From Candidatus Schekmanbacteria bacterium (GTDB lineage: Bacteria; Schekmanbacteria; GWA2-38-11; J061), in the NCBI GenBank assembly GCA_016219965.1, contig JACRJM010000015.1, positions 95,857 through 159,856 of the forward strand: a stretch of 64,000 nucleotides of DNA, written 5' to 3'. Position 1 is the first letter of the stretch. Each line of letters begins with the position of its first letter. A program made the position numbers and the translations under genes. The notes below the pieces were generated by a model. That model ran no database searches. It was given only the letters and a program-made list of their open reading frames with translations, and was not told the DNA's origin. This document shows positions 1-64,000 of this stretch, piece after piece.

Positions 1-2
1 CA

Positions 3-335
3 GCAAAGCAGAACAAAGGAGACCTTGATTATTTTCCCCGCGGTGTAATGGACAAGGATTTTGAAAATGCCGTGTTCGCTTTGCCGGTTGGGAAAATGAG
101 TGATGTTGTGAAAACACGTTACGGATATCACATAATTAAGGTAGCCGATAAAAAGGCGCCTCAGGACGCTACAGTCGAAGAGGCGAGGGATGACATAATC
201 ACGACGCTTTCGGCAGAGAAAAAAAGGAATATTCTTGAAAAGCTGCTAGCTGATCTTAAAAAGGATGCAAAAATCGAAATTAACATTGAGCAGGAGGAAG
301 TCGGCAATGACGCGGGCAGTGTGGAAAAAAAGTGA
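3..335 (+). CDS. PpiC-type peptidyl-prolyl isomerase, C-terminal part (5' truncated)
   Basis: The reading frame enters from the left edge and ends at 335. The visible 110 residues are the second half of a parvulin (rotamase) domain: GDLDYFPRG, then a Phe/Ala-Leu-Pro segment and the closing RYGYHIIKV strand, which carries the family's conserved tyrosine and histidine. A charged tail of about 45 residues follows. Parvulins isomerise peptidyl-prolyl bonds, and this type (PpiC/PpiD/SurA/PrsA-like) usually acts on secreted proteins. The N-terminus is outside the window, so a signal peptide or SurA-like chaperone domain cannot be checked. The end of the gene contains the ribosome-binding site and start of the next small gene. 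Confidence 0.9.
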   Translation, partial: AKQNKGDLDYFPRGVMDKDFENAVFALPVGKMSDVVKTRYGYHIIKVADKKAPQDATVEEARDDIITTLSAEKKRNILEKLLADLKKDAKIEINIEQEEVGNDAGSVEKK

Positions 336-525
336 TGACCCCAGAGTAAAAGAACTTTCAGAGCGTATTGAAGACAAAGCCAGGAAAAAAGCTGTTGACG
401 GAAAGATTAAGTGTGCAGAAGCGTTTGCTCTTGCTAAAGAAGAAGGTGTATCTATCATGAATATAGGACAGGCACTTAATCTGCTGAACATTAAAATATC
501 TTCTTGCCAGCTTGGCTGTTTTTAA
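307..525 (+). CDS. Small conserved protein of unknown function
   Basis: A 72-residue protein translated in a different frame across the end of the parvulin gene. The start at 307 is chosen because AGGAGGAAG lies just upstream at about 293-301; an earlier in-frame ATG at 265 lacks such a site. The protein is charged and probably helical (RVKELSERIEDKARKKAVDGKIKC). It ends in a short helix-turn-helix-like segment and a terminal ISSCQLGCF. From memory, short proteins ending in a similar KIS-x-CQLG-x-F motif occur in deltaproteobacteria and relatives, with no assigned role. The overlap with ppiC suggests translational coupling. Confidence 0.6.
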   Translation: MTRAVWKKSDDPRVKELSERIEDKARKKAVDGKIKCAEAFALAKEEGVSIMNIGQALNLLNIKISSCQLGCF

Positions 526-569
526 TAATTGCACTGAAAAGTAGTTAAGAGACAACCAACGGATTTCTT

Positions 570-1577
570 ATGATAAAAGAAGAACTGCGCAAAAAGATTC
601 TCGATACGGTCAGGAAAAAAGAGGACCCTCTTGAAGGGTTTTACTGCGATGATGAAACCAAAGAAGCTATCCTTGCGGTCCTTGTAGCAGGAAGGCATCT
701 TCTTCTTGAAGGGCCTGCGGGTGTCGGGAAGACGACTGCAGCCCGCATAATTGCAAAGCTTCTTCCTCCAATGGAAACAGTTGATGGGTGCAGGTATGTA
801 TGCAGTCCTGAAAAGCCTGCATGCCCTGACTGTATCGGAAAATCAAAACTCAAAAAAGTAACAATACCTGGAGTCCAGCGTTTTGTAAGGGTACAGGGTT
901 CATCTGAACTTTTGCCCGAAGATCTCATTGGAGATATAGATCCTGTCAATGCCATGAAATACGGGATACATGATTACAGGTCATTTACTCCGGGGAAGAT
1001 ACAGAAAGCCAACAGGAAAATCCTTTTTATAGACGAGCTTAACCGTGTACCGCAAAGGACGCAGAACACTCTTCTTCAGGTCCTTGAAGAGGGGGTTACG
1101 ACAATCGGAGGCTTCGACATAGAGGTAAATGTGGACACCCTTGTCATTGCAACCGACAACCCCGAGGAATATGCCGGAGTAGAGAAGATATCGGAGACTT
1201 TGAGCGACCGTTTTGAAAGAGTGCTTATAGGCTACCCAACACGCGACCAGGAAATAGAGATTATAGAGAGATACGGAAGGAAGCTTGATGGAGTAAAGAT
1301 ACTGAAGAAACAGGTTGAGGCGATTGCTGACATATGCCGCAGGGCACGCAGGGAAGAGGAGCTCGAGAACCCTCCCAGCGTTCGTACATCGCTTTCGATT
1401 TATGAGCAGTCCCAGGCTGTGTCAAAGTTGAGAGATAAAAAAGAAGTTGATAAGGAAGATGTGGTCGACTCTGCAAGGCGCGTGCTTGCCGGAAAAATTT
1501 CGATTTCAGGCGATAGCTCTTACTTTGAAGACCCGGAGGGCTTTGTAAGAAAAGTTCTCGATTCAGATGAGAAATGA
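570..1577 (+). CDS. MoxR/magnesium-chelatase-I-like AAA+ ATPase
   Basis: A 335-residue AAA+ ATPase with Walker A GPAGVGKT starting at residue 48, Walker B LFIDE with Asp155-Glu156, a sensor-like ATDNPEE segment and a C-terminal lid. It resembles ChlI/BchI and MoxR proteins, which work with a von Willebrand A partner to insert metals or remodel protein complexes. An insert after Walker A carries four cysteines (C74, C78, C85, C88), which could form a zinc or iron-sulfur site. Such Cys inserts are known in part of this family. The stop overlaps the start of the VWA gene by four bases (ATGA), so the two are translationally coupled. The substrate is not apparent. Confidence 0.85.
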   Translation: MIKEELRKKILDTVRKKEDPLEGFYCDDETKEAILAVLVAGRHLLLEGPAGVGKTTAARIIAKLLPPMETVDGCRYVCSPEKPACPDCIGKSKLKKVTIPGVQRFVRVQGSSELLPEDLIGDIDPVNAMKYGIHDYRSFTPGKIQKANRKILFIDELNRVPQRTQNTLLQVLEEGVTTIGGFDIEVNVDTLVIATDNPEEYAGVEKISETLSDRFERVLIGYPTRDQEIEIIERYGRKLDGVKILKKQVEAIADICRRARREEELENPPSVRTSLSIYEQSQAVSKLRDKKEVDKEDVVDSARRVLAGKISISGDSSYFEDPEGFVRKVLDSDEK

Positions 1578-4456
1578 TTGTCCCCACCATAAATGATTTA
1601 CGGTTGCTTGTGCTGCGCAATGAGTACCCTGATGTACTCGATTCGATCTTTAAAAAAGCTATGCGCCGCAAAAGCCCTCTACTGCCGGATTCCCTGAAAA
1701 AAAGGGGAACTATTAAAGCTGAAATCAAGGACCTGACGAGCTTTCTCGACAACAGGCTCGCTTCCCTTGTGGAAGGATGGGTTAACGGCAAAGCGAAGAA
1801 GGGGGAAGGGGATCTTTCAGGCTGCGAGACCTTTTTCCTGGGGCTTCCTGAAATCAGCGCTAATGTGCCGGCGATTGTCCGCATGGTAATAGACGAGATA
1901 AAGCCATCATGCATAGCTGTCTCAATATCGCCGATGCAGGAGTTCTCCGCGAATATGTTCCATTCATTGAGCCCTTATAATTTCATAGGAATACCTACTA
2001 ACTTCAATACCGTTTACGCTGACGGCAATGAATCATCCATTTACAGCACTTATTATCCGGGAAGCATATGGGAGACAATCATAATCGAGGCATTGCAGAG
2101 AGACATCCCGGTTGTTCCGGTGGGTTACCCAAAGAAAAGATTGCGCATAGGAGAGCAGAGAAGCCCGGGTTTTCTTGAGAATAAACAGAGGCTCGAAGGC
2201 ATATCAAAGCGCATATCAGAGGCTGTTGATTCGCAGGGAATGGACTGCAAGGGATTTGGCGCAGTCCACAGTTTTCTTGCAGAGCTTTCAGAAAGATATC
2301 AGAAAAGTTATTTTGCAGACCAGGAGACAGTGAGAGAAATAGTTGATAAAGCCGTATATTGCGCAAGCAGGCTTGCAGATCTTTCTTCGGTTTTAGGTAA
2401 AGGGAAGATACTAGTTGCCGGCAACATCAGCTACATCTATGAAGCCATGAGAATCTATGAAACACTGAAACGCTCAGTAATACCTTCTGTTAATGATGAA
2501 GGTGAACTCTATTCCAAACCATCTTCTGAGAAAAGCATATATGGGCTTCGTTTCCTTCCTGACACACTCTCGGCAGCCTACCAGCTTTACGCGGATAAGA
2601 ATATATCGTCTACGACTGCGCAGAAAATATTCGGGAATGCACTCAAAGAGTGGGCTTCCAAAGTCAGGGAAAGCTCGATCACGAATGACAATGCGGCAAG
2701 TATAATGCTCGATATAATAGAGATGACAAGAAATCATCCTGACCTTCTTCATGGCGCAAGTGTGAGGGCGAGCATAGCTATAAAGGAAGTGCATGACGCG
2801 ATACTTGCTCTTACGGGGAAAATGGAGCGCTTCACCATTGAAAGGGCTGCAAAGGTTACGCTTCCGAGCCGCGTGGTCAGGCGCCCCGGTTCACAGAAGA
2901 GCGAGGATGAAATCATCGATGAGATAATAAAGGCCGCAGTTTACGGTATCAAGGGAGAAAAGATTGATGATGACGACCACCGCATAAATTATAAGAAGGT
3001 CCCTCTCTCCAAAGAAGATGTCTTGAATGCCCTCGAATATTTGAAAGACAAGGCGCTTGAGAATGAGAAGTCACCCGGAGAAATAAATGAAAGGGACCTG
3101 TTCGCCACCGGCGACCTTGATGATGAGCGTATAAAGGAACTCCTTGACCGCTATGCGGAGGCAGCTAAGACAAGGCATGAGGGACTGGAAAGAATGCTTA
3201 ATGACCTTGTAAGCCGCGGCTACATGAGCAATATGACGCCAAACTCACTTAAGCTTACTTCGAAAGGTATAAGCGAGCTTAGAAAGAACCTTGAGAACAT
3301 GAGACGAAAGGGTCTTATAAGCGAGGAGGAGTTAAAAAAAGGGATAGAGGAGCTTGAGAAACTCCAGAGTGACAGCACTGCATCAAAAGCTCCGGACGGA
3401 AAACTGATGGAGCTTGTTGCTGACCTTATGGATGTTCAGCATAAATTCAAGAGCGAGGACTGCTCTCTTGAGGATGCTTATGTCCATTATGTCGTCAAAG
3501 AGAACAAGGGGGAGGATGTGGACAATGACAAACTGAAATACCAGAACCTGCATGTCCTTCTCTACCAGCTTCAGAACAGGGGAGTAGTTAAGATCCATGA
3601 CAAAGGGAAGATAAACTTTACCATAACAGGAAAGAGCCTGGACTGGCTTTTAGACGAGTTAATCCGAAAGACCAATGCAAGCGGGCTCTTGAAAGATGCT
3701 TTTAAGCAGGACAGGTTTTCCGCCAACATAGTTGACATCCGTCCCTACATGAGAGGTGATAACTTCGGCGACATCTCCGTCAACCATACGCTTAGAAAGC
3801 TGTTAAGGAACAGGAAGAGCCTTGAGCAGATCGATTTGAAAGACCTCATGTCCTATCTCAAACTCCCTACGAGGACTGAGGACATAGTACTTTGTCTTGA
3901 TGTAAGTGCTTCCATGAGGAAACAGGCAAAGCTCAGGTTTGCAAAGATTGCCGTTACTGCACTTGCAAGAGCGGCTATAGATAAAAATTACCGCGTAGGT
4001 CTTGTGGCTTTCAGCAATGAGGCTGAACAGATATTCCCGTTGGGAAAGAGCTATCACGGTATAACCGATGCGGTGGTTAAACTGCGCGCTGACCAGTACA
4101 CCAACATAGGGAAGGGGATTGAGTGTGCCCGCAAGATGCTGATTCGTGAGAAGGCTCCATATGAGAAGCACATCGTTCTTATAACTGATGGGCAGCCCAA
4201 TGCGGCGCCCGGCATAGGAAACAGGGTATCGTCATCTGCCGAGATGAAGCGCGAAGACGTGGGACACAGATTTGCCCTTGTCGAGGCACGAAGGACAGTA
4301 ATGCGGGATATAAAGATTTCCATTCTTCTTATAAGCGAGCCCGGGAATCCCGGAGTTGATTTTGCGAAGAAAGTTGCAAACATAGGGAAGGGGAGATTTT
4401 TCAGGGTAAGCACTGCTGAAAAAATTCCTCTAAGCGCCCTTAGAATGATGTCTTAA
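1574..4456 (+). CDS. Large VWA-domain protein, partner of the MoxR-like ATPase
   Basis: A 960-residue protein. The C-terminal about 200 residues are a von Willebrand A domain with an intact MIDAS metal site: DVSAS at 776-780, a downstream Thr in QYTNIGKG, and ITDGQPN. This matches the BchD/CoxE/YehP type. The N-terminal about 430 residues (including SISPMQEFSANMF and PVVPVGYP) and the highly charged middle (about 440-720) match no domain I can name. No signal peptide is present. The four-base overlap with the preceding ATPase makes a MoxR-VWA pair likely. Whether it chelates metal or acts as a chaperone cannot be told, and no tetrapyrrole genes lie nearby. Confidence 0.82.
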   Translation: MIVPTINDLRLLVLRNEYPDVLDSIFKKAMRRKSPLLPDSLKKRGTIKAEIKDLTSFLDNRLASLVEGWVNGKAKKGEGDLSGCETFFLGLPEISANVPAIVRMVIDEIKPSCIAVSISPMQEFSANMFHSLSPYNFIGIPTNFNTVYADGNESSIYSTYYPGSIWETIIIEALQRDIPVVPVGYPKKRLRIGEQRSPGFLENKQRLEGISKRISEAVDSQGMDCKGFGAVHSFLAELSERYQKSYFADQETVREIVDKAVYCASRLADLSSVLGKGKILVAGNISYIYEAMRIYETLKRSVIPSVNDEGELYSKPSSEKSIYGLRFLPDTLSAAYQLYADKNISSTTAQKIFGNALKEWASKVRESSITNDNAASIMLDIIEMTRNHPDLLHGASVRASIAIKEVHDAILALTGKMERFTIERAAKVTLPSRVVRRPGSQKSEDEIIDEIIKAAVYGIKGEKIDDDDHRINYKKVPLSKEDVLNALEYLKDKALENEKSPGEINERDLFATGDLDDERIKELLDRYAEAAKTRHEGLERMLNDLVSRGYMSNMTPNSLKLTSKGISELRKNLENMRRKGLISEEELKKGIEELEKLQSDSTASKAPDGKLMELVADLMDVQHKFKSEDCSLEDAYVHYVVKENKGEDVDNDKLKYQNLHVLLYQLQNRGVVKIHDKGKINFTITGKSLDWLLDELIRKTNASGLLKDAFKQDRFSANIVDIRPYMRGDNFGDISVNHTLRKLLRNRKSLEQIDLKDLMSYLKLPTRTEDIVLCLDVSASMRKQAKLRFAKIAVTALARAAIDKNYRVGLVAFSNEAEQIFPLGKSYHGITDAVVKLRADQYTNIGKGIECARKMLIREKAPYEKHIVLITDGQPNAAPGIGNRVSSSAEMKREDVGHRFALVEARRTVMRDIKISILLISEPGNPGVDFAKKVANIGKGRFFRVSTAEKIPLSALRMMS

Positions 4457-4477
4457 CGATACTGCTTCAATACTGCC

Positions 4478-5377
4478 ATGTCACTTATAAATGACCAATT
4501 GCTGAAATACCTTGAAATGCTTGATGTGGAGAAAGGGCTTTCAAGGAACACGCTCGAATCCTACGAGAATGATATCTCAGATTTCATCAGCCTGATGGGT
4601 AAGAAGGGGAAGTCTGCCCCTGATGAAATAACCATAAGCGATGTAAGGGTATATCTATCTTCACTGCGGGACCGGAAACTTGCAGTTTCGTCAATCATTA
4701 GAAAACTCGTTTCCATCCGGGGGTTTTTTAAGTACCTGCTGAAACAGGGGATTATAAAAGGCAATCCGCTCGTAAGGATTGAAAACCCGCGCCCCTGGAG
4801 AAGACTTCCTGATGTACTCTCTGAGGAAGAGGTAGAAAGGCTTATCAATGCCCCGGACATAAAGACTTTGCTTGGCATACGCGACAGGGCTATGCTTGAA
4901 ATCCTTTATGGCTGCGGTCTGCGCGTCTCTGAGCTTACCGGGATCACTGTGAATGACATTGATTTTGAATCCGGTATTCTAAAAGCAAAAGGCAAAGGCT
5001 CCAAGGAAAGACTTGTCCCGATAGGCGATCAGGGTTTAAATGCGCTGTCAGATTATGTTAAAAAAGAGCGGATTCTTTTTCAGAAGAAAAAAATTAATTC
5101 CATTTATCTTTTCCTGAACAGATCAGGGAAAAGGATTTCGAGACAGGGAGTCTGGAAAATGCTTAAAAGGTATTGCAGAAAGGCAAAGATAAAGAAACGG
5201 ATAACTCCTCACACATTCCGGCATTCCTTTGCCACGCATATGATAGAGAGGGGAGCCGACCTCAGAGCTGTCCAGCTTCTCCTGGGCCATGCTGACATAT
5301 CTACGACACAGATATATACTCATGTGTCTTCGCAGATGATAAGGGAGGTATATAAGAAATATCATCCGAGGGCGTAA
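4478..5377 (+). CDS. xerD: XerC/XerD-family tyrosine recombinase
   Basis: The 299 residues match the usual Xer length. The N-terminal SAM-like DNA-binding domain spans about 1-90, and the catalytic domain is complete: Arg149 in GLRVSEL, a Lys in the KAKGKGSKER hairpin, His245-x-x-Arg248 in HTFRHSF, His271 in LGHADIS and the nucleophile Tyr280 in TTQIYTHV. Housekeeping Xer proteins resolve chromosome dimers at dif. Length, completeness and position among ordinary genes favour that role over a phage integrase. XerC and XerD cannot be separated with certainty; the sequence looks more XerD-like. It sits 21 bases after the VWA gene. The intergenic palindromes that follow are not an obvious dif site. 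Confidence 0.88.
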   Translation: MSLINDQLLKYLEMLDVEKGLSRNTLESYENDISDFISLMGKKGKSAPDEITISDVRVYLSSLRDRKLAVSSIIRKLVSIRGFFKYLLKQGIIKGNPLVRIENPRPWRRLPDVLSEEEVERLINAPDIKTLLGIRDRAMLEILYGCGLRVSELTGITVNDIDFESGILKAKGKGSKERLVPIGDQGLNALSDYVKKERILFQKKKINSIYLFLNRSGKRISRQGVWKMLKRYCRKAKIKKRITPHTFRHSFATHMIERGADLRAVQLLLGHADISTTQIYTHVSSQMIREVYKKYHPRA

Positions 5378-5384
5378 ATTACAG

Positions 5385-5449
5385 CAGGTTTGGCAGATGC
5401 CACGCAGGCTTAAAACTTCATGCGCCTGCTGCGGCATCTGCCAAACCTG
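5385..5449. repeat. Palindromic element A (family 1, loop type 1)
   Basis: A 17-bp perfect inverted repeat (5385-5401 with 5433-5449; arm CAGGTTTGGCAGATGCC) encloses a 31-base loop. The loop itself contains a 6-bp stem (5404-5409 GCAGGC with 5424-5429 GCCTGC) around TTAAAACTTCATGC. The loop core is shared with the elements at 27730, 27848 and, inverted, 28040. It lies just after xerD and could also act as a transcription barrier. Confidence 0.85.
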
Positions 5450-5462
5450 TTCAAATCAGTTG

Positions 5463-5524
5463 CGGCTTGGCTGCTTCCCCGTCAGGCACCTGCTGTTCAG
5501 TGCCAGAGGGGAACTGTCAAGCCG
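5463..5524. repeat. Palindromic element B (family 1, loop type 2)
   Basis: Imperfect inverted repeat beginning CGGCTTGG (5463) and ending CAAGCCG (5524), starting 13 bases after element A. The loop contains GGCACCTGCTGTTCAGTGCC, which matches the reverse complement of the loop of the element at 26808 at 19 of 20 positions. Its outer arms use the same CTTGG-x-x-G-x-x-CCC theme as elements C and F. Confidence 0.78.
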
Positions 5525-5578
5525 GCTGGTGAAAATGTACTTCTGAAGGAATGGAAAAACTGAAAGATTGCAAAACTG

Positions 5579-6769
5579 ATGAGTAAATCAAAGACCATAA
5601 AAAACATACGCAGATACTTTGTCTATATTCTCGTGAGAGGGCTTTACGGCGCTATCTATTTTCTCCCTTTTGGGGTGAAGAGCCTTATTGGGAAATTTGC
5701 AGGAACCGCATGCTTTTATCTTATGCGAAGTGCGAGACTTACAGCTCTTTCAAATATCGAAACTGCCTTCCCCGGTATAACGGCTGAGAAAGCGGACAGA
5801 ATTGCCCGTGCATCATTCCGGAGCATGGGGATGAATGTACTTGAAGCCTTGCATCTTCCGCGGATGTCCAAAGAAGATATCAAGAACATGGCTGAGTTTG
5901 AAAACCTTGATGTTTTCAAAACTGCGATGAAAGAAGGGAAAGGATTGGTTGTTATCACAGGTCATCTGGGAAACTGGGAGTTTTTTCAGGCTGTAATGTC
6001 TGTAAGGGGTTTCCCAACAACAGTCATTGCGCAGCACTATTCAAATCCATGGATTGATAAAATGATAACGGAGATAAGGGAATCAAGCGGAGTGCATGTG
6101 ATAGTGAGGAGAAGAGGGAAGGAAAAAGAGGTTATGAAGAGTGCGCTCGATGCTTTGAAGAAAGGTCAGCCTCTCGGGTTCCTCGTTGACCATTACGCTA
6201 AAAAAGGAGGGATAGCAGTTCCATTTCTTGGCGGCGAGACAAGTACGCCTTCCGGCCCTTCGATTTTTGCCATGAGGTCAGATGCGCCTGTTCTTTTTGG
6301 ATATGCTATGAGGAAAAATGGAAAATTTAAAGTCAAATTCCGCCATCCTATCAAAGTTGTAAGCTCAAATAACAGGGACTGTGCCTTATATTTAAACGCC
6401 GCGCGTTTCCTTGAAGAAGTGGAGTCTGAGATAAAATCCCACCCTGAGCAGTGGGCTTGGATGCATAATTTCAGGAGGAAACATAAAAAAGGGATAAGGC
6501 GTGCTGAATTTGAAAATCTTCCCATCGTTGAGATATATTCCAAGAAAGACTGTTGTCTTTGCGATGAGGCAAAAAATGAGCTTTCTGACATATTGGCGCG
6601 TTACCCATTTAAAATGAAAGTCACTGATATTACCTATGACAGCGAAAAACTTGGGAAATACGAAACTGAAGTTCCAGTAGTATTCATAGATGGTAAAAAG
6701 ACTTCCAAACTGAAATTTGATAAAATGCGCTTTCAAGAAAAGATAATAGAGAGGCTTGCGGAACAATGA
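5579..6769 (+). CDS. LpxL/HtrB-family acyltransferase fused to a C-terminal glutaredoxin-like domain
   Basis: A 396-residue protein. Residues 1 to about 300 are a lipid A biosynthesis acyltransferase (LpxL/LpxM family). They include an N-terminal hydrophobic anchor and the catalytic HX4E motif HLGNWE at 129-134, followed by the conserved LVDHY-x-x-KGG-x-x-VPF region and the EQWAWMHNFRR end motif. The enzyme transfers an acyl chain to lipid A or a related glycolipid at the inner membrane. From about residue 315 a second domain begins (IVEIYSKKDCCLC) with a redox CxxC at 325-328 and a cis-Pro loop EVPVVFIDG, as in the glutaredoxin-like DUF836 family. The fusion is unusual. The stop overlaps the truA start by four bases. 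Confidence 0.87.
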   Translation: MSKSKTIKNIRRYFVYILVRGLYGAIYFLPFGVKSLIGKFAGTACFYLMRSARLTALSNIETAFPGITAEKADRIARASFRSMGMNVLEALHLPRMSKEDIKNMAEFENLDVFKTAMKEGKGLVVITGHLGNWEFFQAVMSVRGFPTTVIAQHYSNPWIDKMITEIRESSGVHVIVRRRGKEKEVMKSALDALKKGQPLGFLVDHYAKKGGIAVPFLGGETSTPSGPSIFAMRSDAPVLFGYAMRKNGKFKVKFRHPIKVVSSNNRDCALYLNAARFLEEVESEIKSHPEQWAWMHNFRRKHKKGIRRAEFENLPIVEIYSKKDCCLCDEAKNELSDILARYPFKMKVTDITYDSEKLGKYETEVPVVFIDGKKTSKLKFDKMRFQEKIIERLAEQ

Positions 6770-7500
6770 CCAACATAAGGCTGAAAATCCAGTATGATGG
6801 TACCGATTATTCTGGCTGGCAGATACAGCCAAGCGATAAAACCATTGAAGGGGAAATTACTGTTGCCATAGGTCAGATTTTCCAGAGGGAAGTAAAGCTG
6901 ATAGGTGCTTCACGGACTGATGCCGGCGTTCATGCGCGAGGACAGATAGCAAACTTCAACATTGACAGAAATGTTGATGTGCAGACTTTAAGACGTGGAC
7001 TTAATGCAATTCTTCCGCACGACATTTCCATACAAACTGCTGAGGAAGTAGATAAAGATTTTCACTCCCGGTATAATTCTAAGGGGAAGGTCTATAATTA
7101 TTTTATCTGGAACAGGGACTATAAAACTCCCTTTTACAGCAGATACTCATGGCATTATCATCCGCCACTTGATATTGCAGAGATAAACAGATGTGCCCTT
7201 TTCCTCAAAGGTGAAAAGGACTTCTCGAGCTTCCGCGCTTCAGGGTGTGATTCATCATCTCCCATCCGCAGGATAGATTTGTTTACAATAAAAAAAGAAG
7301 ACGGGTTCATTAAATTTGTTGTGGAAGGCAGTGCTTTTATGAAACAGATGGTGAGGAACATGGTGGGGACACTGGTGCAGGTAGGAATCGGAAAGATGAA
7401 ACCGGAGCAGATTATAGAGATTCTAGAGGCCAGGGATAGGAGGGCGGCGGGGCCGACGGCGCCGGCGCAGGGGTTGGTTCTGGTTTCAGTAAAGTACTAG
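6766..7500 (+). CDS. truA: tRNA pseudouridine(38-40) synthase TruA
   Basis: A 244-residue protein of normal TruA length. It contains the IQYDGTDYSGWQIQ start, the catalytic motif GASRTDAGVHARGQ with Asp52 as nucleophile, and the C-terminal FMKQMVRNMVGTLVQVG segment. TruA converts uridines 38-40 in the tRNA anticodon arm to pseudouridine. It is coupled to the upstream acyltransferase by an ATGA overlap. It is the last gene before the accessory insert with the IetAS-like module. Confidence 0.95.
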   Translation: MTNIRLKIQYDGTDYSGWQIQPSDKTIEGEITVAIGQIFQREVKLIGASRTDAGVHARGQIANFNIDRNVDVQTLRRGLNAILPHDISIQTAEEVDKDFHSRYNSKGKVYNYFIWNRDYKTPFYSRYSWHYHPPLDIAEINRCALFLKGEKDFSSFRASGCDSSSPIRRIDLFTIKKEDGFIKFVVEGSAFMKQMVRNMVGTLVQVGIGKMKPEQIIEILEARDRRAAGPTAPAQGLVLVSVKY

Positions 7501-7512
7501 CTTGGGCAGTGG

Positions 7513-7637
7513 GCAAATGCGAGCTTTGGCGTGATGCTTCGTCAGCGGCCAACTCTCAAATGCTCACATACAGAAAAAGTATGCTCCGCTTTGCTCGTTG
7601 TCCACTTCCTCGCCTGACGCACAAATCTCGCATTTGC
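7513..7637. repeat. Long interrupted inverted repeat after truA
   Basis: An 11-bp perfect inverted repeat, GCAAATGCGAG at 7513-7523 and its complement at 7627-7637, lies about 100 bases apart. The interior has weaker complementarity and a small hairpin (CATAC-N7-GTATG). It lies at the junction between the core gene truA and the minus-strand protease/ATPase pair, so it could be a terminator-like or REP-like element or a junction scar. The remaining 160 bases to 7801 are AT-rich and hold no supportable gene. Confidence 0.55.
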
Positions 7638-7801
7638 GGAAAAATAAGTACTATCCACGTTAGTGTCAAATTATTATCTTCTTGTGGTCGAGAGCGACCG
7701 AGGGAGCATGGCGATCTCAGTAGTAAATCTGTTAATAATTTTTATTTTCTAAAAGTACTTTAAAAGTAATAAACTTTGTGGTTGTATTATTTTTTATAAT
7801 T

Positions 7802-10270
7802 TCAAATTGAAATCTGTATTGGTATTTCTAGTTTATTTGCAACTTCTGTATAGATATCCATTGATGTTTCTGGGGTTTTTATCGTAATTACAAGAGCGTA
7901 TCTTGCTTTCTTATTCCATTTTCCAAGTTGATGTCGTTCACGCCACCATCCGATAATGGGATATACTGCTATAAGTCCTCTTGAAGCAAGATCGGCAGCT
8001 GTTCCACTCCACCAGTCAGAATGGATAGAACCTCTGTTACGTACACTTCCAAGCTGCCAATCTTTTATATCACTATCAGATGTTTTTCCTTCTTCTTCAT
8101 CTCGTGATGCTTTGTTTATGCGCTTCCTAAATTGTGTTTCATTTTCAGAAGCTGTTTTTACATCAAATCGTAGTTGATGCGAAGCATATCTATAACGCCC
8201 TTTCCATCCTCTACTTCCCGGATTTGGTTCTATGTAATAAGAAAGGGTTACTCTCATATCGACTTTTGTGCTTCCAAGACTTTGCAAGATTTCTTTAGGC
8301 CAGGGAATCCTATGAAGATGCATGTCTCTTGTTTTGTAAAAATTATCTTGCTTGTCGAATGGTTGAAGTGCATCTTGTACTATTAACGTTAGTGAATTCC
8401 TTGCACTCCATAGAGCCTCCTTAAGATCCGGAACACCATATCCGCAATATCTTAGAAGGTTTTCAGCATCATTGCGTCGCGTTGATGAATTAAACCGAGC
8501 CTTCATAGGCTCTGTCCATTTTGCTGAATGAATCAACAGCGCTCGAATTGTCTCAGGCCATAGTTTAGGATAATATGCTTGTATTGTTGCAGCTATTCGC
8601 GAAGCAAGTGCTGTAGCTGCACTTGTTTCTCCAGTCGTGCTGAATTGTTTCACAAGTGGTAAATAATAAGTTGATAGCAAACGAAGACTATCAGGATTCT
8701 CAACAATTTTAGTTGTATGATTAATAGCTTTATTGCCGCCTTCAAGCACAATCTCTGGTTTAATCGGCCATTGTTTTTCCCATGTCATTGACGTGCAACT
8801 TATTGGATTTAAATCACCTGCTTGAGCTACGGGAATAAAATTTGGATATAGGCTTTGATCTATGTTCGATTTTTCAGTATACGCCCCAACAGTTAATGCA
8901 TTCCATGATTGTCCAGGATCATGAATTTCATCGAGCATGTTATAGTTAGGATAGTGGATACACATGTTTTCATTTGTATTTCCTGCAGATATTATGAATA
9001 AACGTTGATTATTGTCATCAGCTCCTGAACACAAAGAATCCACAGCTGCCGACCAAGAAGATGGTTTGCCACGATCCCTGAAATCTTCTGTTGCTACAGC
9101 CATGCATAAAGTGCGATTTCGTTCTGGGGCTGCAATTTCAGCACGGGCAACTGACTCAGCTGTAACACAGCCATACAGCTTCGGATCGTTTTGTCCACTC
9201 GGTGGAAGGATTTTAACAGATTCAAGTAAATGTGTTAATTGTATTGGTTCATTTGACAACAACACAGACAGGAGGTCTCCATAAATAGCAAGACCTGCCA
9301 TTTCCGTTCCATGCCCATGATGATCTGCAACATTCCAATTAGAATGGTAAGAATGCATATCAACTAGATTCAAGGCAGGCTTAATCAATGGATGTCCATT
9401 ATTTATCCCTGTATCTAAAATACAAACAGCAGGCGCATTATTTGGCGGTAATTTTATTCGCGATAATACTTCTTCTACCCATTTAGCTTGATCATATGAT
9501 GATATGTTCATGAAAAAATCTGCAGTTTCTTTAGCTTTACGAAGCTCGGCTATACAATTAAGCAAGTCAATAGATTTGCTCATTTGTTCTCTATTCCCAT
9601 AAGCGAGTATAATTAACCGTTCGGGAAATGCGATGTGTTCATTGCCGACGCGAATACCTATCTTTTCTGCGTATTCTTTAAAATAATCTAATTTTTTCTG
9701 CTTATCGCTTTTACCCCGTAGCCATACCTCCCACCAAATATCCTGATCTTCAGAAGGAAAATCTTCTTCTTTATCCATCCATAAAGCTTTAAGGGCTGCT
9801 CTGTGAATGTCGGAAATACTATCAATCAAGTTCTGGTTTTTGGGGTGATCCGTATTTTTCCTATTTTCATTTAGATATTTATCAACACGCTTAACGAAAT
9901 ATGCAAGTTTCCCTTCTGGAACAAAAACAACAGCATATGTCTTCCCCTCAATTTCTTTTGTTGCACAGAGTTCAATTCCATTACGTAAATATTCAAGACT
10001 ATCAATTTTTAGTGGAAAGTTAGATTCACTTTCAAACTGAAGGTAAATTCCATTCCCAGCATCAATACCGAAGGCCTTTTTCTCAATTTTGAGTTGCTGT
10101 TCTTCTATAATAAGTTCAAGGCGGTTTTTTAAGAATGTTCCATGCTCTTTTCTCTTTCTGTTTGGCAATTTGAAAATATCACTCCCAGTTGTTCGAGAGG
10201 TGTACTGTTCTGTAATAGCTGTGTTTTTTAGTATCAAATGAGGAAGTTTAGTGGAATCTTTATCGGACAT
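7802..10270 (-). CDS. ietS: Subtilisin-like (S8) serine protease, IetS-like effector
   Basis: An 822-residue intracellular-type protein with no signal peptide. The S8 catalytic set is complete: Asp286 in LDTGIN, His320 in GHGTEMAG, oxyanion Asn431 in ISAGNTNEN and Ser550 in GETSAATA. The first about 280 residues and the C-terminal about 200 residues are outside the subtilase fold as I can read it. It lies 7 bases after a AAA ATPase gene on the same strand. A subtilase next to a AAA ATPase of this kind is the IetA-IetS arrangement, described as a plasmid toxin-antitoxin operon in Agrobacterium and later as an anti-phage system. The base composition is more AT-rich than its flanks, consistent with transfer. 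The gene symbol rests on architecture and pairing. Confidence 0.83.
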   Translation of the reverse strand: MSDKDSTKLPHLILKNTAITEQYTSRTTGSDIFKLPNRKRKEHGTFLKNRLELIIEEQQLKIEKKAFGIDAGNGIYLQFESESNFPLKIDSLEYLRNGIELCATKEIEGKTYAVVFVPEGKLAYFVKRVDKYLNENRKNTDHPKNQNLIDSISDIHRAALKALWMDKEEDFPSEDQDIWWEVWLRGKSDKQKKLDYFKEYAEKIGIRVGNEHIAFPERLIILAYGNREQMSKSIDLLNCIAELRKAKETADFFMNISSYDQAKWVEEVLSRIKLPPNNAPAVCILDTGINNGHPLIKPALNLVDMHSYHSNWNVADHHGHGTEMAGLAIYGDLLSVLLSNEPIQLTHLLESVKILPPSGQNDPKLYGCVTAESVARAEIAAPERNRTLCMAVATEDFRDRGKPSSWSAAVDSLCSGADDNNQRLFIISAGNTNENMCIHYPNYNMLDEIHDPGQSWNALTVGAYTEKSNIDQSLYPNFIPVAQAGDLNPISCTSMTWEKQWPIKPEIVLEGGNKAINHTTKIVENPDSLRLLSTYYLPLVKQFSTTGETSAATALASRIAATIQAYYPKLWPETIRALLIHSAKWTEPMKARFNSSTRRNDAENLLRYCGYGVPDLKEALWSARNSLTLIVQDALQPFDKQDNFYKTRDMHLHRIPWPKEILQSLGSTKVDMRVTLSYYIEPNPGSRGWKGRYRYASHQLRFDVKTASENETQFRKRINKASRDEEEGKTSDSDIKDWQLGSVRNRGSIHSDWWSGTAADLASRGLIAVYPIIGWWRERHQLGKWNKKARYALVITIKTPETSMDIYTEVANKLEIPIQISI

Positions 10271-10277
10271 AAAAAAT

Positions 10278-11261
10278 TTACTTATGTATTAGTGATTTAC
10301 GTTCAGAAATAGAACGTATGACATCATTAGTCTCAAGGTTTTTTCGATCGTCGATTATATTTTCCTTGACTGCATCTTCACAGGCTCTTGTAATTTCAGC
10401 ATAGCTAAGTCCTGACGAAAAATCAGCGAGTTTTTGCCAGTCAATATTGTTTTTAATATAAGAAGCTAGTCTTGCTTTAAGCGTATCAATAATCAGCTTT
10501 TTATTTGGGAGGGTGTATTGAATAACGTCATCGAAGCGTCTGAAAAGAGCATGGTCAAGGATTTCAATATGGTTAGTTGCTGCAAGAATTAGACTATCAG
10601 ATTCATCTTGTTCTATAAATTGCAAAAAACTGTTAAGAACCCTGCGAATTTCACCTACATCATTTGTGATTTTCCGCTGAGAACCGATTGAATCAAATTC
10701 ATCGAAAAGATAAACACCACGTGTTTCTGTTATTGCATCAAATACCAGCCTAAGTTTTGCCGCTGTTTCTCCCATGTATTTTGTTATAAGCCCTTCGAGA
10801 CGGATTTCAAATAGAGGAAGAGAAAATTCCCCGGCTAATGCGGAGGCTGACATGGTTTTCCCTGTTCCAGGTGGCCCTATTAAAAGAAGCTTTCGTCTTG
10901 GAGAAAGTCCATGTGCACGTAATTTTGAGAGCTGTCGCTGCTCTTTGACTATTCGAGACAAACGGGCAGAAAGATCTTCGCTAAGAATCATATCTGAAAT
11001 ACGAATTTTGGAATATGAGATTGATAGAAGCGTTGAGAGATCACCACGCGGGCTTGCTATTGGAATTGGTTTTTTTATTAGTCGATCTTTTTGCTGATTA
11101 ACTTTGGCATCATCTATTATGTTTTTCAAATCATGAGCAAGTTTGCTATGTCCAAGTTTTGCCTCATGTGCAGCCACCTGCATAGCAATGGCAAAAAAAT
11201 GTTCGTGGTCACCATCTGCATAGCTTTTTAATAAAGCCTTAAGTTGATTTGCACTAGCCAA
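10278..11261 (-). CDS. ietA: AAA+ ATPase, IetA-like partner of the subtilase
   Basis: About 327 residues, starting at a TTG (11261) preceded at five bases by GGAG (AAGGAGAAAAA). An upstream in-frame TTG at 11309 would add 16 residues but lacks a comparable site. The N-terminal about 90 residues are helical (ASANQLKALLKSYADGD, QVAAHEAKLGHSKLA). The AAA domain has Walker A GPPGTGKT from residue 129, Walker B YLFDEFDS with Asp187-Glu188, sensor AATNH and an arginine-finger-like HALFRRFDD. This ATPase is the antitoxin or activator half of the IetAS-type module. It is transcribed before the protease with a 7-base gap, so the two are certainly co-transcribed. Confidence 0.84.
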   Translation of the reverse strand: MASANQLKALLKSYADGDHEHFFAIAMQVAAHEAKLGHSKLAHDLKNIIDDAKVNQQKDRLIKKPIPIASPRGDLSTLLSISYSKIRISDMILSEDLSARLSRIVKEQRQLSKLRAHGLSPRRKLLLIGPPGTGKTMSASALAGEFSLPLFEIRLEGLITKYMGETAAKLRLVFDAITETRGVYLFDEFDSIGSQRKITNDVGEIRRVLNSFLQFIEQDESDSLILAATNHIEILDHALFRRFDDVIQYTLPNKKLIIDTLKARLASYIKNNIDWQKLADFSSGLSYAEITRACEDAVKENIIDDRKNLETNDVIRSISERKSLIHK

Positions 11262-11309
11262 TTTTTCTCCTTTTTTTAAATTGTAAAATAGTTTAGAAAG
11301 AATTTGCAA

Positions 11310-11626
11310 TATATATATCTATTAATTTTATCCGTTGCTTCAAGAAAGAAAAATATATGAATTCTACGAGGTTAAAGAAATATTAAAAGGAGTCACAGGT
11401 TTAAATGTTACTTTCTCAAGAGAAACAGTTGCTTTCGGCAATAAGAAGATAAGAAAAGTTTTTAACCCTTATAAAATTATTAAGTGTTATTACAATTGCC
11501 ACAGTTTCTTTAATATCCCTTGTCAATTATCACTACACTAGTCATACATCAGGATTAAGGTCTAATCATTAATCAGATCCAAACGAAATGTATGAAAATG
11601 TTAAAAACAATATATAATATAAAATC
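11310..11626. other. AT-rich intergenic segment upstream of the IetA-like gene
   Basis: About 315 bases between two divergently transcribed genes. It must hold the promoter of the ATPase/protease pair, but no convincing -35/-10 pair can be singled out in the AT-rich sequence. A 68-codon open frame (11335-11541) starts with TTG, has no clear ribosome-binding site and no recognisable domain, so it is not called. Confidence 0.5.
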
Positions 11627-11983
11627 ATGAAAGAGATTGAGAAAGATGTGGTTGTGAGCGGGGCGCCGCGTGATGAGCTAAAGCGCTGTAAAGAGATGCT
11701 GGACAGCCTTGAGAAGGCTGTGTCAAAGCTTCCTAAAGGTGAGATTGTCAGGCGCAAAAAGATATACAGGGGAAAAGAGCATTGTTATGTTTCCATCAAG
11801 CATCGTGAGGGACATAAGTTTGTAAGCAAGCAAATACCAAATGAAGACGTGTATGAAGTTACGGAAAAGCTAAAGCTCAGGCAAAAGTACGAGAAAGAAA
11901 TAAATGTCTGCAAGAAGAAGATTGTATGTCTCAACAAAATCATCAATAGCAGCAAAAAAGGAAAAGGGTCATTTTCCCGATAA
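11627..11983 (+). CDS. Small basic coiled-coil protein of unknown function
   Basis: A 118-residue, lysine-rich protein. Helices rich in heptads flank a short beta-like core, KGEIVRRKKIYRGKEHCYVSI, followed by FVSKQIPNEDVYEVTEKLKLRQKYEKEI. This layout recalls small DUF6788-type proteins that pair two helices around a strand hairpin, but the match is from memory and weak. There is no signal peptide or membrane segment. The gene stands alone between the IetAS-like pair and a hairpin, and may belong to the same insert. Confidence 0.55.
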   Translation: MKEIEKDVVVSGAPRDELKRCKEMLDSLEKAVSKLPKGEIVRRKKIYRGKEHCYVSIKHREGHKFVSKQIPNEDVYEVTEKLKLRQKYEKEINVCKKKIVCLNKIINSSKKGKGSFSR

Positions 11984-11998
11984 CATTTCAAACAAACT

Positions 11999-12027
11999 CC
12001 TCGCCTGAACCGTGTGCTCAGGCGAGG
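11999..12027. terminator. Probable bidirectional terminator hairpin
   Basis: A 10-bp perfect stem, CCTCGCCTGA at 11999-12008 and its complement at 12018-12027, with a 9-base loop. It sits between the convergent genes ending at 11983 and 12059. No clean T-run follows on the plus strand, so efficiency is uncertain. Confidence 0.6.
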
Positions 12028-12058
12028 GATGTTATGTTCCTGGTATAAAAATTACTTA

Positions 12059-12820
12059 TTATTTAGACTTTGCTTTGACAGGGTCAAATAACTCACTATT
12101 GGAATTGTTATCTATAGTTTCCAGTTTGTAAAAATAAGTTTTTCTTTTTTTAACAGTTTTGTCTTTGTACTTATATGTTGCGCCGGAATTACTTCCGTTG
12201 GCAGGAATAAGCGCATCATTTATTTTAGTATATTCGCCGGACTTCTCCCCGGAACGCCAGATATTAAATCCTTCATTGTTTATCTCAGACGCTGTCTTCC
12301 ATTTTAATGCGATATTGTTTTTCTGAGATTTTGCTTTGAAGTATAACAGTTCCACAGAAGTTGTTACCGGATCCAGGGTGCCTGCTACTAAAGTGATTGG
12401 GTTTTGTCCGGTTGTAGTGGCCCCGCTTTTGTTATAGTTTGTATTGTTTGCTCCGGTTCTCCAGCCAGGCTGTGTATTATATGTGACTATCTCCTGCCAA
12501 TTCGACCAGCCGGTAGGATCCCCGTCAGAATTAAGAGCCTCTACTGCAACGAATGCTGCTGTAATTGTTGCGCTGTTAACACCTGTAGCGCCTCCCAATT
12601 GAGCCCTTACAGCCCAACCATAGGCGTTAAAGGTTGATTTGGTTCCATTAAAATGACATAAAACACATTGAGATGAAGTGGTGGCACTGATGTTAGTGGC
12701 AGCTGTTGATGTCGGATATTTCGTCTTCCATGCTGTGAGATACGAACTTTCCCCAAATGCAGAACTGCATAAACCAACTAATGTGAGACATACCGAGATG
12801 ACTATAGCTTTTCTTTTCAT
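12059..12820 (-). CDS. Secreted protein with one CxxCH haem-binding motif and an FN3-like C-terminus
   Basis: A 253-residue protein with a clear signal peptide (MKRKAIVISVCLTLVGLCSSAFG). One c-type haem attachment motif (QCVLCH) lies near residue 53, in a context like small cytochrome-type domains (FNGTKSTFNAYGWAV). The rest contains an acidic NSDGDPTGWSNWQE segment, possibly calcium-binding. A C-terminal beta domain (VELLYFKAKSQKNNIALKW, then TASEINNEGFNIWRS) has the fibronectin-III-like look common in secreted anaerobe proteins. A strong AAAGGAGG site precedes the start. It is probably a periplasmic or surface redox or adhesive protein; its partner is unknown. Confidence 0.72.
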   Translation of the reverse strand: MKRKAIVISVCLTLVGLCSSAFGESSYLTAWKTKYPTSTAATNISATTSSQCVLCHFNGTKSTFNAYGWAVRAQLGGATGVNSATITAAFVAVEALNSDGDPTGWSNWQEIVTYNTQPGWRTGANNTNYNKSGATTTGQNPITLVAGTLDPVTTSVELLYFKAKSQKNNIALKWKTASEINNEGFNIWRSGEKSGEYTKINDALIPANGSNSGATYKYKDKTVKKRKTYFYKLETIDNNSNSELFDPVKAKSK

Positions 12821-13126
12821 CTATCCTCCTTTGATGTTAAAAATGCTTTTAAAAAAAAATACAACAATTCACTGCTCAGATAAAAATGCAGCGTAAATGC
12901 AGTACTGATGCGGTCAGTTTATTAATTACCAATTAAGTCACCTTTGTTTCGATAGTAAATAATTTAAACGTCGTCAACCTCAATATGCATTTTATTTTTA
13001 AAAGCTATGAACAGGCATTAATTTAAGGAATTACAGCAAATATAAATTATAGCCTGTATAGTTTTAGATGGAAAAGAATATTGAGGTTGCTAAAGAAGAA
13101 ACGGAATAATCAGAATTACTTCTGCG
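12821..13126. other. AT-rich intergenic segment, nothing recognised
   Basis: About 300 bases upstream of the haem-motif protein gene and beyond the end of the next minus-strand gene. Apart from the ribosome-binding site of the first gene (12823-12830), I see no gene, RNA or repeat in it. Confidence 0.5.
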
Positions 13127-13594
13127 TCAGGGGATTTTATTTAACAGCTTCGCAAATTTGGTTCCGCCAAGATATTTCTCAAGCTCATCAACTGAACTGC
13201 ATACTGCATCAGCGAGAAATTTTACTACCCAGTTTTCAGCTAAAGGGGAAACGGCTATTATTATTTTGCCGCATTTCTTAGCTTCCCACATCTCAATACC
13301 TGTTCCCATACTTGCTTCAGGAAGGTATGCTACAAGGACGTCTGCACCCGAGGCAGTTTCAACAAGTTCTAAAAAAGTCCTGTTCCCTTTTTCATAGCTG
13401 TAATTTATCGAGTCCGGATGCTGTTCGATAGGACAAATAATATGAGAGTTAGGGAAATGTTTCTTTATTGTCTGTTTTATGCTGCGCCTGTAATCCTGCG
13501 GATGTATTTTTTTCTCACTTATTGAGCCCTGTATTATTCCGGCTAAGAAGAATGTAAGCCTGTCTTTATCTGAGTCCTGCTTTTTAACGTCCAT
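13127..13594 (-). CDS. Nucleoside 2-deoxyribosyltransferase-like protein
   Basis: A 155-residue protein with the Rossmann-like pattern of nucleoside 2-deoxyribosyltransferases and related small nucleotide hydrolases. It has an N-terminal FFLAGIIQG strand-turn, then ADVLVAYLPEASMGTGIEMWEA, where the Glu of the GTGIEMWEA helix matches the catalytic or substrate-binding Glu of the family, then GKIIIAVSP. The family exchanges or hydrolyses the N-glycosidic bond of deoxynucleosides. It starts 15 bases after the stop of the phosphoesterase gene on the same strand, so the two are co-transcribed, which would fit nucleotide salvage or clean-up. The exact substrate cannot be inferred. Confidence 0.62.
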   Translation of the reverse strand: MDVKKQDSDKDRLTFFLAGIIQGSISEKKIHPQDYRRSIKQTIKKHFPNSHIICPIEQHPDSINYSYEKGNRTFLELVETASGADVLVAYLPEASMGTGIEMWEAKKCGKIIIAVSPLAENWVVKFLADAVCSSVDELEKYLGGTKFAKLLNKIP

Positions 13595-13609
13595 GCTTAA
13601 TGTCCAAGC

Positions 13610-14347
13610 TTAACGTCCATGAAAGAGCCTTTCTGCAAGCGATTCCGGCAGGTCCTCCTGCCGTACCTTGCCGGCTGTTTTTTCTATATCATATTTTACC
13701 GGATGGTAGGTTACTGCAAATGTTGCCTCGTCATAAGTGATAAATGATGCGGCAGAGTCGCCGTCCCGCGGCTGGCCCACACTGCCCGGATTTACAAGAT
13801 ATTTCCCGTAAGGATTAAGCTTGAACATCCTGATACTTTCTTTTTGGGCCTCATACTTTTCTGAAAAGAATATGTTCCTGTAATGTGTGTGTCCGAAAAA
13901 ACATACCTTTACCGCAGGGTTATTGTTTTCCATATAGTTTAAACAGTTTGATGCAGTTGTCTCACTATATATGTATTCATCAGGATCGCGCGGCGAGCCG
14001 TGGACAAGAAGAACAATACCTTTCAGGGATAGATTTTGAGGAAGCTCACGCAAAAACTTTCTATTGTCTTCATTGAGTTTTCCTCTTGTCCATAGAATAG
14101 CCTTTTTTGCGGATGTGTTAAAGAAGAGAGGTTCTTCCAGTCCGCAGGCAACTCTGTCATGGTTGCCCATGATTGATGGGATGTTCCTTTTTCTTATCAA
14201 TTCAACGCATTCGTTGGGATTGGCGTTGTAGCCAACGATATCCCCCAGGCAGTAGATTTCGTCAGGGGCAATGCTGTCTATCTCTGCAAGTACAGATTCA
14301 AATGCTTCGAGATTTGCATGTATGTCTGAAATAATGGCTATCTTCAT
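13610..14347 (-). CDS. Calcineurin-like metallophosphoesterase (YfcE/MJ0936 type)
   Basis: A 245-residue protein with the full metallophosphoesterase signature: ISDIHANLEAF (D-x-H), CLGDIVGYNANP (GD), MGNHD (GNHD), LVHGSPRD and FFGHTHYR (GHTH), ending with VNPGSVGQPRDGD. These residues bind two metal ions and support phosphodiester or phosphomonoester hydrolysis. The family includes YfcE and the diadenosine/NMP-type phosphatases, so the substrate is open. It is upstream of, and probably in an operon with, the deoxyribosyltransferase-like gene. Confidence 0.85.
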   Translation of the reverse strand: MKIAIISDIHANLEAFESVLAEIDSIAPDEIYCLGDIVGYNANPNECVELIRKRNIPSIMGNHDRVACGLEEPLFFNTSAKKAILWTRGKLNEDNRKFLRELPQNLSLKGIVLLVHGSPRDPDEYIYSETTASNCLNYMENNNPAVKVCFFGHTHYRNIFFSEKYEAQKESIRMFKLNPYGKYLVNPGSVGQPRDGDSAASFITYDEATFAVTYHPVKYDIEKTAGKVRQEDLPESLAERLFHGR

Positions 14348-14513
14348 AGAAATTTAACTTATAGATATATTAAACTTTTTTCAATTATAAGGGTAATATC
14401 ATGAAAAAAATCTTGTCCAGTTAAATAAAAAAAGCAATAAATGATTAATTAAAAATGAGTTTATAAATTTTATCGTTAGTGGTGAACAGAAAACAATGAA
14501 AGGAACGAGGAAT

Positions 14514-14942
14514 ATGAAGATTACCCTGGAAAAAATGATTGCAAAGCTGAATGACGACATTGAATGGGAATATCAAGCTCTTATACAATATATACAACAC
14601 GCCTCACTTATAGCCGGGGCGCAATATGATGCGATACAGAAGGAACTTCTGATTCATGCAACGGAAGAGCATAATCATGCGGTGTTGCTTTCAACGCAGA
14701 TTGTCTCGCTGGGCGGATTCCCAAGCGTCAAAATAAAGGATGTAAAGGTTTCAAAGAAGAGCCTTGAGATGCTTAGACAGGACCTTGCCGGGGAAATACA
14801 TGCAGTTGAACGTTACAAGGAGCGCATTTACGAGGCTGAACAGTTAAGGGAGTACGGGCTTCGCAGAATTCTCGAAGATATACTTATCCAGGAAGAAGAA
14901 CATAAGAGGGACCTGCAGAACGCGATAGAACAGGCAAAGTAA
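14514..14942 (+). CDS. Ferritin-like/bacterioferritin-type diiron protein
   Basis: About 142 residues from the ATG at 14514, which is preceded by AGGAACGAGG; an upstream ATG at 14496 would add six residues. The sequence is a four-helix bundle with two pairs of carboxylate/histidine ligands: the EWEYQALIQYIQHA helix, ATEEHNHA, LAGEIHAVERYKERI and IQEEEHKRDL. The paired E-x-x-H spacing is that of ferritin-like, bacterioferritin or rubrerythrin-type diiron sites. There is no rubredoxin domain. The role is probably iron storage or peroxide detoxification in the cytoplasm. It is a single gene, convergent with the caspase-like gene 6 bases downstream. Confidence 0.8.
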   Translation: MKITLEKMIAKLNDDIEWEYQALIQYIQHASLIAGAQYDAIQKELLIHATEEHNHAVLLSTQIVSLGGFPSVKIKDVKVSKKSLEMLRQDLAGEIHAVERYKERIYEAEQLREYGLRRILEDILIQEEEHKRDLQNAIEQAK

Positions 14943-14948
14943 AAAACC

Positions 14949-15716
14949 CTATCGTCTTGGATAAACCCCGTTCTTTGTCACACAGACAAGGACGGGACGT
15001 TTTATGCTGGAAGCAGCTTCTGGCTGGATGCCTGCTGTCTTAAGAGCGGATGTGACTCTTTCTGCGATCTTGCCGGGAGACCAGATTGTGTTGAATATCC
15101 GGTCATAGAGAAGGAACTCCACGATATTCGTGTACCAGTCTTCAACCTCCACCCTGTAAGCGAAAATCGCCTGGGCTTTGCTGATTTTCAATATTTTTTT
15201 TAAAAGCTCTGTGTTGTTGCCTACCTCGCAGGATGAAAAAATCAGAATCTTCCCTTCAAGAAGATCTTTAAATACATGTGCATCCCTGTCAAGATCCAGG
15301 GACTCGAATGTGAAGTGAAGCTTGGTAGTCTTTTTTTTAAGATTTATCCTTCCGTGAGACATTATATGGATTATCCTCAAACTCTTGTTCCTGTTGATCT
15401 CCTCCTTTAAAAAACGGGTAAATCCATATCGTGTGTGAACCCTTTCATAGATCACATCAATATTGTAAGCGTGCAGTGCCTGCGCCATCATCTCTCCGTA
15501 AATCCTTTCAGAGCGAAGACTCCGGTCGAGTCTTGATTCAAGGATGAGCACTGAATCCTTTGCCTTTTTCAGAAGCTCCACGAATATGGCAAGCTTTTTC
15601 CCGGTATCTGTCGCGATGGAGCGCTTCTTGCCACTCACGCCTGCAACTACACCCCTGTATGGAGTTCCCTCATGTACGAAGCTCACTTTTTCGCCTTTGT
15701 AAAATTTTTTCTTCAT
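14949..15716 (-). CDS. Caspase/CHAT-like protein with a small N-terminal domain
   Basis: A 255-residue cytoplasmic protein. The C-terminal about 200 residues have the caspase-like (clan CD/CHAT) pattern: a strand ending in HIMSHG with His121, and a later strand KILIFSSCEVG with Cys163, in the right order and spacing for the His-Cys dyad. An AIFAYRVEVEDW segment then follows, comparable to the part after the catalytic Cys in CHAT proteins. The N-terminal about 50 residues (KGEKVSFVHEGTPYRGVVAGV) look like a small KOW/SH3-like beta barrel. CHAT proteases act in several prokaryotic immune and cell-death systems, but no sensor or substrate gene is adjacent. The family call rests on motifs only. 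Confidence 0.62.
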   Translation of the reverse strand: MKKKFYKGEKVSFVHEGTPYRGVVAGVSGKKRSIATDTGKKLAIFVELLKKAKDSVLILESRLDRSLRSERIYGEMMAQALHAYNIDVIYERVHTRYGFTRFLKEEINRNKSLRIIHIMSHGRINLKKKTTKLHFTFESLDLDRDAHVFKDLLEGKILIFSSCEVGNNTELLKKILKISKAQAIFAYRVEVEDWYTNIVEFLLYDRIFNTIWSPGKIAERVTSALKTAGIQPEAASSIKRPVLVCVTKNGVYPRR

Positions 15717-15842
15717 ATCTAATATTTACCATAAAATGCGTGAAAAATCATTTTCATATATTATTTTATCTGCCTTGCGCAAATGACTTTTCTCTGGTAA
15801 TAAAAATGAAATTACCTTTACCAATAAATACCAATAAAACTT

Positions 15843-16625
15843 ATGGAAAAAAATAATAGAAGTTTTGACAGGACAGTTGAAATAATGGAGAAGTTGAGAA
15901 GCCCGGAAGGATGCCCGTGGGACAAAGAGCAGACAACTACCTCTTTAAAACCCTATCTTGTGGAAGAGGCCTATGAGGTGCTGGAAGCGATTGACAGCGG
16001 CAGCCCTCACAAATTAAAGGAAGAGCTCGGCGACCTTCTCCTTCAGGTTGTTTTCCATTCGCAGATAGCTTCTGAGGAGGACAAATTCACAATTGATGAT
16101 GTTTTAAAAAATCTTAACGAAAAACTCGTAAGACGTCATCCTCACGTATTTGACGACCTCAAGCTTTCCACACCCAAGGAAGTGCTGGCAAACTGGGAGA
16201 CCATAAAAAAGAATGAGAAGAATAGCGACGGGAAGGCATCCGTGCTTGAAGGCATACCGCGTTCCCTTCCTTCACTGCTTTTCGCATTCACGCTTCAAAA
16301 AAGAGTCGCGCGTGTAGGATTTGACTGGGAGAACGTAGAGGGGGCGCAGGATAAACTCCTTGAAGAGATAAAAGAGTTTGAACAGTCGGTTGCCAAGATG
16401 AATCCCGTTGACATGGAGGAGGAGCTTGGAGACATACTCTTCAGCATTGTCAATGTTGCAAGGTTTTACGGTCTCCATCCTGAAGAGGCCCTGAAAAAGA
16501 CATGCATGAAATTCATCAAGCGTTTCCAATATATAGAAGAGAAGGCAGGGGAAGAGGGGAAAGAACTTGAAGGAATGTCCCTTGAAGAGATGGATAAATT
16601 CTGGAATGAAGCTAAGAAAGTTTAA
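15843..16625 (+). CDS. mazG: Nucleoside triphosphate pyrophosphohydrolase MazG
   Basis: A 260-residue two-domain MazG of standard length. It contains LRSPEGCPWDKEQT, then the metal-binding EEAYEVLEAID, EELGDLLLQVVFH set and a second MEEELGDILFSIVN repeat near residue 200. MazG hydrolyses (d)NTPs to NMPs and pyrophosphate, and house-cleans aberrant nucleotides. It lies 16 bases upstream of dnaE on the same strand, a sensible pairing of nucleotide-pool sanitation and replication. No MazF/MazE partner is present, so this is the chromosomal housekeeping type. Confidence 0.93.
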   Translation: MEKNNRSFDRTVEIMEKLRSPEGCPWDKEQTTTSLKPYLVEEAYEVLEAIDSGSPHKLKEELGDLLLQVVFHSQIASEEDKFTIDDVLKNLNEKLVRRHPHVFDDLKLSTPKEVLANWETIKKNEKNSDGKASVLEGIPRSLPSLLFAFTLQKRVARVGFDWENVEGAQDKLLEEIKEFEQSVAKMNPVDMEEELGDILFSIVNVARFYGLHPEEALKKTCMKFIKRFQYIEEKAGEEGKELEGMSLEEMDKFWNEAKKV

Positions 16626-16641
16626 CATCATTTGATCGGCC

Positions 16642-19600
16642 ATGATGGACCATATTGATTTTGTGCATCTGCACAACCATACGCAGTACAGCCTCCTTGA
16701 CGGTGCGCTGAAGATAGAAAATCTTATTGATACCGCCATATCCCTTAAGATGCCTGCCATCGCGATAACTGACCACGGCAATATGTTTGGGGTGATAAAA
16801 TTCTATCAGAAGTGCATGGCTAAAGGGATTAAGCCCATAGTGGGCTGCGAAGTCTATGTGGCGCCCGGGAGCCGTTTCGATAAATCGCCAAGAAAAGGGG
16901 AAGGGCAAAACTATTATCATCTCATACTTCTTGCCAAGGACAGCAAAGGCTATCACAACCTCCTTAAGCTTGTTTCAGCGGGCTACACTGAGGGGTTTTA
17001 CTACAAACCGAGGATTGACAAGGAAATCCTTTCGCGCCACAGCGAAGGTTTGATAGGGCTGTCTGCCTGTCTTCACGGCGAGATACCGTCGCTCCTTCTT
17101 TCAGGCCAGACCGAGGAAGCGGAGAAAACGATAGGTTTTTTCAACGATGTTTTCGGCAAGGGAGACTTCTACATCGAACTCATGGATAATGCTATCGAGA
17201 GGCAGAAGGAAGCAAACAGGCTTCTCATTGAGACAGCAAGGAAACTTTCAGTACCGATAGTTGCGACCAATGACTGTCATTATCTTAAACGCGAAGATGT
17301 GCGTGCCCATGAGATGCTCCTCTGCATAGGCACGAAGAGTACCATGAACGATGAAAAAAGGTTCAGGTTCCAGACAGGGGAGTTCTATTTTAAAACTCCA
17401 CACGAGATGCGGGAAGCATTCAGAGGATATGAGGAAGCTCTGCACAATACTGTCGAGATAGCTGAAAAGTGCAATCTCCAGCTCGGTTTCGGGAAAACGC
17501 TTCTTCCCATGTATGTTCCTCCTGAGGGAATGGACCTGAAACAGTATCTTGAAAAACTTGCAAGGGATGGGCTTGAAAAAAGGTTCAGCGTCATGAACTT
17601 GAAGCCTGAAGGAAATGACGAATCAAAGAAAAAAAGGGAAGAGTATCTCGCCCGTCTTGAAATGGAACTCAAGGTAATTGAGTACCAGGGCTTTGAGGGC
17701 TACTTTCTCATAGTATGGGATTTTATAAACTATGCAAAACAGAACAATATACCGGTAGGACCGGGAAGGGGCTCTGCCGCCGGAAGTCTGACTGCATACT
17801 CTCTGGGTATCTCGGATATAGACCCCATCCGTTACGGACTGCTTTTCGAGAGGTTTTTAAATCCTGAGAGAAAGAGCATGCCTGATATAGACGTGGACTT
17901 TTGCGAAGCGCGCCGGGAAGAGGTCATATCCTATGTAAGGAAAAAATATGGCTCTGAGAACGTAGGGCAGATAATCACTTTCGGCACCATGAAGGCAAAG
18001 GCGGTTATAAGGGATATAGGAAGGGTGAAGGGAATGAGCTACGGGGATGTCGATGCCATCGCGAAACTTATTCCTAATGAACTCGGTATAACTCTTTCAA
18101 GGGCAATAGAGAAAGAACCGCGCCTTAAGGTCCTCATTGATGAACGGGAAGAGGTAAAGGACCTTTTCAATGTAGCTATGACCCTTGAAGGTTTGAGCAG
18201 GCAGATGTCAACCCATGCCGCAGGTGTCGTGATATCGCCTGAGCCGCTTGCAAATTTTACTCCGCTTGCAAGGAACATTGACCAGAAACAGGGCGAAGGG
18301 AATAACGGAGAAGTCCTTACGCAATACGATATGAAGGACATTGAAAGCATCGGGCTTCTCAAGATGGATTTCCTCGGCCTTAAAACTCTCACAGTCCTCG
18401 ACAAGGCAGTAAAACTCATAAAGAAGACGAGAGGGATTACACTTCAACTGGATACCATCCCCCTTGATGACCCTGAAGTTTACAGCTTCCTCTGGGAAGG
18501 AAAGACAGCAGGAATATTCCAGCTTGAAAGTTCGGGGATGCGCGATGTGCTGAGGAAGATAAAGCCTACCGTCTTCGAGGATATTGTCGCGCTTATCGCT
18601 ATTTACCGTCCCGGTCCGCTGGAAAGCGGGATGGTTGACGACTTTATCGCTGTCAAGCATGGCAGAAAAGAAGCAAAGTATGAGCACCCTCTGCTTGCCG
18701 AGATATTGAAGGAAACTTACGGTGTTATCCTCTATCAGGAACAGGCGATGAAGATCGCAAATGTTCTCAGCGGATTCTCGCTTGCGGAAGCAGACATTCT
18801 CCGCAAAGCCATGGGAAAGAAGAATCAGGAACTTATGGCTACGCAGGCAAAGAAGTTCGTTGATGGCGCTGCAGAAAGAAAGGTGGACAAAAAGGTCGCA
18901 CAGCGAATATTCGACCTTATAGAGAAATTCTCCGGTTACGGCTTTAACAAATCCCACAGCGCGGCTTATGCAGTGCTCACATACCGCACATCATATTTAA
19001 AGCACCACTATCCGCAGGAATTCATGGCATCGCTTATGACAAGCGACATAAACAATACAGACAAACTCGTAAAGTATATCAATGAATGCAGGGAGATGGG
19101 GATGAACATACTCCCTCCCGACATCAACCACAGCATGGGAGAATTCACCATTGAAAATGGTTCTATTCGCTACGGACTCACAGGGGTAAAGAACGTCGGT
19201 ATGCAGGCAATAGATTCCGTTGTTGCAGCAAGGGAGAGCGGCGCAGGGTTTAGAGACATATTTGATCTCTGCGAGAGGGTAGACCTTCGTGTCATGAACA
19301 AGCGTGTAGTTGAGAGCCTCATACAGTGCGGCGCATTCGACTGTTTTAAGATGCCGCGCAGCGCCATGATGGCAGGGCTTGACGGGGTTCTTGAAGAAGC
19401 CCAGAAGGCAAAGGAGGAGCTTGCTGCGGGACAGATCAGCCTTTTTGGAGGCGAAGGAACTATTTCAGAGGGTATATTCAAAAAACTTCCAAACATGCCA
19501 GAATGGGAAGAACATGAACTGCTCACCCGCGAGAAAGAGCTTTTAGGATTTTATCTCACAAGCCATCCGCTTGCCCGTTATGAAGAACTTTTAAAGAGAT

Positions 19601-20238
19601 ATGCTGATTTTGATCTCTCCGCATTTTCCGGTCTGGATGAAAAAGAAGAGGATACTGCTGCTGTTGAAGCGGAGGTATTAAATAATGCAGGCGGTGCTTC
19701 GCATCATGTACAGAACTCCAATATGCAGGATGGGAAGGTAGTGCATGTAGGAGGATGCTTGAAAAACGTGAAATCCATAAAGAACCGCAAAGGCGATGAT
19801 ATGGCTTTCTTGGAGCTCGAGGACCTCAACGGAAAAGTCGAGGTAACAGTTTTTGCAGATGCGTTCAGAGAGGCTTCGACTCTCCTGCAGAAGGACAGGC
19901 TTGTTTTTCTCAAAGGGAGGCTCCAGGACAGGAATGGAGTGTTTGGCATCATCGCAGAGAAGATAATCCCCATTGAAAGGGTGCGCGAAGAGTTCACTGA
20001 AAAGATATCGATAGAAATAAATTCTGCCGGGCTCAGGAAGGAAGATGTCAAGGCATTGAAGGATATCCTTTCTCATCAGGGGAGCGGAGGATGCCGGGTG
20101 CTCTTCACTGTCCATACAAGAGAGGGTCTTGTAGTCAATCTCAAACTCGATGATAAAGCAAGAGTGAAACTTACAGACAAGCTCATAGCTGATGTTGAAA
20201 AGATATTCGGGAACGGCTCAGTCAGCTGCCTCCTTTAA
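16642..20238 (+). CDS. dnaE: DNA polymerase III alpha subunit
   Basis: A 1198-residue C-family replicative polymerase. It has an N-terminal PHP domain (FVHLHNHTQYSLLDG), the palm with PDIDVDF carrying two catalytic aspartates, and GPGRGSAAGSL. The fingers (including STHAAGVVISPE and IYRPGPLESGM) and YGFNKSHSAAYAVL follow, then a helix-hairpin-helix region and an OB-fold (KVVHVGGCLKNVKSIKNRKG). It elongates DNA in the replisome. The last 21 bases overlap the end of the convergent NlpC/P60 gene, so there is no room for a separate terminator between them. Confidence 0.97.
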   Translation: MMDHIDFVHLHNHTQYSLLDGALKIENLIDTAISLKMPAIAITDHGNMFGVIKFYQKCMAKGIKPIVGCEVYVAPGSRFDKSPRKGEGQNYYHLILLAKDSKGYHNLLKLVSAGYTEGFYYKPRIDKEILSRHSEGLIGLSACLHGEIPSLLLSGQTEEAEKTIGFFNDVFGKGDFYIELMDNAIERQKEANRLLIETARKLSVPIVATNDCHYLKREDVRAHEMLLCIGTKSTMNDEKRFRFQTGEFYFKTPHEMREAFRGYEEALHNTVEIAEKCNLQLGFGKTLLPMYVPPEGMDLKQYLEKLARDGLEKRFSVMNLKPEGNDESKKKREEYLARLEMELKVIEYQGFEGYFLIVWDFINYAKQNNIPVGPGRGSAAGSLTAYSLGISDIDPIRYGLLFERFLNPERKSMPDIDVDFCEARREEVISYVRKKYGSENVGQIITFGTMKAKAVIRDIGRVKGMSYGDVDAIAKLIPNELGITLSRAIEKEPRLKVLIDEREEVKDLFNVAMTLEGLSRQMSTHAAGVVISPEPLANFTPLARNIDQKQGEGNNGEVLTQYDMKDIESIGLLKMDFLGLKTLTVLDKAVKLIKKTRGITLQLDTIPLDDPEVYSFLWEGKTAGIFQLESSGMRDVLRKIKPTVFEDIVALIAIYRPGPLESGMVDDFIAVKHGRKEAKYEHPLLAEILKETYGVILYQEQAMKIANVLSGFSLAEADILRKAMGKKNQELMATQAKKFVDGAAERKVDKKVAQRIFDLIEKFSGYGFNKSHSAAYAVLTYRTSYLKHHYPQEFMASLMTSDINNTDKLVKYINECREMGMNILPPDINHSMGEFTIENGSIRYGLTGVKNVGMQAIDSVVAARESGAGFRDIFDLCERVDLRVMNKRVVESLIQCGAFDCFKMPRSAMMAGLDGVLEEAQKAKEELAAGQISLFGGEGTISEGIFKKLPNMPEWEEHELLTREKELLGFYLTSHPLARYEELLKRYADFDLSAFSGLDEKEEDTAAVEAEVLNNAGGASHHVQNSNMQDGKVVHVGGCLKNVKSIKNRKGDDMAFLELEDLNGKVEVTVFADAFREASTLLQKDRLVFLKGRLQDRNGVFGIIAEKIIPIERVREEFTEKISIEINSAGLRKEDVKALKDILSHQGSGGCRVLFTVHTREGLVVNLKLDDKARVKLTDKLIADVEKIFGNGSVSCLL

Positions 20239-20751
20239 AATCCTGCGGGCCCCTAAAAAAGTTTTTTCCCAGTAATAATCATATAAGCTGTCTCTGGTTA
20301 CTCCGCGCGATTTTGAGGCATGATAAAATTCCCCTCTTTCGCTGTAGATCCCCACATGACCGGGTGCCGATGGCTTTGTACTGCTTCCGAAAAAAAAGAA
20401 AAATGGCATAAGGCAGCATGAATGGTTTTCGGTTTTTACCGACGTGTCAAAGAAAAGAAGATCTCCGAAGAGATAATCCTTGTCTTCAACCTCTTTGCCT
20501 GCCTTGAACTGCTCTGCCGTAGTCCTTGGTATGCTTACGCCTGCGCTGGCATAGACTTTCTGTGTAAATGCCGAGCAGTCTATTCCGTTCTGTGATGTGC
20601 CGCCGTATCTGTAAGGCGTATTAATATAAGAGTCCATGGTCGTCTTCATTGCCCGCCTCTGCTCGTCAAGCGTCGGCCCGCATGATGAGAAAAGAGCGAT
20701 TGAAAAAAGCAGTAGAAAAAAATATTTAAGAAATCCGTATCTTTTTTTCAT
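20218..20751 (-). CDS. NlpC/P60 family lipoprotein (cell-wall endopeptidase)
   Basis: A 177-residue protein with a lipoprotein signal (LFSIALFSSC, lipid-modified Cys near residue 24). Its NlpC/P60 catalytic domain has the nucleophile in GIDCSAFTQKVY and His in PGHVGIYS. Such enzymes cleave D-gamma-Glu-diaminopimelate links in peptidoglycan. Between the GDLLFFDT strand and the catalytic His there is an atypical stretch of about 25 residues (TENHSCCLMPFFFFFGS) with two cysteines and five phenylalanines; most relatives go straight from one to the other. This may be a natural loop or the trace of a small insertion. It is tail-to-tail with dnaE, overlapping by 21 bases. Confidence 0.82.
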   Translation of the reverse strand: MKKRYGFLKYFFLLLFSIALFSSCGPTLDEQRRAMKTTMDSYINTPYRYGGTSQNGIDCSAFTQKVYASAGVSIPRTTAEQFKAGKEVEDKDYLFGDLLFFDTSVKTENHSCCLMPFFFFFGSSTKPSAPGHVGIYSERGEFYHASKSRGVTRDSLYDYYWEKTFLGARRILKEAAD

Positions 20752-20894
20752 AATAATAACAGCAGATTGTTTTTGATGAGTATATCATACCACATGACGA
20801 TTTCATTACCAAGTACAACTCAGACATTGACAATTGGACTAATAGAAAGATAATTTAAGGATAATTTAGTATTCCCATTAGGAGGGAAATTTAA

Positions 20895-22106
20895 ATGAAG
20901 GCAGTTATACTTGCAGGAGGCAGAGGGAGCAATCTAAACCCCATAACTGAAACCCGCGCGAAATCGATGATAAACATATGCGGTAAGCCTATCCTTGAAT
21001 ACATAATCAGGGGCTTGAAAGATGCCGGCGTAAGCGATTGTATTATGGTTGTTGATCACCAGAAGGAAATGATAAAGAACCACTTCGGCAGGGGTGAAAA
21101 ATGGGGAATGTCTTTAAGCTATGCTGAGCAGGATAAAAAGAAGGGTATAGGGGGAGCAGTTCTCTCTGCATCGGACAGGTTCTCAGAGGGGGGATATTTT
21201 CTTCTTGTTTACGGCGACATAGTTTTCTCGTCAAACATCTTCCTTCCAACTTTAATGTCCTTCAATTCCCTCAAAGCGGCTGTGGCAACAATATGTATCC
21301 CTCCTGCTCCGGGAGAATATGGGAACATCTACATGAACGACGAGGTGCAGATAACCCGCATAATTGAAAAGCCTGACCATGATAGATTAGGCAATTATAT
21401 TCTTGCAGGTGTGTTCGTGCTGCCTGTGAGCTTCTTTGATATCCTGAAAGATGTTGGGGGAAAGATGGAGGATGCCTTTGAGAAACTTCTTCAGAATAAT
21501 GGGCTCCATGCGTCCATATATGAAGACGACTGGATAGACATTGGTTATCCCTGGAACATAATCGATGCCAACAAGATATGCATGAAAGAGATAGACAAGA
21601 CTGTAATATCCAATACTGCCAAGTTTGAGAACAACGTAACGATCAATGGACCTGTTGTAATAGAGGACGGCGTTGTCGTGAAAGCGGGAGCAACCATAAA
21701 CGGGCCATGCTATGTGGGTAAGAATTCATTTGTAGGGAACAATGCGCTTATAAGGGAATACACTTCATTGGGTGCGGAGAGCCTTGTGGGGTTCGGAGTT
21801 GAGATTAAAAACAGCATCATATTTGAGAGGGCCAACATAGGAAGGCTTTCCTTCATAGGCGACAGTGTAGTCGGAGAAGGGGTTGACATAAGCCCATGCG
21901 TTGTAACTGTCAACAGGGACATTAACAGGGAAACCATTAATACCATGATAAAAGGGAAGAAGGTTGACAGCAAACTCCAGAAGCTCGGCGCATTTATCGG
22001 GGATGGTGCGATCATCGGGGCAAGCAACACGATTCTTCCGGGAACGATCATTCCACACAACGCGAAAGTGCCCCATAAAAGTTCACTCTCAAACTCTGAT
22101 TTCTGA
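20895..22106 (+). CDS. Sugar-phosphate nucleotidyltransferase with left-handed beta-helix tail (GlmU-like)
   Basis: A 403-residue protein. Residues 1 to about 230 form a nucleotidyltransferase domain with the pyrophosphorylase signature LAGGRGSNLNPITETRAKSM and DWIDIGYPWNI. Residues about 240-400 are a left-handed beta-helix of hexapeptide repeats (ITINGPVVIEDGVVVKAG and onward). The layout matches archaeal-type bifunctional UDP-GlcNAc/glucose-1-phosphate uridylyl- or thymidylyltransferases. Its position immediately before glmS points to UDP-GlcNAc synthesis, supplying peptidoglycan and lipid A. AGGAGGG at 20880-20886 is the ribosome-binding site. Whether its own beta-helix also acetylates is unclear, because a separate acetyltransferase-like gene follows glmS. 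Confidence 0.85.
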   Translation: MKAVILAGGRGSNLNPITETRAKSMINICGKPILEYIIRGLKDAGVSDCIMVVDHQKEMIKNHFGRGEKWGMSLSYAEQDKKKGIGGAVLSASDRFSEGGYFLLVYGDIVFSSNIFLPTLMSFNSLKAAVATICIPPAPGEYGNIYMNDEVQITRIIEKPDHDRLGNYILAGVFVLPVSFFDILKDVGGKMEDAFEKLLQNNGLHASIYEDDWIDIGYPWNIIDANKICMKEIDKTVISNTAKFENNVTINGPVVIEDGVVVKAGATINGPCYVGKNSFVGNNALIREYTSLGAESLVGFGVEIKNSIIFERANIGRLSFIGDSVVGEGVDISPCVVTVNRDINRETINTMIKGKKVDSKLQKLGAFIGDGAIIGASNTILPGTIIPHNAKVPHKSSLSNSDF

Positions 22107-22132
22107 AACAGATTTAATAGAAAGAATCTGAC

Positions 22133-23944
22133 ATGTGCGGAATAAGTGCGATAATAGGAAAAAATGACATAGTGGAGAAGCTCTATAACTCCATCAAGAA
22201 CCTTGAATACAGAGGCTATGATTCCTGCGGGCTCGCTGTGCTCGGAGCAAATGGAATAGTTGTGCGGAAGAATGTCGGTTCAGTAGAGCAGGCGAATGAA
22301 AAAGAAAAGTTTGTCGAGCTTTCAGGCAATGTCGGCATTGCGCACACGCGCTGGGCAACGCACGGCGGAGTGTCAAAGGAGAATTCTCATCCGCATACAA
22401 GCTGTAACGGTGATTTTACAGTTGTCCACAATGGGATAGTTTCAAATTACATGGAAATAAAAGAAGAGCTTATCGCTTTAGGCCATATTTTCACATCGCA
22501 GACTGACACGGAAGTGATCCCTCATCTTATAGAAGAATGTTTCAAGCAGACCAAAAACGTGGAACGTGCATTGAGGGAAGCTCTTAAGAAGCTTAAGGGC
22601 ACTTATGCCTTTGCCATGATTACGATTTATGACAAGGGAACCATATACTGTGCCCGCAATGAAAGCCCGCTTGTACTCGGTATAGGAAGAGAAGGTATGT
22701 TTGTTGGTTCAGATGTAAATGCTTTCATAGACTATACCAAGAACATAGTGTTCCTCAACAACGGTGAATACGCCATCGTGAGTGCTGACAGCTTCATAAT
22801 AAAGGAGATGAGCAGGGGCGAAGAGGTAAAGAGGGACATAACCAAGATAGAGTGGGATGCCGAGATGGCAAAGAAGGGCGGCTACCCTCACTATATGCTG
22901 AAAGAGATTTATGAACAGCCAATGACTATCCAGAACGTCATGAAGATAGAGAAAAGCAGTATCGAAAGACTGGCGTCAATGATTGCCGAATCCCGCGTAA
23001 CCTATCTTACCGGAGTAGGCACGACCTATTATGTGGCAATGGCTGCGCAGTATTATTTTTCGAAGATCGCAGGACAGTTTCTGCCGGCAATATCATCAGA
23101 TGAATTTGAAAATGTTGCGATAGCAGGCAAGGACAGCCTTGTTGTGGCAGTCTCGCAGTCGGGTGAGACGTATGACACGCTGAGGGCGTTAAGAGCTGCT
23201 AAAAAAATGGGTGCGAAAACAACGGCTATAGTGAACGTAATAGGCTCTTCAATGTCCCGCGAAGTTGATTTTGCCATAATGCAGGGTTCCGGTCCTGAGA
23301 TATGCGTGCTAAGCACAAAAGCGGCAATGGCCCAGATACTCATATTGATAAGGACAGCCCTTGAGCTTGCAATCATAAAGGGTGACAGGGACAAAAAAGA
23401 AATAAAGAAAATCGAGAGCGCTGTGGCGGAAATGCCTGGACTGATTCAGACACTGCTAAATGAGTATCAGGGTATTATAAGAAATATTGCTTACAGAAAT
23501 GCGGCTGTTAAGAACTGGCTCTATCTTGGACGCGGAATTTATTATCCTGTAGCCCTTGAAGCAGCGTTGAAGATGAAAGAAGTGACATACATTCATGCCG
23601 AAGGTATGCCGGGTGGTTTCATGAAGCACGGCACCATATCCCTTATTGATGAAAGCATGAACAGCCTTGTCTTTGTTCCCACGCAGCATGAAGAGCCGAT
23701 CTATGAACTTACGTTAAGCGGGGTCGAGGAGATAAAGGCAAGGAAGGGGAAAGTCATAGGGATACATTTTGGCGCACCGCGCGGACTCTTTGCCGAGGAG
23801 GTCAAACTCCCTGAAGTGCCGGAGATAATCGCTCCGCTTTTCCAGCTTGTGGCAGGACAGCTTTTTGCTTATTACACTGCAACAGCATTGAAGAGAAATG
23901 TTGACAAACCGCGTTCTCTCGCGAAATCAGTTACGGTGGCATAA
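22133..23944 (+). CDS. glmS: Glutamine-fructose-6-phosphate aminotransferase (isomerizing)
   Basis: A 603-residue enzyme of the usual length. It starts MCGISAII, so the N-terminal Cys nucleophile of the glutamine amidotransferase domain is exposed after Met removal. THTRWATHG-type motifs and two SIS sugar-isomerase domains (TGVGTTYYVA, SQSGETYDT, GRGIYYPVALE) follow, and it ends in the typical PRSLAKSVTV. It makes glucosamine-6-phosphate from fructose-6-phosphate and glutamine, the first committed step to UDP-GlcNAc. It sits 26 bases after the nucleotidyltransferase gene and abuts the next gene with no gap, so the three form one operon. Confidence 0.97.
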   Translation: MCGISAIIGKNDIVEKLYNSIKNLEYRGYDSCGLAVLGANGIVVRKNVGSVEQANEKEKFVELSGNVGIAHTRWATHGGVSKENSHPHTSCNGDFTVVHNGIVSNYMEIKEELIALGHIFTSQTDTEVIPHLIEECFKQTKNVERALREALKKLKGTYAFAMITIYDKGTIYCARNESPLVLGIGREGMFVGSDVNAFIDYTKNIVFLNNGEYAIVSADSFIIKEMSRGEEVKRDITKIEWDAEMAKKGGYPHYMLKEIYEQPMTIQNVMKIEKSSIERLASMIAESRVTYLTGVGTTYYVAMAAQYYFSKIAGQFLPAISSDEFENVAIAGKDSLVVAVSQSGETYDTLRALRAAKKMGAKTTAIVNVIGSSMSREVDFAIMQGSGPEICVLSTKAAMAQILILIRTALELAIIKGDRDKKEIKKIESAVAEMPGLIQTLLNEYQGIIRNIAYRNAAVKNWLYLGRGIYYPVALEAALKMKEVTYIHAEGMPGGFMKHGTISLIDESMNSLVFVPTQHEEPIYELTLSGVEEIKARKGKVIGIHFGAPRGLFAEEVKLPEVPEIIAPLFQLVAGQLFAYYTATALKRNVDKPRSLAKSVTVA

Positions 23945-24649
23945 ATGCCGGACAGAATACCTTCTGAACTTCTTGCAAAAGAATTCTTTGAGTCAATCCC
24001 TGATTTTTTAAAAGAGCTAATCAATGATGAAATGCCTGTTTGGGAGGCGCTGAAAAAACTCAAGGCATTTATCTCTGCTTCAGTTAAACGTGAAATAAAG
24101 ATTGATATTCCGCAAGGTGTTTATCTAAGCGGCAACGACATCTCAATCGGCGAGGGGACAAAAATCGAGCCGGGAGTGATGATAAAATCTCCGGCAATAA
24201 TTGGAAAGAACGTAGAGCTTAGGCAGGGTGCCTATATCCGCGGCGATGTCATCATCTCAGACAACTGTGTAGTAGGCCATGCCAGCGAACTAAAGCATAC
24301 CATAATGCTTGACGGCGCACATGCGCCGCATTTCAATTACCTTGGAGACAGCATCCTCGGGAAAAAAGTGAACCTCGGTGCAGGGACAATACTTTCCAAT
24401 TTCAAGATGACCGCTGAGAAGAATATAAAGATCAGGTTTAAGGATACTGTCATTGATACGGGGTTAAGAAAGTTTGGAGCAATGCTCGGCGACAATTCCG
24501 AGACAGGCTGCAATGCAGTGTTGAATCCCGGCACAATGGTTGGGAGGAATTCCCTCATTTATCCCCTTTCCCTTGTGCGCGGCTACATACCGCCAAATAC
24601 GATTTACAAAGTAAGGCAGCAGTTCTCAAACCTAACACGAAATTCCTGA
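23945..24649 (+). CDS. Left-handed beta-helix acyltransferase, GlmU acetyltransferase-domain-like
   Basis: A 234-residue protein that starts one base after the glmS stop codon. After a helical N-terminus of about 70 residues come hexapeptide repeats typical of a left-handed beta-helix. Two segments match the acetyltransferase half of GlmU: APHFNYLGDS, where the His corresponds to the catalytic base, and VNLGAGTILSNF. It probably acetylates glucosamine-1-phosphate, or is a stand-alone GlmU C-domain. With the nucleotidyltransferase two genes upstream it would rebuild the two GlmU activities as separate proteins. The substrate assignment is inferred from context and motifs. Confidence 0.75.
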   Translation: MPDRIPSELLAKEFFESIPDFLKELINDEMPVWEALKKLKAFISASVKREIKIDIPQGVYLSGNDISIGEGTKIEPGVMIKSPAIIGKNVELRQGAYIRGDVIISDNCVVGHASELKHTIMLDGAHAPHFNYLGDSILGKKVNLGAGTILSNFKMTAEKNIKIRFKDTVIDTGLRKFGAMLGDNSETGCNAVLNPGTMVGRNSLIYPLSLVRGYIPPNTIYKVRQQFSNLTRNS

Positions 24650-24714
24650 ATCCATACGCATCTCTTTCAGGTTGACAATGGAGTAAAAATCAATAGAATA
24701 CGCAAACGCAAAAA

Positions 24715-24796
24715 GCCGAAGTGGTGGAATTGGCAGACACACCATCTTGAGGGGGTGGCGCCGCGAGGCGTGCGGGTTCGAGTCCCGCCTTCGGCA
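24715..24796 (+). tRNA. tRNA-Leu (anticodon GAG)
   Basis: An 82-base class II tRNA. The acceptor stem is GCCGAAG with CTTCGGC, followed by discriminator A at 24796. The anticodon stem CCATC/GGTGG encloses loop TTGAGGG, placing GAG at 24749-24751. A long variable arm (CGCCGCGAGGCG region) and T-arm GGGTTCGAGTCCC complete it. CCA is not encoded. It reads CUU/CUC leucine codons. Confidence 0.95.
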
Positions 24797-24837
24797 TTAA
24801 TGCTTCATAAGTTCCTTCCTTCTAACCTTGATTGACA

Positions 24838-25746
24838 ATGAAAATTAAATTGCGTTGTTTGGTGCTCACGTTGGCGGTCTTATCGATTATAGCGCCGCAG
24901 AGAAATTCCTTTGCTCTATCGAGCGGTCATTTTGTTGATGAACTCGGCAGAGATGTATATATCCCTTCTGAACCGAAGCGGATAGTATCACTTGCTCCGA
25001 ACATAACGGAATTACTTTTTGCACTCGGTCTTGGAGACAGGATAGTGGGTGTTACGAACTTCTGCAATTACCCTAAAGAAGCTCTCTCAAAGCCAAAAGT
25101 CGGGATGCTTCTAAATCCGGATATTGAAAAAATACTTTCCCTCAAGCCTGACCTTGTTGTGTGGCTTTCGGAAGGAGACAACAAGCCTGCCTTTGAAAAG
25201 CTAGAAAAGACTGGAATTAACCTTTATATTATTGCTCCAAAAGATATTAGCAGCCTCGTTAAAACAATTAAAAGGCTTGGAGATATATGCAGGAAAGAAA
25301 AAGAGGCAGATGTCCTTGTGAAATCAATTGAAGAACGGCTTAAAAACATAGCGGCAAAAGTTGATAAGCTTGGAAAACCGAGAACACTTTTTCTTCTTGA
25401 TATCAATACCCCTGTATCAGCTTCTGTTGGTTCTTTCCCAGATGAGATGATAAGGATTGCAGGTGGTTTGAATGTTATAAAAACAACTTACTCAAAATAT
25501 CCGCGAATAGGATGGGAAGATATAGCCCGGTCGTCTCCTGAAATAATCATAGTCGCAAGGCATACCGAGGAAACGGAAAAGAGTTTCAGGATGTTTAAGC
25601 GTGAGGCTGCGGTAACAGTAACTCCGGCTTCCCAGAAAGGGAGGGTCCATCTGGTTGATGGGGATATAGTGAGCAGAATGTCGCCAAGGACAATGGATGG
25701 TGTTGAAGAATTTGCGAGACTCATTCATCCTGAGGCTTTTAGATGA
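24838..25746 (+). CDS. btuF: ABC transporter substrate-binding protein, probably corrinoid (BtuF-like)
   Basis: About 302 residues with a signal peptide (TLAVLSIIAPQRNSFA) and the class III periplasmic-binding fold of the FecB/BtuF/HmuT group: RIVSLAPNITELLFALGLGDRIVGVTNFC, PKVGMLLNPDIEKILSLKPDLV and IGWEDIARSSPEIIIV. The ATG at 24838 is preferred over the TTG six bases earlier. It captures the ligand in the periplasm for the permease that overlaps its end (ATGA). Cobalamin is inferred because the convergent receptor operon is led by a B12 riboswitch; iron-siderophore uptake is the alternative. It lies 41 bases after tRNA-Leu with no clear promoter between them. Confidence 0.82.
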   Translation: MKIKLRCLVLTLAVLSIIAPQRNSFALSSGHFVDELGRDVYIPSEPKRIVSLAPNITELLFALGLGDRIVGVTNFCNYPKEALSKPKVGMLLNPDIEKILSLKPDLVVWLSEGDNKPAFEKLEKTGINLYIIAPKDISSLVKTIKRLGDICRKEKEADVLVKSIEERLKNIAAKVDKLGKPRTLFLLDINTPVSASVGSFPDEMIRIAGGLNVIKTTYSKYPRIGWEDIARSSPEIIIVARHTEETEKSFRMFKREAAVTVTPASQKGRVHLVDGDIVSRMSPRTMDGVEEFARLIHPEAFR

Positions 25747-26765
25747 CAACCCCTACGCCATCAAAGATATTGTTGATGACGGTTCTTCTCTTTATACTTT
25801 CCTCTGCCGCGATTTTTGCTTCTCTTTGCATCGGCTCAGTCCCGCTCACTGTGAGCTCAGTAACCGATGTTCTTTTTAAATTTATTACCTCAAACAATTC
25901 GGCTGACAGCTATACGCGTGCAATTGTCATGGATTTGAGGCTTCCGCGCGCTGTCTTTTCATTCCTTGTCGGCGCCGGGCTTTCAATCGCAGGTATTATA
26001 TTTCAGGTTGTTTTAAAAAATCCTCTTGCTGAACCATATATTCTGGGCATCTCAGGAGGCTCTGCGGCGGGCGCTGTGATTGCAATATTCGCTGGGTTTT
26101 CCTTTGCCTATTACATCACGGTATTTTCATTTGCAGGAGCACTTGTCGCCATCGGGATTCTTTTATTTATCTCCACAGGCAGATGGGGCGTTTCCTCAAA
26201 CTCACTTCTTTTGGGTGGCGTAATAATAAATGCATTTTTTGCGGCTGTCGTGATGTTTATTCTTTCTGTCTCAACTCGCGGCGAGATGCAGAGGGCTTTT
26301 TTCTGGCTTATGGGCGACCTCAGCAATATACCTTTTTCTACCGTAAAATTTATTCTTCCCATTGTGGCAGGCGGCGGAATTCTGACCTTTGTGTCGGCAA
26401 GAAAACTCAACGTCCTTTCTCTCGGAGATGAAACGGCGCTTCAGCTCGGAGTCAATGTCCGTTTTTACAGCATGGTGATAATCGTCCTTGCATCGCTTCT
26501 TACGGCAGGTGTCGTTGCATCAAGCGGTCTTATAGGTTTTGTGGGGCTTGTTGTGCCGCACATGGTGAGGCTCACTGTTGGGGCAGACAACCGTATCACT
26601 GTGCCGGCGTCGTTTTTTGCAGGAGGCACGTTTTTACTTATATCCGACACCATCGCAAGGACTGTTATAAGCCCCATTGAGCTTCCGGTTGGGACTGTCA
26701 CCGCAATTATAGGTTCCCCATTTTTTCTTTATCTTCTCAAAAAGGAATCAGCTAAGTTAGTATAA
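25743..26765 (+). CDS. btuC: FecCD/BtuC-type ABC transporter permease
   Basis: A 340-residue polytopic membrane protein with the many hydrophobic helices of the FecCD/BtuC family. Motifs include RLPRAVFSFLVGAGLSIAG near residue 65, NPLAEPYILGISGGSAAGAV, ALQLGVNV and SSGLIGFVGLVVPHMVRL, then the SDTIARTVISPIELPVGTVTAIIGSPFFLYLL end. It forms the inner-membrane channel for corrinoid or ferric-siderophore import. It is coupled to the binding-protein gene by an ATGA overlap. The ATPase gene follows after 146 bases that contain a palindromic repeat element. Confidence 0.88.
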   Translation: MTTPTPSKILLMTVLLFILSSAAIFASLCIGSVPLTVSSVTDVLFKFITSNNSADSYTRAIVMDLRLPRAVFSFLVGAGLSIAGIIFQVVLKNPLAEPYILGISGGSAAGAVIAIFAGFSFAYYITVFSFAGALVAIGILLFISTGRWGVSSNSLLLGGVIINAFFAAVVMFILSVSTRGEMQRAFFWLMGDLSNIPFSTVKFILPIVAGGGILTFVSARKLNVLSLGDETALQLGVNVRFYSMVIIVLASLLTAGVVASSGLIGFVGLVVPHMVRLTVGADNRITVPASFFAGGTFLLISDTIARTVISPIELPVGTVTAIIGSPFFLYLLKKESAKLV

Positions 26766-26807
26766 TAAGAGGATTATATAATTGGAGTGTATGTAATATA
26801 TGCGAAT

Positions 26808-26867
26808 AGCTTGACAGTCCCGCTCCGGCACTAAACAGCAGGTGCCTGCCGCGGGAGCTGCCAAGCT
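26808..26867. repeat. Palindromic element C (family 1, loop type 2)
   Basis: Arms AGCTTGACAGTCCCGC (26808-26823) and the near-complement ending at 26867 enclose GGCACTAAACAGCAGGTGCC, the reverse complement of the element B loop with one difference. It lies inside the transporter operon, between permease and ATPase genes, so a hairpin here could tune expression of the ATPase. Confidence 0.78.
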
Positions 26868-26911
26868 CTAGTCATAAAATATAAATTATTGAGTGGAGAA
26901 AAAAATAAAAG

Positions 26912-27685
26912 ATGGATGAAGTGCTGAAAATTGAAGGAATTGATTTCAGCTACGGGAACGGAAACGTCCTCTATAATGTAAATCTCAGTGTCAATGAAGG
27001 CGAGATGCTTGCCATACTTGGTCCCAACGGATGCGGCAAAACCACTTTATTAAGGCTGATCTATGGAGCGCTCAAAGCCTCACGGGGAAGGATAACTCTT
27101 TTCGGGAAAGAACATCTTTCAAGGAAAGAGGTATCAGAAAAGGTTGCCATTGTTTCAAAATCTGAGAATACGTCCATTTCATTTTTAGTATCAGAGATGG
27201 TCATGATGGGAAGATATGTTAAGTCAAAAGGGATCTGGTTTGAAAATAACGAGGACAAGAAAATGATTGCAGGAATTTTAGATGAGCTTCACATTGAGCA
27301 TCTTTCTGCAAAGTATTTCAATTGTCTGAGCAGCGGTGAACAGCAGAGGGTGTTGATAGGGAGGGCTCTTGCCCAGAAGCCAGAGCTTATGCTCCTTGAT
27401 GAGCCCACTTCGCATCTCGACATAAGCCACCAGCTTGAGTGCCATTCGCTGTTGAAGAAGCTTAATGATAGTTCTGGTATGACAATGGTCATAATTTCTC
27501 ATGACCTTAATCTTGCGGCGCAGTTTTGCAGCAGGATAATATTGATGAAGGATGGAAGGGTTTTTGCTGACGGTCATGCAGGAGATGTGCTGACAGAGCA
27601 GAACATCCGCGAGGTTTACGGCATAGATACTATTGTTGACGGCAATCCTGTAACAGGAACACCACGCGTCACCCTGCTTTCGTAA
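26912..27685 (+). CDS. btuD: ABC transporter ATP-binding protein (BtuD/FecE type)
   Basis: A 257-residue ATPase with Walker A GPNGCGKTT (residues 34-42), signature LSSGEQQRV, Walker B LMLLDEPTSHLD and switch His in VIISHDLNLAAQFC, ending with the REVYGIDT segment typical of FecE/BtuD proteins. It energises import through the permease encoded upstream. The gene is separated from the permease by 146 bases including element C, unlike the tight coupling of the first two genes. Confidence 0.88.
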   Translation: MDEVLKIEGIDFSYGNGNVLYNVNLSVNEGEMLAILGPNGCGKTTLLRLIYGALKASRGRITLFGKEHLSRKEVSEKVAIVSKSENTSISFLVSEMVMMGRYVKSKGIWFENNEDKKMIAGILDELHIEHLSAKYFNCLSSGEQQRVLIGRALAQKPELMLLDEPTSHLDISHQLECHSLLKKLNDSSGMTMVIISHDLNLAAQFCSRIILMKDGRVFADGHAGDVLTEQNIREVYGIDTIVDGNPVTGTPRVTLLS

Positions 27686-27729
27686 GAAACTTCAATTAAG
27701 CACCAGGCTTAATCCTCTATATGACGATT

Positions 27730-27792
27730 AAGCTGATGCAGTCTGCGCATCGCTTAAAACTTCATGCGCTCTTTCGCAACCTGCCTCAGGTT
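27730..27792. repeat. Palindromic element D (family 1, loop type 1)
   Basis: Arms at 27730-27747 and 27775-27792 pair at 14 of 18 positions around CGCTTAAAACTTCATGCGC, the same loop core as element A. A tail GTTAGATGTGGTTAATG follows at about 27802, and related tails follow E and precede F. Located between the convergent btuD and tonB-like genes. Confidence 0.75.
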
Positions 27793-27847
27793 ATGTCTTA
27801 GTTAGATGTGGTTAATGAATGTCTTGTCTTATTCCCATATTACTAGG

Positions 27848-27910
27848 AAGCTGAGGCAGACTGCGCGTCGCTTAAAAATTCATGCGCTCTTCTGCAGTCA
27901 GCCTCAGCTT
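27848..27910. repeat. Palindromic element E (family 1, loop type 1), tandem copy of D
   Basis: Arms AAGCTGAGGCAGACTGCG (27848-27865) and 27893-27910 pair at 16 of 18. The loop is CGCTTAAAAATTCATGCGC. Element and tail repeat element D with a 118-base period, so D and E arose by tandem duplication and then diverged. Confidence 0.78.
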
Positions 27911-28039
27911 GCGTCTCAGTTAGATACGGCTAATGCATGGGTTGGCCAATCCCACTATGAAAAGAAAACTAATGGCATTTTACTTCAAGCACTCTTTAGT
28001 GGGTTGTCTTAGCTGAATACTTGGTTAGATGCGGCTGAT

Positions 28040-28104
28040 AACGGCTTGGCAGTCCCGCGGCAGGCGCATGAAGTTCTAAGCCTAAGCGGGACTGCCAAGC
28101 CGTT
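28040..28104. repeat. Palindromic element F (family 1, loop type 1 inverted)
   Basis: A 19-bp perfect inverted repeat (AACGGCTTGGCAGTCCCGC, 28040-28058, with 28086-28104) around GCGCATGAAGTTCTAAGC, the reverse complement of the loop core of A, D and E. The right arm runs into TTTATTAA, so it may serve as a terminator between btuD and the convergent tonB-like gene. The rest of the 27686-28201 gap is unique sequence without a supportable gene. Confidence 0.85.
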
Positions 28105-28201
28105 TATTAACGGTAAAATCCAGTATTAAGCAGTGGCAAGCCGCCACCCCTTCCATGTCATAGCTAGATTATCGCGAGGTGCCAAAACAAATTAAGTTGT
28201 A

Positions 28202-29008
28202 TTATGTAATTTGGAATTCGATCGTCACTGACAGCAAAGCCATGCCGTTATTGAGGATTCCTTCAGGAGGAGGAGGGAAGGGGGAAGCACGTTTTATGCA
28301 TTCTAACGCCTCGCTGTCCAAAGCATCCCATCCGGATGTTGCTAATACAGATACATTTGCCACGCTTCCATTGCTGTTAAGATATATCTGCGCTTTTACT
28401 TTTCCTTCCATCTGCCGTGCCAATGCGGCTTGAGGATAACGTTTGTTCTTCTCTATTATTTTTAGACATAGTGCCAGATAACCTTCATACGTCATATTTC
28501 CGTATCCATTGCCAATTCCTGTTCCTCTGCCATTCCCCATGCCACCGTCATTTCCACCTCTGCCGCCTCCAAAGGCTCCTCCAAATCCTCCACCACCCGG
28601 CATTCCGGAACCTAATCCCGGCATACCTATCCCGTAACCAGAGGCAATTATCGGGGCAGGTGGCATATCCTTATTAATTCCCATTGATGATGGGATATTC
28701 CCTGGAGTTGTTTTGGAGGGTTCTGTGGATTTTTCTTCTTCTTTGTTATTTATCTCTGATGTTAAAGCTTTTGCGGACAGGACTTTGCGAGCTGTTCCCG
28801 TTCCTGATTTTATTTCCTTCTTTATTTCTATTTCTGGTTTTCTCTCAGGGATATCAATATTGAGGGTAATAAAATCAGCAATCTTTTCTTTTTCCAGCCA
28901 TTTATTGTTTTCAGATATTATGAAAACAAGGAGGATGAAAAGCATATGCAGGAACAATGAAAGAAGAATAAACAGCCCGCTTCTTTTATCATGATTCCTG
29001 AAGAACAT
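28202..29008 (-). CDS. tonB: TonB-family energy transducer
   Basis: A 268-residue protein with one N-terminal membrane helix (LFILLSLFLHMLFILLVFII) and a charged linker. The linker is followed by an unusually glycine-rich stretch (about residues 125-175, repeats of GMG/GGG/GNG) rather than the classic Pro-Lys spacer. A C-terminal TonB domain follows (KIIEKNKRYPQAALARQMEGKV, ending with FPPPPEGI and a final beta strand). It couples inner-membrane proton-motive force to the outer-membrane receptor. It is the last gene of the riboswitch-led operon. ExbB/ExbD are not in the window. Confidence 0.87.
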   Translation of the reverse strand: MFFRNHDKRSGLFILLSLFLHMLFILLVFIISENNKWLEKEKIADFITLNIDIPERKPEIEIKKEIKSGTGTARKVLSAKALTSEINNKEEEKSTEPSKTTPGNIPSSMGINKDMPPAPIIASGYGIGMPGLGSGMPGGGGFGGAFGGGRGGNDGGMGNGRGTGIGNGYGNMTYEGYLALCLKIIEKNKRYPQAALARQMEGKVKAQIYLNSNGSVANVSVLATSGWDALDSEALECIKRASPFPPPPEGILNNGMALLSVTIEFQIT

Positions 29009-29027
29009 TTCATCCTCCCCGCCTATA

Positions 29028-30170
29028 TCAAAAAGCTATGCCTGTCGGAGCCATCTCGCCAGTGCTTGTTGGCCCTGACACCTTGCTATTGTTTTTGACT
29101 TTATAAATTATAATGCCCGGGTTTTCAAGACTTCTGTCTGTTACATAAAGATACCCCTCTTTGTCCAGAGCAATCTGCGGTATATAAGATGAGTTGGTTC
29201 CGCTTAACTTACTCGATACAGAACCGTCTGACGGGTTAAATGGGGTAACAATATTTTCTGCAAAGTCGCCGCTTGCGATATAACCTTTGGTAGCGGAATA
29301 AATTACAATAGAGCCCGGACTTCCGTTTAAATCATCGTCGTTTATAAGCATTCCTTCAGATGTGAATGTGGCAGGGTCAACCACTTCAATGCCGCCATAG
29401 TTGTCGACTGCATAGTTGCCGTCTGAAATATACTTCCCGGCATTTGAAACATAAATTTTACCTGTTGTTTTATTGTAAGTTATAAAACCAGGATTTCTTC
29501 CTGAGAGTGCTATTGCCTGTTTGCCGTGAGTTTCCGGATCAACGTCATAGAGTTTATTTGTTTTAGTATCTATGACCGCAATAAGGCTGTCTTCTGTAAC
29601 TTCATAGTTTACCGTACGCTGGAGTGCAACAAAAAGATAATGTCCCACTATTGCCATTGATTTTGGTTCTGCAAAGCCGTCTGAATCAGCAAATTTGGCA
29701 AGGCTTATCTTCTTCTTTATTTTGCCTTTGACCGGATCAACAAGAAATATATCATTTGAACCTAGTCCGCAGATATAAGCATTTTTTATGTCCTTGAAAA
29801 TTATATCCTGCGGGTTTGTCCCTTCAGGGAAAGCATATTGATTGACGGGAGAAGAGATGTCATTTTTTTTGATGACTATTATGTTGTCTCCCTGATACTT
29901 TTCTATCACGAAGAGGTAATTCTTGTAGCTTCTTATTTCAGAATCCTGGTTTATCTGACTTAAAATATCTTCGGTCGCCTGTACATTTGTGTGTTTCACG
30001 TTGACCTTTATAGTGCTGATAGTAGACCCGCTGGTATCATAATTTGAATTAAGCACGTATGCCTTAGTCCCATTCTGTGCTGCGTAAAGCCCGTGAACGG
30101 GTATAGTCATGGCAATGACTGCCAATAATATCTTTCCTGTCACCGTTCTTAATATGTTACATTGTTTCAT
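29028..30170 (-). CDS. Secreted YncE-like beta-propeller, possible BtuG-like corrinoid-binding protein
   Basis: A 380-residue protein with a signal peptide (ILLAVIAMTIPVHGLYA), then repeated four-strand blades of the YncE/NHL-like seven-bladed propeller type (NYLFVIEKYQGDNIIVI, AYICGLGSNDIFLVDPVKG, NPGFITYNKTTGKIYVSNAG, GYLYVTDRS). There is no lipobox Cys, so it is exported but not obviously lipid-anchored. It lies 63 bases after the BtuB-like gene and 19 bases before the TonB-like gene, under the same cobalamin riboswitch. In Bacteroides the BtuG propeller caps BtuB and captures B12 with high affinity. A similar role here is inferred from fold and context only. Confidence 0.72.
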   Translation of the reverse strand: MKQCNILRTVTGKILLAVIAMTIPVHGLYAAQNGTKAYVLNSNYDTSGSTISTIKVNVKHTNVQATEDILSQINQDSEIRSYKNYLFVIEKYQGDNIIVIKKNDISSPVNQYAFPEGTNPQDIIFKDIKNAYICGLGSNDIFLVDPVKGKIKKKISLAKFADSDGFAEPKSMAIVGHYLFVALQRTVNYEVTEDSLIAVIDTKTNKLYDVDPETHGKQAIALSGRNPGFITYNKTTGKIYVSNAGKYISDGNYAVDNYGGIEVVDPATFTSEGMLINDDDLNGSPGSIVIYSATKGYIASGDFAENIVTPFNPSDGSVSSKLSGTNSSYIPQIALDKEGYLYVTDRSLENPGIIIYKVKNNSKVSGPTSTGEMAPTGIAF

Positions 30171-30233
30171 GGCACTTTCCCCTATGTTAGAAATCAGGTT
30201 ATATTTGTTATAAAGTTGCTGTGATTAAATTCC

Positions 30234-32285
30234 TTAAAATTCTGTATCCCTGCTGTCACCTCCTTTAAAATTTGTGGTCACTGTTACGAAAAAGGCTCTT
30301 CCCGGTATTGGGAAGCCGCTAAGATCTTCTATATTGCTGTCGTTCAGGTTTTTCGCTTCGAAGTTGATGGTAAAATATTTTCCAAAGTAGAGACTTGCGC
30401 CAAGATTATGTATTTCCCTGTCTTTGGTTGGTCTGATATTTATCCTGTCGAGGTAATTCTTTTCAACCTTGTTAAGGTTATAGTAAAGCTCGCCATAATC
30501 GTTAAACACCCTGAAGCGGACGGTGTATTCTTTTTTGGGTCTGCCGGGAAGGAACTTGCTGTTGTATCCCGGTAGTCCGCTCCTGTCCCTTGCATCGAGC
30601 TTTGTATAATTCCCATTGATGTCAAGATGATCGAGAATGCGTAATCCCATCGAGAATTCAGCCCCTTTTATTCTTGCCTTGCCGATGTTCTCCGGCGTGA
30701 AAGTCCGCTGGGAATTCTGGATGAAAAGAATGAGATTTTTTACTTCATTATCAAAATAAACAGCTTCAAAAAAACTCTGTGTAATAATCCCCTTAAAAAG
30801 ATCTCCCTGAAGCCTTATCCCAATGTCGCGGTTGTTGCCTGTTTCAGGTAAAAGCTCAGGATTGCCTATGACACCTCCCTTGTCCCCGTAAAGTTCAAAG
30901 AAGTTTGGTATCCTGAAATATTTTCCTACATTGCCTCTAAACGTCATCCATTGGAAAGGAGATACTTTTATGCCTGTCTGCCATGTGGTGAGTTCCGTGT
31001 ATTCTCTTTGGTATGTTGGATTTTCCTTATCAAAGAAAAAGATGGAATTATTCGAAGACTTGTCATTTATCATTTCAGTCTTAGCTGACCCGGTAAACTT
31101 GATTTTATCTGAAAATATATAGAGGCTGTCTTCAGTTCCTAAGGTAAGCGTTGTCCTGTAGCTTTTTCCATTATTGGTGTCTGAGAATTTATCTTCAGGT
31201 TTGAAGTTTTCACTTCTTAACTGGATGAGGAACTCGGTATCAAGGTATTTTGTGGGATTGCCTGTAAGGTTTATGAGCCCTCCAAAGCTTTCAGTGACAT
31301 TGTGGTTGTCCTGAAATCCTACGCCTATCTCATTATGTCTGTCTTTGAATTTGCTAAGTTCATAGGAATTGAAAAAAGAAGTTTCGAGTTTGAATCCTCG
31401 TATGGGAAGTCTTTTCCATTCAAGTTCAAGACGGCTTATGTTGTTTATGTTCCTGATTGATGCTGTTTCAGACTGATATGACTCTATTCCCGGCACTCCC
31501 CTGAATGTCCTTGTGAGATTATTTGAAATAGAGATTCCAAGAAGGTCTGATACATCATATTCAAGGCGGGTTGTGATATTGAGAGACCTGAACCTGTTAT
31601 TTTTTCGATGTACCCATCTGTCGTCACTGGTTGTGAATATCGTGCCGTTGTCATCGAGGAATTCAAAGTCATTGTCGCTCTTTGTATAATTTATTCCTGC
31701 AAGGAGTCTGAGATTGCCTATACTGTGCGAGGCATTGAAGCTGTATTTGTAAGTCTCGAAAGAGCCATAGCTTACGGAGCTGGTTATATTGGAGCCTTCT
31801 TCAGGGATGCGGGTTTTTATATTCACGATGCCGCCTATCCCTGATTGGCCGAATCTCAATGGGGAATTGCCTCTGTAGATTTCAATTGAATCAACGTTGA
31901 AGAGCGGTATCTCCGAGATATCAACACCGCCTCCGCGCGCCTCATTTACAAGAACTCCGTCGAGGAATACCATTACCTGGTCAGAGGTTGAGCCTCTTAT
32001 TGAAATGGTGGAAAAGCTTCCAAGACCTCCAAGCTGGTTAACCCTTACTCCGACTTCGTCTGAGATTGCTTCCGGAACAGTCCTGAAATATTTATCAAGT
32101 TCTTTTCCGTCAATTACAGTGACGAATGATGTGGGGGATTCAGTGATAGCCTGATGCTGGGCTTCGCGGTCTGCCCTGACTTTTACTATGCCTATATCTT
32201 TTGGAACTTCTTCTGAATTAGCTGCCGAAGAAGCAGTTATTGCGGCGATTGTCAAAAAAATTGCACATAGGCTCTTCATTCTCAT
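30234..32285 (-). CDS. btuB: TonB-dependent outer-membrane receptor, cobalamin (BtuB-like)
   Basis: A 683-residue receptor. A signal peptide (CAIFLTIAAITASSAANS) is followed by a plug domain of about 130 residues (SPTSFVTVIDGKELDKYF, ISIRGSTSDQVMVFLDGVLV, VDSIEIYRGNSPLRFG, GGIVNIKTR). A long beta-barrel made of alternating strands follows. It imports its ligand across the outer membrane with TonB energy. The cobalamin riboswitch and terminator directly upstream make a corrinoid the likely ligand. Two possible starts exist, ATG at 32285 and ATG at 32279. The first lies right behind the terminator's T-run, so the ribosome-binding purines fall in the terminator stem. Confidence 0.9.
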   Translation of the reverse strand: MRMKSLCAIFLTIAAITASSAANSEEVPKDIGIVKVRADREAQHQAITESPTSFVTVIDGKELDKYFRTVPEAISDEVGVRVNQLGGLGSFSTISIRGSTSDQVMVFLDGVLVNEARGGGVDISEIPLFNVDSIEIYRGNSPLRFGQSGIGGIVNIKTRIPEEGSNITSSVSYGSFETYKYSFNASHSIGNLRLLAGINYTKSDNDFEFLDDNGTIFTTSDDRWVHRKNNRFRSLNITTRLEYDVSDLLGISISNNLTRTFRGVPGIESYQSETASIRNINNISRLELEWKRLPIRGFKLETSFFNSYELSKFKDRHNEIGVGFQDNHNVTESFGGLINLTGNPTKYLDTEFLIQLRSENFKPEDKFSDTNNGKSYRTTLTLGTEDSLYIFSDKIKFTGSAKTEMINDKSSNNSIFFFDKENPTYQREYTELTTWQTGIKVSPFQWMTFRGNVGKYFRIPNFFELYGDKGGVIGNPELLPETGNNRDIGIRLQGDLFKGIITQSFFEAVYFDNEVKNLILFIQNSQRTFTPENIGKARIKGAEFSMGLRILDHLDINGNYTKLDARDRSGLPGYNSKFLPGRPKKEYTVRFRVFNDYGELYYNLNKVEKNYLDRINIRPTKDREIHNLGASLYFGKYFTINFEAKNLNDSNIEDLSGFPIPGRAFFVTVTTNFKGGDSRDTEF

Positions 32286-32288
32286 GGC

Positions 32289-32349
32289 AAAAAAAATCCC
32301 CTGTCATTTTCTTCTTCGAGGAATCAACGAAGAGAAAAAGACAGGGGAT
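32289..32349 (-). terminator. Intrinsic terminator of the cobalamin riboswitch expression platform
   Basis: On the minus strand a 10-bp stem ATCCCCTGTC (32349-32340) / GACAGGGGAT (32305-32296) is extended by a pyrimidine/purine-rich stem closing on CTTCG...CGAAG, and is followed by eight T residues (32296-32289). It ends three bases before the receptor start codon. Its 3' arm contains AGGGGA, the only candidate ribosome-binding site for ATG 32285, so the hairpin could block both transcription and translation. Confidence 0.88.
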
Positions 32350-32420
32350 AAATTGCTATTTGATTTCCCTGCGCTCTTAACCCCCACGTTCTTTACCTCG
32401 AAGAACATTGTTGTGAGGCA

Positions 32421-32590
32421 TACTAAGGCAGGTCTACTGGCTTGAGGACTATTCTTTCCTACTCCCTCTTCCTTCCCGCTCCCTTCGGAGCAGTGGCTTT
32501 CATTGAGGTTTCGTTTCCTCTTACAGTGGCGGGACCACGATGGCTTTTAACCATCTTCCCTCTTAGGCTGTTTAATCAGCAACCTTAGTA
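32421..32590 (-). promoter_or_regulatory. Cobalamin (AdoCbl/B12) riboswitch aptamer
   Basis: Read on the minus strand, the sequence has the hallmark elements. A closing stem TACTAAGG/CCTTAGTA is followed by AAGAGGGAA and GGTCCCGCCACTGT. After a variable helix comes the B12 box AAGCCAGTAGACCTGCC (plus-strand 32427-32443), matching the consensus. It is followed by a small hairpin (GTTCTT...AAGAAC) and then the intrinsic terminator. Ligand binding is expected to favour termination and lower expression of the btuB-propeller-tonB operon. Confidence 0.95.
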
Positions 32591-32647
32591 ATGTTACAGC
32601 TACAAGCTAAAGGATGTAGTTGCTGAAGTCAAGAAAAAAACAGTAAC

Positions 32648-34396
32648 TCAGGCTGCGAACCATGCGCAGGCAACGTTACAACCCTTTCCCAAAGAGATGT
32701 TATGGTTATGAAATGTTTTTGTTGCTGACCAGTCTGGACTTACCGGCGGCAGTGGTGGTGCAAGGCTCACGAATTCTTCGCTTCCATGAACTATACGACC
32801 TCCCATTATTGTGAGCACAGATTCTAACCCCTTAATCTCTTCATCAGCTATCTGAAAGTAGTCAGCCGAGAGAACTGCAAGGTCTGCCATTTGCCCGGGG
32901 GTGATCCAGCCTTTCTTCCCAACGTCACCCGAGAACCATGCACTACCCTCAGTATAGAGTCGCAGGGCTGTAGTTCTGTCGAGGCAATTTTCGCTGTCAT
33001 AGAGAGAGGTACCGCCGACAGTTTTTCCAGTTATTAGCCAGTAAAGTGAAACCCATGGATTGTAACTTGCAACCCGGGTAGCGTCGGAACCTGCTCCTAC
33101 CGGGATGCCCAATTCCAGCATCCGTGTAATAGGTGGCGACCTTCTGGCGGCTTTCTCGCCGTAGCGTGCGATGAAGTATTCACCCTGGAAAGCCATCCGG
33201 TCCTGGATCGCTATACCTCCGCCGAGATGTTTGACTCTTTCCATGCTCTGTTCTGAAATAGTCTCGGCATGGTCGAAAAACCAGTGAAGACCCTTGAATG
33301 GAACCTCTCTGTCAATTGCTTCGAAGATGTCGAGAAAACGTTTTATCGATTCATCGTAGGTTGCATGCAGCCGGAATGGCCAGCGTTTTTCAACCAGCAA
33401 TTTCACAACCTTATAGAGCTCACCCTCCATGCTCGGCTGAAGATCCGGACGGGGCTCCAGAAAATCCTCAAAATCTGCTGCGGAGAAAACCAGCATTTCG
33501 CCTGCGCCATTAACTTTATACACGTCGTTACCCATCCCCGGGCATGCAATATCTGTCCAGCGGGCAAAATCATCATATTCTTCCTTAGGACGCTGGGTAA
33601 AAAGATTGTAGGCAATGCGCAGTGTCAGTTCGTTTTTCGCAGCAAGTTCTTCTACAATCCTGTAGTCGTCTGGATAATTTTGGAACCCACCGCCTGCATC
33701 TATGCAGCTTGTGATGCCGAGTCTGTTCAGTTCACGCATGAAGTGGCGCGTTGAATTGACCTGGTCTTCAAAAGAAAGCTTTGGTCCCTTTGCAAGACTG
33801 GCATAGAGTAGGAACGGATTAGGTTTTGCAATCAGAAGCCCTGTTGGGTTGCCGTTCTTGTCACGCCCGATTAAACTGCCCGGAGGTGCTGGCGTATCCT
33901 TAGTGTATCCCAATGCTCTCACAGCTGCGCGATTAAGGATGGCACGGTCATAAAGATGCAGGACAAAGACAGGTGTCTCAGGTGACGCATCATTGATCTC
34001 GTCTAATGTGGGCATCCGTTGCTCTGCGAACTGGAATTCCGACCAGCCGCCTATCACACGAATCCATTGAGGAGGCGGCGTGCGAATGGCCTGTTTCTTT
34101 AGCATTCGCAAAGCTATGGCCAGCGACGGCACTCCGTCCCAGCGGAGTTCCATGTTGAAGTTGAGACCTCCGCGAATAACATGAATGTGGGAATCGTTGA
34201 GGCCCGGGATAACTGTTCGCCCTTTCAGGTCTATGATTTGTGTGTCCGGTCCGGCGTATACATTGATTTCCTTTGCGTCTCCTACAGCCATAAACCGGCC
34301 ATTCTTGATAGCCGCGGCAGTTACTTCAGGGAGTTCCGGATTAAGCGTTGCAAACTTTCCATTTCTTAAAATCATATCAGCATAATAGGCAATCAT
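32648..34396 (-). CDS. YtcJ-like metal-dependent amidohydrolase
   Basis: A 582-residue member of the amidohydrolase superfamily (YtcJ/LAF3 type, PF07969). It has an N-terminal beta-sandwich strand (ADMILRNGKFATLNP), the metal-binding GLNDSHIHVIRGG, an internal WFFDHAETIS and GAGSDATRVASYNPWVSLYW near the end. The family hydrolyses amide or related bonds; the substrate is unknown. The start has a strong GGAGGTG site. It follows the remnant of an isochorismatase-family gene on the same strand with 11 bases between them. The GC content and codon choice look higher than in the neighbouring B12 genes, so horizontal acquisition is possible. Confidence 0.85.
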   Translation of the reverse strand: MIAYYADMILRNGKFATLNPELPEVTAAAIKNGRFMAVGDAKEINVYAGPDTQIIDLKGRTVIPGLNDSHIHVIRGGLNFNMELRWDGVPSLAIALRMLKKQAIRTPPPQWIRVIGGWSEFQFAEQRMPTLDEINDASPETPVFVLHLYDRAILNRAAVRALGYTKDTPAPPGSLIGRDKNGNPTGLLIAKPNPFLLYASLAKGPKLSFEDQVNSTRHFMRELNRLGITSCIDAGGGFQNYPDDYRIVEELAAKNELTLRIAYNLFTQRPKEEYDDFARWTDIACPGMGNDVYKVNGAGEMLVFSAADFEDFLEPRPDLQPSMEGELYKVVKLLVEKRWPFRLHATYDESIKRFLDIFEAIDREVPFKGLHWFFDHAETISEQSMERVKHLGGGIAIQDRMAFQGEYFIARYGEKAARRSPPITRMLELGIPVGAGSDATRVASYNPWVSLYWLITGKTVGGTSLYDSENCLDRTTALRLYTEGSAWFSGDVGKKGWITPGQMADLAVLSADYFQIADEEIKGLESVLTIMGGRIVHGSEEFVSLAPPLPPVSPDWSATKTFHNHNISLGKGCNVACAWFAA

Positions 34397-34407
34397 GGTT
34401 GCACCTC

Positions 34408-34551
34408 CTAATTAGCAGCCCTGGCCAGCAGAATGACGTTGTTGAAGAGTGTCTGGCGATCTATATTCGCAACTCTGAAAGTCATTTGAGGTTGAAAGTC
34501 GATGAATATTACAGTGGAATTCTTTGGATTAAGGAGTTCTGTGTTTTTCAT
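34408..34551 (-). pseudogene. Truncated isochorismatase-family (YcaC-like) hydrolase
   Basis: A 47-codon frame with its own GGAG site (ATG at 34551). It encodes an N-terminus typical of YcaC-type cysteine hydrolases: LNPKNSTVIFIDFQPQMTF with the conserved early Asp, then NIDRQTLFNNVILLARAA, and then a TAG stop. Intact relatives are about 200 residues and need a downstream Lys and Cys, both missing here. The remaining sequence abuts the amidohydrolase ribosome-binding site. It looks like an internal deletion of the first gene in a former two-gene operon. Confidence 0.72.
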
Positions 34552-34728
34552 AAGTTACACTCCTTTTTTAAATTGATTTTGATTTTTCTATTTAACTAAT
34601 TAGAAATTCTATATGGTTTTGTCCATAAAAGTAGTCCTTTACTTTGCCAACATTAAATGGTTGTTATTGGCGGCACCATTTCTATGGTTGTCATGAAAAA
34701 ATCAATGTATCATCAACTGGAGATTTGT

Positions 34729-36276
34729 ATGTTTAAAGTGAAATCCCTTCTGCTTTTGTGTCTTGCCGCTGTTTTATTGTTAATCCCGGTTATTACTGAA
34801 TCTGCCGTGACAGATGGGACAATCTCTCTTCAGAAAACAGGGCAGGCCAAATGTTATGATTCTGATGGGAATGAAACCAACTGCGCAGGCACAGGGCAGG
34901 ATGCGGCTCTACTCGCCGGTGAATCATGGCCTGACCCACGCTTTACAGACAATGGAGATGAGACTGTTACGGACAATCTTACAGGTCTAATGTGGGCAAA
35001 AGATGGAAATGTCATGCAGGCGAGAGATCCTGATTTTGATGCTGATGGTTCTGCAGGCGATGGTTCGGTCTATTGGCAGCATGCCCTGGACTATGTTGCC
35101 AAATTAAACACTGAGAATTATCTTGGCCACAATGACTGGCACCTACCGAATGTCAATGAGCTTCAAAGCCTCATAAATGCTGATGAATATAACTCCGCCG
35201 GATGGTTGAATGAGAATGGATTTACAAATGTGATGCCAAACGATTATTGGACGTCTTCCACTTCTATAAGTTACAAAGTCTACGCATGGGCAGTCTATAT
35301 GGGATATGGTTACTCGAGCACGAGCGATAAGAATACTACAGCTTACTATGTGTGGCCAGTGCGTTCAGGACAGATGGGCACAATCTCGATTCAGCAAACC
35401 GGCAACACAAAGTGCTATGATTCAGCAGGGACAGAGATATCCTGCACCGGGACAGGTCAGGACGGGGATGTCCGTGCCGGAGCTGAATTTCCGTCCCCGC
35501 GCTTTACCGACAATGGCGACGGTACTGTCTCAGATAATCTCACAGGATTGATGTGGACAAAAAGTGCAAACTCAGGAGCGACAACAAGTACCTGGCAGGA
35601 GGCGCTTGATACTGTGGCTGGAATGAACAGCGCCAGCGGGACCGATGGCTACACGGATTGGCGACTACCTAACATGAATGAGCTTAAAAGTCTTCTTGAT
35701 TTTTCAGAAGATTATCCATCTCTTCCTCAAGGTCATCCGTTTACCGGTGTGCGTCAAGACTATTATTGGACATCTTCCACTCTTACAGCGGTGCCAGGCT
35801 CGGCATTTGTTGTAAGCATGGATATAAGTCATGTCTATTACTACTCTAAAAAAATCGAAGATTACTACGGCATCTGGCCTGTTCGGGGTGGCGAGGTGGA
35901 AGCACCGCCGGAGCAATTCCCTGATCTCACAGTAAAGACTTTAGGCTCTTCAGGTAAGCCGAAAAAAGATAAGAAGATCACACTTTCAGCAGTTGTGAAA
36001 AACATCGGCGAGAAGAGTGCTTCCACTTCTTCAGTTCAGTTTTATCTATCGACAAATAACAACGCCAGCTCCGTTGAAGGAGACAAACTATTAGGCACTA
36101 CAAAGGCGACAGGGAATATAAAAGTGAATGGGAGTAAGACCGTAAAGCTTACATTGAAAGTAAAAGGCAAGGCAGGGAATTATTATCTCAAAGCATTCTG
36201 CGACAGCGGTGCGATCGTAACCGAATCAAATGAAAGCAACAACATAAAGGTGTCAAAGAAGATTAGCATAAAATAA
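34729..36276 (+). CDS. Secreted protein with two DUF1566 (Lcl) domains and a CARDB domain
   Basis: About 515 residues from ATG 34729, chosen for GGAG seven bases upstream and because a signal peptide (LLLLCLAAVLLLIPVITESA) begins there; the open frame itself starts at 34657. Two DUF1566 domains in tandem show the same order of motifs: DNLTGLMW, WQHAL/WQEAL, DWHLPNVNEL/DWRLPNMNEL, YWTSST, then YVWPVR/GIWPVR. The last about 110 residues are a CARDB-like Ig fold (PDLTVKTLGSSGKPKKDKKI). DUF1566 domains occur in bacterial adhesins and lectin-like folds, so a surface or extracellular binding role is likely. The ligand is unknown. Confidence 0.8.
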   Translation: MFKVKSLLLLCLAAVLLLIPVITESAVTDGTISLQKTGQAKCYDSDGNETNCAGTGQDAALLAGESWPDPRFTDNGDETVTDNLTGLMWAKDGNVMQARDPDFDADGSAGDGSVYWQHALDYVAKLNTENYLGHNDWHLPNVNELQSLINADEYNSAGWLNENGFTNVMPNDYWTSSTSISYKVYAWAVYMGYGYSSTSDKNTTAYYVWPVRSGQMGTISIQQTGNTKCYDSAGTEISCTGTGQDGDVRAGAEFPSPRFTDNGDGTVSDNLTGLMWTKSANSGATTSTWQEALDTVAGMNSASGTDGYTDWRLPNMNELKSLLDFSEDYPSLPQGHPFTGVRQDYYWTSSTLTAVPGSAFVVSMDISHVYYYSKKIEDYYGIWPVRGGEVEAPPEQFPDLTVKTLGSSGKPKKDKKITLSAVVKNIGEKSASTSSVQFYLSTNNNASSVEGDKLLGTTKATGNIKVNGSKTVKLTLKVKGKAGNYYLKAFCDSGAIVTESNESNNIKVSKKISIK

Positions 36277-36317
36277 ATTAACTCCTGAAACCAAATAAGA
36301 CAGGAAGGGGAATTTTT

Positions 36318-37598
36318 ATGAGAATAATGAATCTACTGAAAGTGGCTCTTATTGGATGCATCATTGGTGGTTTTATCCCTGTAAGTTATGCTTTAGATAA
36401 AGAAGTGAAACAGTCTGTTATTCCAGAAGATATGGTGCTTGTTCCGGCGGGCGAATTTATCATGGGTAACAACAATGATTATATGGATAATGATGGCGAT
36501 GAGGCACCGCAGCATGTCGTGAATTTACCTGCTTTTTATATTGATAAATATCCGGTTACTAATGCTCAATATAAAAAATTTGTTGATGCGACAAAACATG
36601 AGCTCCCTCTTTTTTGGGATAAGTCAGGCAACTTTCCACCGGAAAAATCTGACCATCCTGTTATAGGAGTGACCTATCTTGATGCAAAGGCATATTGCAG
36701 TTGGGTTGGAAAACGTTTGCCTACTGAAGAAGAATGGGAAAAAGCAGCGCGCGGAACAGATGGGCGCCGCTGGCCATGGGGGAATATATTTGAAAATAGT
36801 AAAACTAATGTGAACAACCGGAAAGGAACGACACCGGTAAATAAGTATCCTGCTGGGGTAAGTCCCTATGGATGTTATGATATGGCAGGCAATACATTTG
36901 AAATGACTGATACATGGTATGCCTTATATCCGGGGAGTGCGGAAAACAGAGCTGTCGCAAAATTGTTGGGTGAAAAATATAAAGTGGTACGCGGCGGCGC
37001 TTACAGTGCTGACGACGGCAGTGCCCGCTGTGCGGACCGCGGCGTAAAAGAGATAAATGTCGCAGGTCCCAGCCTTGGTTTCAGGTGTGCGCAGGATGTC
37101 CCCGGCTACGAGCACTATCGCAGCGCTCTTACCGCAATCAATGAAACTAAAAATCTTAAAAGCGTGGCAGAGAAATATATCACTCCTTATGAAGAACATA
37201 ATCAATCGCGTCTTTTATTAAAAGATGCGGAAGGTTTGATTAATGAATCTTCTGATAAGTTTAAAAATGAGAATTTTTCAGAGAGCGAACAGCTTGCAAC
37301 GCAGGCTTCCGAAAAAATAAAACAAGCCCAACAGATGGCTCTGGATTTTACAAAAAACAGACATGAAGAAAAGATTGCTGCTATAAAAGAGGCACTTGCT
37401 CTCTTAGAAGAGATGTTAAACAAAATGCCTGCCCAATTGTCACCCCATAATTCAGAATTAAAAGAAAAGGCACTTGACCATTACAAACAAAGCAAGCAGT
37501 TGTTCGAGGATGGTTCATTGGGTTATGCGCAGATGCATGTTTACATCGGGCTTTCAATCGCCGGACAGATACCGACGGACGCCGCCGCAAGCAAGTGA
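36318..37598 (+). CDS. Exported FGE/SUMF1-like protein with a helical C-terminal extension
   Basis: A 426-residue protein with a signal peptide (VALIGCIIGGFIPVSYA). Residues about 35-270 are a formylglycine-generating-enzyme-like domain: MVLVPAGEFIMGN, FYIDKYPVTNAQYKKFV, RLPTEEEWEKAARG, YDMAGNTFEMT and VVRGGAY, ending SLGFRCAQD. The second active-site Cys of true FGE is not seen, so this is more likely a structural or binding relative than a sulfatase-activating enzyme. The final about 150 residues are helical and charged. It lies 41 bases after the DUF1566 protein with an AGGAAGGGG site, so the two are probably co-expressed. Confidence 0.78.
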   Translation: MRIMNLLKVALIGCIIGGFIPVSYALDKEVKQSVIPEDMVLVPAGEFIMGNNNDYMDNDGDEAPQHVVNLPAFYIDKYPVTNAQYKKFVDATKHELPLFWDKSGNFPPEKSDHPVIGVTYLDAKAYCSWVGKRLPTEEEWEKAARGTDGRRWPWGNIFENSKTNVNNRKGTTPVNKYPAGVSPYGCYDMAGNTFEMTDTWYALYPGSAENRAVAKLLGEKYKVVRGGAYSADDGSARCADRGVKEINVAGPSLGFRCAQDVPGYEHYRSALTAINETKNLKSVAEKYITPYEEHNQSRLLLKDAEGLINESSDKFKNENFSESEQLATQASEKIKQAQQMALDFTKNRHEEKIAAIKEALALLEEMLNKMPAQLSPHNSELKEKALDHYKQSKQLFEDGSLGYAQMHVYIGLSIAGQIPTDAAASK

Positions 37599-37655
37599 GA
37601 ACATAATAGATAAGAAGTGGAGTGAAGATAAAGGGGGAAACAGGGGGATTTGATA

Positions 37656-38285
37656 TTAAGATTTAATACGAAACCCGAATTGCAGAAAATGGCTATCCCT
37701 GCCCAAGAGACAAGTTAATGTCTTTATGGCAATGCTTTTTACTGAAAGTGTCTGAGTTGTTAATCCATTAATCCCTTCTATCTCTTCAATTATAAATCTG
37801 GAATCTTTGACAATTCTTTGAAAACTTTTTTTCGTGAAAAATCTTATATGTGTCTTATCTAAAACACCTTCCTCCTTATATTCCCAATCTTTCTTAATCA
37901 ACAGCTCAATTAAATTACCAATAAATCTTACATTAGGGACAGACCCCACAATAAAGGAATCTTTTTTCATTTTCTTTTTAACGCTTAAAAGAAATTCACG
38001 GGTATCATTTATGTGTTCAATAACATCATTGCAAATTATCAAATCAAAGTAATCATCGGGGAGCTTACCGCTTACCTCTTCATAGGTTCCGGTTAAAATA
38101 TTGGCTGACTTTTCCACAGTCTTGCAAGGCTCTATACCCCAATATTCGCAGTCTTGTTGTAAATTGAGCCGGAAGTTACCTTCTCCGCATCCAATCTCAA
38201 GAACCTTAGAATAACCACAAGGCAGAAATTTAACTATCTCAGGCCTCATATTCTGGTAGTATGACATCTCTATTTGCTTTCCCAA
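37656..38285 (-). CDS. Class I SAM-dependent methyltransferase
   Basis: A 209-residue methyltransferase with motif I VLEIGCGEGNFRLNL near residue 30, an acidic post-I segment, LIICNDVIEHIND (motif IV-like) and SVPNVRFIGNLIELL. This pattern (Methyltransf_11/23) is common in enzymes acting on small molecules, sugars or lipids in cell-surface pathways. No sugar or polyketide cluster is adjacent, so the substrate cannot be named. It is transcribed toward the FGE-like gene and away from a duplicated promoter remnant. Confidence 0.8.
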   Translation of the reverse strand: MGKQIEMSYYQNMRPEIVKFLPCGYSKVLEIGCGEGNFRLNLQQDCEYWGIEPCKTVEKSANILTGTYEEVSGKLPDDYFDLIICNDVIEHINDTREFLLSVKKKMKKDSFIVGSVPNVRFIGNLIELLIKKDWEYKEEGVLDKTHIRFFTKKSFQRIVKDSRFIIEEIEGINGLTTQTLSVKSIAIKTLTCLLGRDSHFLQFGFRIKS

Positions 38286-38300
38286 TTGGGCACTTATTTA

Positions 38301-38460
38301 GTTTCATCATCAAACTTTCTTTAAATATTATTCCTGTCCTCTTTGTTTTGTCCATATGAAACGACTTTTACTGGAAGAGTATATATGCATTATCATTTAC
38401 AATGCTGTACATAATATTGCATATATGGAGATGCGGAAAAAAGTCGAGGCTCTATTGAAT
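38301..38460 (+). pseudogene. Duplicated promoter/operator and first codons of the AbiEi-like gene
   Basis: These 160 bases align throughout with 39113-39271: the same CATCATCAAACTTT start, TTTGTCCATATGAAA, the AT-rich palindrome and the first codons (ATGCGGAAAAAAGTCGAGG here, ATGAAAAAAGTAGAAG there). The coding copy stops after about ten codons at 38460 and runs into an unrelated repeat sequence. It is therefore a remnant of a second copy of the toxin-antitoxin gene start. Confidence 0.8.
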
Positions 38461-38463
38461 TGC

Positions 38464-38490
38464 AAAATGCAAGACCTGACCCAAATTGCT
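38464..38490. repeat. Short intergenic motif of the AAAATGCAAGACCTGACCC type
   Basis: AAAATGCAAGACCTGACCC followed by AAATTG. Related copies lie at about 41248-41272 (AAAATGCAAGACATAACCCC) and, more diverged, 41409-41433. The first two bracket the AbiE-containing segment in the same orientation. Confidence 0.55.
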
Positions 38491-38516
38491 TTGTTAGACT
38501 TTTATTTTTTTGTCTT

Positions 38517-38577
38517 CCCCGCGAAAGCGGGGATCCAGAAATAATTAGTAAAATTGGATTCCGCATCATGTGCGGAA
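38517..38577. repeat. REP-like double hairpin
   Basis: Two hairpins, CCCCGC-GAAA-GCGGGG (38517-38532) and TTCCGCA-TCATG-TGCGGAA (38559-38577), separated by GATCCAG and an AT-rich spacer. The wording matches a widespread bacterial intergenic repeat (CCCGCGAAAGCGGG...GATCCAG...GGAATGAC). The remainder of the 38286-38776 gap contains no supportable gene. Confidence 0.7.
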
Positions 38578-38776
38578 TGACATTCACTCATTAGTATTTG
38601 GATACCTCTGCGTCGCCTGATATTCTAATAATTAAATAAGGTGTCCCCAGAGAAAAAGAGGATTATATCAAGAATTCCATGATTTCTAAAAGGACATCAT
38701 TAAATTTTGGAGGGATTGCCGGCAAAACAGTGCCGTCAGACATATGTAAGTGTTCCGGCGCATTAATCGGCGGTAT

Positions 38777-39073
38777 TCAGTTAGCAACATACTGAATTTC
38801 CCTAAGGCGTTTTATGTCACAGATAATTCTTTCCCTTATTTTTAATTCTCCTGCCCATGCAACATATTCAATGTCTTTTTTTTTCATGTTTTCAGCAGTG
38901 AATTTTTTAAGGAATGTGTCTGATGAAATTCTATAAAACTTCTCAAACTTCGCAATCTGCCTTTCCGTCTTACTGAGTCCAAGTTCAAGGCGTTTTATTT
39001 CAGACTGAATTGCAGTTTTTATGATATCAACGGTATTGTCTTTCTTGTCGGATTTTATTTGTACTATAGTCAT
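38777..39073 (-). CDS. Small helical protein of unknown function
   Basis: A 98-residue charged, all-helical protein (DIIKTAIQSEIKRLELGLSKTERQIAKFEKFY, DIEYVAWAGELKIRERIICDIKRL). A strong AAAGGAGG site precedes its start. There is no DNA-binding motif I can name and no membrane segment. Proteins of this size and shape often occur as one half of small toxin-antitoxin-like pairs, but no partner is adjacent on its strand. It is bracketed by the two copies of the AbiEi promoter region and is divergent from abiEi, so it probably belongs to the same accessory island. Confidence 0.6.
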   Translation of the reverse strand: MTIVQIKSDKKDNTVDIIKTAIQSEIKRLELGLSKTERQIAKFEKFYRISSDTFLKKFTAENMKKKDIEYVAWAGELKIRERIICDIKRLREIQYVAN

Positions 39074-39188
39074 GGCGATACCTCCTTTCTATTTATATCT
39101 TATCTGAATTTGTTTTCATCATCAAACTTTTTAAATATTATGTCTATCCTGTTTACTTTGTCCATATGAAATGATTTTTACTGGTTGA

Positions 39189-39238
39189 CTATATATACGA
39201 TATTATTTACAATACTGTACATAATATTGTATATATAG
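39189..39238. promoter_or_regulatory. Probable operator: 50-bp palindrome before the AbiEi-like gene
   Basis: The 50 bases centred between 39213 and 39214 form a near-perfect palindrome (22 of 25 base pairs; CTATATATACGATATTAT...ATAATATTGTATATATAG). It ends four bases before the antitoxin start codon, as expected for an autoregulated toxin-antitoxin operator. A second, shorter version (38381-38426) in the upstream duplicate keeps the symmetry although bases differ. Confidence 0.72.
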
Positions 39239-39242
39239 GTGA

Positions 39243-39827
39243 ATGATGAAAAAAGTAGAAGCTCTGTTGAAACTCCAGAAATCCGGCAGACATATTTTCA
39301 GTCTCGCGGATTTACAAAAGCTTTTACGGATTGAAAGCGGAAATACAGCATGCATTCAAGCCAGCAGACTGACAACTGACGGAATTCTTAATAGGATTGC
39401 GAAAGGAGTCTATTGTTTGAATGACAGAATCCCCGGTGATTTTGAGATAGCTAATTTTCTCTATAAGCCGTCTTACATATCTTTGGAATCAGCTCTGGCG
39501 TATTATGGTATATTGCTTCAGGTGCCCCATTCAGTGACATCAATTACTCCAAAGAGGGCAATGAAGATAATTTCCCAGGGGAAAGCATTTGTCTATTCTC
39601 ATTTGGCGCAAAACTATTACTCTGGCTATGTAAGAGAAAAAGACTTTGTTATTGCAACGCCCGAAAAGGCAATCATTGATATTGTTTTTTTTGCCTGTTA
39701 TGGAAGGACAGTGATCCATCCTGAGGAATGGATTTTGGATAGTGTAAATAAAAAGAGATTAAAGAAAGAGTCTGCGGGAATAAAGAGCAGGATTTTCCAT
39801 AATTTATTTAACTCCATAAAGTTATGA
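39243..39827 (+). CDS. abiEi: AbiEi-like antitoxin / transcriptional repressor
   Basis: A 194-residue protein. The N-terminal winged-helix region (IFSLADLQKLLRIESGNTACIQASRLTTDGILNRIAKGVYCL) and the AbiEi family body (PSYISLESALAYYGILLQVPHSVTSITPKRA and EKAIIDIVFFACY) place it in the AbiEi antitoxin family of type IV systems. It is expected to repress its own operon through the palindrome directly upstream and to neutralise the AbiEii toxin. It is slightly shorter at the C-terminus than some relatives. The stop overlaps the toxin start by four bases (ATGA). Confidence 0.87.
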   Translation: MMKKVEALLKLQKSGRHIFSLADLQKLLRIESGNTACIQASRLTTDGILNRIAKGVYCLNDRIPGDFEIANFLYKPSYISLESALAYYGILLQVPHSVTSITPKRAMKIISQGKAFVYSHLAQNYYSGYVREKDFVIATPEKAIIDIVFFACYGRTVIHPEEWILDSVNKKRLKKESAGIKSRIFHNLFNSIKL

Positions 39828-40579
39828 TTAACAGGGAACAAATTAAGGAACTGTCTCAGAAATTTTCAATAGATGAATTCTCAGTTATCAGGGAATATCT
39901 GCAAGTTCTCTTTCTCTCTGCCCTTTATGAAGAGAAGGGAAGCTTGAAGATTTATTTCAAAGGCGGGACAGCATTGAGACTGCTTTTTAAATCATTCAGG
40001 TTTTCTGAGGACCTTGATTTTACGACTTTAAAGACTAATGATGAAATGAAAAAGATGTTGCCTAATGTTGTCAGGAAGATTAGTTTAATTGTGCCCAATA
40101 TAGAATTAAAAGAAGTTAAGGCAGGAATGAAAAGCCTTACCGGATTTTTAAGATATAAAACTGAAGACCTGAAATATCCCTTAAATATCCATCTTGAGTT
40201 TTCGCTTAGAGAGAAACCGTTTACCGAAAAAGATATTATTCTTGAAACTCTCTTTCCTGTGAGCCCTTACCCTGTTGTGAAGTGCCTTTCATGGGAAGAA
40301 ATCCTCGCAGAAAAAATAAGAGCATTGATGTGCAGGACAAAAGGAAGAGATTTGTTTGATATCTGGTACCTTCTGTCAAAAGGCATAGAGATTGACTGGA
40401 AGATGGTTGACAGGAAAATGGCATTCTATGACAAGGAAGCAGACTTCAATGATGTAATGAATAAAATAAAAAAGATGGATCAAAAGAAGCTGAAAATAGA
40501 TTTGGGAAAGTTCCTGCCTCTCAATCAGAGAAAAATAGCTGACAATATTCAGGAACTGCTGTTAGAAAAGCTGAAATAA
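39824..40579 (+). CDS. abiEii: AbiEii-like nucleotidyltransferase toxin
   Basis: A 251-residue DUF1814/AbiEii nucleotidyltransferase. It has the GGTALRLL motif near residue 46, FSEDLDFT with the metal-binding aspartates, and EILAEKIRALMCRTKGRDLFDIWYLL, the conserved lysine-rich helix of the family. AbiEii toxins transfer nucleotides (GTP binding in the founding member; tRNA nucleotidylation in the related MenT toxins) and cause growth arrest or abortive infection. It is coupled to the antitoxin by an ATGA overlap. All visible key residues are intact, so the module looks functional. Confidence 0.9.
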   Translation: MINREQIKELSQKFSIDEFSVIREYLQVLFLSALYEEKGSLKIYFKGGTALRLLFKSFRFSEDLDFTTLKTNDEMKKMLPNVVRKISLIVPNIELKEVKAGMKSLTGFLRYKTEDLKYPLNIHLEFSLREKPFTEKDIILETLFPVSPYPVVKCLSWEEILAEKIRALMCRTKGRDLFDIWYLLSKGIEIDWKMVDRKMAFYDKEADFNDVMNKIKKMDQKKLKIDLGKFLPLNQRKIADNIQELLLEKLK

Positions 40580-40642
40580 CAGACATGGTTAAAGATGGCC
40601 GAGGAAGGTTTTATTCCATCAGAGCTATAAGGAGAATAAACA

Positions 40643-40927
40643 ATGGGTTACTTATTTGATATTGAAAAGGTTATTAAAGATTCCGGATTGTCTGAAAAAA
40701 TAATTGGGAAAATCAAAAAAGAGGTTCGTCAGGAATTTCCCAAGGATGACGGCATGTACGAGCTCCATTTGCTTCGAGCAATTGAGACCGAAAAAAATAA
40801 ATCCCTGTCCCCACAAAAGAAGCTTCAACAGCTAAAGAAAAAAGGGGATGCTGTTTTAAAATCTTCTGGTTATAAAGTTGTGGAAACCGTCAGGGGAAAG
40901 AAAAAAATAATAAAGAGTGCCGCATAA
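40643..40927 (+). CDS. Small protein of unknown function
   Basis: A 94-residue basic protein with a good AAGGAGA site. It is predicted helical, with an N-terminal acidic half (DIEKVIKDSGLSEKIIGKIKKEV) and a lysine-rich C-terminal half (QKKLQQLKKKGDAVLKSSGYKVVETVRGKKKI). I recognise no domain. It follows the AbiEii gene by 63 bases on the same strand and may be read through from that operon. Confidence 0.58.
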   Translation: MGYLFDIEKVIKDSGLSEKIIGKIKKEVRQEFPKDDGMYELHLLRAIETEKNKSLSPQKKLQQLKKKGDAVLKSSGYKVVETVRGKKKIIKSAA

Positions 40928-40993
40928 ATCAGCCGTCAGCGTGCAAGCCAACCATTGTGCCTTCTTTGATAGAAGTTTTAAGGAGGATTAAGT

Positions 40994-41200
40994 ATGAAGA
41001 TTCGCTATTTCACGGATACAGATACCGCGCTTATTGAATTCTCAAATGAATCAGTCGCGGAGACAAGGGAAATATCGGGAAACCTTTATATCGATCTGGA
41101 CAGCAAAGGCAACCTTGTCAGTATGACTGTTGAACATGCAAAAGAGAAAGCCAATATTTCAGAAGTATCATTTCTCCAAATGGACAAAATTGTTGCTTGA
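40994..41200 (+). CDS. DUF2283 family small protein
   Basis: A 68-residue protein matching DUF2283: the DTDTALIEFSNESVAETREISGNLYIDLDSKGNLVSMTVEHA pattern of short beta strands is characteristic. Function unknown; DUF2283 genes are frequent beside toxin-antitoxin genes and in mobile regions. AAGGAGGATTA precedes the ATG. It is probably in the same transcript as the preceding small gene. Confidence 0.8.
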   Translation: MKIRYFTDTDTALIEFSNESVAETREISGNLYIDLDSKGNLVSMTVEHAKEKANISEVSFLQMDKIVA

Positions 41201-41441
41201 CAATGCTATCAAGCAGCTATCTGCTCCCACCAAAAATAAAGACTTGTAAAATGCAAGACATAACCCCAATTGTTTTCCTGACCAACTATAGAATAACAAT
41301 AGGTACTTATAACAAATCTATTTAACAGCGTGCCACGTAAGCTAGGTATAAGCTTAAACCGACTAATGTCGGTGTTAATCTTTGGTATTGTTTTCTTCAG
41401 CATCTATCAAAATTCAAAACCTGACACAATTGTCTTGTAGA

Positions 41442-42131
41442 TTAAAAAGCCTTCCACTGTCGTATTGCATGCAACGCGTCAAGCGTCTCTTGGGAAAATG
41501 TGATATGTGATGTGTGAATAGGGAAAAAATAGACGGACCTCTTCTGGCTGATATTATAGTCAAAACTCAGCAGCATAAGACCATTGAGTTTCATCAACCC
41601 TTCATTGTTCCCTCGTTGTATGCACTCGCCAAGCACATTAATAGCCGTTGGCATGATGGCATCATCAATGCAATGACCACTACTACTACCGATGATGAGA
41701 ATATTTGGGACGTCTTCAATATATTGAGGAATCTTGCGTTTGCAGACTGCGACGACTTGCTCCCATGCCGGTAAGCCTTCGGTGGCAGATGTATCACCGA
41801 TTGTTACCAGACGCTCACGTGATCTGTTCATATTTTCTTGGTCAATGCGGTCCTGTTCTTTTGTCCGAAAGTGCTTCACCTCGGCGAAAAACTGCACTGC
41901 ACTATGTCGTATGGAGAGGTCAGGGCTTTCCCGAAAAGTTACTCTAAATCCATTCAACTGGAGCATATCAGCGGCCCAGCCCTCGAAAATTAAGTCGTTG
42001 AACTTTTCGTAATTGGACTGATTGGCTTCCAAGCGGCAACGATATGTGTTGACAGCTTGTATTTGATCTCTCTTAAGCTTAGAGCAGTGTGTGTCTATAT
42101 TAGTTTTGAACATAATCATGGCAACCTTCAC
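41442..42131 (-). CDS. Orphan protein with a PD-(D/E)XK nuclease-like motif
   Basis: A 229-residue protein with a GTG start at 42131; an ATG at 42119 with GAAGG nearby is also plausible. A helix containing Glu50 (FNDLIFEGWAADMLQLNGF) is followed by SPDLSIRH (Asp71), a strand FFAEVKHF (Glu84-x-Lys86) and charged sequence. This is the order and spacing of the restriction-endonuclease-like fold. The C-terminal half is beta-rich with ILIIGSSSGHCIDDA. No methyltransferase or other defence partner is adjacent, so a role in restriction, repair or anti-phage defence is only suggested by the motif and its accessory surroundings. Confidence 0.58.
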   Translation of the reverse strand: MKVAMIMFKTNIDTHCSKLKRDQIQAVNTYRCRLEANQSNYEKFNDLIFEGWAADMLQLNGFRVTFRESPDLSIRHSAVQFFAEVKHFRTKEQDRIDQENMNRSRERLVTIGDTSATEGLPAWEQVVAVCKRKIPQYIEDVPNILIIGSSSGHCIDDAIMPTAINVLGECIQRGNNEGLMKLNGLMLLSFDYNISQKRSVYFFPIHTSHITFSQETLDALHAIRQWKAF

Positions 42132-42326
42132 AGTTTCATGCCTAACATTTATTTTTATACTTATTTTACTCTATTGTCAGAGTTGTATAATTACTAGGAA
42201 TAGCCAGTCAAGGAAAACTGACTAAAAGAAATGGTTAAAAGCAGTTCTATGGACAGTACACTTAATTCGGTTAAAAAGCATAAGTTGTGCTTACGTTAGA
42301 TTGTATTTGTACCATCCACAGAGAAT

Positions 42327-42414
42327 GGCACGTTCGGGGAACGTGCCCTACAGAAAATAATGCAGGGTCTGGGCGTAATATTTGTAGGGTCTGCTCCCCG
42401 AGCAGACCTCCTAC
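42327..42414. repeat. Inverted pair of GTAG/CTAC palindromes (family 2)
   Basis: Copy 1: 9-bp stem GGCACGTTC/GAACGTGCC capped by GGG (42327-42347), followed by CTAC. Copy 2: 9-bp stem GGTCTGCTC/GAGCAGACC capped by CCC (42388-42408), flanked by GTAG (42384) and CTAC (42414). The copies face each other. Stem bases differ between copies but stay perfectly paired. The rest of the 42132-42546 gap has no supportable gene. Confidence 0.82.
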
Positions 42415-42546
42415 CCGATACCGTATGCCTGTGAAAGGTTTTTTAGGCGCATTTCGGGCTCATTTTTCCTTGACAGTTATTTTTTTTATGTGTTAAGGGA
42501 ACAGCAAATTATTTCAAGTTTTTAAGGCTTCATTGATAGGTAAACA

Positions 42547-42768
42547 GTGGGAGAAGAGGATAACGAAAAAGGGAAACTGTACCGTCAAATGGGGCTTCTT
42601 AGCACCATCGGCATCACTCTGGTGGCTGCTACGTTTATAGGGCTTGGAATGGGCTATTATATTGACAAGTGGATTGGCACTAAGCCCATATTTACAATAA
42701 TTTTTACTATTTTTGGAATCATTGCCGGCTTCAGGGAAATGTTTTCAATAATAAAAAAAGGTGAGTAA
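42547..42768 (+). CDS. atpI: AtpZ/AtpI-like small membrane protein of the ATP synthase locus
   Basis: A 73-residue protein with a GTG start and two membrane helices (STIGITLVAATFIGLGMGYYI and PIFTIIFTIFGIIAGFREMFSII), typical of AtpZ/AtpI-type proteins. These assist assembly of the ATP synthase c-ring or Mg2+ handling. It is first in the cluster and lies seven bases before atpB. Confidence 0.8.
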   Translation: MGEEDNEKGKLYRQMGLLSTIGITLVAATFIGLGMGYYIDKWIGTKPIFTIIFTIFGIIAGFREMFSIIKKGE

Positions 42769-42774
42769 AGAAAT

Positions 42775-43455
42775 ATGAAACACGCACCAGTATATCTTTT
42801 CTACCTGCTCGGAATACCTGAGCATGTGGCAGAAGAGTATAGATATGTTTTTCTTGCAGTGTTTGTGACAATATTGCTGACCATAGTTTCCTTCTGGGTT
42901 ACAAGCCGTCTTGAAAAGATACCCAAAGGGAAGCAGAATGTTTTTGAATTCATACTTGGCGGTCTCATGGATTTCATGGAAGAAATAATGGGACATGGTG
43001 CAAGAAGATTTCTTCCACTCGTGGGCACGCTTGCCTTCTTCATATTGACATCTAATCTCTTAGGTCTCATCCCGGGTTTTGATTCACCGACTGCGAACCT
43101 TAATGCAACCGGCGGATGCGCCATAGTAGTTTTTATTGCAACCCACTACTACGGGATAAAGGCTCATGGCATGAGCTATATAAAACAGTTCACAGGTCCA
43201 ATCCCTGCACTTACTCCGCTAATAATGCCTATCGAAATCATAAGCCATCTTGTAAGGCCTGTGTCACTTTCAATCAGGCTTTTCGGTAATATGTTCGGCG
43301 GTCATCTTGTCCTTGCAAGTTTCCTCGGGCTCGTTCCGCTAATTGTTCCGCTGCCTATGATGGCGATGGAGCTGTTTGTTGCAGGCGTGCAGACTCTGAT
43401 ATTTATAGTTTTGTCCATGATATATATTTCACTGGCACTTGAAGAGCATCATTAA
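42775..43455 (+). CDS. atpB: F0F1 ATP synthase subunit a
   Basis: A 226-residue membrane protein with the ATP synthase a-subunit signature. It includes LFILTSNLLGLIPGFDSPTANLN-type sequence and the essential arginine in PVSLSIRLFGNMFGGHLV, with several hydrophobic helices ending in SMIYISLALEEHH. It forms the ion half-channels against the c-ring. It sits between atpI and atpE; the peripheral-stalk and F1 genes are not in the window. Confidence 0.95.
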   Translation: MKHAPVYLFYLLGIPEHVAEEYRYVFLAVFVTILLTIVSFWVTSRLEKIPKGKQNVFEFILGGLMDFMEEIMGHGARRFLPLVGTLAFFILTSNLLGLIPGFDSPTANLNATGGCAIVVFIATHYYGIKAHGMSYIKQFTGPIPALTPLIMPIEIISHLVRPVSLSIRLFGNMFGGHLVLASFLGLVPLIVPLPMMAMELFVAGVQTLIFIVLSMIYISLALEEHH

Positions 43456-43514
43456 ACATAAAGAAACATAAAGGCTGAGTTTAAATAAATAACATTTTAG
43501 TAAGGGGGTGAAAG

Positions 43515-43847
43515 TTGATGAAGAAGATTGTGATTGCCATAGCAGTTCTAATCGTATCCGGAATTTTTCTTGCTCCGTTTGCAATGGCTGAAGAAGCTGC
43601 AGCACCAGCAGGCGGCGGAACAGGCGGTATGACATACGTTTATATAGCATGCGCTATCGGTATTGCTATCGCGGCTTTTGGTGGAGCTTTAGGACAGGGC
43701 CGCAGTGTCAGCGCAGCACTTGAAGGTATTGCAAGGAATCCAAACGCATCAGGAAAGATTCAGACCGCTATGATCATCGGTCTGGCTCTTATTGAGTCTC
43801 TCGTTATTTACGCGCTGGTTGTTGTTCTCATACTGTTATTCAAATAG
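43515..43847 (+). CDS. atpE: F0F1 ATP synthase subunit c
   Basis: A 110-residue protein longer than the usual about 80 because of a cleavable-looking N-terminal segment ([21 protein letters not shown]). The two transmembrane helices follow, with the RNP polar loop ([14 protein letters not shown]). The ion-binding Glu is in [15 protein letters not shown], and a Gln is present in the first helix (GALGQGR). Gln, Glu-Ser and Tyr match part of the sodium-binding set of known Na+ c-rings, but the Thr two residues after the Glu is Leu. The coupling ion is therefore undecided. GGGGGTG precedes the start. Confidence 0.94.
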
Positions 43848-43872
43848 TTTGAGATTAAAGATATAGAGATTG

Positions 43873-43930
43873 CATTAGATTCTGAAAAGCGGAGGGTAAA
43901 GAAGAAATATCCTCCGCTTTCAATCTAATG
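43873..43930. other. Long hairpin between atpE and nuoA
   Basis: CATTAGATT-CTG-AAAAGCGGAGG at 43873-43895 pairs with CCTCCGCTTT-C-AATCTAATG at 43911-43930, a stem of about 20 bp with a small internal asymmetry and a 15-base loop. No T-run follows, so it is more likely an RNA-stability or processing element, or a weak terminator, separating the atp and nuo genes. Confidence 0.65.
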
Positions 43931-43950
43931 TGAAATACTACGGGAAGTAG

Positions 43951-44331
43951 ATGGATAACGGGCTAAATACTTACGTACCTGTTTTTATAATGGCAGTTGT
44001 GGCTATAGGATTTGCAGCCGTAACTATTCTGCTTTCCCACCTCGTAGGCAAAAGAAATAGCAGCACAGCTAAACTCGACACCTATGAATGCGGTTCCCCG
44101 GTCATAGGCTCAGCACGTCTTCGTTTTTCAGTTAAATTCTATCTCATTGCAATGTTATTTATTATATTTGATATTGAAGCTGTGTTCCTCTATCCCTGGG
44201 CTGTGGTGCTCCGCGAGATCAAGGAGTTCGGTCCATTTGTGTTTTACGAAATGGTTCTGTTCATTTTTGTTTTGATTGCAGGTCTTGTCTATGTATGGAA
44301 GAGAAAAGCCCTTGACTGGCTGAGTGAATAA
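43951..44331 (+). CDS. nuoA: NADH-quinone oxidoreductase subunit A
   Basis: A 126-residue membrane protein with three helices and the NuoA hallmark motifs: KLDTYECGSPVIGSARLRFSV, then FYLIAMLFIIFDIEAVFLYPWAV with the conserved acidic residues in the second helix. NuoA belongs to the membrane arm of complex I near the quinone site. It begins the nuo cluster, which continues directly with nuoE, not nuoB. Confidence 0.95.
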   Translation: MDNGLNTYVPVFIMAVVAIGFAAVTILLSHLVGKRNSSTAKLDTYECGSPVIGSARLRFSVKFYLIAMLFIIFDIEAVFLYPWAVVLREIKEFGPFVFYEMVLFIFVLIAGLVYVWKRKALDWLSE

Positions 44332-44333
44332 TA

Positions 44334-44810
44334 ATGAGCCCAGAAGAAAAAATAGAAGAAAAAATTGAAAAGCTGGTAAAAAAATATCCCAATGGCGATG
44401 CCGCCCTTCTTCCTTTGCTCCACCTGTTACAGGAAGAGGAGGGCCACGGTAAAATGATAACCCGCGAATCAATGGAACGCGCTGCAAAGCTGCTGAATGT
44501 TCCGGTTAGCAGGGTAAAGGGTGTCGTATCCTTCTATACAATGTACAACCAGAAGCCTGTGGGAAAATATTTTATCCAGATATGCACCAACATCGCCTGC
44601 TCCATACTGAATGCGCAGGAGATAGTAGACCATATAGAAAAGAAGCTTGGCATCAAGGTCGGCGAGACCACACCTGACGGGAAATTCACACTCGCCACGG
44701 TTGAGTGTCTTGGTTCCTGCGGTACGGCGCCCATGATGCAGATAAACAATGATTATTATGAGAACCTTGATACATCGAGGGTTGAAGAAATCCTTGCGGG
44801 CCTGAAGTAG
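44334..44810 (+). CDS. nuoE: NADH-quinone oxidoreductase subunit E (24 kDa, 2Fe-2S)
   Basis: A 158-residue thioredoxin-fold ferredoxin subunit with all four cluster cysteines: C84 and C89 (CTNIAC) and C125 and C129 (CLGSC). The SRVKGVVSFYTMY segment is also typical. NuoE carries the N1a 2Fe-2S cluster in the NADH-oxidising tip of complex I and normally sits beside nuoF. Here it starts two bases after the nuoA stop and is followed by nuoH, with no nuoF in the window. Similar subunits also serve hydrogenases and formate dehydrogenases, but the position makes complex I likely. Confidence 0.92.
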   Translation: MSPEEKIEEKIEKLVKKYPNGDAALLPLLHLLQEEEGHGKMITRESMERAAKLLNVPVSRVKGVVSFYTMYNQKPVGKYFIQICTNIACSILNAQEIVDHIEKKLGIKVGETTPDGKFTLATVECLGSCGTAPMMQINNDYYENLDTSRVEEILAGLK

Positions 44811-44862
44811 ATGATAGTGGAGATGACAGACGGAGATGTTGATGTTACGGAGATATTAACGA

Positions 44863-45927
44863 ATGTTTAATCTAAGCATAGCGGAAATCCTCTCAAATAC
44901 TCTTGTCATAAAGGTAATAGAGATACTCGTTGTTTTCGCTCTTACCATGACAACTGTTGCCATACTCTCGCTTGCTGAAAGAAAAGTCTGCGCCTTCATA
45001 CAGAGAAGGCTTGGCCCGAACAGGGTCGGTCCATGGGGGCTTTTCCAGCCGGCAGCCGATGGAATCAAGTTCATAATGAAAGAGGATATAATCCCCATTA
45101 ATGCAAATAAGTTTTTCTATGTTCTTGCTCCAATGATAGCAATATCGCCTGCCCTTATCACATTTGCCGTAATCCCCTTCGGCTCTCCGACCACATTCGG
45201 CGGACTGCTAAAGACTCCGGTTGCTCTCCAGATCGCAGAGCTAAACGTAGGAGTGCTCTACATCATAGCGATAGCATCGCTTGGCGTTTATGGCATAGTG
45301 CTCGGAGGCTGGGCATCAAACAACAAGTTCTCCCTGATGGGCGGTCTTCGCTCATCTGCACAGATGATAAGCTATGAGCTTGCCATGGGGCTTGCAGTCG
45401 TGGGCGTAGTGATGATGGGGGGAAGCCTTGATCTTGCAGAAATCGTCGAAAAACAAGGGAAGTACTGGTATATTTTCCCGCAGATAATCGGCTTTATAGT
45501 TTTTCTCATCGCAAGCTTTGCAGAAACAAACAGGCTCCCATTTGACCTTCCCGAGGCTGATTCCGAGCTGGTTGCAGGATACCACACCGAGTACAGCAGC
45601 ATGAAATTTGCCATGTTCTTTATGGCAGAGTATGCAAACATGATAACGGCATCGGCTCTCATGGTATCTCTTTATTTCGGCGGCTGGCAGGGGCTTCCGA
45701 TAGGAGGCTGGCTTAATCTTCCTATAATAGACAAACTCTGGTTCATTCCTATCATCTGGTTTGTAATAAAGGTCATCTGTTTTCTGTTTTTCTTCATTTG
45801 GGTGAGATGGACGTTCCCGAGGTTCAGGTATGACCAGCTTATGGCTTTCGGCTGGAAAGTGCTTGTGCCGGTGGCGCTCCTTAATATTTTAATTACCGGT
45901 GCACTTATTATGTGGGATGTAATCTGA
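44863..45927 (+). CDS. nuoH: NADH-quinone oxidoreductase subunit H
   Basis: A 354-residue polytopic subunit with the conserved NuoH loops: ERKVCAFIQRRLGPNRVGPWGLFQPAADGIK, FAETNRLPFDLPEADSELVAGYHTEYSSMKF and VRWTFPRFRYDQLM. These acidic loops line the quinone chamber and link it to the proton path. GGAG lies upstream of the ATG. The stop and the next start share one base (TGATG). Confidence 0.97.
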   Translation: MFNLSIAEILSNTLVIKVIEILVVFALTMTTVAILSLAERKVCAFIQRRLGPNRVGPWGLFQPAADGIKFIMKEDIIPINANKFFYVLAPMIAISPALITFAVIPFGSPTTFGGLLKTPVALQIAELNVGVLYIIAIASLGVYGIVLGGWASNNKFSLMGGLRSSAQMISYELAMGLAVVGVVMMGGSLDLAEIVEKQGKYWYIFPQIIGFIVFLIASFAETNRLPFDLPEADSELVAGYHTEYSSMKFAMFFMAEYANMITASALMVSLYFGGWQGLPIGGWLNLPIIDKLWFIPIIWFVIKVICFLFFFIWVRWTFPRFRYDQLMAFGWKVLVPVALLNILITGALIMWDVI

Positions 45928-46436
45928 TGCTTGAAATGGTGATGTTCTATGTCTTTGCCACTGCCGCTGTGATTTCCGCAGTGATGGTCGTGACCAAGAA
46001 AAACCCGGTGGCAAGCGTATTTGCACTTATAATAACATTTATGTCCATAGCAGGTTTATATGCGGCATTAAGCGCGCATTTTCTCGCTATAATCCAGATA
46101 CTCGTTTATGCCGGCGCCATAATGGTGCTTTTCCTTTTTGTTGTCATGCTCCTTGACCTCAGAAAGGATGAATTCTTCTTCAGCACACAGAAGAGTATAA
46201 AAATTCTGGGGATAGCCATTGTATGTGTTCTACTGGCAGAGATTTATACTATTTCACAGAATATACATATCCCTTCTGCTTCCGGTGCGTTTGCTGAGGC
46301 ATATTCAGGACCGGGGGGGAATACTGCGGCAATCGGAAGGCTTCTTTTTACAACATATCTTCTTCCATTTGAGCTTACTTCAGTCCTGCTCATGGTTGCC
46401 ATAATCGGTGCAGTCCTGCTTTCGAGGAGGAGGTAA
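45927..46436 (+). CDS. nuoJ: NADH-quinone oxidoreductase subunit J
   Basis: About 169 residues from the ATG at 45927, which overlaps the nuoH stop by one base; an earlier in-frame start at 45912 inside nuoH is less likely. Five membrane helices and the conserved IQILVYAGAIMVLFLFVVMLLDL segment identify NuoJ, which contains the pi-bulge helix that links quinone chemistry to proton pumping. Confidence 0.94.
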   Translation: MLEMVMFYVFATAAVISAVMVVTKKNPVASVFALIITFMSIAGLYAALSAHFLAIIQILVYAGAIMVLFLFVVMLLDLRKDEFFFSTQKSIKILGIAIVCVLLAEIYTISQNIHIPSASGAFAEAYSGPGGNTAAIGRLLFTTYLLPFELTSVLLMVAIIGAVLLSRRR

Positions 46437-46439
46437 ACA

Positions 46440-46745
46440 ATGATAATAACACTTAACCATTATCTCGTGCTTTCAGGGCTTCTTTTTATAATAGGAGCAG
46501 TAGGGGTTGTAATAAGAAGGAATGCTCTAATTATCTTCATGTCCATAGAGCTAATGCTTAATTCAGTAAACCTTTTATTTGTTGCCTTTTCTAAATATCT
46601 TAACAATCTCTCCGGGCAGGTCTTTGTGTTTTTTGTCATGACCGTTGCTGCCGCCGAGGTCGTTGTAGGGCTTGCGATAATAGTGCTTATTTTCAGAAAC
46701 AAGTCCACTGTGAACGTGGATGAAATCAACCTGATGAAATGGTGA
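46440..46745 (+). CDS. nuoK: NADH-quinone oxidoreductase subunit K
   Basis: A 101-residue subunit with three membrane helices and the two conserved membrane-embedded glutamates ([16 protein letters not shown] and [15 protein letters not shown]). It is an MrpC-like proton-channel component. AGGAGGA precedes the start, three bases after nuoJ. Confidence 0.96.
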
Positions 46746-46758
46746 GGAAAATATTCTG

Positions 46759-48753
46759 ATGCTTGAATATATCTGGCTTGTCCCTCTTTTTCCTCTCTTA
46801 GGATTTGCCATAAACGGGCTTTTCGGGAAGAATGCGGGGAAGGGCTTTATAGGTCTTGTTGCCTGCTCGGCTGTGGGGGCTTCATTTCTCGTATCTGTGA
46901 TCTCATTCTTCGAACTCCTTTCAATGCCTGCTGAAGGAAGGATTTTCGAAAAGGTCATCTACACATGGATAAGCTCCGGCTCATTCAGGGCGGAGATGGG
47001 ATTTCAGGTTGACCCGCTTTCTGCGATAATGCTCCTTGTTGTTACGGGCGTAGGATTCCTCATACACATCTACTCAACCGGCTACATGCATGAAGACCCC
47101 AGCTACTACAGATATTTTGCATATCTCAATCTCTTCACATTCTCCATGCTTATGCTTGTGCTTGGAAATAATTTCCTCATCATGTTCGTTGGATGGGAGG
47201 CGGTCGGTCTTTGCTCTTATCTATTGATTGGATTCTGGTTTGAGAAGAAGAGCGCTTCCGATGCAGGAAAGAAGGCATTCATAGTCAACAGGATTGGCGA
47301 CTTCGGATTCATACTTGGCATAATGCTTATATTCGTTACTTTCCAGACAATAGATTTCCATGATGTGTTCAAACAGGCGAATTCAAATTTCACTGCCGGC
47401 AACAGCGTTATAATATGGATAACCGCGCTTCTTTTTATTGGAGCAACCGGGAAATCAGCGCAGATTCCATTGTATGTATGGCTTCCGGATGCAATGGAAG
47501 GTCCGACCCCGGTATCTGCTCTCATTCATGCGGCAACAATGGTAACTGCCGGAGTTTATATGGTATCAAGGTGCAGTGCGCTTTACATGCTTGCTCCTGA
47601 AACTATGTTCGTAGTTGCAGTGATTGGCGCTCTTACGGCGATATTCGCCGCATCAATAGGTTTAGTGCAGAATGACATAAAACGAGTGCTTGCCTATTCC
47701 ACGGTAAGCCAGCTTGGATATATGTTCCTTGCCTGCGGCGTCGGCGCATTTGCGGCGGCAATATTCCATCTTATGACACATGCGTTCTTCAAGGCTCTCC
47801 TCTTCTTAGGCTCAGGAAGCGTAATCCACGGCATGGGGGGAGAGCAGGATATAAGAAAGATGGGGGCTTTGCGGAAAAAAATGCCGGTTACATTCATAAC
47901 ATTCCTTGCAGGGACATTGGCAATCGCAGGAATCCCCGGATTGTCCGGGTTCTTCAGCAAGGACGAAATACTCTGGAAGGCGTTCTCATCAGAGCATGGC
48001 AGTCCGCTTCTCTGGCTTGTTGGAGCCGCGGCGGCAGGCATGACTGCCTTCTATATGTTCAGGCTCGTTTTCCTCACATTCTGCGGAGAGTCGAGGGTTG
48101 ACCATCATGCGGCAGAGCATTTGCATGAATCACCTAAATCAATGACAATCCCTCTTTCCATACTAGCCGTGCTTTCGGTAATAGGAGGTTATGTAGGGGT
48201 CCCGCATATACTTGGCGGAGAAAACAGGATAGAGAAATTCCTTGAGCCTGTGTTTGCCGTTTCTGAAAAATCGGAAGCCGTAGAAACTATAGGTGAAGCA
48301 GAAGGCGCATTAGCCAGTACAATAGAACGAGGAGCTGAGGCAGCGGTGGCACATTCAGCCGCATCAGGCGGGCTTGAGATGACAATGATGATCGTCTCAG
48401 TTGTTATAGCGTTATTTGGAATTTTACTCGCATACATATTTTATCTTAAGAGCAAGAATATACCGGAGAAACTTTCGCAGAGTTTTTCGCCAATATACAA
48501 TATGCTTCTCAATAAATATTATGTTGATGAGATCTACGATGCTCTCATTGTCACCCCAATAAAGAAGGGGTCAATTTTTCTCTGGGAGTTCTTCGATGCC
48601 AAAGTTATTGACGGACTTGCAAACGGCATAGGCACATTCTTTGAGAACAGCGCATTGAGCCTTAGGACATTGCAGAACGGCAGGGCTCAGAGCTATGTCG
48701 TTGGAATATTGATTGGAGCTGTTATTTTTATAGGATACTTTTTTATTTCATAA
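46759..48753 (+). CDS. nuoL: NADH-quinone oxidoreductase subunit L
   Basis: A 664-residue antiporter-like proton-pumping subunit. NuoL features include GWEAVGLCSYLLIGFWF, AQIPLYVWLPDAMEGPTPVSALIHAATMVTAGVYM with key Lys/His residues nearby, and the long C-terminal region that forms the lateral helix (from about residue 500). A small Ala/Glu-rich segment (EGALASTIERGAEAAVAHS) sits before it. It pumps protons at the distal end of the membrane arm. Confidence 0.97.
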   Translation: MLEYIWLVPLFPLLGFAINGLFGKNAGKGFIGLVACSAVGASFLVSVISFFELLSMPAEGRIFEKVIYTWISSGSFRAEMGFQVDPLSAIMLLVVTGVGFLIHIYSTGYMHEDPSYYRYFAYLNLFTFSMLMLVLGNNFLIMFVGWEAVGLCSYLLIGFWFEKKSASDAGKKAFIVNRIGDFGFILGIMLIFVTFQTIDFHDVFKQANSNFTAGNSVIIWITALLFIGATGKSAQIPLYVWLPDAMEGPTPVSALIHAATMVTAGVYMVSRCSALYMLAPETMFVVAVIGALTAIFAASIGLVQNDIKRVLAYSTVSQLGYMFLACGVGAFAAAIFHLMTHAFFKALLFLGSGSVIHGMGGEQDIRKMGALRKKMPVTFITFLAGTLAIAGIPGLSGFFSKDEILWKAFSSEHGSPLLWLVGAAAAGMTAFYMFRLVFLTFCGESRVDHHAAEHLHESPKSMTIPLSILAVLSVIGGYVGVPHILGGENRIEKFLEPVFAVSEKSEAVETIGEAEGALASTIERGAEAAVAHSAASGGLEMTMMIVSVVIALFGILLAYIFYLKSKNIPEKLSQSFSPIYNMLLNKYYVDEIYDALIVTPIKKGSIFLWEFFDAKVIDGLANGIGTFFENSALSLRTLQNGRAQSYVVGILIGAVIFIGYFFIS

Positions 48754-48800
48754 AACAGGTGAGGGTTTATCCCTGATGTCCTGTTAGAGGAGATGTTGAT

Positions 48801-50441
48801 TTGTTATCAGTTATAATATTCTTACCGCTCATAGGGGTCTTTTTCATCATGCTTACCGGAAGGGAAAGCAAAGGTGCAATAAGGATGTTTGCCCTTGTGA
48901 CTGCTATCATGGATTTCGTACTGTCATTGAGGATTTATAATGGCTTCAGCAATGACACGCCTGATTTCCAGTTCACAGAGAATATACCGTGGATATCAAG
49001 TCTTGGAATAAATTATTCTGTCGGGATTGACGGCATAAGCATATTACTTTTAATGCTTACGACATTCCTTACTCCCATCGTGATACTTTCCTCGTGGAGC
49101 GCCATTGAAGAGAGGGTGAAGGAATACATGATATCAATGCTTCTTTTGGAAGTAGGGATGATAGGAGTGTTCTGCGCAACCGACATGTTCCTTTTCTATG
49201 TTTTCTGGGAAGTCATGCTTATCCCGATGTATCTCCTGATCGGAATATGGGGAGGGACAAGACGAATCTATGCGGCTATCAAGTTCGTTCTCTTCACAAT
49301 GGCAGGAAGCGTGCTCATGCTTATTGCCATTCTTTATATGTATTTCATGAACTATAAGCAGGCGGGGGTTTACAGCTTCAGCCTTTTTGATTTTTACAAG
49401 CTTAACATACCGGTTGATGTCCAGTCTCTGCTCTTCCTTGCTTTCGCGATTGCTTTTGCCATCAAGGTTCCATTGTTTCCGTTCCATACATGGTTGCCTG
49501 ATGCGCATGTCGAGGCTCCAACCGGCGGCAGTGTTATCCTTGCAGGCGTACTCCTAAAGATGGGGACATACGGTTTTCTGCGGTTCTGCATCCCCATGTT
49601 TCCGGCAGCAACATATAAATATATGCCCCTTGTTTCAGTCCTCGCAATCATAGGGATCATCTACGGCGCACTTGTCTCAATGGTGCAGGCAGATATTAAA
49701 AAGCTTGTCGCATACTCAAGTGTGAGCCATCTGGGATTTGTCATGCTTGGGATGTTTGCGCTTAACCAACAGGGGATCGAAGGGAGTATAATCCAGATGA
49801 TAAACCACGGCTTGAGCACCGGAGCGCTCTTCCTTTTAGTTGGTATGATTTATGAGCGGAGACATACAAGGCTTATTTCAGAGTTTGGCGGTCTGTCAAA
49901 ACAGATTCCTATTTTTGCAATCTTTTTCATGATAGTCACTCTTTCATCAATAGGACTGCCGGGGCTCAACGGGTTTGTTGGGGAATTCCTCATACTCCTT
50001 GGCACATTCCAGGCAAACCGCATTTATGCGGTCTTTGCGGCAACAGGGATAATCCTTGCCGCGGTCTATATGCTATGGATGTTCCAGCGCGTGATGTTCG
50101 GAACAATTACAAATGAGAAAAACAAAGAGCTGAAAGACATCAATGGCAGGGAGATTGCAGTTCTTCTGCCTGTTGTTTTTTTCATAATCATGATCGGGGT
50201 TTATCCAAAACCGTTCATGGACAAGATGCATGTGTCTGTCAGCAGTCTCGTAAGCAGGGTAAAGATGCAGTACCAGTTTGTTGACAAAAAATCTGGCGTG
50301 GAGAATGCCGGAGTGACTTATGCAGGAAATTTGACTTCCGCTCCTGAAAAGAAGGATGCGGTGCAGGCGGCAGTTATCGCCGAATTCAAGGAAGTCAAAG
50401 AACTCAACGAAAACCCAGTTTCAGAAGGTGAAGTGAAATGA
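48801..50441 (+). CDS. nuoM: NADH-quinone oxidoreductase subunit M
   Basis: A 546-residue antiporter-like subunit with a TTG start preceded by GAGGAG. Typical motifs are [10 protein letters not shown], the Glu-containing [45 protein letters not shown] and [21 protein letters not shown]. The C-terminus carries an extra polar tail of about 60 residues after the last helix. The stop overlaps nuoN by four bases (ATGA). Confidence 0.97.
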
Positions 50442-51892
50442 TAGATCCAACATCATTGAATTTGAACCTGCAGGCAGTCTCGGTCGAGATAGTGCTTTGC
50501 GTTGCAGCCATGATTGTGCTCCTCCTCGATTCAGTTTCAGAGCGTATGAGCAAATCATTTCTTGCTTTTGTAAGCATTATAAGCATCGTTACGGCATTCA
50601 GGCTTTCAGCCTCGCTCTGGGGTCATAGTATCTCTGCTTTCAGCAATATGCTGGTTGTTGACAACTTTTCATTCTTCTGCAAGATGGTCTTTCTGCTGGG
50701 TGCCGGTCTTACTGTCATGATTTCATCTGTTTATTTAAGGGACGTAGATTTTGGTCATGGCGAATATTATGCGCTCGTGCTCTTTTCGACAGCAGGGATG
50801 TGTTTCATATCAAGCGCAGCAGATTTCCTTATCCTGTTTATAGCCATTGAGATAATGTCCATAGCTTTTTATATCTTATGCGGGTTCGAGAGGAGCAATC
50901 ATCTTTCCAATGAATCGTCTCTGAAGTATTTTCTCATGGGGGCTTTCTCGTCAGCATTTTTGCTTTACGGCATTGCTCTTATTTACGGTTATACCGGAAG
51001 CACCAATTTTAGCGATGTTGCTGTAGCTGTTTCCCGTTCAGGCGGACATGATACGATGATTTATGTCGGCGCCGCAGTTTTCCTCATAGGTCTCTCATTC
51101 AAGATTGCCGCTGTCCCATTTCACATGTGGGTGCCAGATGTTTATCAGGGTGCGCCTACAACTGTTACTGCTTTCATGGCGGCGGCAGGCAAGGCCGCAG
51201 GTTTTGCAGCGCTTTTACGCGTTGTGCAGACAGCATTCCCGATGATGTTCGGGAACATGACCGAGATATTCTGGGTGGTCTGCGCGCTTACCATGACTGT
51301 GGGGAATGTCATCGCCCTTGCCCAGACAAACATCAAGAGGATGCTGGCATATTCAAGCATTGCCCATGCCGGTTATATTCTTCTCGCAATGGTTTCGTAT
51401 AATGAATTCATGGTGCCGGGCGTGCTTTTCTATCTTCTTGCTTACACGCTCATGAATATCGGTGCCTTTGCAGTTATCGTGGCATTGAGCAGCAAAGAGA
51501 AAGAGGCTTTGAATATATCCAACCTTGCAGGCGTCGGAGCTAAATATCCACTCCTTGCTGCATCTATGACAATATTCATGATTTCACTTTCGGGGATTCC
51601 ACCTACTGCCGGTTTTGTCGGGAAGCTTTATATCTTCTCATCTGTTATAAAATCTGGATTTATCTGGCTTGCAGTGATTGGAGTTATAAACAGTGTCATA
51701 TCCGTCTTCTACTATTTCCGCGTAATTGTTGCCATGTATATGCGTGAGCCCGAGGAAGATTGGTCAGCAAACCGATTCTCACCGCAGTTACTCGCCGTAA
51801 TTTTCTTCTGCGCTGCAGGAATAATGATAATAGGCATATTCCCCAATTTCACAATCCGCCTTGCCGAGATTTCAAAGATTGTGCAGTGGTAG
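50438..51892 (+). CDS. nuoN: NADH-quinone oxidoreductase subunit N
   Basis: A 484-residue antiporter-like subunit with the Glu in [14 protein letters not shown], the [32 protein letters not shown] motif and [18 protein letters not shown]. It completes the membrane-arm gene set A-H-J-K-L-M-N in this operon. No further nuo genes follow; the next gene is on the opposite strand. Confidence 0.97.
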
Positions 51893-51896
51893 CGGG

Positions 51897-51916
51897 AAAA
51901 AATAGGGACAGCGCCC
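51897..51916. repeat. Short repeat AAAAAATAGGGACAGCGCCC, copy 1
   Basis: An exact 20-base match to 61817-61836. It lies just after the nuoN stop codon. The second copy lies just beyond the stop of the minus-strand gene at 61843 and is preceded by a partial third copy (61804-61816). Confidence 0.7.
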
Positions 51917-51947
51917 ATTATTGTCTTGCTTAGACTTGCCGGCATTC

Positions 51948-52277
51948 TTAATATTTCACGGGAAAATTGATATTCAGGTCTTTCAGTAATTCCACTGCTT
52001 CTTCAACCTGGTCTTTGCTTACCATAAGCTTTGCAGGAATGGCATGATAGAGGATATCCATGGAAAAATCGCCATTGAAATAAAAATCAATATCAGAGCC
52101 TCCTAATATAGACTTGATGATGGCAATGTCGCCGGGATTTGATGTCTCAAGTATTTCCTCAAACTCTATAAACTCGTTTTCGATTGGAGATGGCGGCTCA
52201 GGGACAAGCGATACATTGCAGTCATCGCAAACTGTTATCCCTTCTATAAATTCAGCGCCGCACTTTGGACAATACAT
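51948..52277 (-). CDS. Zinc-ribbon plus DUF2007-like protein
   Basis: A 109-residue protein. The N-terminal zinc ribbon has two CxxC pairs (YCPKCGAEF and VCDDCNVSL). The C-terminal about 70 residues (EEILETSNPGDIAIIKSILGGSDIDFYF, then AKLMVSKDQVEEAVELLKDL) match the DUF2007 fold, which resembles a signal-transducing or peptide-binding ferredoxin-like domain. Function unknown. It is a single gene between nuoN (convergent) and the HspR-like regulator (divergent). Confidence 0.78.
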   Translation of the reverse strand: MYCPKCGAEFIEGITVCDDCNVSLVPEPPSPIENEFIEFEEILETSNPGDIAIIKSILGGSDIDFYFNGDFSMDILYHAIPAKLMVSKDQVEEAVELLKDLNINFPVKY

Positions 52278-52419
52278 TATTTAATATTAACAATCTGATT
52301 CATAAATAATCAATATCTATTTGCGTTTAAATACCTCTCGACCTCGCGATTATACTGATGTAAACTTGAAATTATAGGTACAAAGAGTTAATTAAAAAGA
52401 AATAAAGAGGAAATGTCTT

Positions 52420-52809
52420 ATGCCAAAGAAAAAGGGGTATTATTCCATTGGCACAGTTGCGAGCATCTGCAAAATACATCCGCAGACCCTGCGCCTCTAT
52501 GAAAGGGAAGGGCTTGTAACTCCTCTCAGGACCGGAGGGAATACAAGGGTTTATACAGACGCGCACATCAAAAAAATTGAAACAATACAGACGCTCACAC
52601 ATGAGCTTGGAGTTAATCTTGCCGGTGTCGAGATAATCATAAGGATGCGCGAGCAGATGGAAGAGATGCAGAAAGAAATGGATGAAATGGTAAAGAATGT
52701 TATGACTCAGTTTGGCGAGGAATTTAAAAAATGGCGAAACAGCCAGACATCTGCCCTTGTTAAGCTTCAGAGAGGCGATGTTACAAGGATAAAAAGGGAC
52801 AAGGAATGA
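52420..52809 (+). CDS. hspR: MerR-family regulator, HspR-like
   Basis: A 129-residue protein. Its N-terminal MerR helix-turn-helix begins YYSIGTVASICKIHPQTLRLYEREGLVTPLRT, followed by the wing RVYTDAHIKKIETIQTLTHELGVNLAGVEIIIRM and a dimerising coiled coil rich in Met/Glu. It lacks effector-binding cysteines. This matches HspR, the repressor of dnaK/clpB-type heat-shock operons that senses free DnaK. Here it overlaps a secreted protease gene by four bases instead of chaperone genes, so its targets are open. No clear HAIR inverted repeat was found in the promoter. Confidence 0.82.
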   Translation: MPKKKGYYSIGTVASICKIHPQTLRLYEREGLVTPLRTGGNTRVYTDAHIKKIETIQTLTHELGVNLAGVEIIIRMREQMEEMQKEMDEMVKNVMTQFGEEFKKWRNSQTSALVKLQRGDVTRIKRDKE

Positions 52810-54398
52810 TGTCTAAAATAAATCTTAAAACAGCGGCAGTTTTTTTTCTGATGTTTTTTTTGGTTCTTACTTCAATCTCCTATTCTGCAGGCAGGGAGGA
52901 ATATCTTATTGAACAGCTTCATGCGCTGAAGGGTGTGAATAACGCGCAGCCTAAGCCTATGGCTATGACTAAAGCCGGAACCGGGAAACGCGGAGAGTGC
53001 GGAACATCGATAATTTCTGAGATTAGAAAAGAGTATAATAACTTAAGCCCCGAGGGACAAGCGGAAGTTAAAAAATATATTTTTATGGATCAGCCCTACA
53101 GTCTCAAAAAATCTTCTGCAAAAATAACTGCTGATGCAAAAACAATTTATAACAAATTCGGGCTCTCTAATACATATACGACTACAAACTTTGTCATTCT
53201 TTGGGGTGATGAGCCTTACAATGAAAATAATGGTACAGGGATACCTCCTACTGATGAAAATGCCAATGATGTGCCTGATCTTGTTGAGCAATGGGGAGAG
53301 TATTTTGAGGCTTCATGGGCCAAGCAAGTCGAGGGACTTGGTCTTAAACAACCTCTGAAAACTTCAACTTATTTAATGGACATTTACATAGCAAATACTG
53401 CCGGGTCAACTTATGCAGACTACCTGCAGCTTGAAGGCGGTTATTTTGCCTATACGGATACCTATTCAAATAATATGGCATATATAGTCGTGAATAATAA
53501 TATGCCCTATAGCTGCAATGATGATCCGGACGGCTTTCAAATCGGAGCTATGAAGGTTACGGCAGCGCATGAGTTCTCACATGCAGTACAGTTTGCCTAT
53601 GACAGGAATGAGGATGGATGGTGGCAGGAGGCGAGCGCAGTCTGGATGGAGGACGAGGTTTATAGTTATGTGAATGACTATTATAATTATATTAATGGTG
53701 ACTGCGACAGCGGCTTAGGCTGGACGTCCGAACCGGAAATATATCTCACATTCTTTGGCAATAGCAGTGTTCATCAATACGGAGATGTGGTGTGGGCAAA
53801 ATACCTTTCCATAAACTACTCCGGCGACAATATGTTTAAGGATGTATGGGAATTGTGCAGCACGAAGACAGCGATTAATGCTGTTGATGCCTATCTTAAA
53901 AACAATGGCAGCAACCTGAAGTCGGCTTTTAAGAATTTTTCTGTCAAGAACCTTGATTTTACAACCAACTATGCGCCTGACGGAGAAAACTGGAATACTG
54001 TTGCTCTTACATCAACTGCTGATTTTGAATCGGTATCGTCTTATAAGAAGAGCGTTTCTTCTTCATCCTCAACACCTCACCCTCCTTCATATCTCGGAGC
54101 AAACTACATCAGGTTCGTTAATGGCATCGGGACCACATTGAAGATAACTTTTAATGGTCCAACGAACTATCAGGGGAGTAAAGTTGTCTGGGGAGTTAAA
54201 GTGCTGAAAATAAAGTCAGCCGGTGGTTCAGAAGTTGCAACCATCAAGCTTAACAGTTCAAATGACGGAACCATAAAGATACCTTCCTTCGGTTCAACCT
54301 ATGATGATGTCTATCTCGCCATATCAGTGCTGAACAAGGGGAAGAAGAATTATAAAAACGGCGTTCCCTATTCGGTGAAGGCGAATCTGGTTAATTAG
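52806..54398 (+). CDS. Secreted zinc metalloprotease-like protein
   Basis: A 530-residue protein with a signal peptide (AAVFFLMFFLVLTSISYSAG). A zincin motif HEFSH (His255, Glu256, His259) is followed 17 residues later by WWQEASAVWMEDEV, whose Glu could be the third metal ligand. Upstream is an aromatic region with YVVNNNMPYSCNDD. The C-terminal about 130 residues form a beta domain (LGANYIRFVNGIGTTLKITF, then GGSEVATIKLNSSNDGTI). The layout resembles the MXAN_6640-type putative metalloproteases of myxobacteria. Its start overlaps the HspR-like gene (ATGA), giving unusual translational coupling of a cytoplasmic regulator and an exported enzyme. Confidence 0.75.
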   Translation: MMSKINLKTAAVFFLMFFLVLTSISYSAGREEYLIEQLHALKGVNNAQPKPMAMTKAGTGKRGECGTSIISEIRKEYNNLSPEGQAEVKKYIFMDQPYSLKKSSAKITADAKTIYNKFGLSNTYTTTNFVILWGDEPYNENNGTGIPPTDENANDVPDLVEQWGEYFEASWAKQVEGLGLKQPLKTSTYLMDIYIANTAGSTYADYLQLEGGYFAYTDTYSNNMAYIVVNNNMPYSCNDDPDGFQIGAMKVTAAHEFSHAVQFAYDRNEDGWWQEASAVWMEDEVYSYVNDYYNYINGDCDSGLGWTSEPEIYLTFFGNSSVHQYGDVVWAKYLSINYSGDNMFKDVWELCSTKTAINAVDAYLKNNGSNLKSAFKNFSVKNLDFTTNYAPDGENWNTVALTSTADFESVSSYKKSVSSSSSTPHPPSYLGANYIRFVNGIGTTLKITFNGPTNYQGSKVVWGVKVLKIKSAGGSEVATIKLNSSNDGTIKIPSFGSTYDDVYLAISVLNKGKKNYKNGVPYSVKANLVN

Positions 54399-54486
54399 GT
54401 AAATTATAATCTTACTATTTTTCTGTTAATTCTTTTGCTTGCTCAAAAGAATTAACCATGTGCCTTCTTTCATCCATCTTTAAACT

Positions 54487-54554
54487 GTAGTGTCCGTTCC
54501 CCGAACGGACTAAAAAGCAAACATCAGACGGACTGTTCGGGGAACAGTCCCTAC
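54487..54554. repeat. Inverted pair of GTAG/CTAC palindromes (family 2)
   Basis: Copy 3: GTAG (54487) then an 8-bp stem GTCCGTTC/GAACGGAC capped by CCC (54492-54510). Copy 4: 9-bp stem GGACTGTTC/GAACAGTCC capped by GGG (54530-54550), followed by CTAC (54554). The order is opposite to the pair at 42.3 kb (CCC copy first). The rest of the 54399-54753 gap is AT-rich with no supportable gene. Confidence 0.82.
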
Positions 54555-54753
54555 GGTTGTCCTTATTCTGTAAAGGCACATCTGCTTAACTAACCAGATG
54601 TGACAAACAGTGTCGGAAAACTGAACAATTAATTCAAATAATAGATATTCTCTTGTACTCCTGATATCAATAATATCAAACAGTTTGCACTGTTGCCTAA
54701 ATATGGAATATATTTTGCATATATAACAGATTAAAACTGTTTATTATAAAGCC

Positions 54754-56217
54754 ATGAACGAATTTTTTAAAAAACAAGTAATAATATTTTTTTTATTTTT
54801 TACAGCTTTTTGTTCGCAGGCAGAAGCTGTATTTCCTGAAGATGGACAAATGTCACCCTCAAAACTTTATCCTGGTCAGATGACGGAAGTTTTAATTTAT
54901 AGCTCTGGACCAGGTGATTTCCCTGATGATGTACAGGTAGATCTAGGAGAGGGAATCACCATCAGTTCTATTGGACCAGATTCCCCGTTTGGATTTGGAG
55001 GAACAATAAAGGCATCTATTGTTATTTCTGACACTGCTACACTAGGATATAGGGACATGACTCTATCATCTTTAGCGGAAGGGGAAACTAAAGTTATTAC
55101 CAATGCAATAGAGATAGTTGAGAAGTCCTCTTTCCCTATTACGTTCGATACAAAGAGCATTGATGTTTTCTTAAAAACCGGAGAACCTTTTGCAGTAGCA
55201 TTATCTGATTTTGATGGTGATAATGATTTAGATATTGCGGCAGGTGGTTCAGGTAATGTGGCATTGTTTAAGAATACAGGCAATGGAGATTTTGAGTTTT
55301 TCACGACGCTTAAAGCAGGCAACGGGGACCCTTCATCAATTGCTTTTGGCGACTTTAATGGAGATAAAAGAAAAGATATTGCTTTTCTCATCCCGGGAGA
55401 TCCGGAAGAGATTAAAGGATATCTATCAATTTTCTATGGGATAAAAAAAGGAAAATTTAACGAAAAGCCAAAACAATTCAGACCAGGTTATGATTCTGTG
55501 TCACTGGCAACTGGAGATTTCAATAATGATAAAGTGGATGATATAGTTGTGGCAAACCAAGGATTAACTGAAGTGGGACATATAAAAGGTAATTTAGCAA
55601 TCTATTTTGGGAAGAAAAAACAACAATCTTTTTTAAAGAAAACCATAGAAACAGGCAAATATCCTGAGTCCGTTGTTGTTGGCGATTTTAATAATGATGG
55701 GAACGAAGATATAGCTTGTAGCGCCTATAATGGGGATTCGATATTCACTCTCCTTGGAAAGGGAAATAAAGAATTTCAAAAGAAAGAAAGCTTTGGTTTT
55801 GGCTACATCGGTGCAATTCAAGTCCAGTTGGTGAAAGGAGACTTTAATAATGACAATAAATTAGATTTGGTTGAATCTGTAGAAGCGAGCGGGAGTCACT
55901 TTTTTCTGGCTTTCTTTTTGGGTAATGGGAAGGGAAAATTCCAAACTGAATTTCATTACGAGTATGAAGATGCAAGGCTAATTACATCAGGAGATTTTGA
56001 TAATGACGGCAAGCAAGATTTGGCTGTTAACATGGAGAATTTCTCAATACTAAAAGGAAATAATGATCTGACCTTTTCTGGTCCCTATACTTTTGGAGGC
56101 GACCCTATTACTGGAGCTGCTGGAGATTTAAATGGTGACGGCTATCTGGATTTGGTTACCGCAAACTATAATAAGGGATATATTTCCATCCTTATTAATA
56201 CGACTATGAAACCATGA
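54754..56217 (+). CDS. Secreted VCBS/FG-GAP repeat protein
   Basis: A 487-residue protein with a signal peptide (VIIFFLFFTAFCSQAEA) and an N-terminal beta domain (about 30-130). At least seven repeats of the VCBS/FG-GAP type follow, each with a calcium-binding loop: DFDGDNDLDI, DFNGDKRKDI, DFNNDKVDDI, DFNNDGNEDI, DFNNDNKLDL, DFDNDGKQDL and DLNGDGYLDL. These fold into an integrin-like beta-propeller, suited to adhesion or extracellular binding. It is monocistronic, with A/T-rich upstream DNA. The codon and base composition are more AT-rich than in the energy genes. Confidence 0.85.
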   Translation: MNEFFKKQVIIFFLFFTAFCSQAEAVFPEDGQMSPSKLYPGQMTEVLIYSSGPGDFPDDVQVDLGEGITISSIGPDSPFGFGGTIKASIVISDTATLGYRDMTLSSLAEGETKVITNAIEIVEKSSFPITFDTKSIDVFLKTGEPFAVALSDFDGDNDLDIAAGGSGNVALFKNTGNGDFEFFTTLKAGNGDPSSIAFGDFNGDKRKDIAFLIPGDPEEIKGYLSIFYGIKKGKFNEKPKQFRPGYDSVSLATGDFNNDKVDDIVVANQGLTEVGHIKGNLAIYFGKKKQQSFLKKTIETGKYPESVVVGDFNNDGNEDIACSAYNGDSIFTLLGKGNKEFQKKESFGFGYIGAIQVQLVKGDFNNDNKLDLVESVEASGSHFFLAFFLGNGKGKFQTEFHYEYEDARLITSGDFDNDGKQDLAVNMENFSILKGNNDLTFSGPYTFGGDPITGAAGDLNGDGYLDLVTANYNKGYISILINTTMKP

Positions 56218-56255
56218 AATTTAGAATCCAAAGCAGATTGTTTGATTAACGGTGG

Positions 56256-56957
56256 TTACTTTTCTTTTTCTCCCTGCTGCGGTCCCAATGCTTCAATTGA
56301 TTCCATTACGCGGTCAACGATTCTTAGCCATGTCTCCTTTTCATCGGGAAGTGCATAGAGGTCGGAAAAATCTATGGGCTTTCCGTAGTAGAGCTCGATT
56401 TTCTTAAACATCCTCGGGACATAGGCTCCTATTGGAAGCACCTTGTCCATACCAAAAGTGCGGACAGGTATCGCAGTTGGCTTTGCCTCGTAAATGATCT
56501 TTCCTATCCCAGGTCTTCCTTTGCCGAGCTTTCCGTTCCTGCTCCTTGTCCCTTCAGGGAAGTTTATCACAGTCCCTTCGCGGAGAAGGTTGATAATGGT
56601 ATGTATTGCCTCAATGTCTTTTCTGCCGCGTTTTACAGGTACTGCCTTCCACTTCGACGACATCCACGCAAGCACGGGGCTGTTGAAGAAGTTCTCCGCA
56701 GCGGCGGGGTTCCATGGAATGAGATGCGGTTTGAAAATTACATGAGGATAAAAAATCTTAGGCCCTATGAGAAAATTGTCTATCATTGTAAGGTGATTGG
56801 GAAGAAGGAGCAGGTTTGTCTTCATCGGGACATTCTCCCTCCCGTAGACTTTTGTCCTGCTGAGGAAAGTAAAGAAGAACCACGTCAACGAAACTGTGCT
56901 TATGACCCACAGGTATGATGTGAAATTTTCAAACTTTGATCGTTTTAACTGACTCAT
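56256..56957 (-). CDS. PlsC-type 1-acylglycerol-3-phosphate acyltransferase
   Basis: A 233-residue PlsC-family enzyme with the catalytic HX4D block NHLTMID (His55, Asp60), the substrate-binding FPEGTRSR block and a final AIPVRTFG block. The N-terminal WVISTVSLTWFFFTFL is a membrane anchor. It acylates lysophosphatidic acid in phospholipid synthesis. It is the last gene of the minus-strand cluster with fabF and the carboxyltransferase gene, 19 bases after the latter. Confidence 0.85.
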   Translation of the reverse strand: MSQLKRSKFENFTSYLWVISTVSLTWFFFTFLSRTKVYGRENVPMKTNLLLLPNHLTMIDNFLIGPKIFYPHVIFKPHLIPWNPAAAENFFNSPVLAWMSSKWKAVPVKRGRKDIEAIHTIINLLREGTVINFPEGTRSRNGKLGKGRPGIGKIIYEAKPTAIPVRTFGMDKVLPIGAYVPRMFKKIELYYGKPIDFSDLYALPDEKETWLRIVDRVMESIEALGPQQGEKEK

Positions 56958-56976
56958 AATTATTTACAGCGCTGTA

Positions 56977-58539
56977 TTAAAGCGGTATGTTCCCATGCTT
57001 CTTTGACGGATTCCGGTCGGTCTTGTTGTGAAGCATCTCCAGCGCTTTAATAAGTTTTTTCCTCGAATCAGCGGGCTTGATTACCTGGTCTATTATCCCG
57101 CGTTCCGCCGCAATGTAAGGATTTGCGAACTTTGTCTTGTATTCCGCGACAAGCTCTTTTCTTAAGGCATCAGGGTCTTTGGACTGTGCCAGCTCCTTAC
57201 GGAAGATAATATTAACAGCTCCCTCAGGCCCCATGACAGCTATCTCTGCAATAGGATATGCGTAATTGATATCGCCTCTTACATGCTTGCTCGACATTAC
57301 GCAGTATGCGCCGCCGTATGATTTCCTGGTAATTATTGTGACCTTCGGCACGGTCGCCTCTGCATAAGCATAAAGGAGTTTTGCGCCGTGCCTTATTATC
57401 CCCTTTTTTTCCTGATCAACTCCGGGGAGAAATCCGGGAACGTCCTGAAGTGTTATGATTGGAATATTGAATGCATCGCAGAATCTTATGAACCTTGCAC
57501 CCTTGGATGATGCGTTTATATCAAGGCATCCTGCAAGGACTGCGGGCTGGTTTGCAACGATTCCCACTGTCTTGCCGTTAAGCCTTGCAAATCCCACAAC
57601 TATGTTTGGCGCATAAAATTCGTGGACTTCGAAGAAATAATTCTCATCGAATATCTCAGCGATTACTTCCTTTACATCGTAGGGCTTGTTGGGATTTACA
57701 GGGATGATTTCCTCGATCTTTGATGTCTCTCTCCTCGGGTTGTCAGTTGTCTGAACCATGCGGGGTTCATCCATGTTGTTTTGCGGAAGAAAGCTTAAGA
57801 GCTCTCTTATGTTGAGAAGGCAGTCCTTGTCATTGCTGGTAGCGAAATGAGCGACTCCGCTCTCTTCGTTGTGCGTCATTGTGCCGCCAAGCGCCTCCAT
57901 GGTGACATCTTCATGAGTTACCGACTTTATGACATCAGGACCTGTGACAAACATGTAGCTTGTGTCGCGTACCATGAAGATGAAATCATTTATTGCAGGA
58001 GAGTAAACAGCGCCTCCGGCACAGGGTCCCATTATCGCACCGATCTGTGGGATTACTCCTGATGCAAGAACATTGCGCAGGAATATCTCAGCATAACCGC
58101 CAAGACTTTCCACTCCCTCCTGTATCCTCGCTCCGCCCGAATCATTAAGTCCGATGATAGGGCATCCCACTTTCATGGCAAGGTCCTGTATCTTTGCAAT
58201 TTTTCTGCCGCATGCCTCGCTGAGCGAACCGCCGAGCACGGTGAAGTCCTGTGCATAGGCATAAGCGGTTCTTCCGTTAATGGTTCCGTATCCGGTTATT
58301 ACGCCGTCTCCGTAGAATTTCTGCTTTTCCATCCCGAAGTTGGTGCACTTATGGGTTACGAATTTATCTATCTCTTCAAAGGAGTTTTTATCGAAGAGGA
58401 TATCAAGGCGCTCTCTCGCAGTCAGCTTTTCATTTTTATGCTGGACTGCGACCCTTGCTTCTCCGCCGCCCGCTTCAGCTATGGCTTCTTTCTCTATGAG
58501 CTCTTTATTGTAATCTTCGAATTTCTTTTCGATCAGCAA
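56977..58539 (-). CDS. Acyl-CoA carboxyltransferase (PccB/MmdA type)
   Basis: A 520-residue carboxyltransferase with the two crotonase-like halves of PccB, AccD5 and MmdA. Features include [114 protein letters not shown] and [11 protein letters not shown]. It transfers carboxyl between biotin and propionyl-, acetyl- or methylmalonyl-CoA. No biotin carboxylase or biotin carrier gene is adjacent. A carboxylase of fatty-acid precursors (fitting fabF and plsC) and a methylmalonyl-CoA decarboxylase alpha subunit are both possible. Confidence 0.87.
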
Positions 58540-58620
58540 GTTCGTTCCTCCTTTTGGGTTATCCCTAAAAATAACCTGTCATAAAAAAAATAATAAATGA
58601 GATTGCGTATGCTGAGAAAC

Positions 58621-59865
58621 TCAACCTTCGAATTTCTTGAATGCAAGACATGCATTTGTCCCGCCAAAACCAAAAGAATTGGATATGACGGCATTAAGCT
58701 TAGCCTCGCGGACTTTGCCCGGAACATAGTCGAGGTCACAGTCTTCATCTTTTTCTTCATAATTCATGGTTGGCGGTATTATGTTGTTTTCAATTGCCAG
58801 TATTGAAAAGACCGCTTCAATTGCTCCCGCAGCTCCGAGAAGATGTCCTGTCATTGATTTTGTCGAGCTTATGGGAACCTTGTATGCCATTTCGCCAAGA
58901 ACCCTTTTTACTGCGATGCTTTCTATCTTGTCGTTTAGCGGTGTTGATGTGCCATGTGCATTAATATAACTGATCTCTTCATGGTTAAGACCGGAATCTT
59001 TAATAGTTGCATTCAGGCATCTCATAGCGCCGTCCCCGTCGGGAGTAGGGGAGGTTATATGATATGCATCGCAGGACTGCCCGAATCCTATCAGTTCTCC
59101 TCTTATCTTTGCGCCTCTCTTTTTTGCAAATTCAAGTTCTTCGAGAACGAGCATCCCTGAACCTTCACCCATTATGAATCCGTCTCTGTCCCTGTCAAAT
59201 GGCCTTGATGCCCTCTCCGGTTCATTATTCCTCGTTGAAAGGGCTTTCATGGAGCAGAAGCCACCGACAGCAAGAGGAGTGATAACCGCCTCAGTTCCAC
59301 CTGTTATCATTGCATCTGTCTCACCTCTCTGGATTGTCCTGAAGGCTTCTCCGATCGAATGTGTTGCAGCGGCGCATGCCGTGACTAAACTTGAATTGGC
59401 GCCGCGCGCATTGAACATCATCGCTATCTGACCTGCCGCAAGGTTGATGATGACCTGCGGTATGAAGAACGGCGATATCCTTCTTGGTCCCTTCTCAAGG
59501 AGTATTTTATGATTCGCTTCGATAAGAGGCATGCCTCCGATGCCTGAGCCTACAATGACTCCAAACCTGTCTGCGAAGCTATCGTCCGCCACGAGCCCTG
59601 AGCTTTTCATTGCCATTACAGCGGTTGCCACGGCAAACTGTATGAATCTGTCCATTTTCTTTGCTTCGCGCGGGTCCATGTAATTAGTTGCTTCAAAATC
59701 CTTTACTTCTCCCGCAATCTGGCAGGAATGCTCTGTTGGATCGAAATGCGTAATTCTTCTTATCCCGCTCTTTCCCTGCACAAGTGACTCGAGGTTCTCT
59801 TTTTCTCCTATGCCAATAGGAGATATTATGCCTAGTCCGGTGACTACAACCCTACGCTTTTCCAA
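58621..59865 (-). CDS. fabF: 3-oxoacyl-[acyl-carrier-protein] synthase II
   Basis: A 414-residue condensing enzyme of normal FabF length. The Cys-His-His triad is visible in VTACAAATHSIGEAF, NAHGTSTPLND and KSMTGHLLGAAGAIEA, and it ends SFGFGGTNACLAFKKF. It elongates acyl-ACP with malonyl-ACP in fatty acid synthesis. Its start overlaps the end of the radical SAM gene by 14 bases. No acpP or fabG lies beside it. Confidence 0.94.
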   Translation of the reverse strand: MEKRRVVVTGLGIISPIGIGEKENLESLVQGKSGIRRITHFDPTEHSCQIAGEVKDFEATNYMDPREAKKMDRFIQFAVATAVMAMKSSGLVADDSFADRFGVIVGSGIGGMPLIEANHKILLEKGPRRISPFFIPQVIINLAAGQIAMMFNARGANSSLVTACAAATHSIGEAFRTIQRGETDAMITGGTEAVITPLAVGGFCSMKALSTRNNEPERASRPFDRDRDGFIMGEGSGMLVLEELEFAKKRGAKIRGELIGFGQSCDAYHITSPTPDGDGAMRCLNATIKDSGLNHEEISYINAHGTSTPLNDKIESIAVKRVLGEMAYKVPISSTKSMTGHLLGAAGAIEAVFSILAIENNIIPPTMNYEEKDEDCDLDYVPGKVREAKLNAVISNSFGFGGTNACLAFKKFEG

Positions 59866-61330
59866 GTTCAGATTTCCTCCCTTTTATTTTTCTCTTAATC
59901 TCAGTGTTTGTCCTGATGGAATATTCTTTTATGTTAAGTGCTGCTATTCCTTCTCTTATCCTTTTGAGGAAAATCCTGTTCTCCTTCATCCACTTTCTGT
60001 ATATCCTGTGCCCCTGTGTTCTGCCTATCATGGTAAAGAAATCAAACTTTGCGAACCGTTTCACTATGCTCCAGTATGAATAAAAGTGCTTCGTGGCTTT
60101 GAGAATACCGAGCTGAAGCTCTAAGGGTGACATTCTTACAGGCCTGAATACTACATGGTTACCGTCATAGAGGTTCCAGTCATAGCTGAATATTCTACCT
60201 TCATTTTTTAAATCGTCAAATACTTTTGAACCCGGTATGGGTGTAAGTGCCATGAACTGTATAGTGTCGATGTGCATCTTCCTTGAGAACTTCAATGTGT
60301 CTTTTATAGTGCCTTTGTTGTCAGAGTCTGCACCGAGTACGAACATTCCATGGATTTTTATCCCGTACTTATGGAATTGCTTTATCTGTCTTCTGACAGC
60401 AGTTATATCAAGCTTCTTGTTGAATGCTTTTAAAGCTGCCGGATTTACCGACTCGAATCCGACGTACACTTTTGAGCAGTTAGACTGTTTCATCAGTTCG
60501 AGAAGCTCTGTGTCGTCGGCTGTCTCTATCCTCATCTGAGCGCCCCACATCGTGCCTATCCCTTCTTCTATTTTTCTCCTCAATAGTTCCTTGGTCCTTT
60601 TGCGGTCTGCCGCGAAGTTGTCATCACATATGAAAACATAATCTGCTTTTATGTTTTTGAATTCCCTTATGACATTATCAATGCTGTTTAACCTGTATTG
60701 ATTTCCATAGAAATTTGTCACAGTACAGAAACTGCAGTTATAAGGGCAACCGCGCGAAGTGGAGAGAGGGAAGATGGCTATTTTTTCATGCCCCTTGATG
60801 AGGCTGAAATCCGGCATCGGTGTTTCGTCGAGGCACCTCATCACCTCTGAGTCAGGGTTGTGGACTATGTTCCCGTCCTTTTTAAATGACAAACCCATAA
60901 CTTCTTCAAATGCCTTTTTTCCTTCCATTGCGTCCACTAGTCCAGGCAGTGCTTTTTCCCCTTCACCTCTAACAACATATGAGCAGTAATCAAGGCTTTC
61001 TTCAGTCATGAAAGTCGGGTGGAATCCTCCCATGACAACAGGTACACCATTGTCTTCAAAATATTTTGCGATAGAATATCCCTTTGGAGCAGTTGATGAA
61101 GTGCATGAGATCCCTATCAGGTCTGATGACAGGGCATCATCGAAATCTATGGGACTGATATCTTCCACATAAATGGTGACATCACACCCTTTTTCTTTCA
61201 TCAGCGCACCAAGAATGGGAAGGCCCAGTCTCGGTATCTTCTGGCTGCTGTAAATGTGCCAGCCTGAAGCCGCAGGCTCGATGAATGTTATTTTTTTTAT
61301 CTTTTTTATTCCGTTGGATTGTGTTCCCAT
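59852..61330 (-). CDS. Radical SAM protein with N-terminal B12-binding domain
   Basis: About 492 residues from the ATG near 61330, which has GAGAGGG upstream; the open frame extends to a TTG at 61351. The N-terminal about 140 residues form a Rossmann-like cobalamin-binding domain (GLPILGALMKEKGCDVTIYVED, VVMGGFHPTFMTEE, YVVRGEGEKALPGLVDAM). The radical SAM core has the 4Fe-4S motif in SRGCPYNCSFC and the later GFESVNPAALKAFNK. Class B enzymes of this kind methylate unreactive carbons or rearrange rings. It opens the cluster with fabF, which suggests a lipid-related substrate by context only. The corrinoid uptake genes at 25-32 kb would supply its cofactor. Confidence 0.87.
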   Translation of the reverse strand: MGTQSNGIKKIKKITFIEPAASGWHIYSSQKIPRLGLPILGALMKEKGCDVTIYVEDISPIDFDDALSSDLIGISCTSSTAPKGYSIAKYFEDNGVPVVMGGFHPTFMTEESLDYCSYVVRGEGEKALPGLVDAMEGKKAFEEVMGLSFKKDGNIVHNPDSEVMRCLDETPMPDFSLIKGHEKIAIFPLSTSRGCPYNCSFCTVTNFYGNQYRLNSIDNVIREFKNIKADYVFICDDNFAADRKRTKELLRRKIEEGIGTMWGAQMRIETADDTELLELMKQSNCSKVYVGFESVNPAALKAFNKKLDITAVRRQIKQFHKYGIKIHGMFVLGADSDNKGTIKDTLKFSRKMHIDTIQFMALTPIPGSKVFDDLKNEGRIFSYDWNLYDGNHVVFRPVRMSPLELQLGILKATKHFYSYWSIVKRFAKFDFFTMIGRTQGHRIYRKWMKENRIFLKRIREGIAALNIKEYSIRTNTEIKRKIKGRKSELGKA

Positions 61331-61499
61331 TGGAATTGCCCTCTCAAGCAATAAGCGATTTTACTAATACTATAAGCCTTTTTCTTTAGCATTTAAAGCC
61401 TTTAAAGTCAATTCATACCGGACTCAAAAGGATGTATTGACAAACGCTTCTCAACCAATTAGATAGCGGGTCTAAGCATCATCGTTTTTCAGCAATGAT

Positions 61500-61584
61500 G
61501 CCGGGATGGCGGAAATGGTAGACGCAAGGGACTTAAAATCCCTCGGGGCCTAGCTCCGTGCCGGTTCGATTCCGGCTCTCGGCA
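61500..61584 (+). tRNA. tRNA-Leu (anticodon UAA)
   Basis: An 85-base class II tRNA. Acceptor GCCGGGA pairs with TCTCGGC, discriminator A at 61584. The anticodon stem AGGGA/TCCCT encloses CTTAAAA with TAA at 61534-61536. It has a long variable arm and T-arm CCGGTTCGATTCCGG. CCA is not encoded. Confidence 0.95.
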
Positions 61585-61602
61585 ATTTTTGTTTCTGGAA
61601 AC

Positions 61603-61637
61603 AGAATCTCACAGTTATGGTGAGATTCTTTATTTTT
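61603..61637 (+). terminator. Intrinsic terminator after tRNA-Leu(UAA)
   Basis: A 10-bp perfect stem (AGAATCTCAC at 61603-61612 with GTGAGATTCT at 61620-61629) and 7-base loop, followed by TTATTTTT. It is 18 bases beyond the mature tRNA end. The remaining bases to 61842 hold no supportable gene. Confidence 0.85.
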
Positions 61638-61816
61638 ATAAGGACCAGACGGAATGAGAGTAAAAAGAAAGACTGAGGGTCTCTCTGGCATGGTAAATTG
61701 CCCGAGATATAATAAGTTCTTGCTGTGCGCCAAATACTTCGTAGCCAGCAATAAGTATTGCCGCGAGTGCACTCATCTTCAGGACCAGAAAGCTCTCCCT
61801 TTTAAAAAATAGGGAC

Positions 61817-61836
61817 AAAAAATAGGGACAGCGCCC
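61817..61836. repeat. Short repeat AAAAAATAGGGACAGCGCCC, copy 2
   Basis: Identical to 51897-51916 and preceded at 61804-61816 by a partial copy (AAAAAATAGGGAC). It lies immediately beyond the stop codon of the minus-strand gene at 61843. Confidence 0.7.
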
Positions 61837-61842
61837 GTTTTT

Positions 61843-63141
61843 TTATTCTGCTAGCGGCATATTCCCCAGCCAGTTTTCAGGCAAACTGACCTGATAGACG
61901 TCAGTGTAATATCTGGAAGTAAATATCCCCCAGTTGGAGCCAAAATATATCTTCGTGCCGCTGGTGTTTATTGCGGCAAACGCTTCAGCAAAGTAGTTTT
62001 GTTTATTGGTGAATTTTTTTGCAAGATATGAGTGAGTATGGGCGATCCTCCAGATTCTGGGATCTGCTTTCAGTTCTACCATGAAAAGCTGTGTATCCAT
62101 CCACGAATGCTTCTTTTTAGAAGGCGGATTTTGAGAACCGCAGGTAGAAACCAATATCCATCCCGGAGTTGTACTGCAATTGCCTGAAAAATGGAGACCT
62201 ATATCAGGATTTATATTAAAAGGAATGAAGACAAGTTGTGTCTCGGCGCCGGTTTCAAGGTCTGCCATTGAAATATAGTCAGTGGCATTGTTTTGATAGA
62301 CAAATACATCCTTTCCTTCTGCGGTCAATGCCAGATCTCCATGGGCATTTGAACCGTCAGGAAGTTTTATGCTCGATGAAAAATCCCGTGAAAAAACGTG
62401 GATATAACTTACGTAATCATAACCAATCAGGCAGTGCTCACCTGACATATCCATACTCACCCAGTCTATCCCATCGTCGAACCCCGAGCTCTTCTCTCCT
62501 ACTATCTTGTCTTCGGTCCTGTCATAGACAATGACTGACAGGAGATTGTATTCTTCGTTCTCTACCATAAATGACCAGAATCTTCTGTCTGAAGACGAGT
62601 CTCCTTCGGTTTTCGTTGTGATAAATGCACCTGACGGAAATTCATTTTTAAAATCATGAATAAGCGTTGAAGCATCTGTTTCTGTATTGTAGCTTCTAAG
62701 CTCCATATTTGAGAGATAATAAAATATATTCGGCTCCGCAGGGTCCCATCTCGGTTCAGGTTCTTCTCCCCCCTCGTTGAATGCATTGATTTTTTTTATT
62801 TTCTTATAGGTAGTCAAATCGTAAAGATACCATACTCCGTCATTACCTCGCAAAACAAGGAGAGTGCCGTCGCTGTTCTCAGGAGCTGTTCTTGCATATT
62901 CATTTTCTATTCCCGGACCTGAATACTTATCTGTACTCTTCTTTGTAATCCGGACAATCGTTGTATGGAAATTCTTGTCTGTAAATGCCTTTCCCTTTTT
63001 AGGAAGCGAGACTTTGGGGACTGTATATTTGTCTTTACCCATGACAAAATCAAAAATCTCGGCGTGTGTCTTGATGTTTGAAAATGCAGTAAAGATAAGA
63101 ATAAAAAAAACTACGCTGCAGACCGCTTTATTTCTTTTCAT
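61843..63141 (-). CDS. Exported beta-propeller-like protein of unknown function
   Basis: About 432 residues from ATG 63141, chosen because GGGGGAG precedes it and a signal peptide (AVCSVVFFILIFTAFSNIKTHA) starts there; the frame is open to 63183. The mature protein has repeated TolB/WD40-like strands: DGTLLVLRGNDGVWYLYDLTTYKKIKK, EPRWDPAEPNIFYYLSNMELRSYNTET and HGDLALTAEGKDVFVYQN. Near the end comes FAAINTSGTKIYFGSNWG. The pattern resembles six- or seven-bladed propellers such as oligogalacturonate lyase relatives, but catalytic residues cannot be assigned. It is probably periplasmic or secreted. Confidence 0.7.
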   Translation of the reverse strand: MKRNKAVCSVVFFILIFTAFSNIKTHAEIFDFVMGKDKYTVPKVSLPKKGKAFTDKNFHTTIVRITKKSTDKYSGPGIENEYARTAPENSDGTLLVLRGNDGVWYLYDLTTYKKIKKINAFNEGGEEPEPRWDPAEPNIFYYLSNMELRSYNTETDASTLIHDFKNEFPSGAFITTKTEGDSSSDRRFWSFMVENEEYNLLSVIVYDRTEDKIVGEKSSGFDDGIDWVSMDMSGEHCLIGYDYVSYIHVFSRDFSSSIKLPDGSNAHGDLALTAEGKDVFVYQNNATDYISMADLETGAETQLVFIPFNINPDIGLHFSGNCSTTPGWILVSTCGSQNPPSKKKHSWMDTQLFMVELKADPRIWRIAHTHSYLAKKFTNKQNYFAEAFAAINTSGTKIYFGSNWGIFTSRYYTDVYQVSLPENWLGNMPLAE

Positions 63142-63352
63142 AACTCCCCCTTCTTCCCAGACATTTAAACAAATTTGAAACACAGAGCCATTTTTCTAAT
63201 ATCAATTTATGCACGGTCTTATTCGAGTCAATAATTAACAATATATATGGGATCTACCTCTTAGAAGAATTGTTAATGCTTGCATATTAATAAATTACAT
63301 ATATTTTTTTAGATAGTAAATGCAGAAACTTTTGTCGTGGGGGGAATTCCGC

Positions 63353-64000
63353 ATGAAAGTATTTAAAGTTAAAAAACATATTCTCTTTATCTCTGTTTTG
63401 GTTATAGCTGGTATTATCATTTGTTGTAATCAGGGAGCCGCATCAGATGACAGACAAAGTGCAAACGGAAAAGTTTATTATATCTCAAAGAGCGGGAAAG
63501 ATTCCAACACCGGAACCTTCAAAAAGCCATGGAAAACAATACAGCATGCCGCTGACAAACTCACTGCCGGAGACACGCTTTATATCAGGAAAGGAATATA
63601 TAAAGAAAGGGTCGTGCCAAAGAATTCCGGCGAGTCAGGTAAATTCATAGTTTACTCCTCTTATAAAGGTGAAAAGGTGACTATTGACGGAAAGAATGTG
63701 AATTTGCCGCCAACAGGGGAATATGGAGATCTTTTTGGTTTGTTTGAGATAAGCGGGAAAAGTTACATAAAAGTGAACCGCCTGAGAGTTGTCAACGCTT
63801 TAACCAATGCCGGCAGCAATGGGATTCTGTTGAGTGATTCAGACAATATCATTATCAGCAATAATTATGTCGGGAACACTCAGTCCTCCGGTATCGGAGT
63901 ATGGAATTGCCAGAACATGACTTTAACCGGAAATGAAATTAACAAAGCCTGTAAAGGCGGGCAACAGGAATCAATCAGTGTGGCAGGCACGGACACATTT
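63353..64000 (+). CDS. Secreted right-handed beta-helix protein, DUF1565-like (3' truncated by window end)
   Basis: The frame is open from ATG 63353 to the last base, 216 codons. The N-terminus has a hydrophobic segment (ILFISVLVIAGIIICC) that may be a signal peptide or lipoprotein signal, with Cys at 24-25. The mature part begins VYYISKSGKDSNTGTFKKPW, then KTIQHAADKLTAGDTLYIRKG, the DUF1565 signature. Pectate-lyase-like coils follow (NGILLSDSDNIIISNNYV, GIGVWNCQNMTLTGNEI). Such proteins bind or cleave polysaccharides outside the cell. GGGGGG upstream of the ATG serves as ribosome-binding site. Confidence 0.83.
   Translation, partial: MKVFKVKKHILFISVLVIAGIIICCNQGAASDDRQSANGKVYYISKSGKDSNTGTFKKPWKTIQHAADKLTAGDTLYIRKGIYKERVVPKNSGESGKFIVYSSYKGEKVTIDGKNVNLPPTGEYGDLFGLFEISGKSYIKVNRLRVVNALTNAGSNGILLSDSDNIIISNNYVGNTQSSGIGVWNCQNMTLTGNEINKACKGGQQESISVAGTDTF

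Follow-up and report, generated by a model that had tools for sequence, protein, structure and literature searches.

Results

Gene organization of the locus

The window, i.e., the whole stretch of 64,000 nucleotides of Candidatus Schekmanbacteria DNA analysed here, carries between positions 24832 and 32602 a set of genes and regulatory elements related to cobalamin (B12) uptake. The minus strand carries, in this order, a cobalamin riboswitch, a receptor gene, a gene for a secreted protein, and tonB, and all four were found where a preliminary description of the sequence had located them. The riboswitch aptamer (RF00174; 32410–32602) is matched by Rfam over its full length (1–189) with 104.9 bits and an E-value of 3.2e-25, and it is the single match to this family in the whole genome (3.58 Mb, 98% complete). 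Its expression platform, recognized by RNA folding and sequence, is a long hairpin followed by a U run (32288–32349, minus strand) directly before the start codon of btuB. The hairpin folds with a z of −3.84 against shuffles and is absent from the output of a simple terminator scan; judged by its sequence, it constitutes an intrinsic terminator that would also bury the likely ribosome-binding site of btuB.

The gene at 30234–32285 (minus strand) encodes a BtuB-like TonB-dependent outer-membrane receptor of 683 amino acids, for which Pfam detects Plug (7.4e-19) and the barrel (1.1e-32). It is followed on the same strand by the gene for a secreted protein of 380 amino acids (29028–30170), shown below to be a BtuG-like seven-bladed beta-propeller, and by tonB (28202–29008; 268 amino acids; Pfam TonB_C, 3e-15), whose product possesses a long glycine-rich linker where a proline-rich one is usual. 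Convergent with this operon, the plus strand encodes a btuF-like periplasmic binding protein (24832–25746; Pfam Peripla_BP_2, 2.6e-35; NCBIfam BtuF, 3.5e-30, below cut-off), a btuC-like permease (25743–26765; FecCD, 1.4e-92; in NCBIfam closest to BtuC, 1.9e-75, below cut-off), and a btuD-like ATPase (26912–27685; ABC_tran, 1.6e-31), whose top NCBIfam matches include a corrinoid ABC ATPase, below cut-off. The region between btuD and tonB (27719–28104) contains two tandem 118-bp copies that are 76% identical as well as an inverted repeat with perfect 19-bp arms around a 27-bp spacer.

The receptor resembles known B12 transporters

The best named NCBIfam match of the receptor is the B12 receptor TIGR01779 (E-value 1.2e-45, far below the equivalog cut-off). 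When a profile of the receptor family is compared with the PDB, XusA, BtuB1, BtuB3, and E. coli BtuB rank first. The window receptor was modelled with AlphaFold2 (pLDDT 80.9), and a Foldseek search with this model returns BtuB1 of the BtuB1–BtuG1 complex at the top (8.3e-36), then XusA of XusAB, and then E. coli BtuB; two of these three best structures come from lid-bearing pairs. By sequence and model, the window receptor is placed closest to known B12 transporters, with XusA ranking alongside.

The secreted protein is a BtuG-like propeller

The product of the gene at 30170..29028 has a signal-peptide-like N-terminus and is devoid of a lipobox and of a C-terminal tail. As a single sequence, it finds no match in Pfam, NCBIfam, or the PDB, nor in genome contigs or plasmids, and profiles built from relatives gathered by whole-genome searches were required. 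It does not match PF16819 (DUF5074), to which 2 of 34 close relatives have weak matches, nor the YncE-like propeller family PF21783. With a profile of 6 relatives, BtuG structures rank first in the PDB and pknD (NHL repeats) comes next, close behind at 2.4e-7 and in a different region. With a profile of 34 relatives, all nine BtuG sequences lead (2e-10 to 2e-9) and the next non-BtuG propeller appears only near 1e-3. In a profile-profile comparison with hhalign, the family aligns to full-length BtuG, for which the full sequence from a Bacteroides finegoldii plasmid was employed, with 96% probability and an E-value of 2.1e-9.

The AlphaFold2 model of the protein is a propeller of seven blades with a mean pLDDT of 87.5. 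The top 14 Foldseek matches in the PDB are all BtuG (best 4.8e-16), followed by the archaeal YVTN protein 1l0q (6e-12), YncE (1.7e-10), and XusB (1.2e-9), and the model superposes on BtuG to a moderate degree (TM about 0.65, rmsd about 4 Å). A quick phylogeny, with weak support and long branches, places BtuG on the side of the window family and away from YncE, but is given no weight here. The preliminary description had spoken of a YncE-type beta-propeller; the fold is as it said, and the YncE label is a loose one, YncE ranking below all BtuG structures (1.7e-10 versus 4.8e-16). Its proposed resemblance to BtuG is supported by sequence profile, fold, partner receptor, and gene neighbourhood. 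The same description had left room for an independent or a variant form of BtuG, of which the variant fits better. Because of the profile similarity and the lipid anchors kept in many relatives, we read the relationship to BtuG as common descent, and an independent origin is set aside, since no other solved propeller comes as close to the family by profile as BtuG does.

A conserved and acidic top face

Strands and loops were assigned by hand from the secondary structure of the model. Of the 38 residues that are most conserved among 111 relatives, 21 lie in the top loops (D-A and B-C) and none in the bottom loops (Fisher p 5e-4). The net charge of the window propeller is −14 in the top loops and +7 in the bottom loops, and a comparable charge dipole has been reported for BtuG2 (PMC6143338). 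In BtuG, the pocket is lined by W194, Y239, and W272 (PMC10404256), and the loops bearing these residues correspond to the conserved top face of the window propeller. Two aromatic positions have aromatic counterparts, F58 of the gripping loop of BtuG corresponding to Y44 and Y239 to Y247, and E168 and G165 of the window propeller align with E and G of BtuG. The mapping of W194 is ambiguous, as it falls on Q184 in two alignments and on a conserved aromatic residue at position 189 in a third; for W272, no aromatic residue stands at the corresponding place. Since W194 is not clearly kept and W272 lacks an aromatic match, we read the upper-ligand pocket as rebuilt. A corrinoid site on the top face, not identical to that of BtuG, is therefore a plausible prediction from alignment and model.

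Receptor, propeller, and riboswitch recur together

Of 67 loci of a first genome set that encode relatives of the propeller, 49 have a same-strand receptor, 53 have a riboswitch, and 59 have at least one of the two; for the 25 highest-scoring of these loci, the respective numbers are 25, 24, and 25. A separate collection, scanned with seven closer relatives (16 diverse ones were too divergent), provided 80 named loci, some of which share genomes with the first set. A receptor is present in 73 and a riboswitch in 62 of them, and 77 have at least one of the two. In 54 of the named loci, the available upstream sequence spans 3.5 kb or more; of these, 52 have a receptor, at least 49 have a riboswitch, and none lacks the one as well as the other; the receptor lies directly upstream of the propeller in 50 of the 54, and the usual order is riboswitch-receptor-propeller. 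These riboswitch counts stem from a sequence-only search that misses some cases, for example that of locus L163; in a sample of 12 loci, Rfam recovered the riboswitch in 10, one of them missed by the sequence-only scan. Twenty Lactonase-type (PF10282) propellers from the same genome set served as controls, of which none has a receptor and one has a riboswitch. Relatives and controls differ with p about 2e-9 each for receptor and riboswitch, the receptor contrast being inflated because some control genomes may be without an outer membrane. The recurrence of btuB-propeller pairs beside B12 riboswitches, suggested in the preliminary description as a point to check, is thus confirmed (77 of 80 named loci with receptor and/or riboswitch versus 1 of 20 controls).

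The hosts of the 80 named relatives span about ten named phyla and comprise Eisenbacteria, Krumholzibacteriota, Latescibacterota, Fermentibacteria, Gemmatimonadetes, Acidobacteria, Binatia, Myxococcales, Kofleriaceae, Bdellovibrionales, other ‘Deltaproteobacteria’, Spirochaetaceae, and one gammaproteobacterial MAG. MAG labels may err, yet this spread is too wide for binning error. BtuG has been described as exclusive to Bacteroidetes (PMC6143338), and in the open-access literature we found no report of BtuG-like propellers outside this group.

Several loci show additional features. L012 (2987–5198), L070, L071, L171, and L186 each have a pair of propeller genes, arranged in tandem or on either side of the receptor, as if there were two lids or two ligands to serve. 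Another group of propellers, more similar to YncE (L076–L106; alignment A4), is also often encoded next to cobalamin riboswitches and receptors; 9 of its 36 members match PF16819 weakly and 12 match PF21783, and this group may be closer to Bacteroides BtuG than that of the window. Sequences with the pattern DxVVSFxPxxxx...VLGxP are fused to a propeller in L015 (6937–8745, C-terminal half, for which Pfam yields no family match) and encoded beside one in L012 (1875–2984); these similar-looking sequences may represent an accessory domain, much like BtuH on BtuG1. Locus L135, on the Bacteroides finegoldii plasmid NZ_OY725920.1 (73 kb), is a whole B12 uptake locus with genes for a DUF4465 protein, BtuG, a receptor, and an ABC transporter.

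Anchoring of the propeller

A lipobox is present in at least 48 of the 111 relatives (at least 43%), a lower bound because the lipobox pattern was strict. About 39 of the 111 have a C-terminal tail without a lipobox, and many of these tails match FlgD_ig or Por_Secre_tail, whereas a group from Binatia has an N-terminal EF-hand or dockerin-like segment. Neither a lipobox, nor a C-terminal tail, nor an EF-hand or dockerin-like segment was found in the window propeller or its nearest relatives (L010 and L011). The missing lipobox had been noted from the window sequence before, and this holds; most relatives outside the small clade of the window carry a lipobox or some other candidate anchor. As the window clade has no lipid or sorting-tail anchor, we propose a lid held by its receptor, and the unanchored propeller is probably kept at the surface by the receptor itself.

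Discussion

We consider the window propeller to be a divergent homologue of BtuG that would act as a B12-capturing lid on its BtuB, a reading to which we give a probability of about 80% and of which corrinoid binding, lid geometry, and surface location are the inferred parts. At low B12, the riboswitch-controlled operon would be freed, as suggested by the aptamer and the terminator before btuB. The propeller would be exported and then seated over the extracellular opening of the BtuB-like receptor, where its negatively charged top face could catch corrinoids and pass them into the barrel. TonB would provide the energy and BtuFCD would finish the uptake.

Alternatively, the unanchored propeller might be a periplasmic corrinoid carrier that receives B12 at the inner end of BtuB and hands it on to BtuF. 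The plain signal peptides of the window propeller and its two nearest relatives, all without lipobox or C-terminal tail, would fit such a role, and the related propeller YncE of E. coli is encoded next to the receptor gene pqqU. We judge this unlikely, as BtuF already performs that step and the receptor resembles BtuB1 and XusA, the partners of external lids; moreover, a lipobox is present in at least 43% of the family and a C-terminal tail in about one third, and many of the tails are of the FlgD/Por type typical of cell-surface export. That the propeller is a lid or binder for another ligand (a siderophore, heme, or a cobalt complex), as in XusAB, seems very improbable in view of the cobalamin riboswitches that control nearly all relatives, the btuFCD genes adjoining the operon in the window, and a propeller far nearer to BtuG than to XusB (4.8e-16 versus 1.2e-9), although XusA is the first or second match of the receptor and propeller-receptor pairs of Bacteroides serve siderophores (PMC13142918). 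Beta-propellers are common enough for chance co-location, and the gene for E. coli YncE itself adjoins a gene for a TonB-dependent receptor, but a generic YncE/YVTN propeller with an unrelated role, merely co-located in the operon, is hardly credible and is rejected by the 20 PF10282 control loci, given linkage in 77 of 80 named and 25 of 25 top-scoring loci versus 1 of 20 controls.

The B12-capturing lid would operate in an organism whose demand for B12 is unusually heavy. The genome encodes 32 B12-binding domains, many of them in frames sized like radical-SAM B12 enzymes, and one of the 32 belongs to a radical-SAM B12 protein encoded in the window (59852–61351). Of the synthesis genes searched, those for CobS and CbiC, neither was found in the 98% complete genome; on sequence grounds, the organism appears to be an obligate B12 scavenger with this operon as its only B12 import locus.

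On balance, we lean towards B12 capture by a receptor plus a propeller lid as a widespread module of B12-scavenging bacteria, among them Eisenbacteria, Krumholzibacteriota, Latescibacterota, Myxococcales, Bdellovibrionales, Binatia, and others, in which the anchors (a lipid, a C-terminal sorting domain, an EF-hand or dockerin-like N-terminus, or the receptor alone) would be interchangeable. If this is true, high-affinity capture of corrinoids at the surface would be a common strategy of B12 competition outside the gut, and an unannotated protein family would gain a function. The window would offer a natural case of a lid that has lost its own anchor, making it directly testable what holds and opens the lid.

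Among known systems, BtuG1, BtuG2, and BtuG3 of Bacteroides thetaiotaomicron (PF16819; PDB 3DSM, 8BMY, 8BLW, and 8P97) are the nearest in fold in the PDB. BtuG is a surface lipoprotein that has a lipobox and the Bacteroidetes export signal, binds corrinoids with femtomolar affinity, and forms a stable lid on BtuB. The window propeller shares with the BtuG proteins seven blades, a gene that neighbours btuB and lies under a cobalamin riboswitch, a conserved net-negative top face, and aromatic residues at the positions of F58 and Y239. It differs from them in its host outside the Bacteroidota, an identity of about 15% in Foldseek alignments, other conserved motifs in its family (NPQD, ADxDGxPE, and LQR), a clade without lipobox or export signal, W194 and W272 that are not clearly kept, and the lack of a PF16819 match. 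As the lipoprotein feature and PF16819 fail, we regard it as a variant of BtuG and not as a strict member. XusB-XusA of Bacteroides is also a propeller lid, in this case a lipoprotein, over a TonB-dependent receptor, and XusA is among the closest receptors; in contrast, this pair binds ferric siderophores, and XusB is a much more distant propeller. In E. coli, YncE and PqqU likewise are a secreted propeller and a TonB-dependent receptor encoded side by side, but the fold match of YncE is weaker than that of BtuG and its receptor is for PQQ, not B12. BtuJ (DUF4465) and BtuH are accessory B12 binders in riboswitch-controlled uptake loci as well, although they belong to other families and are not propellers; DUF4465 has been reported in eight clades, and 40% of one cluster are found near PF16819 propellers (PMC13398666).
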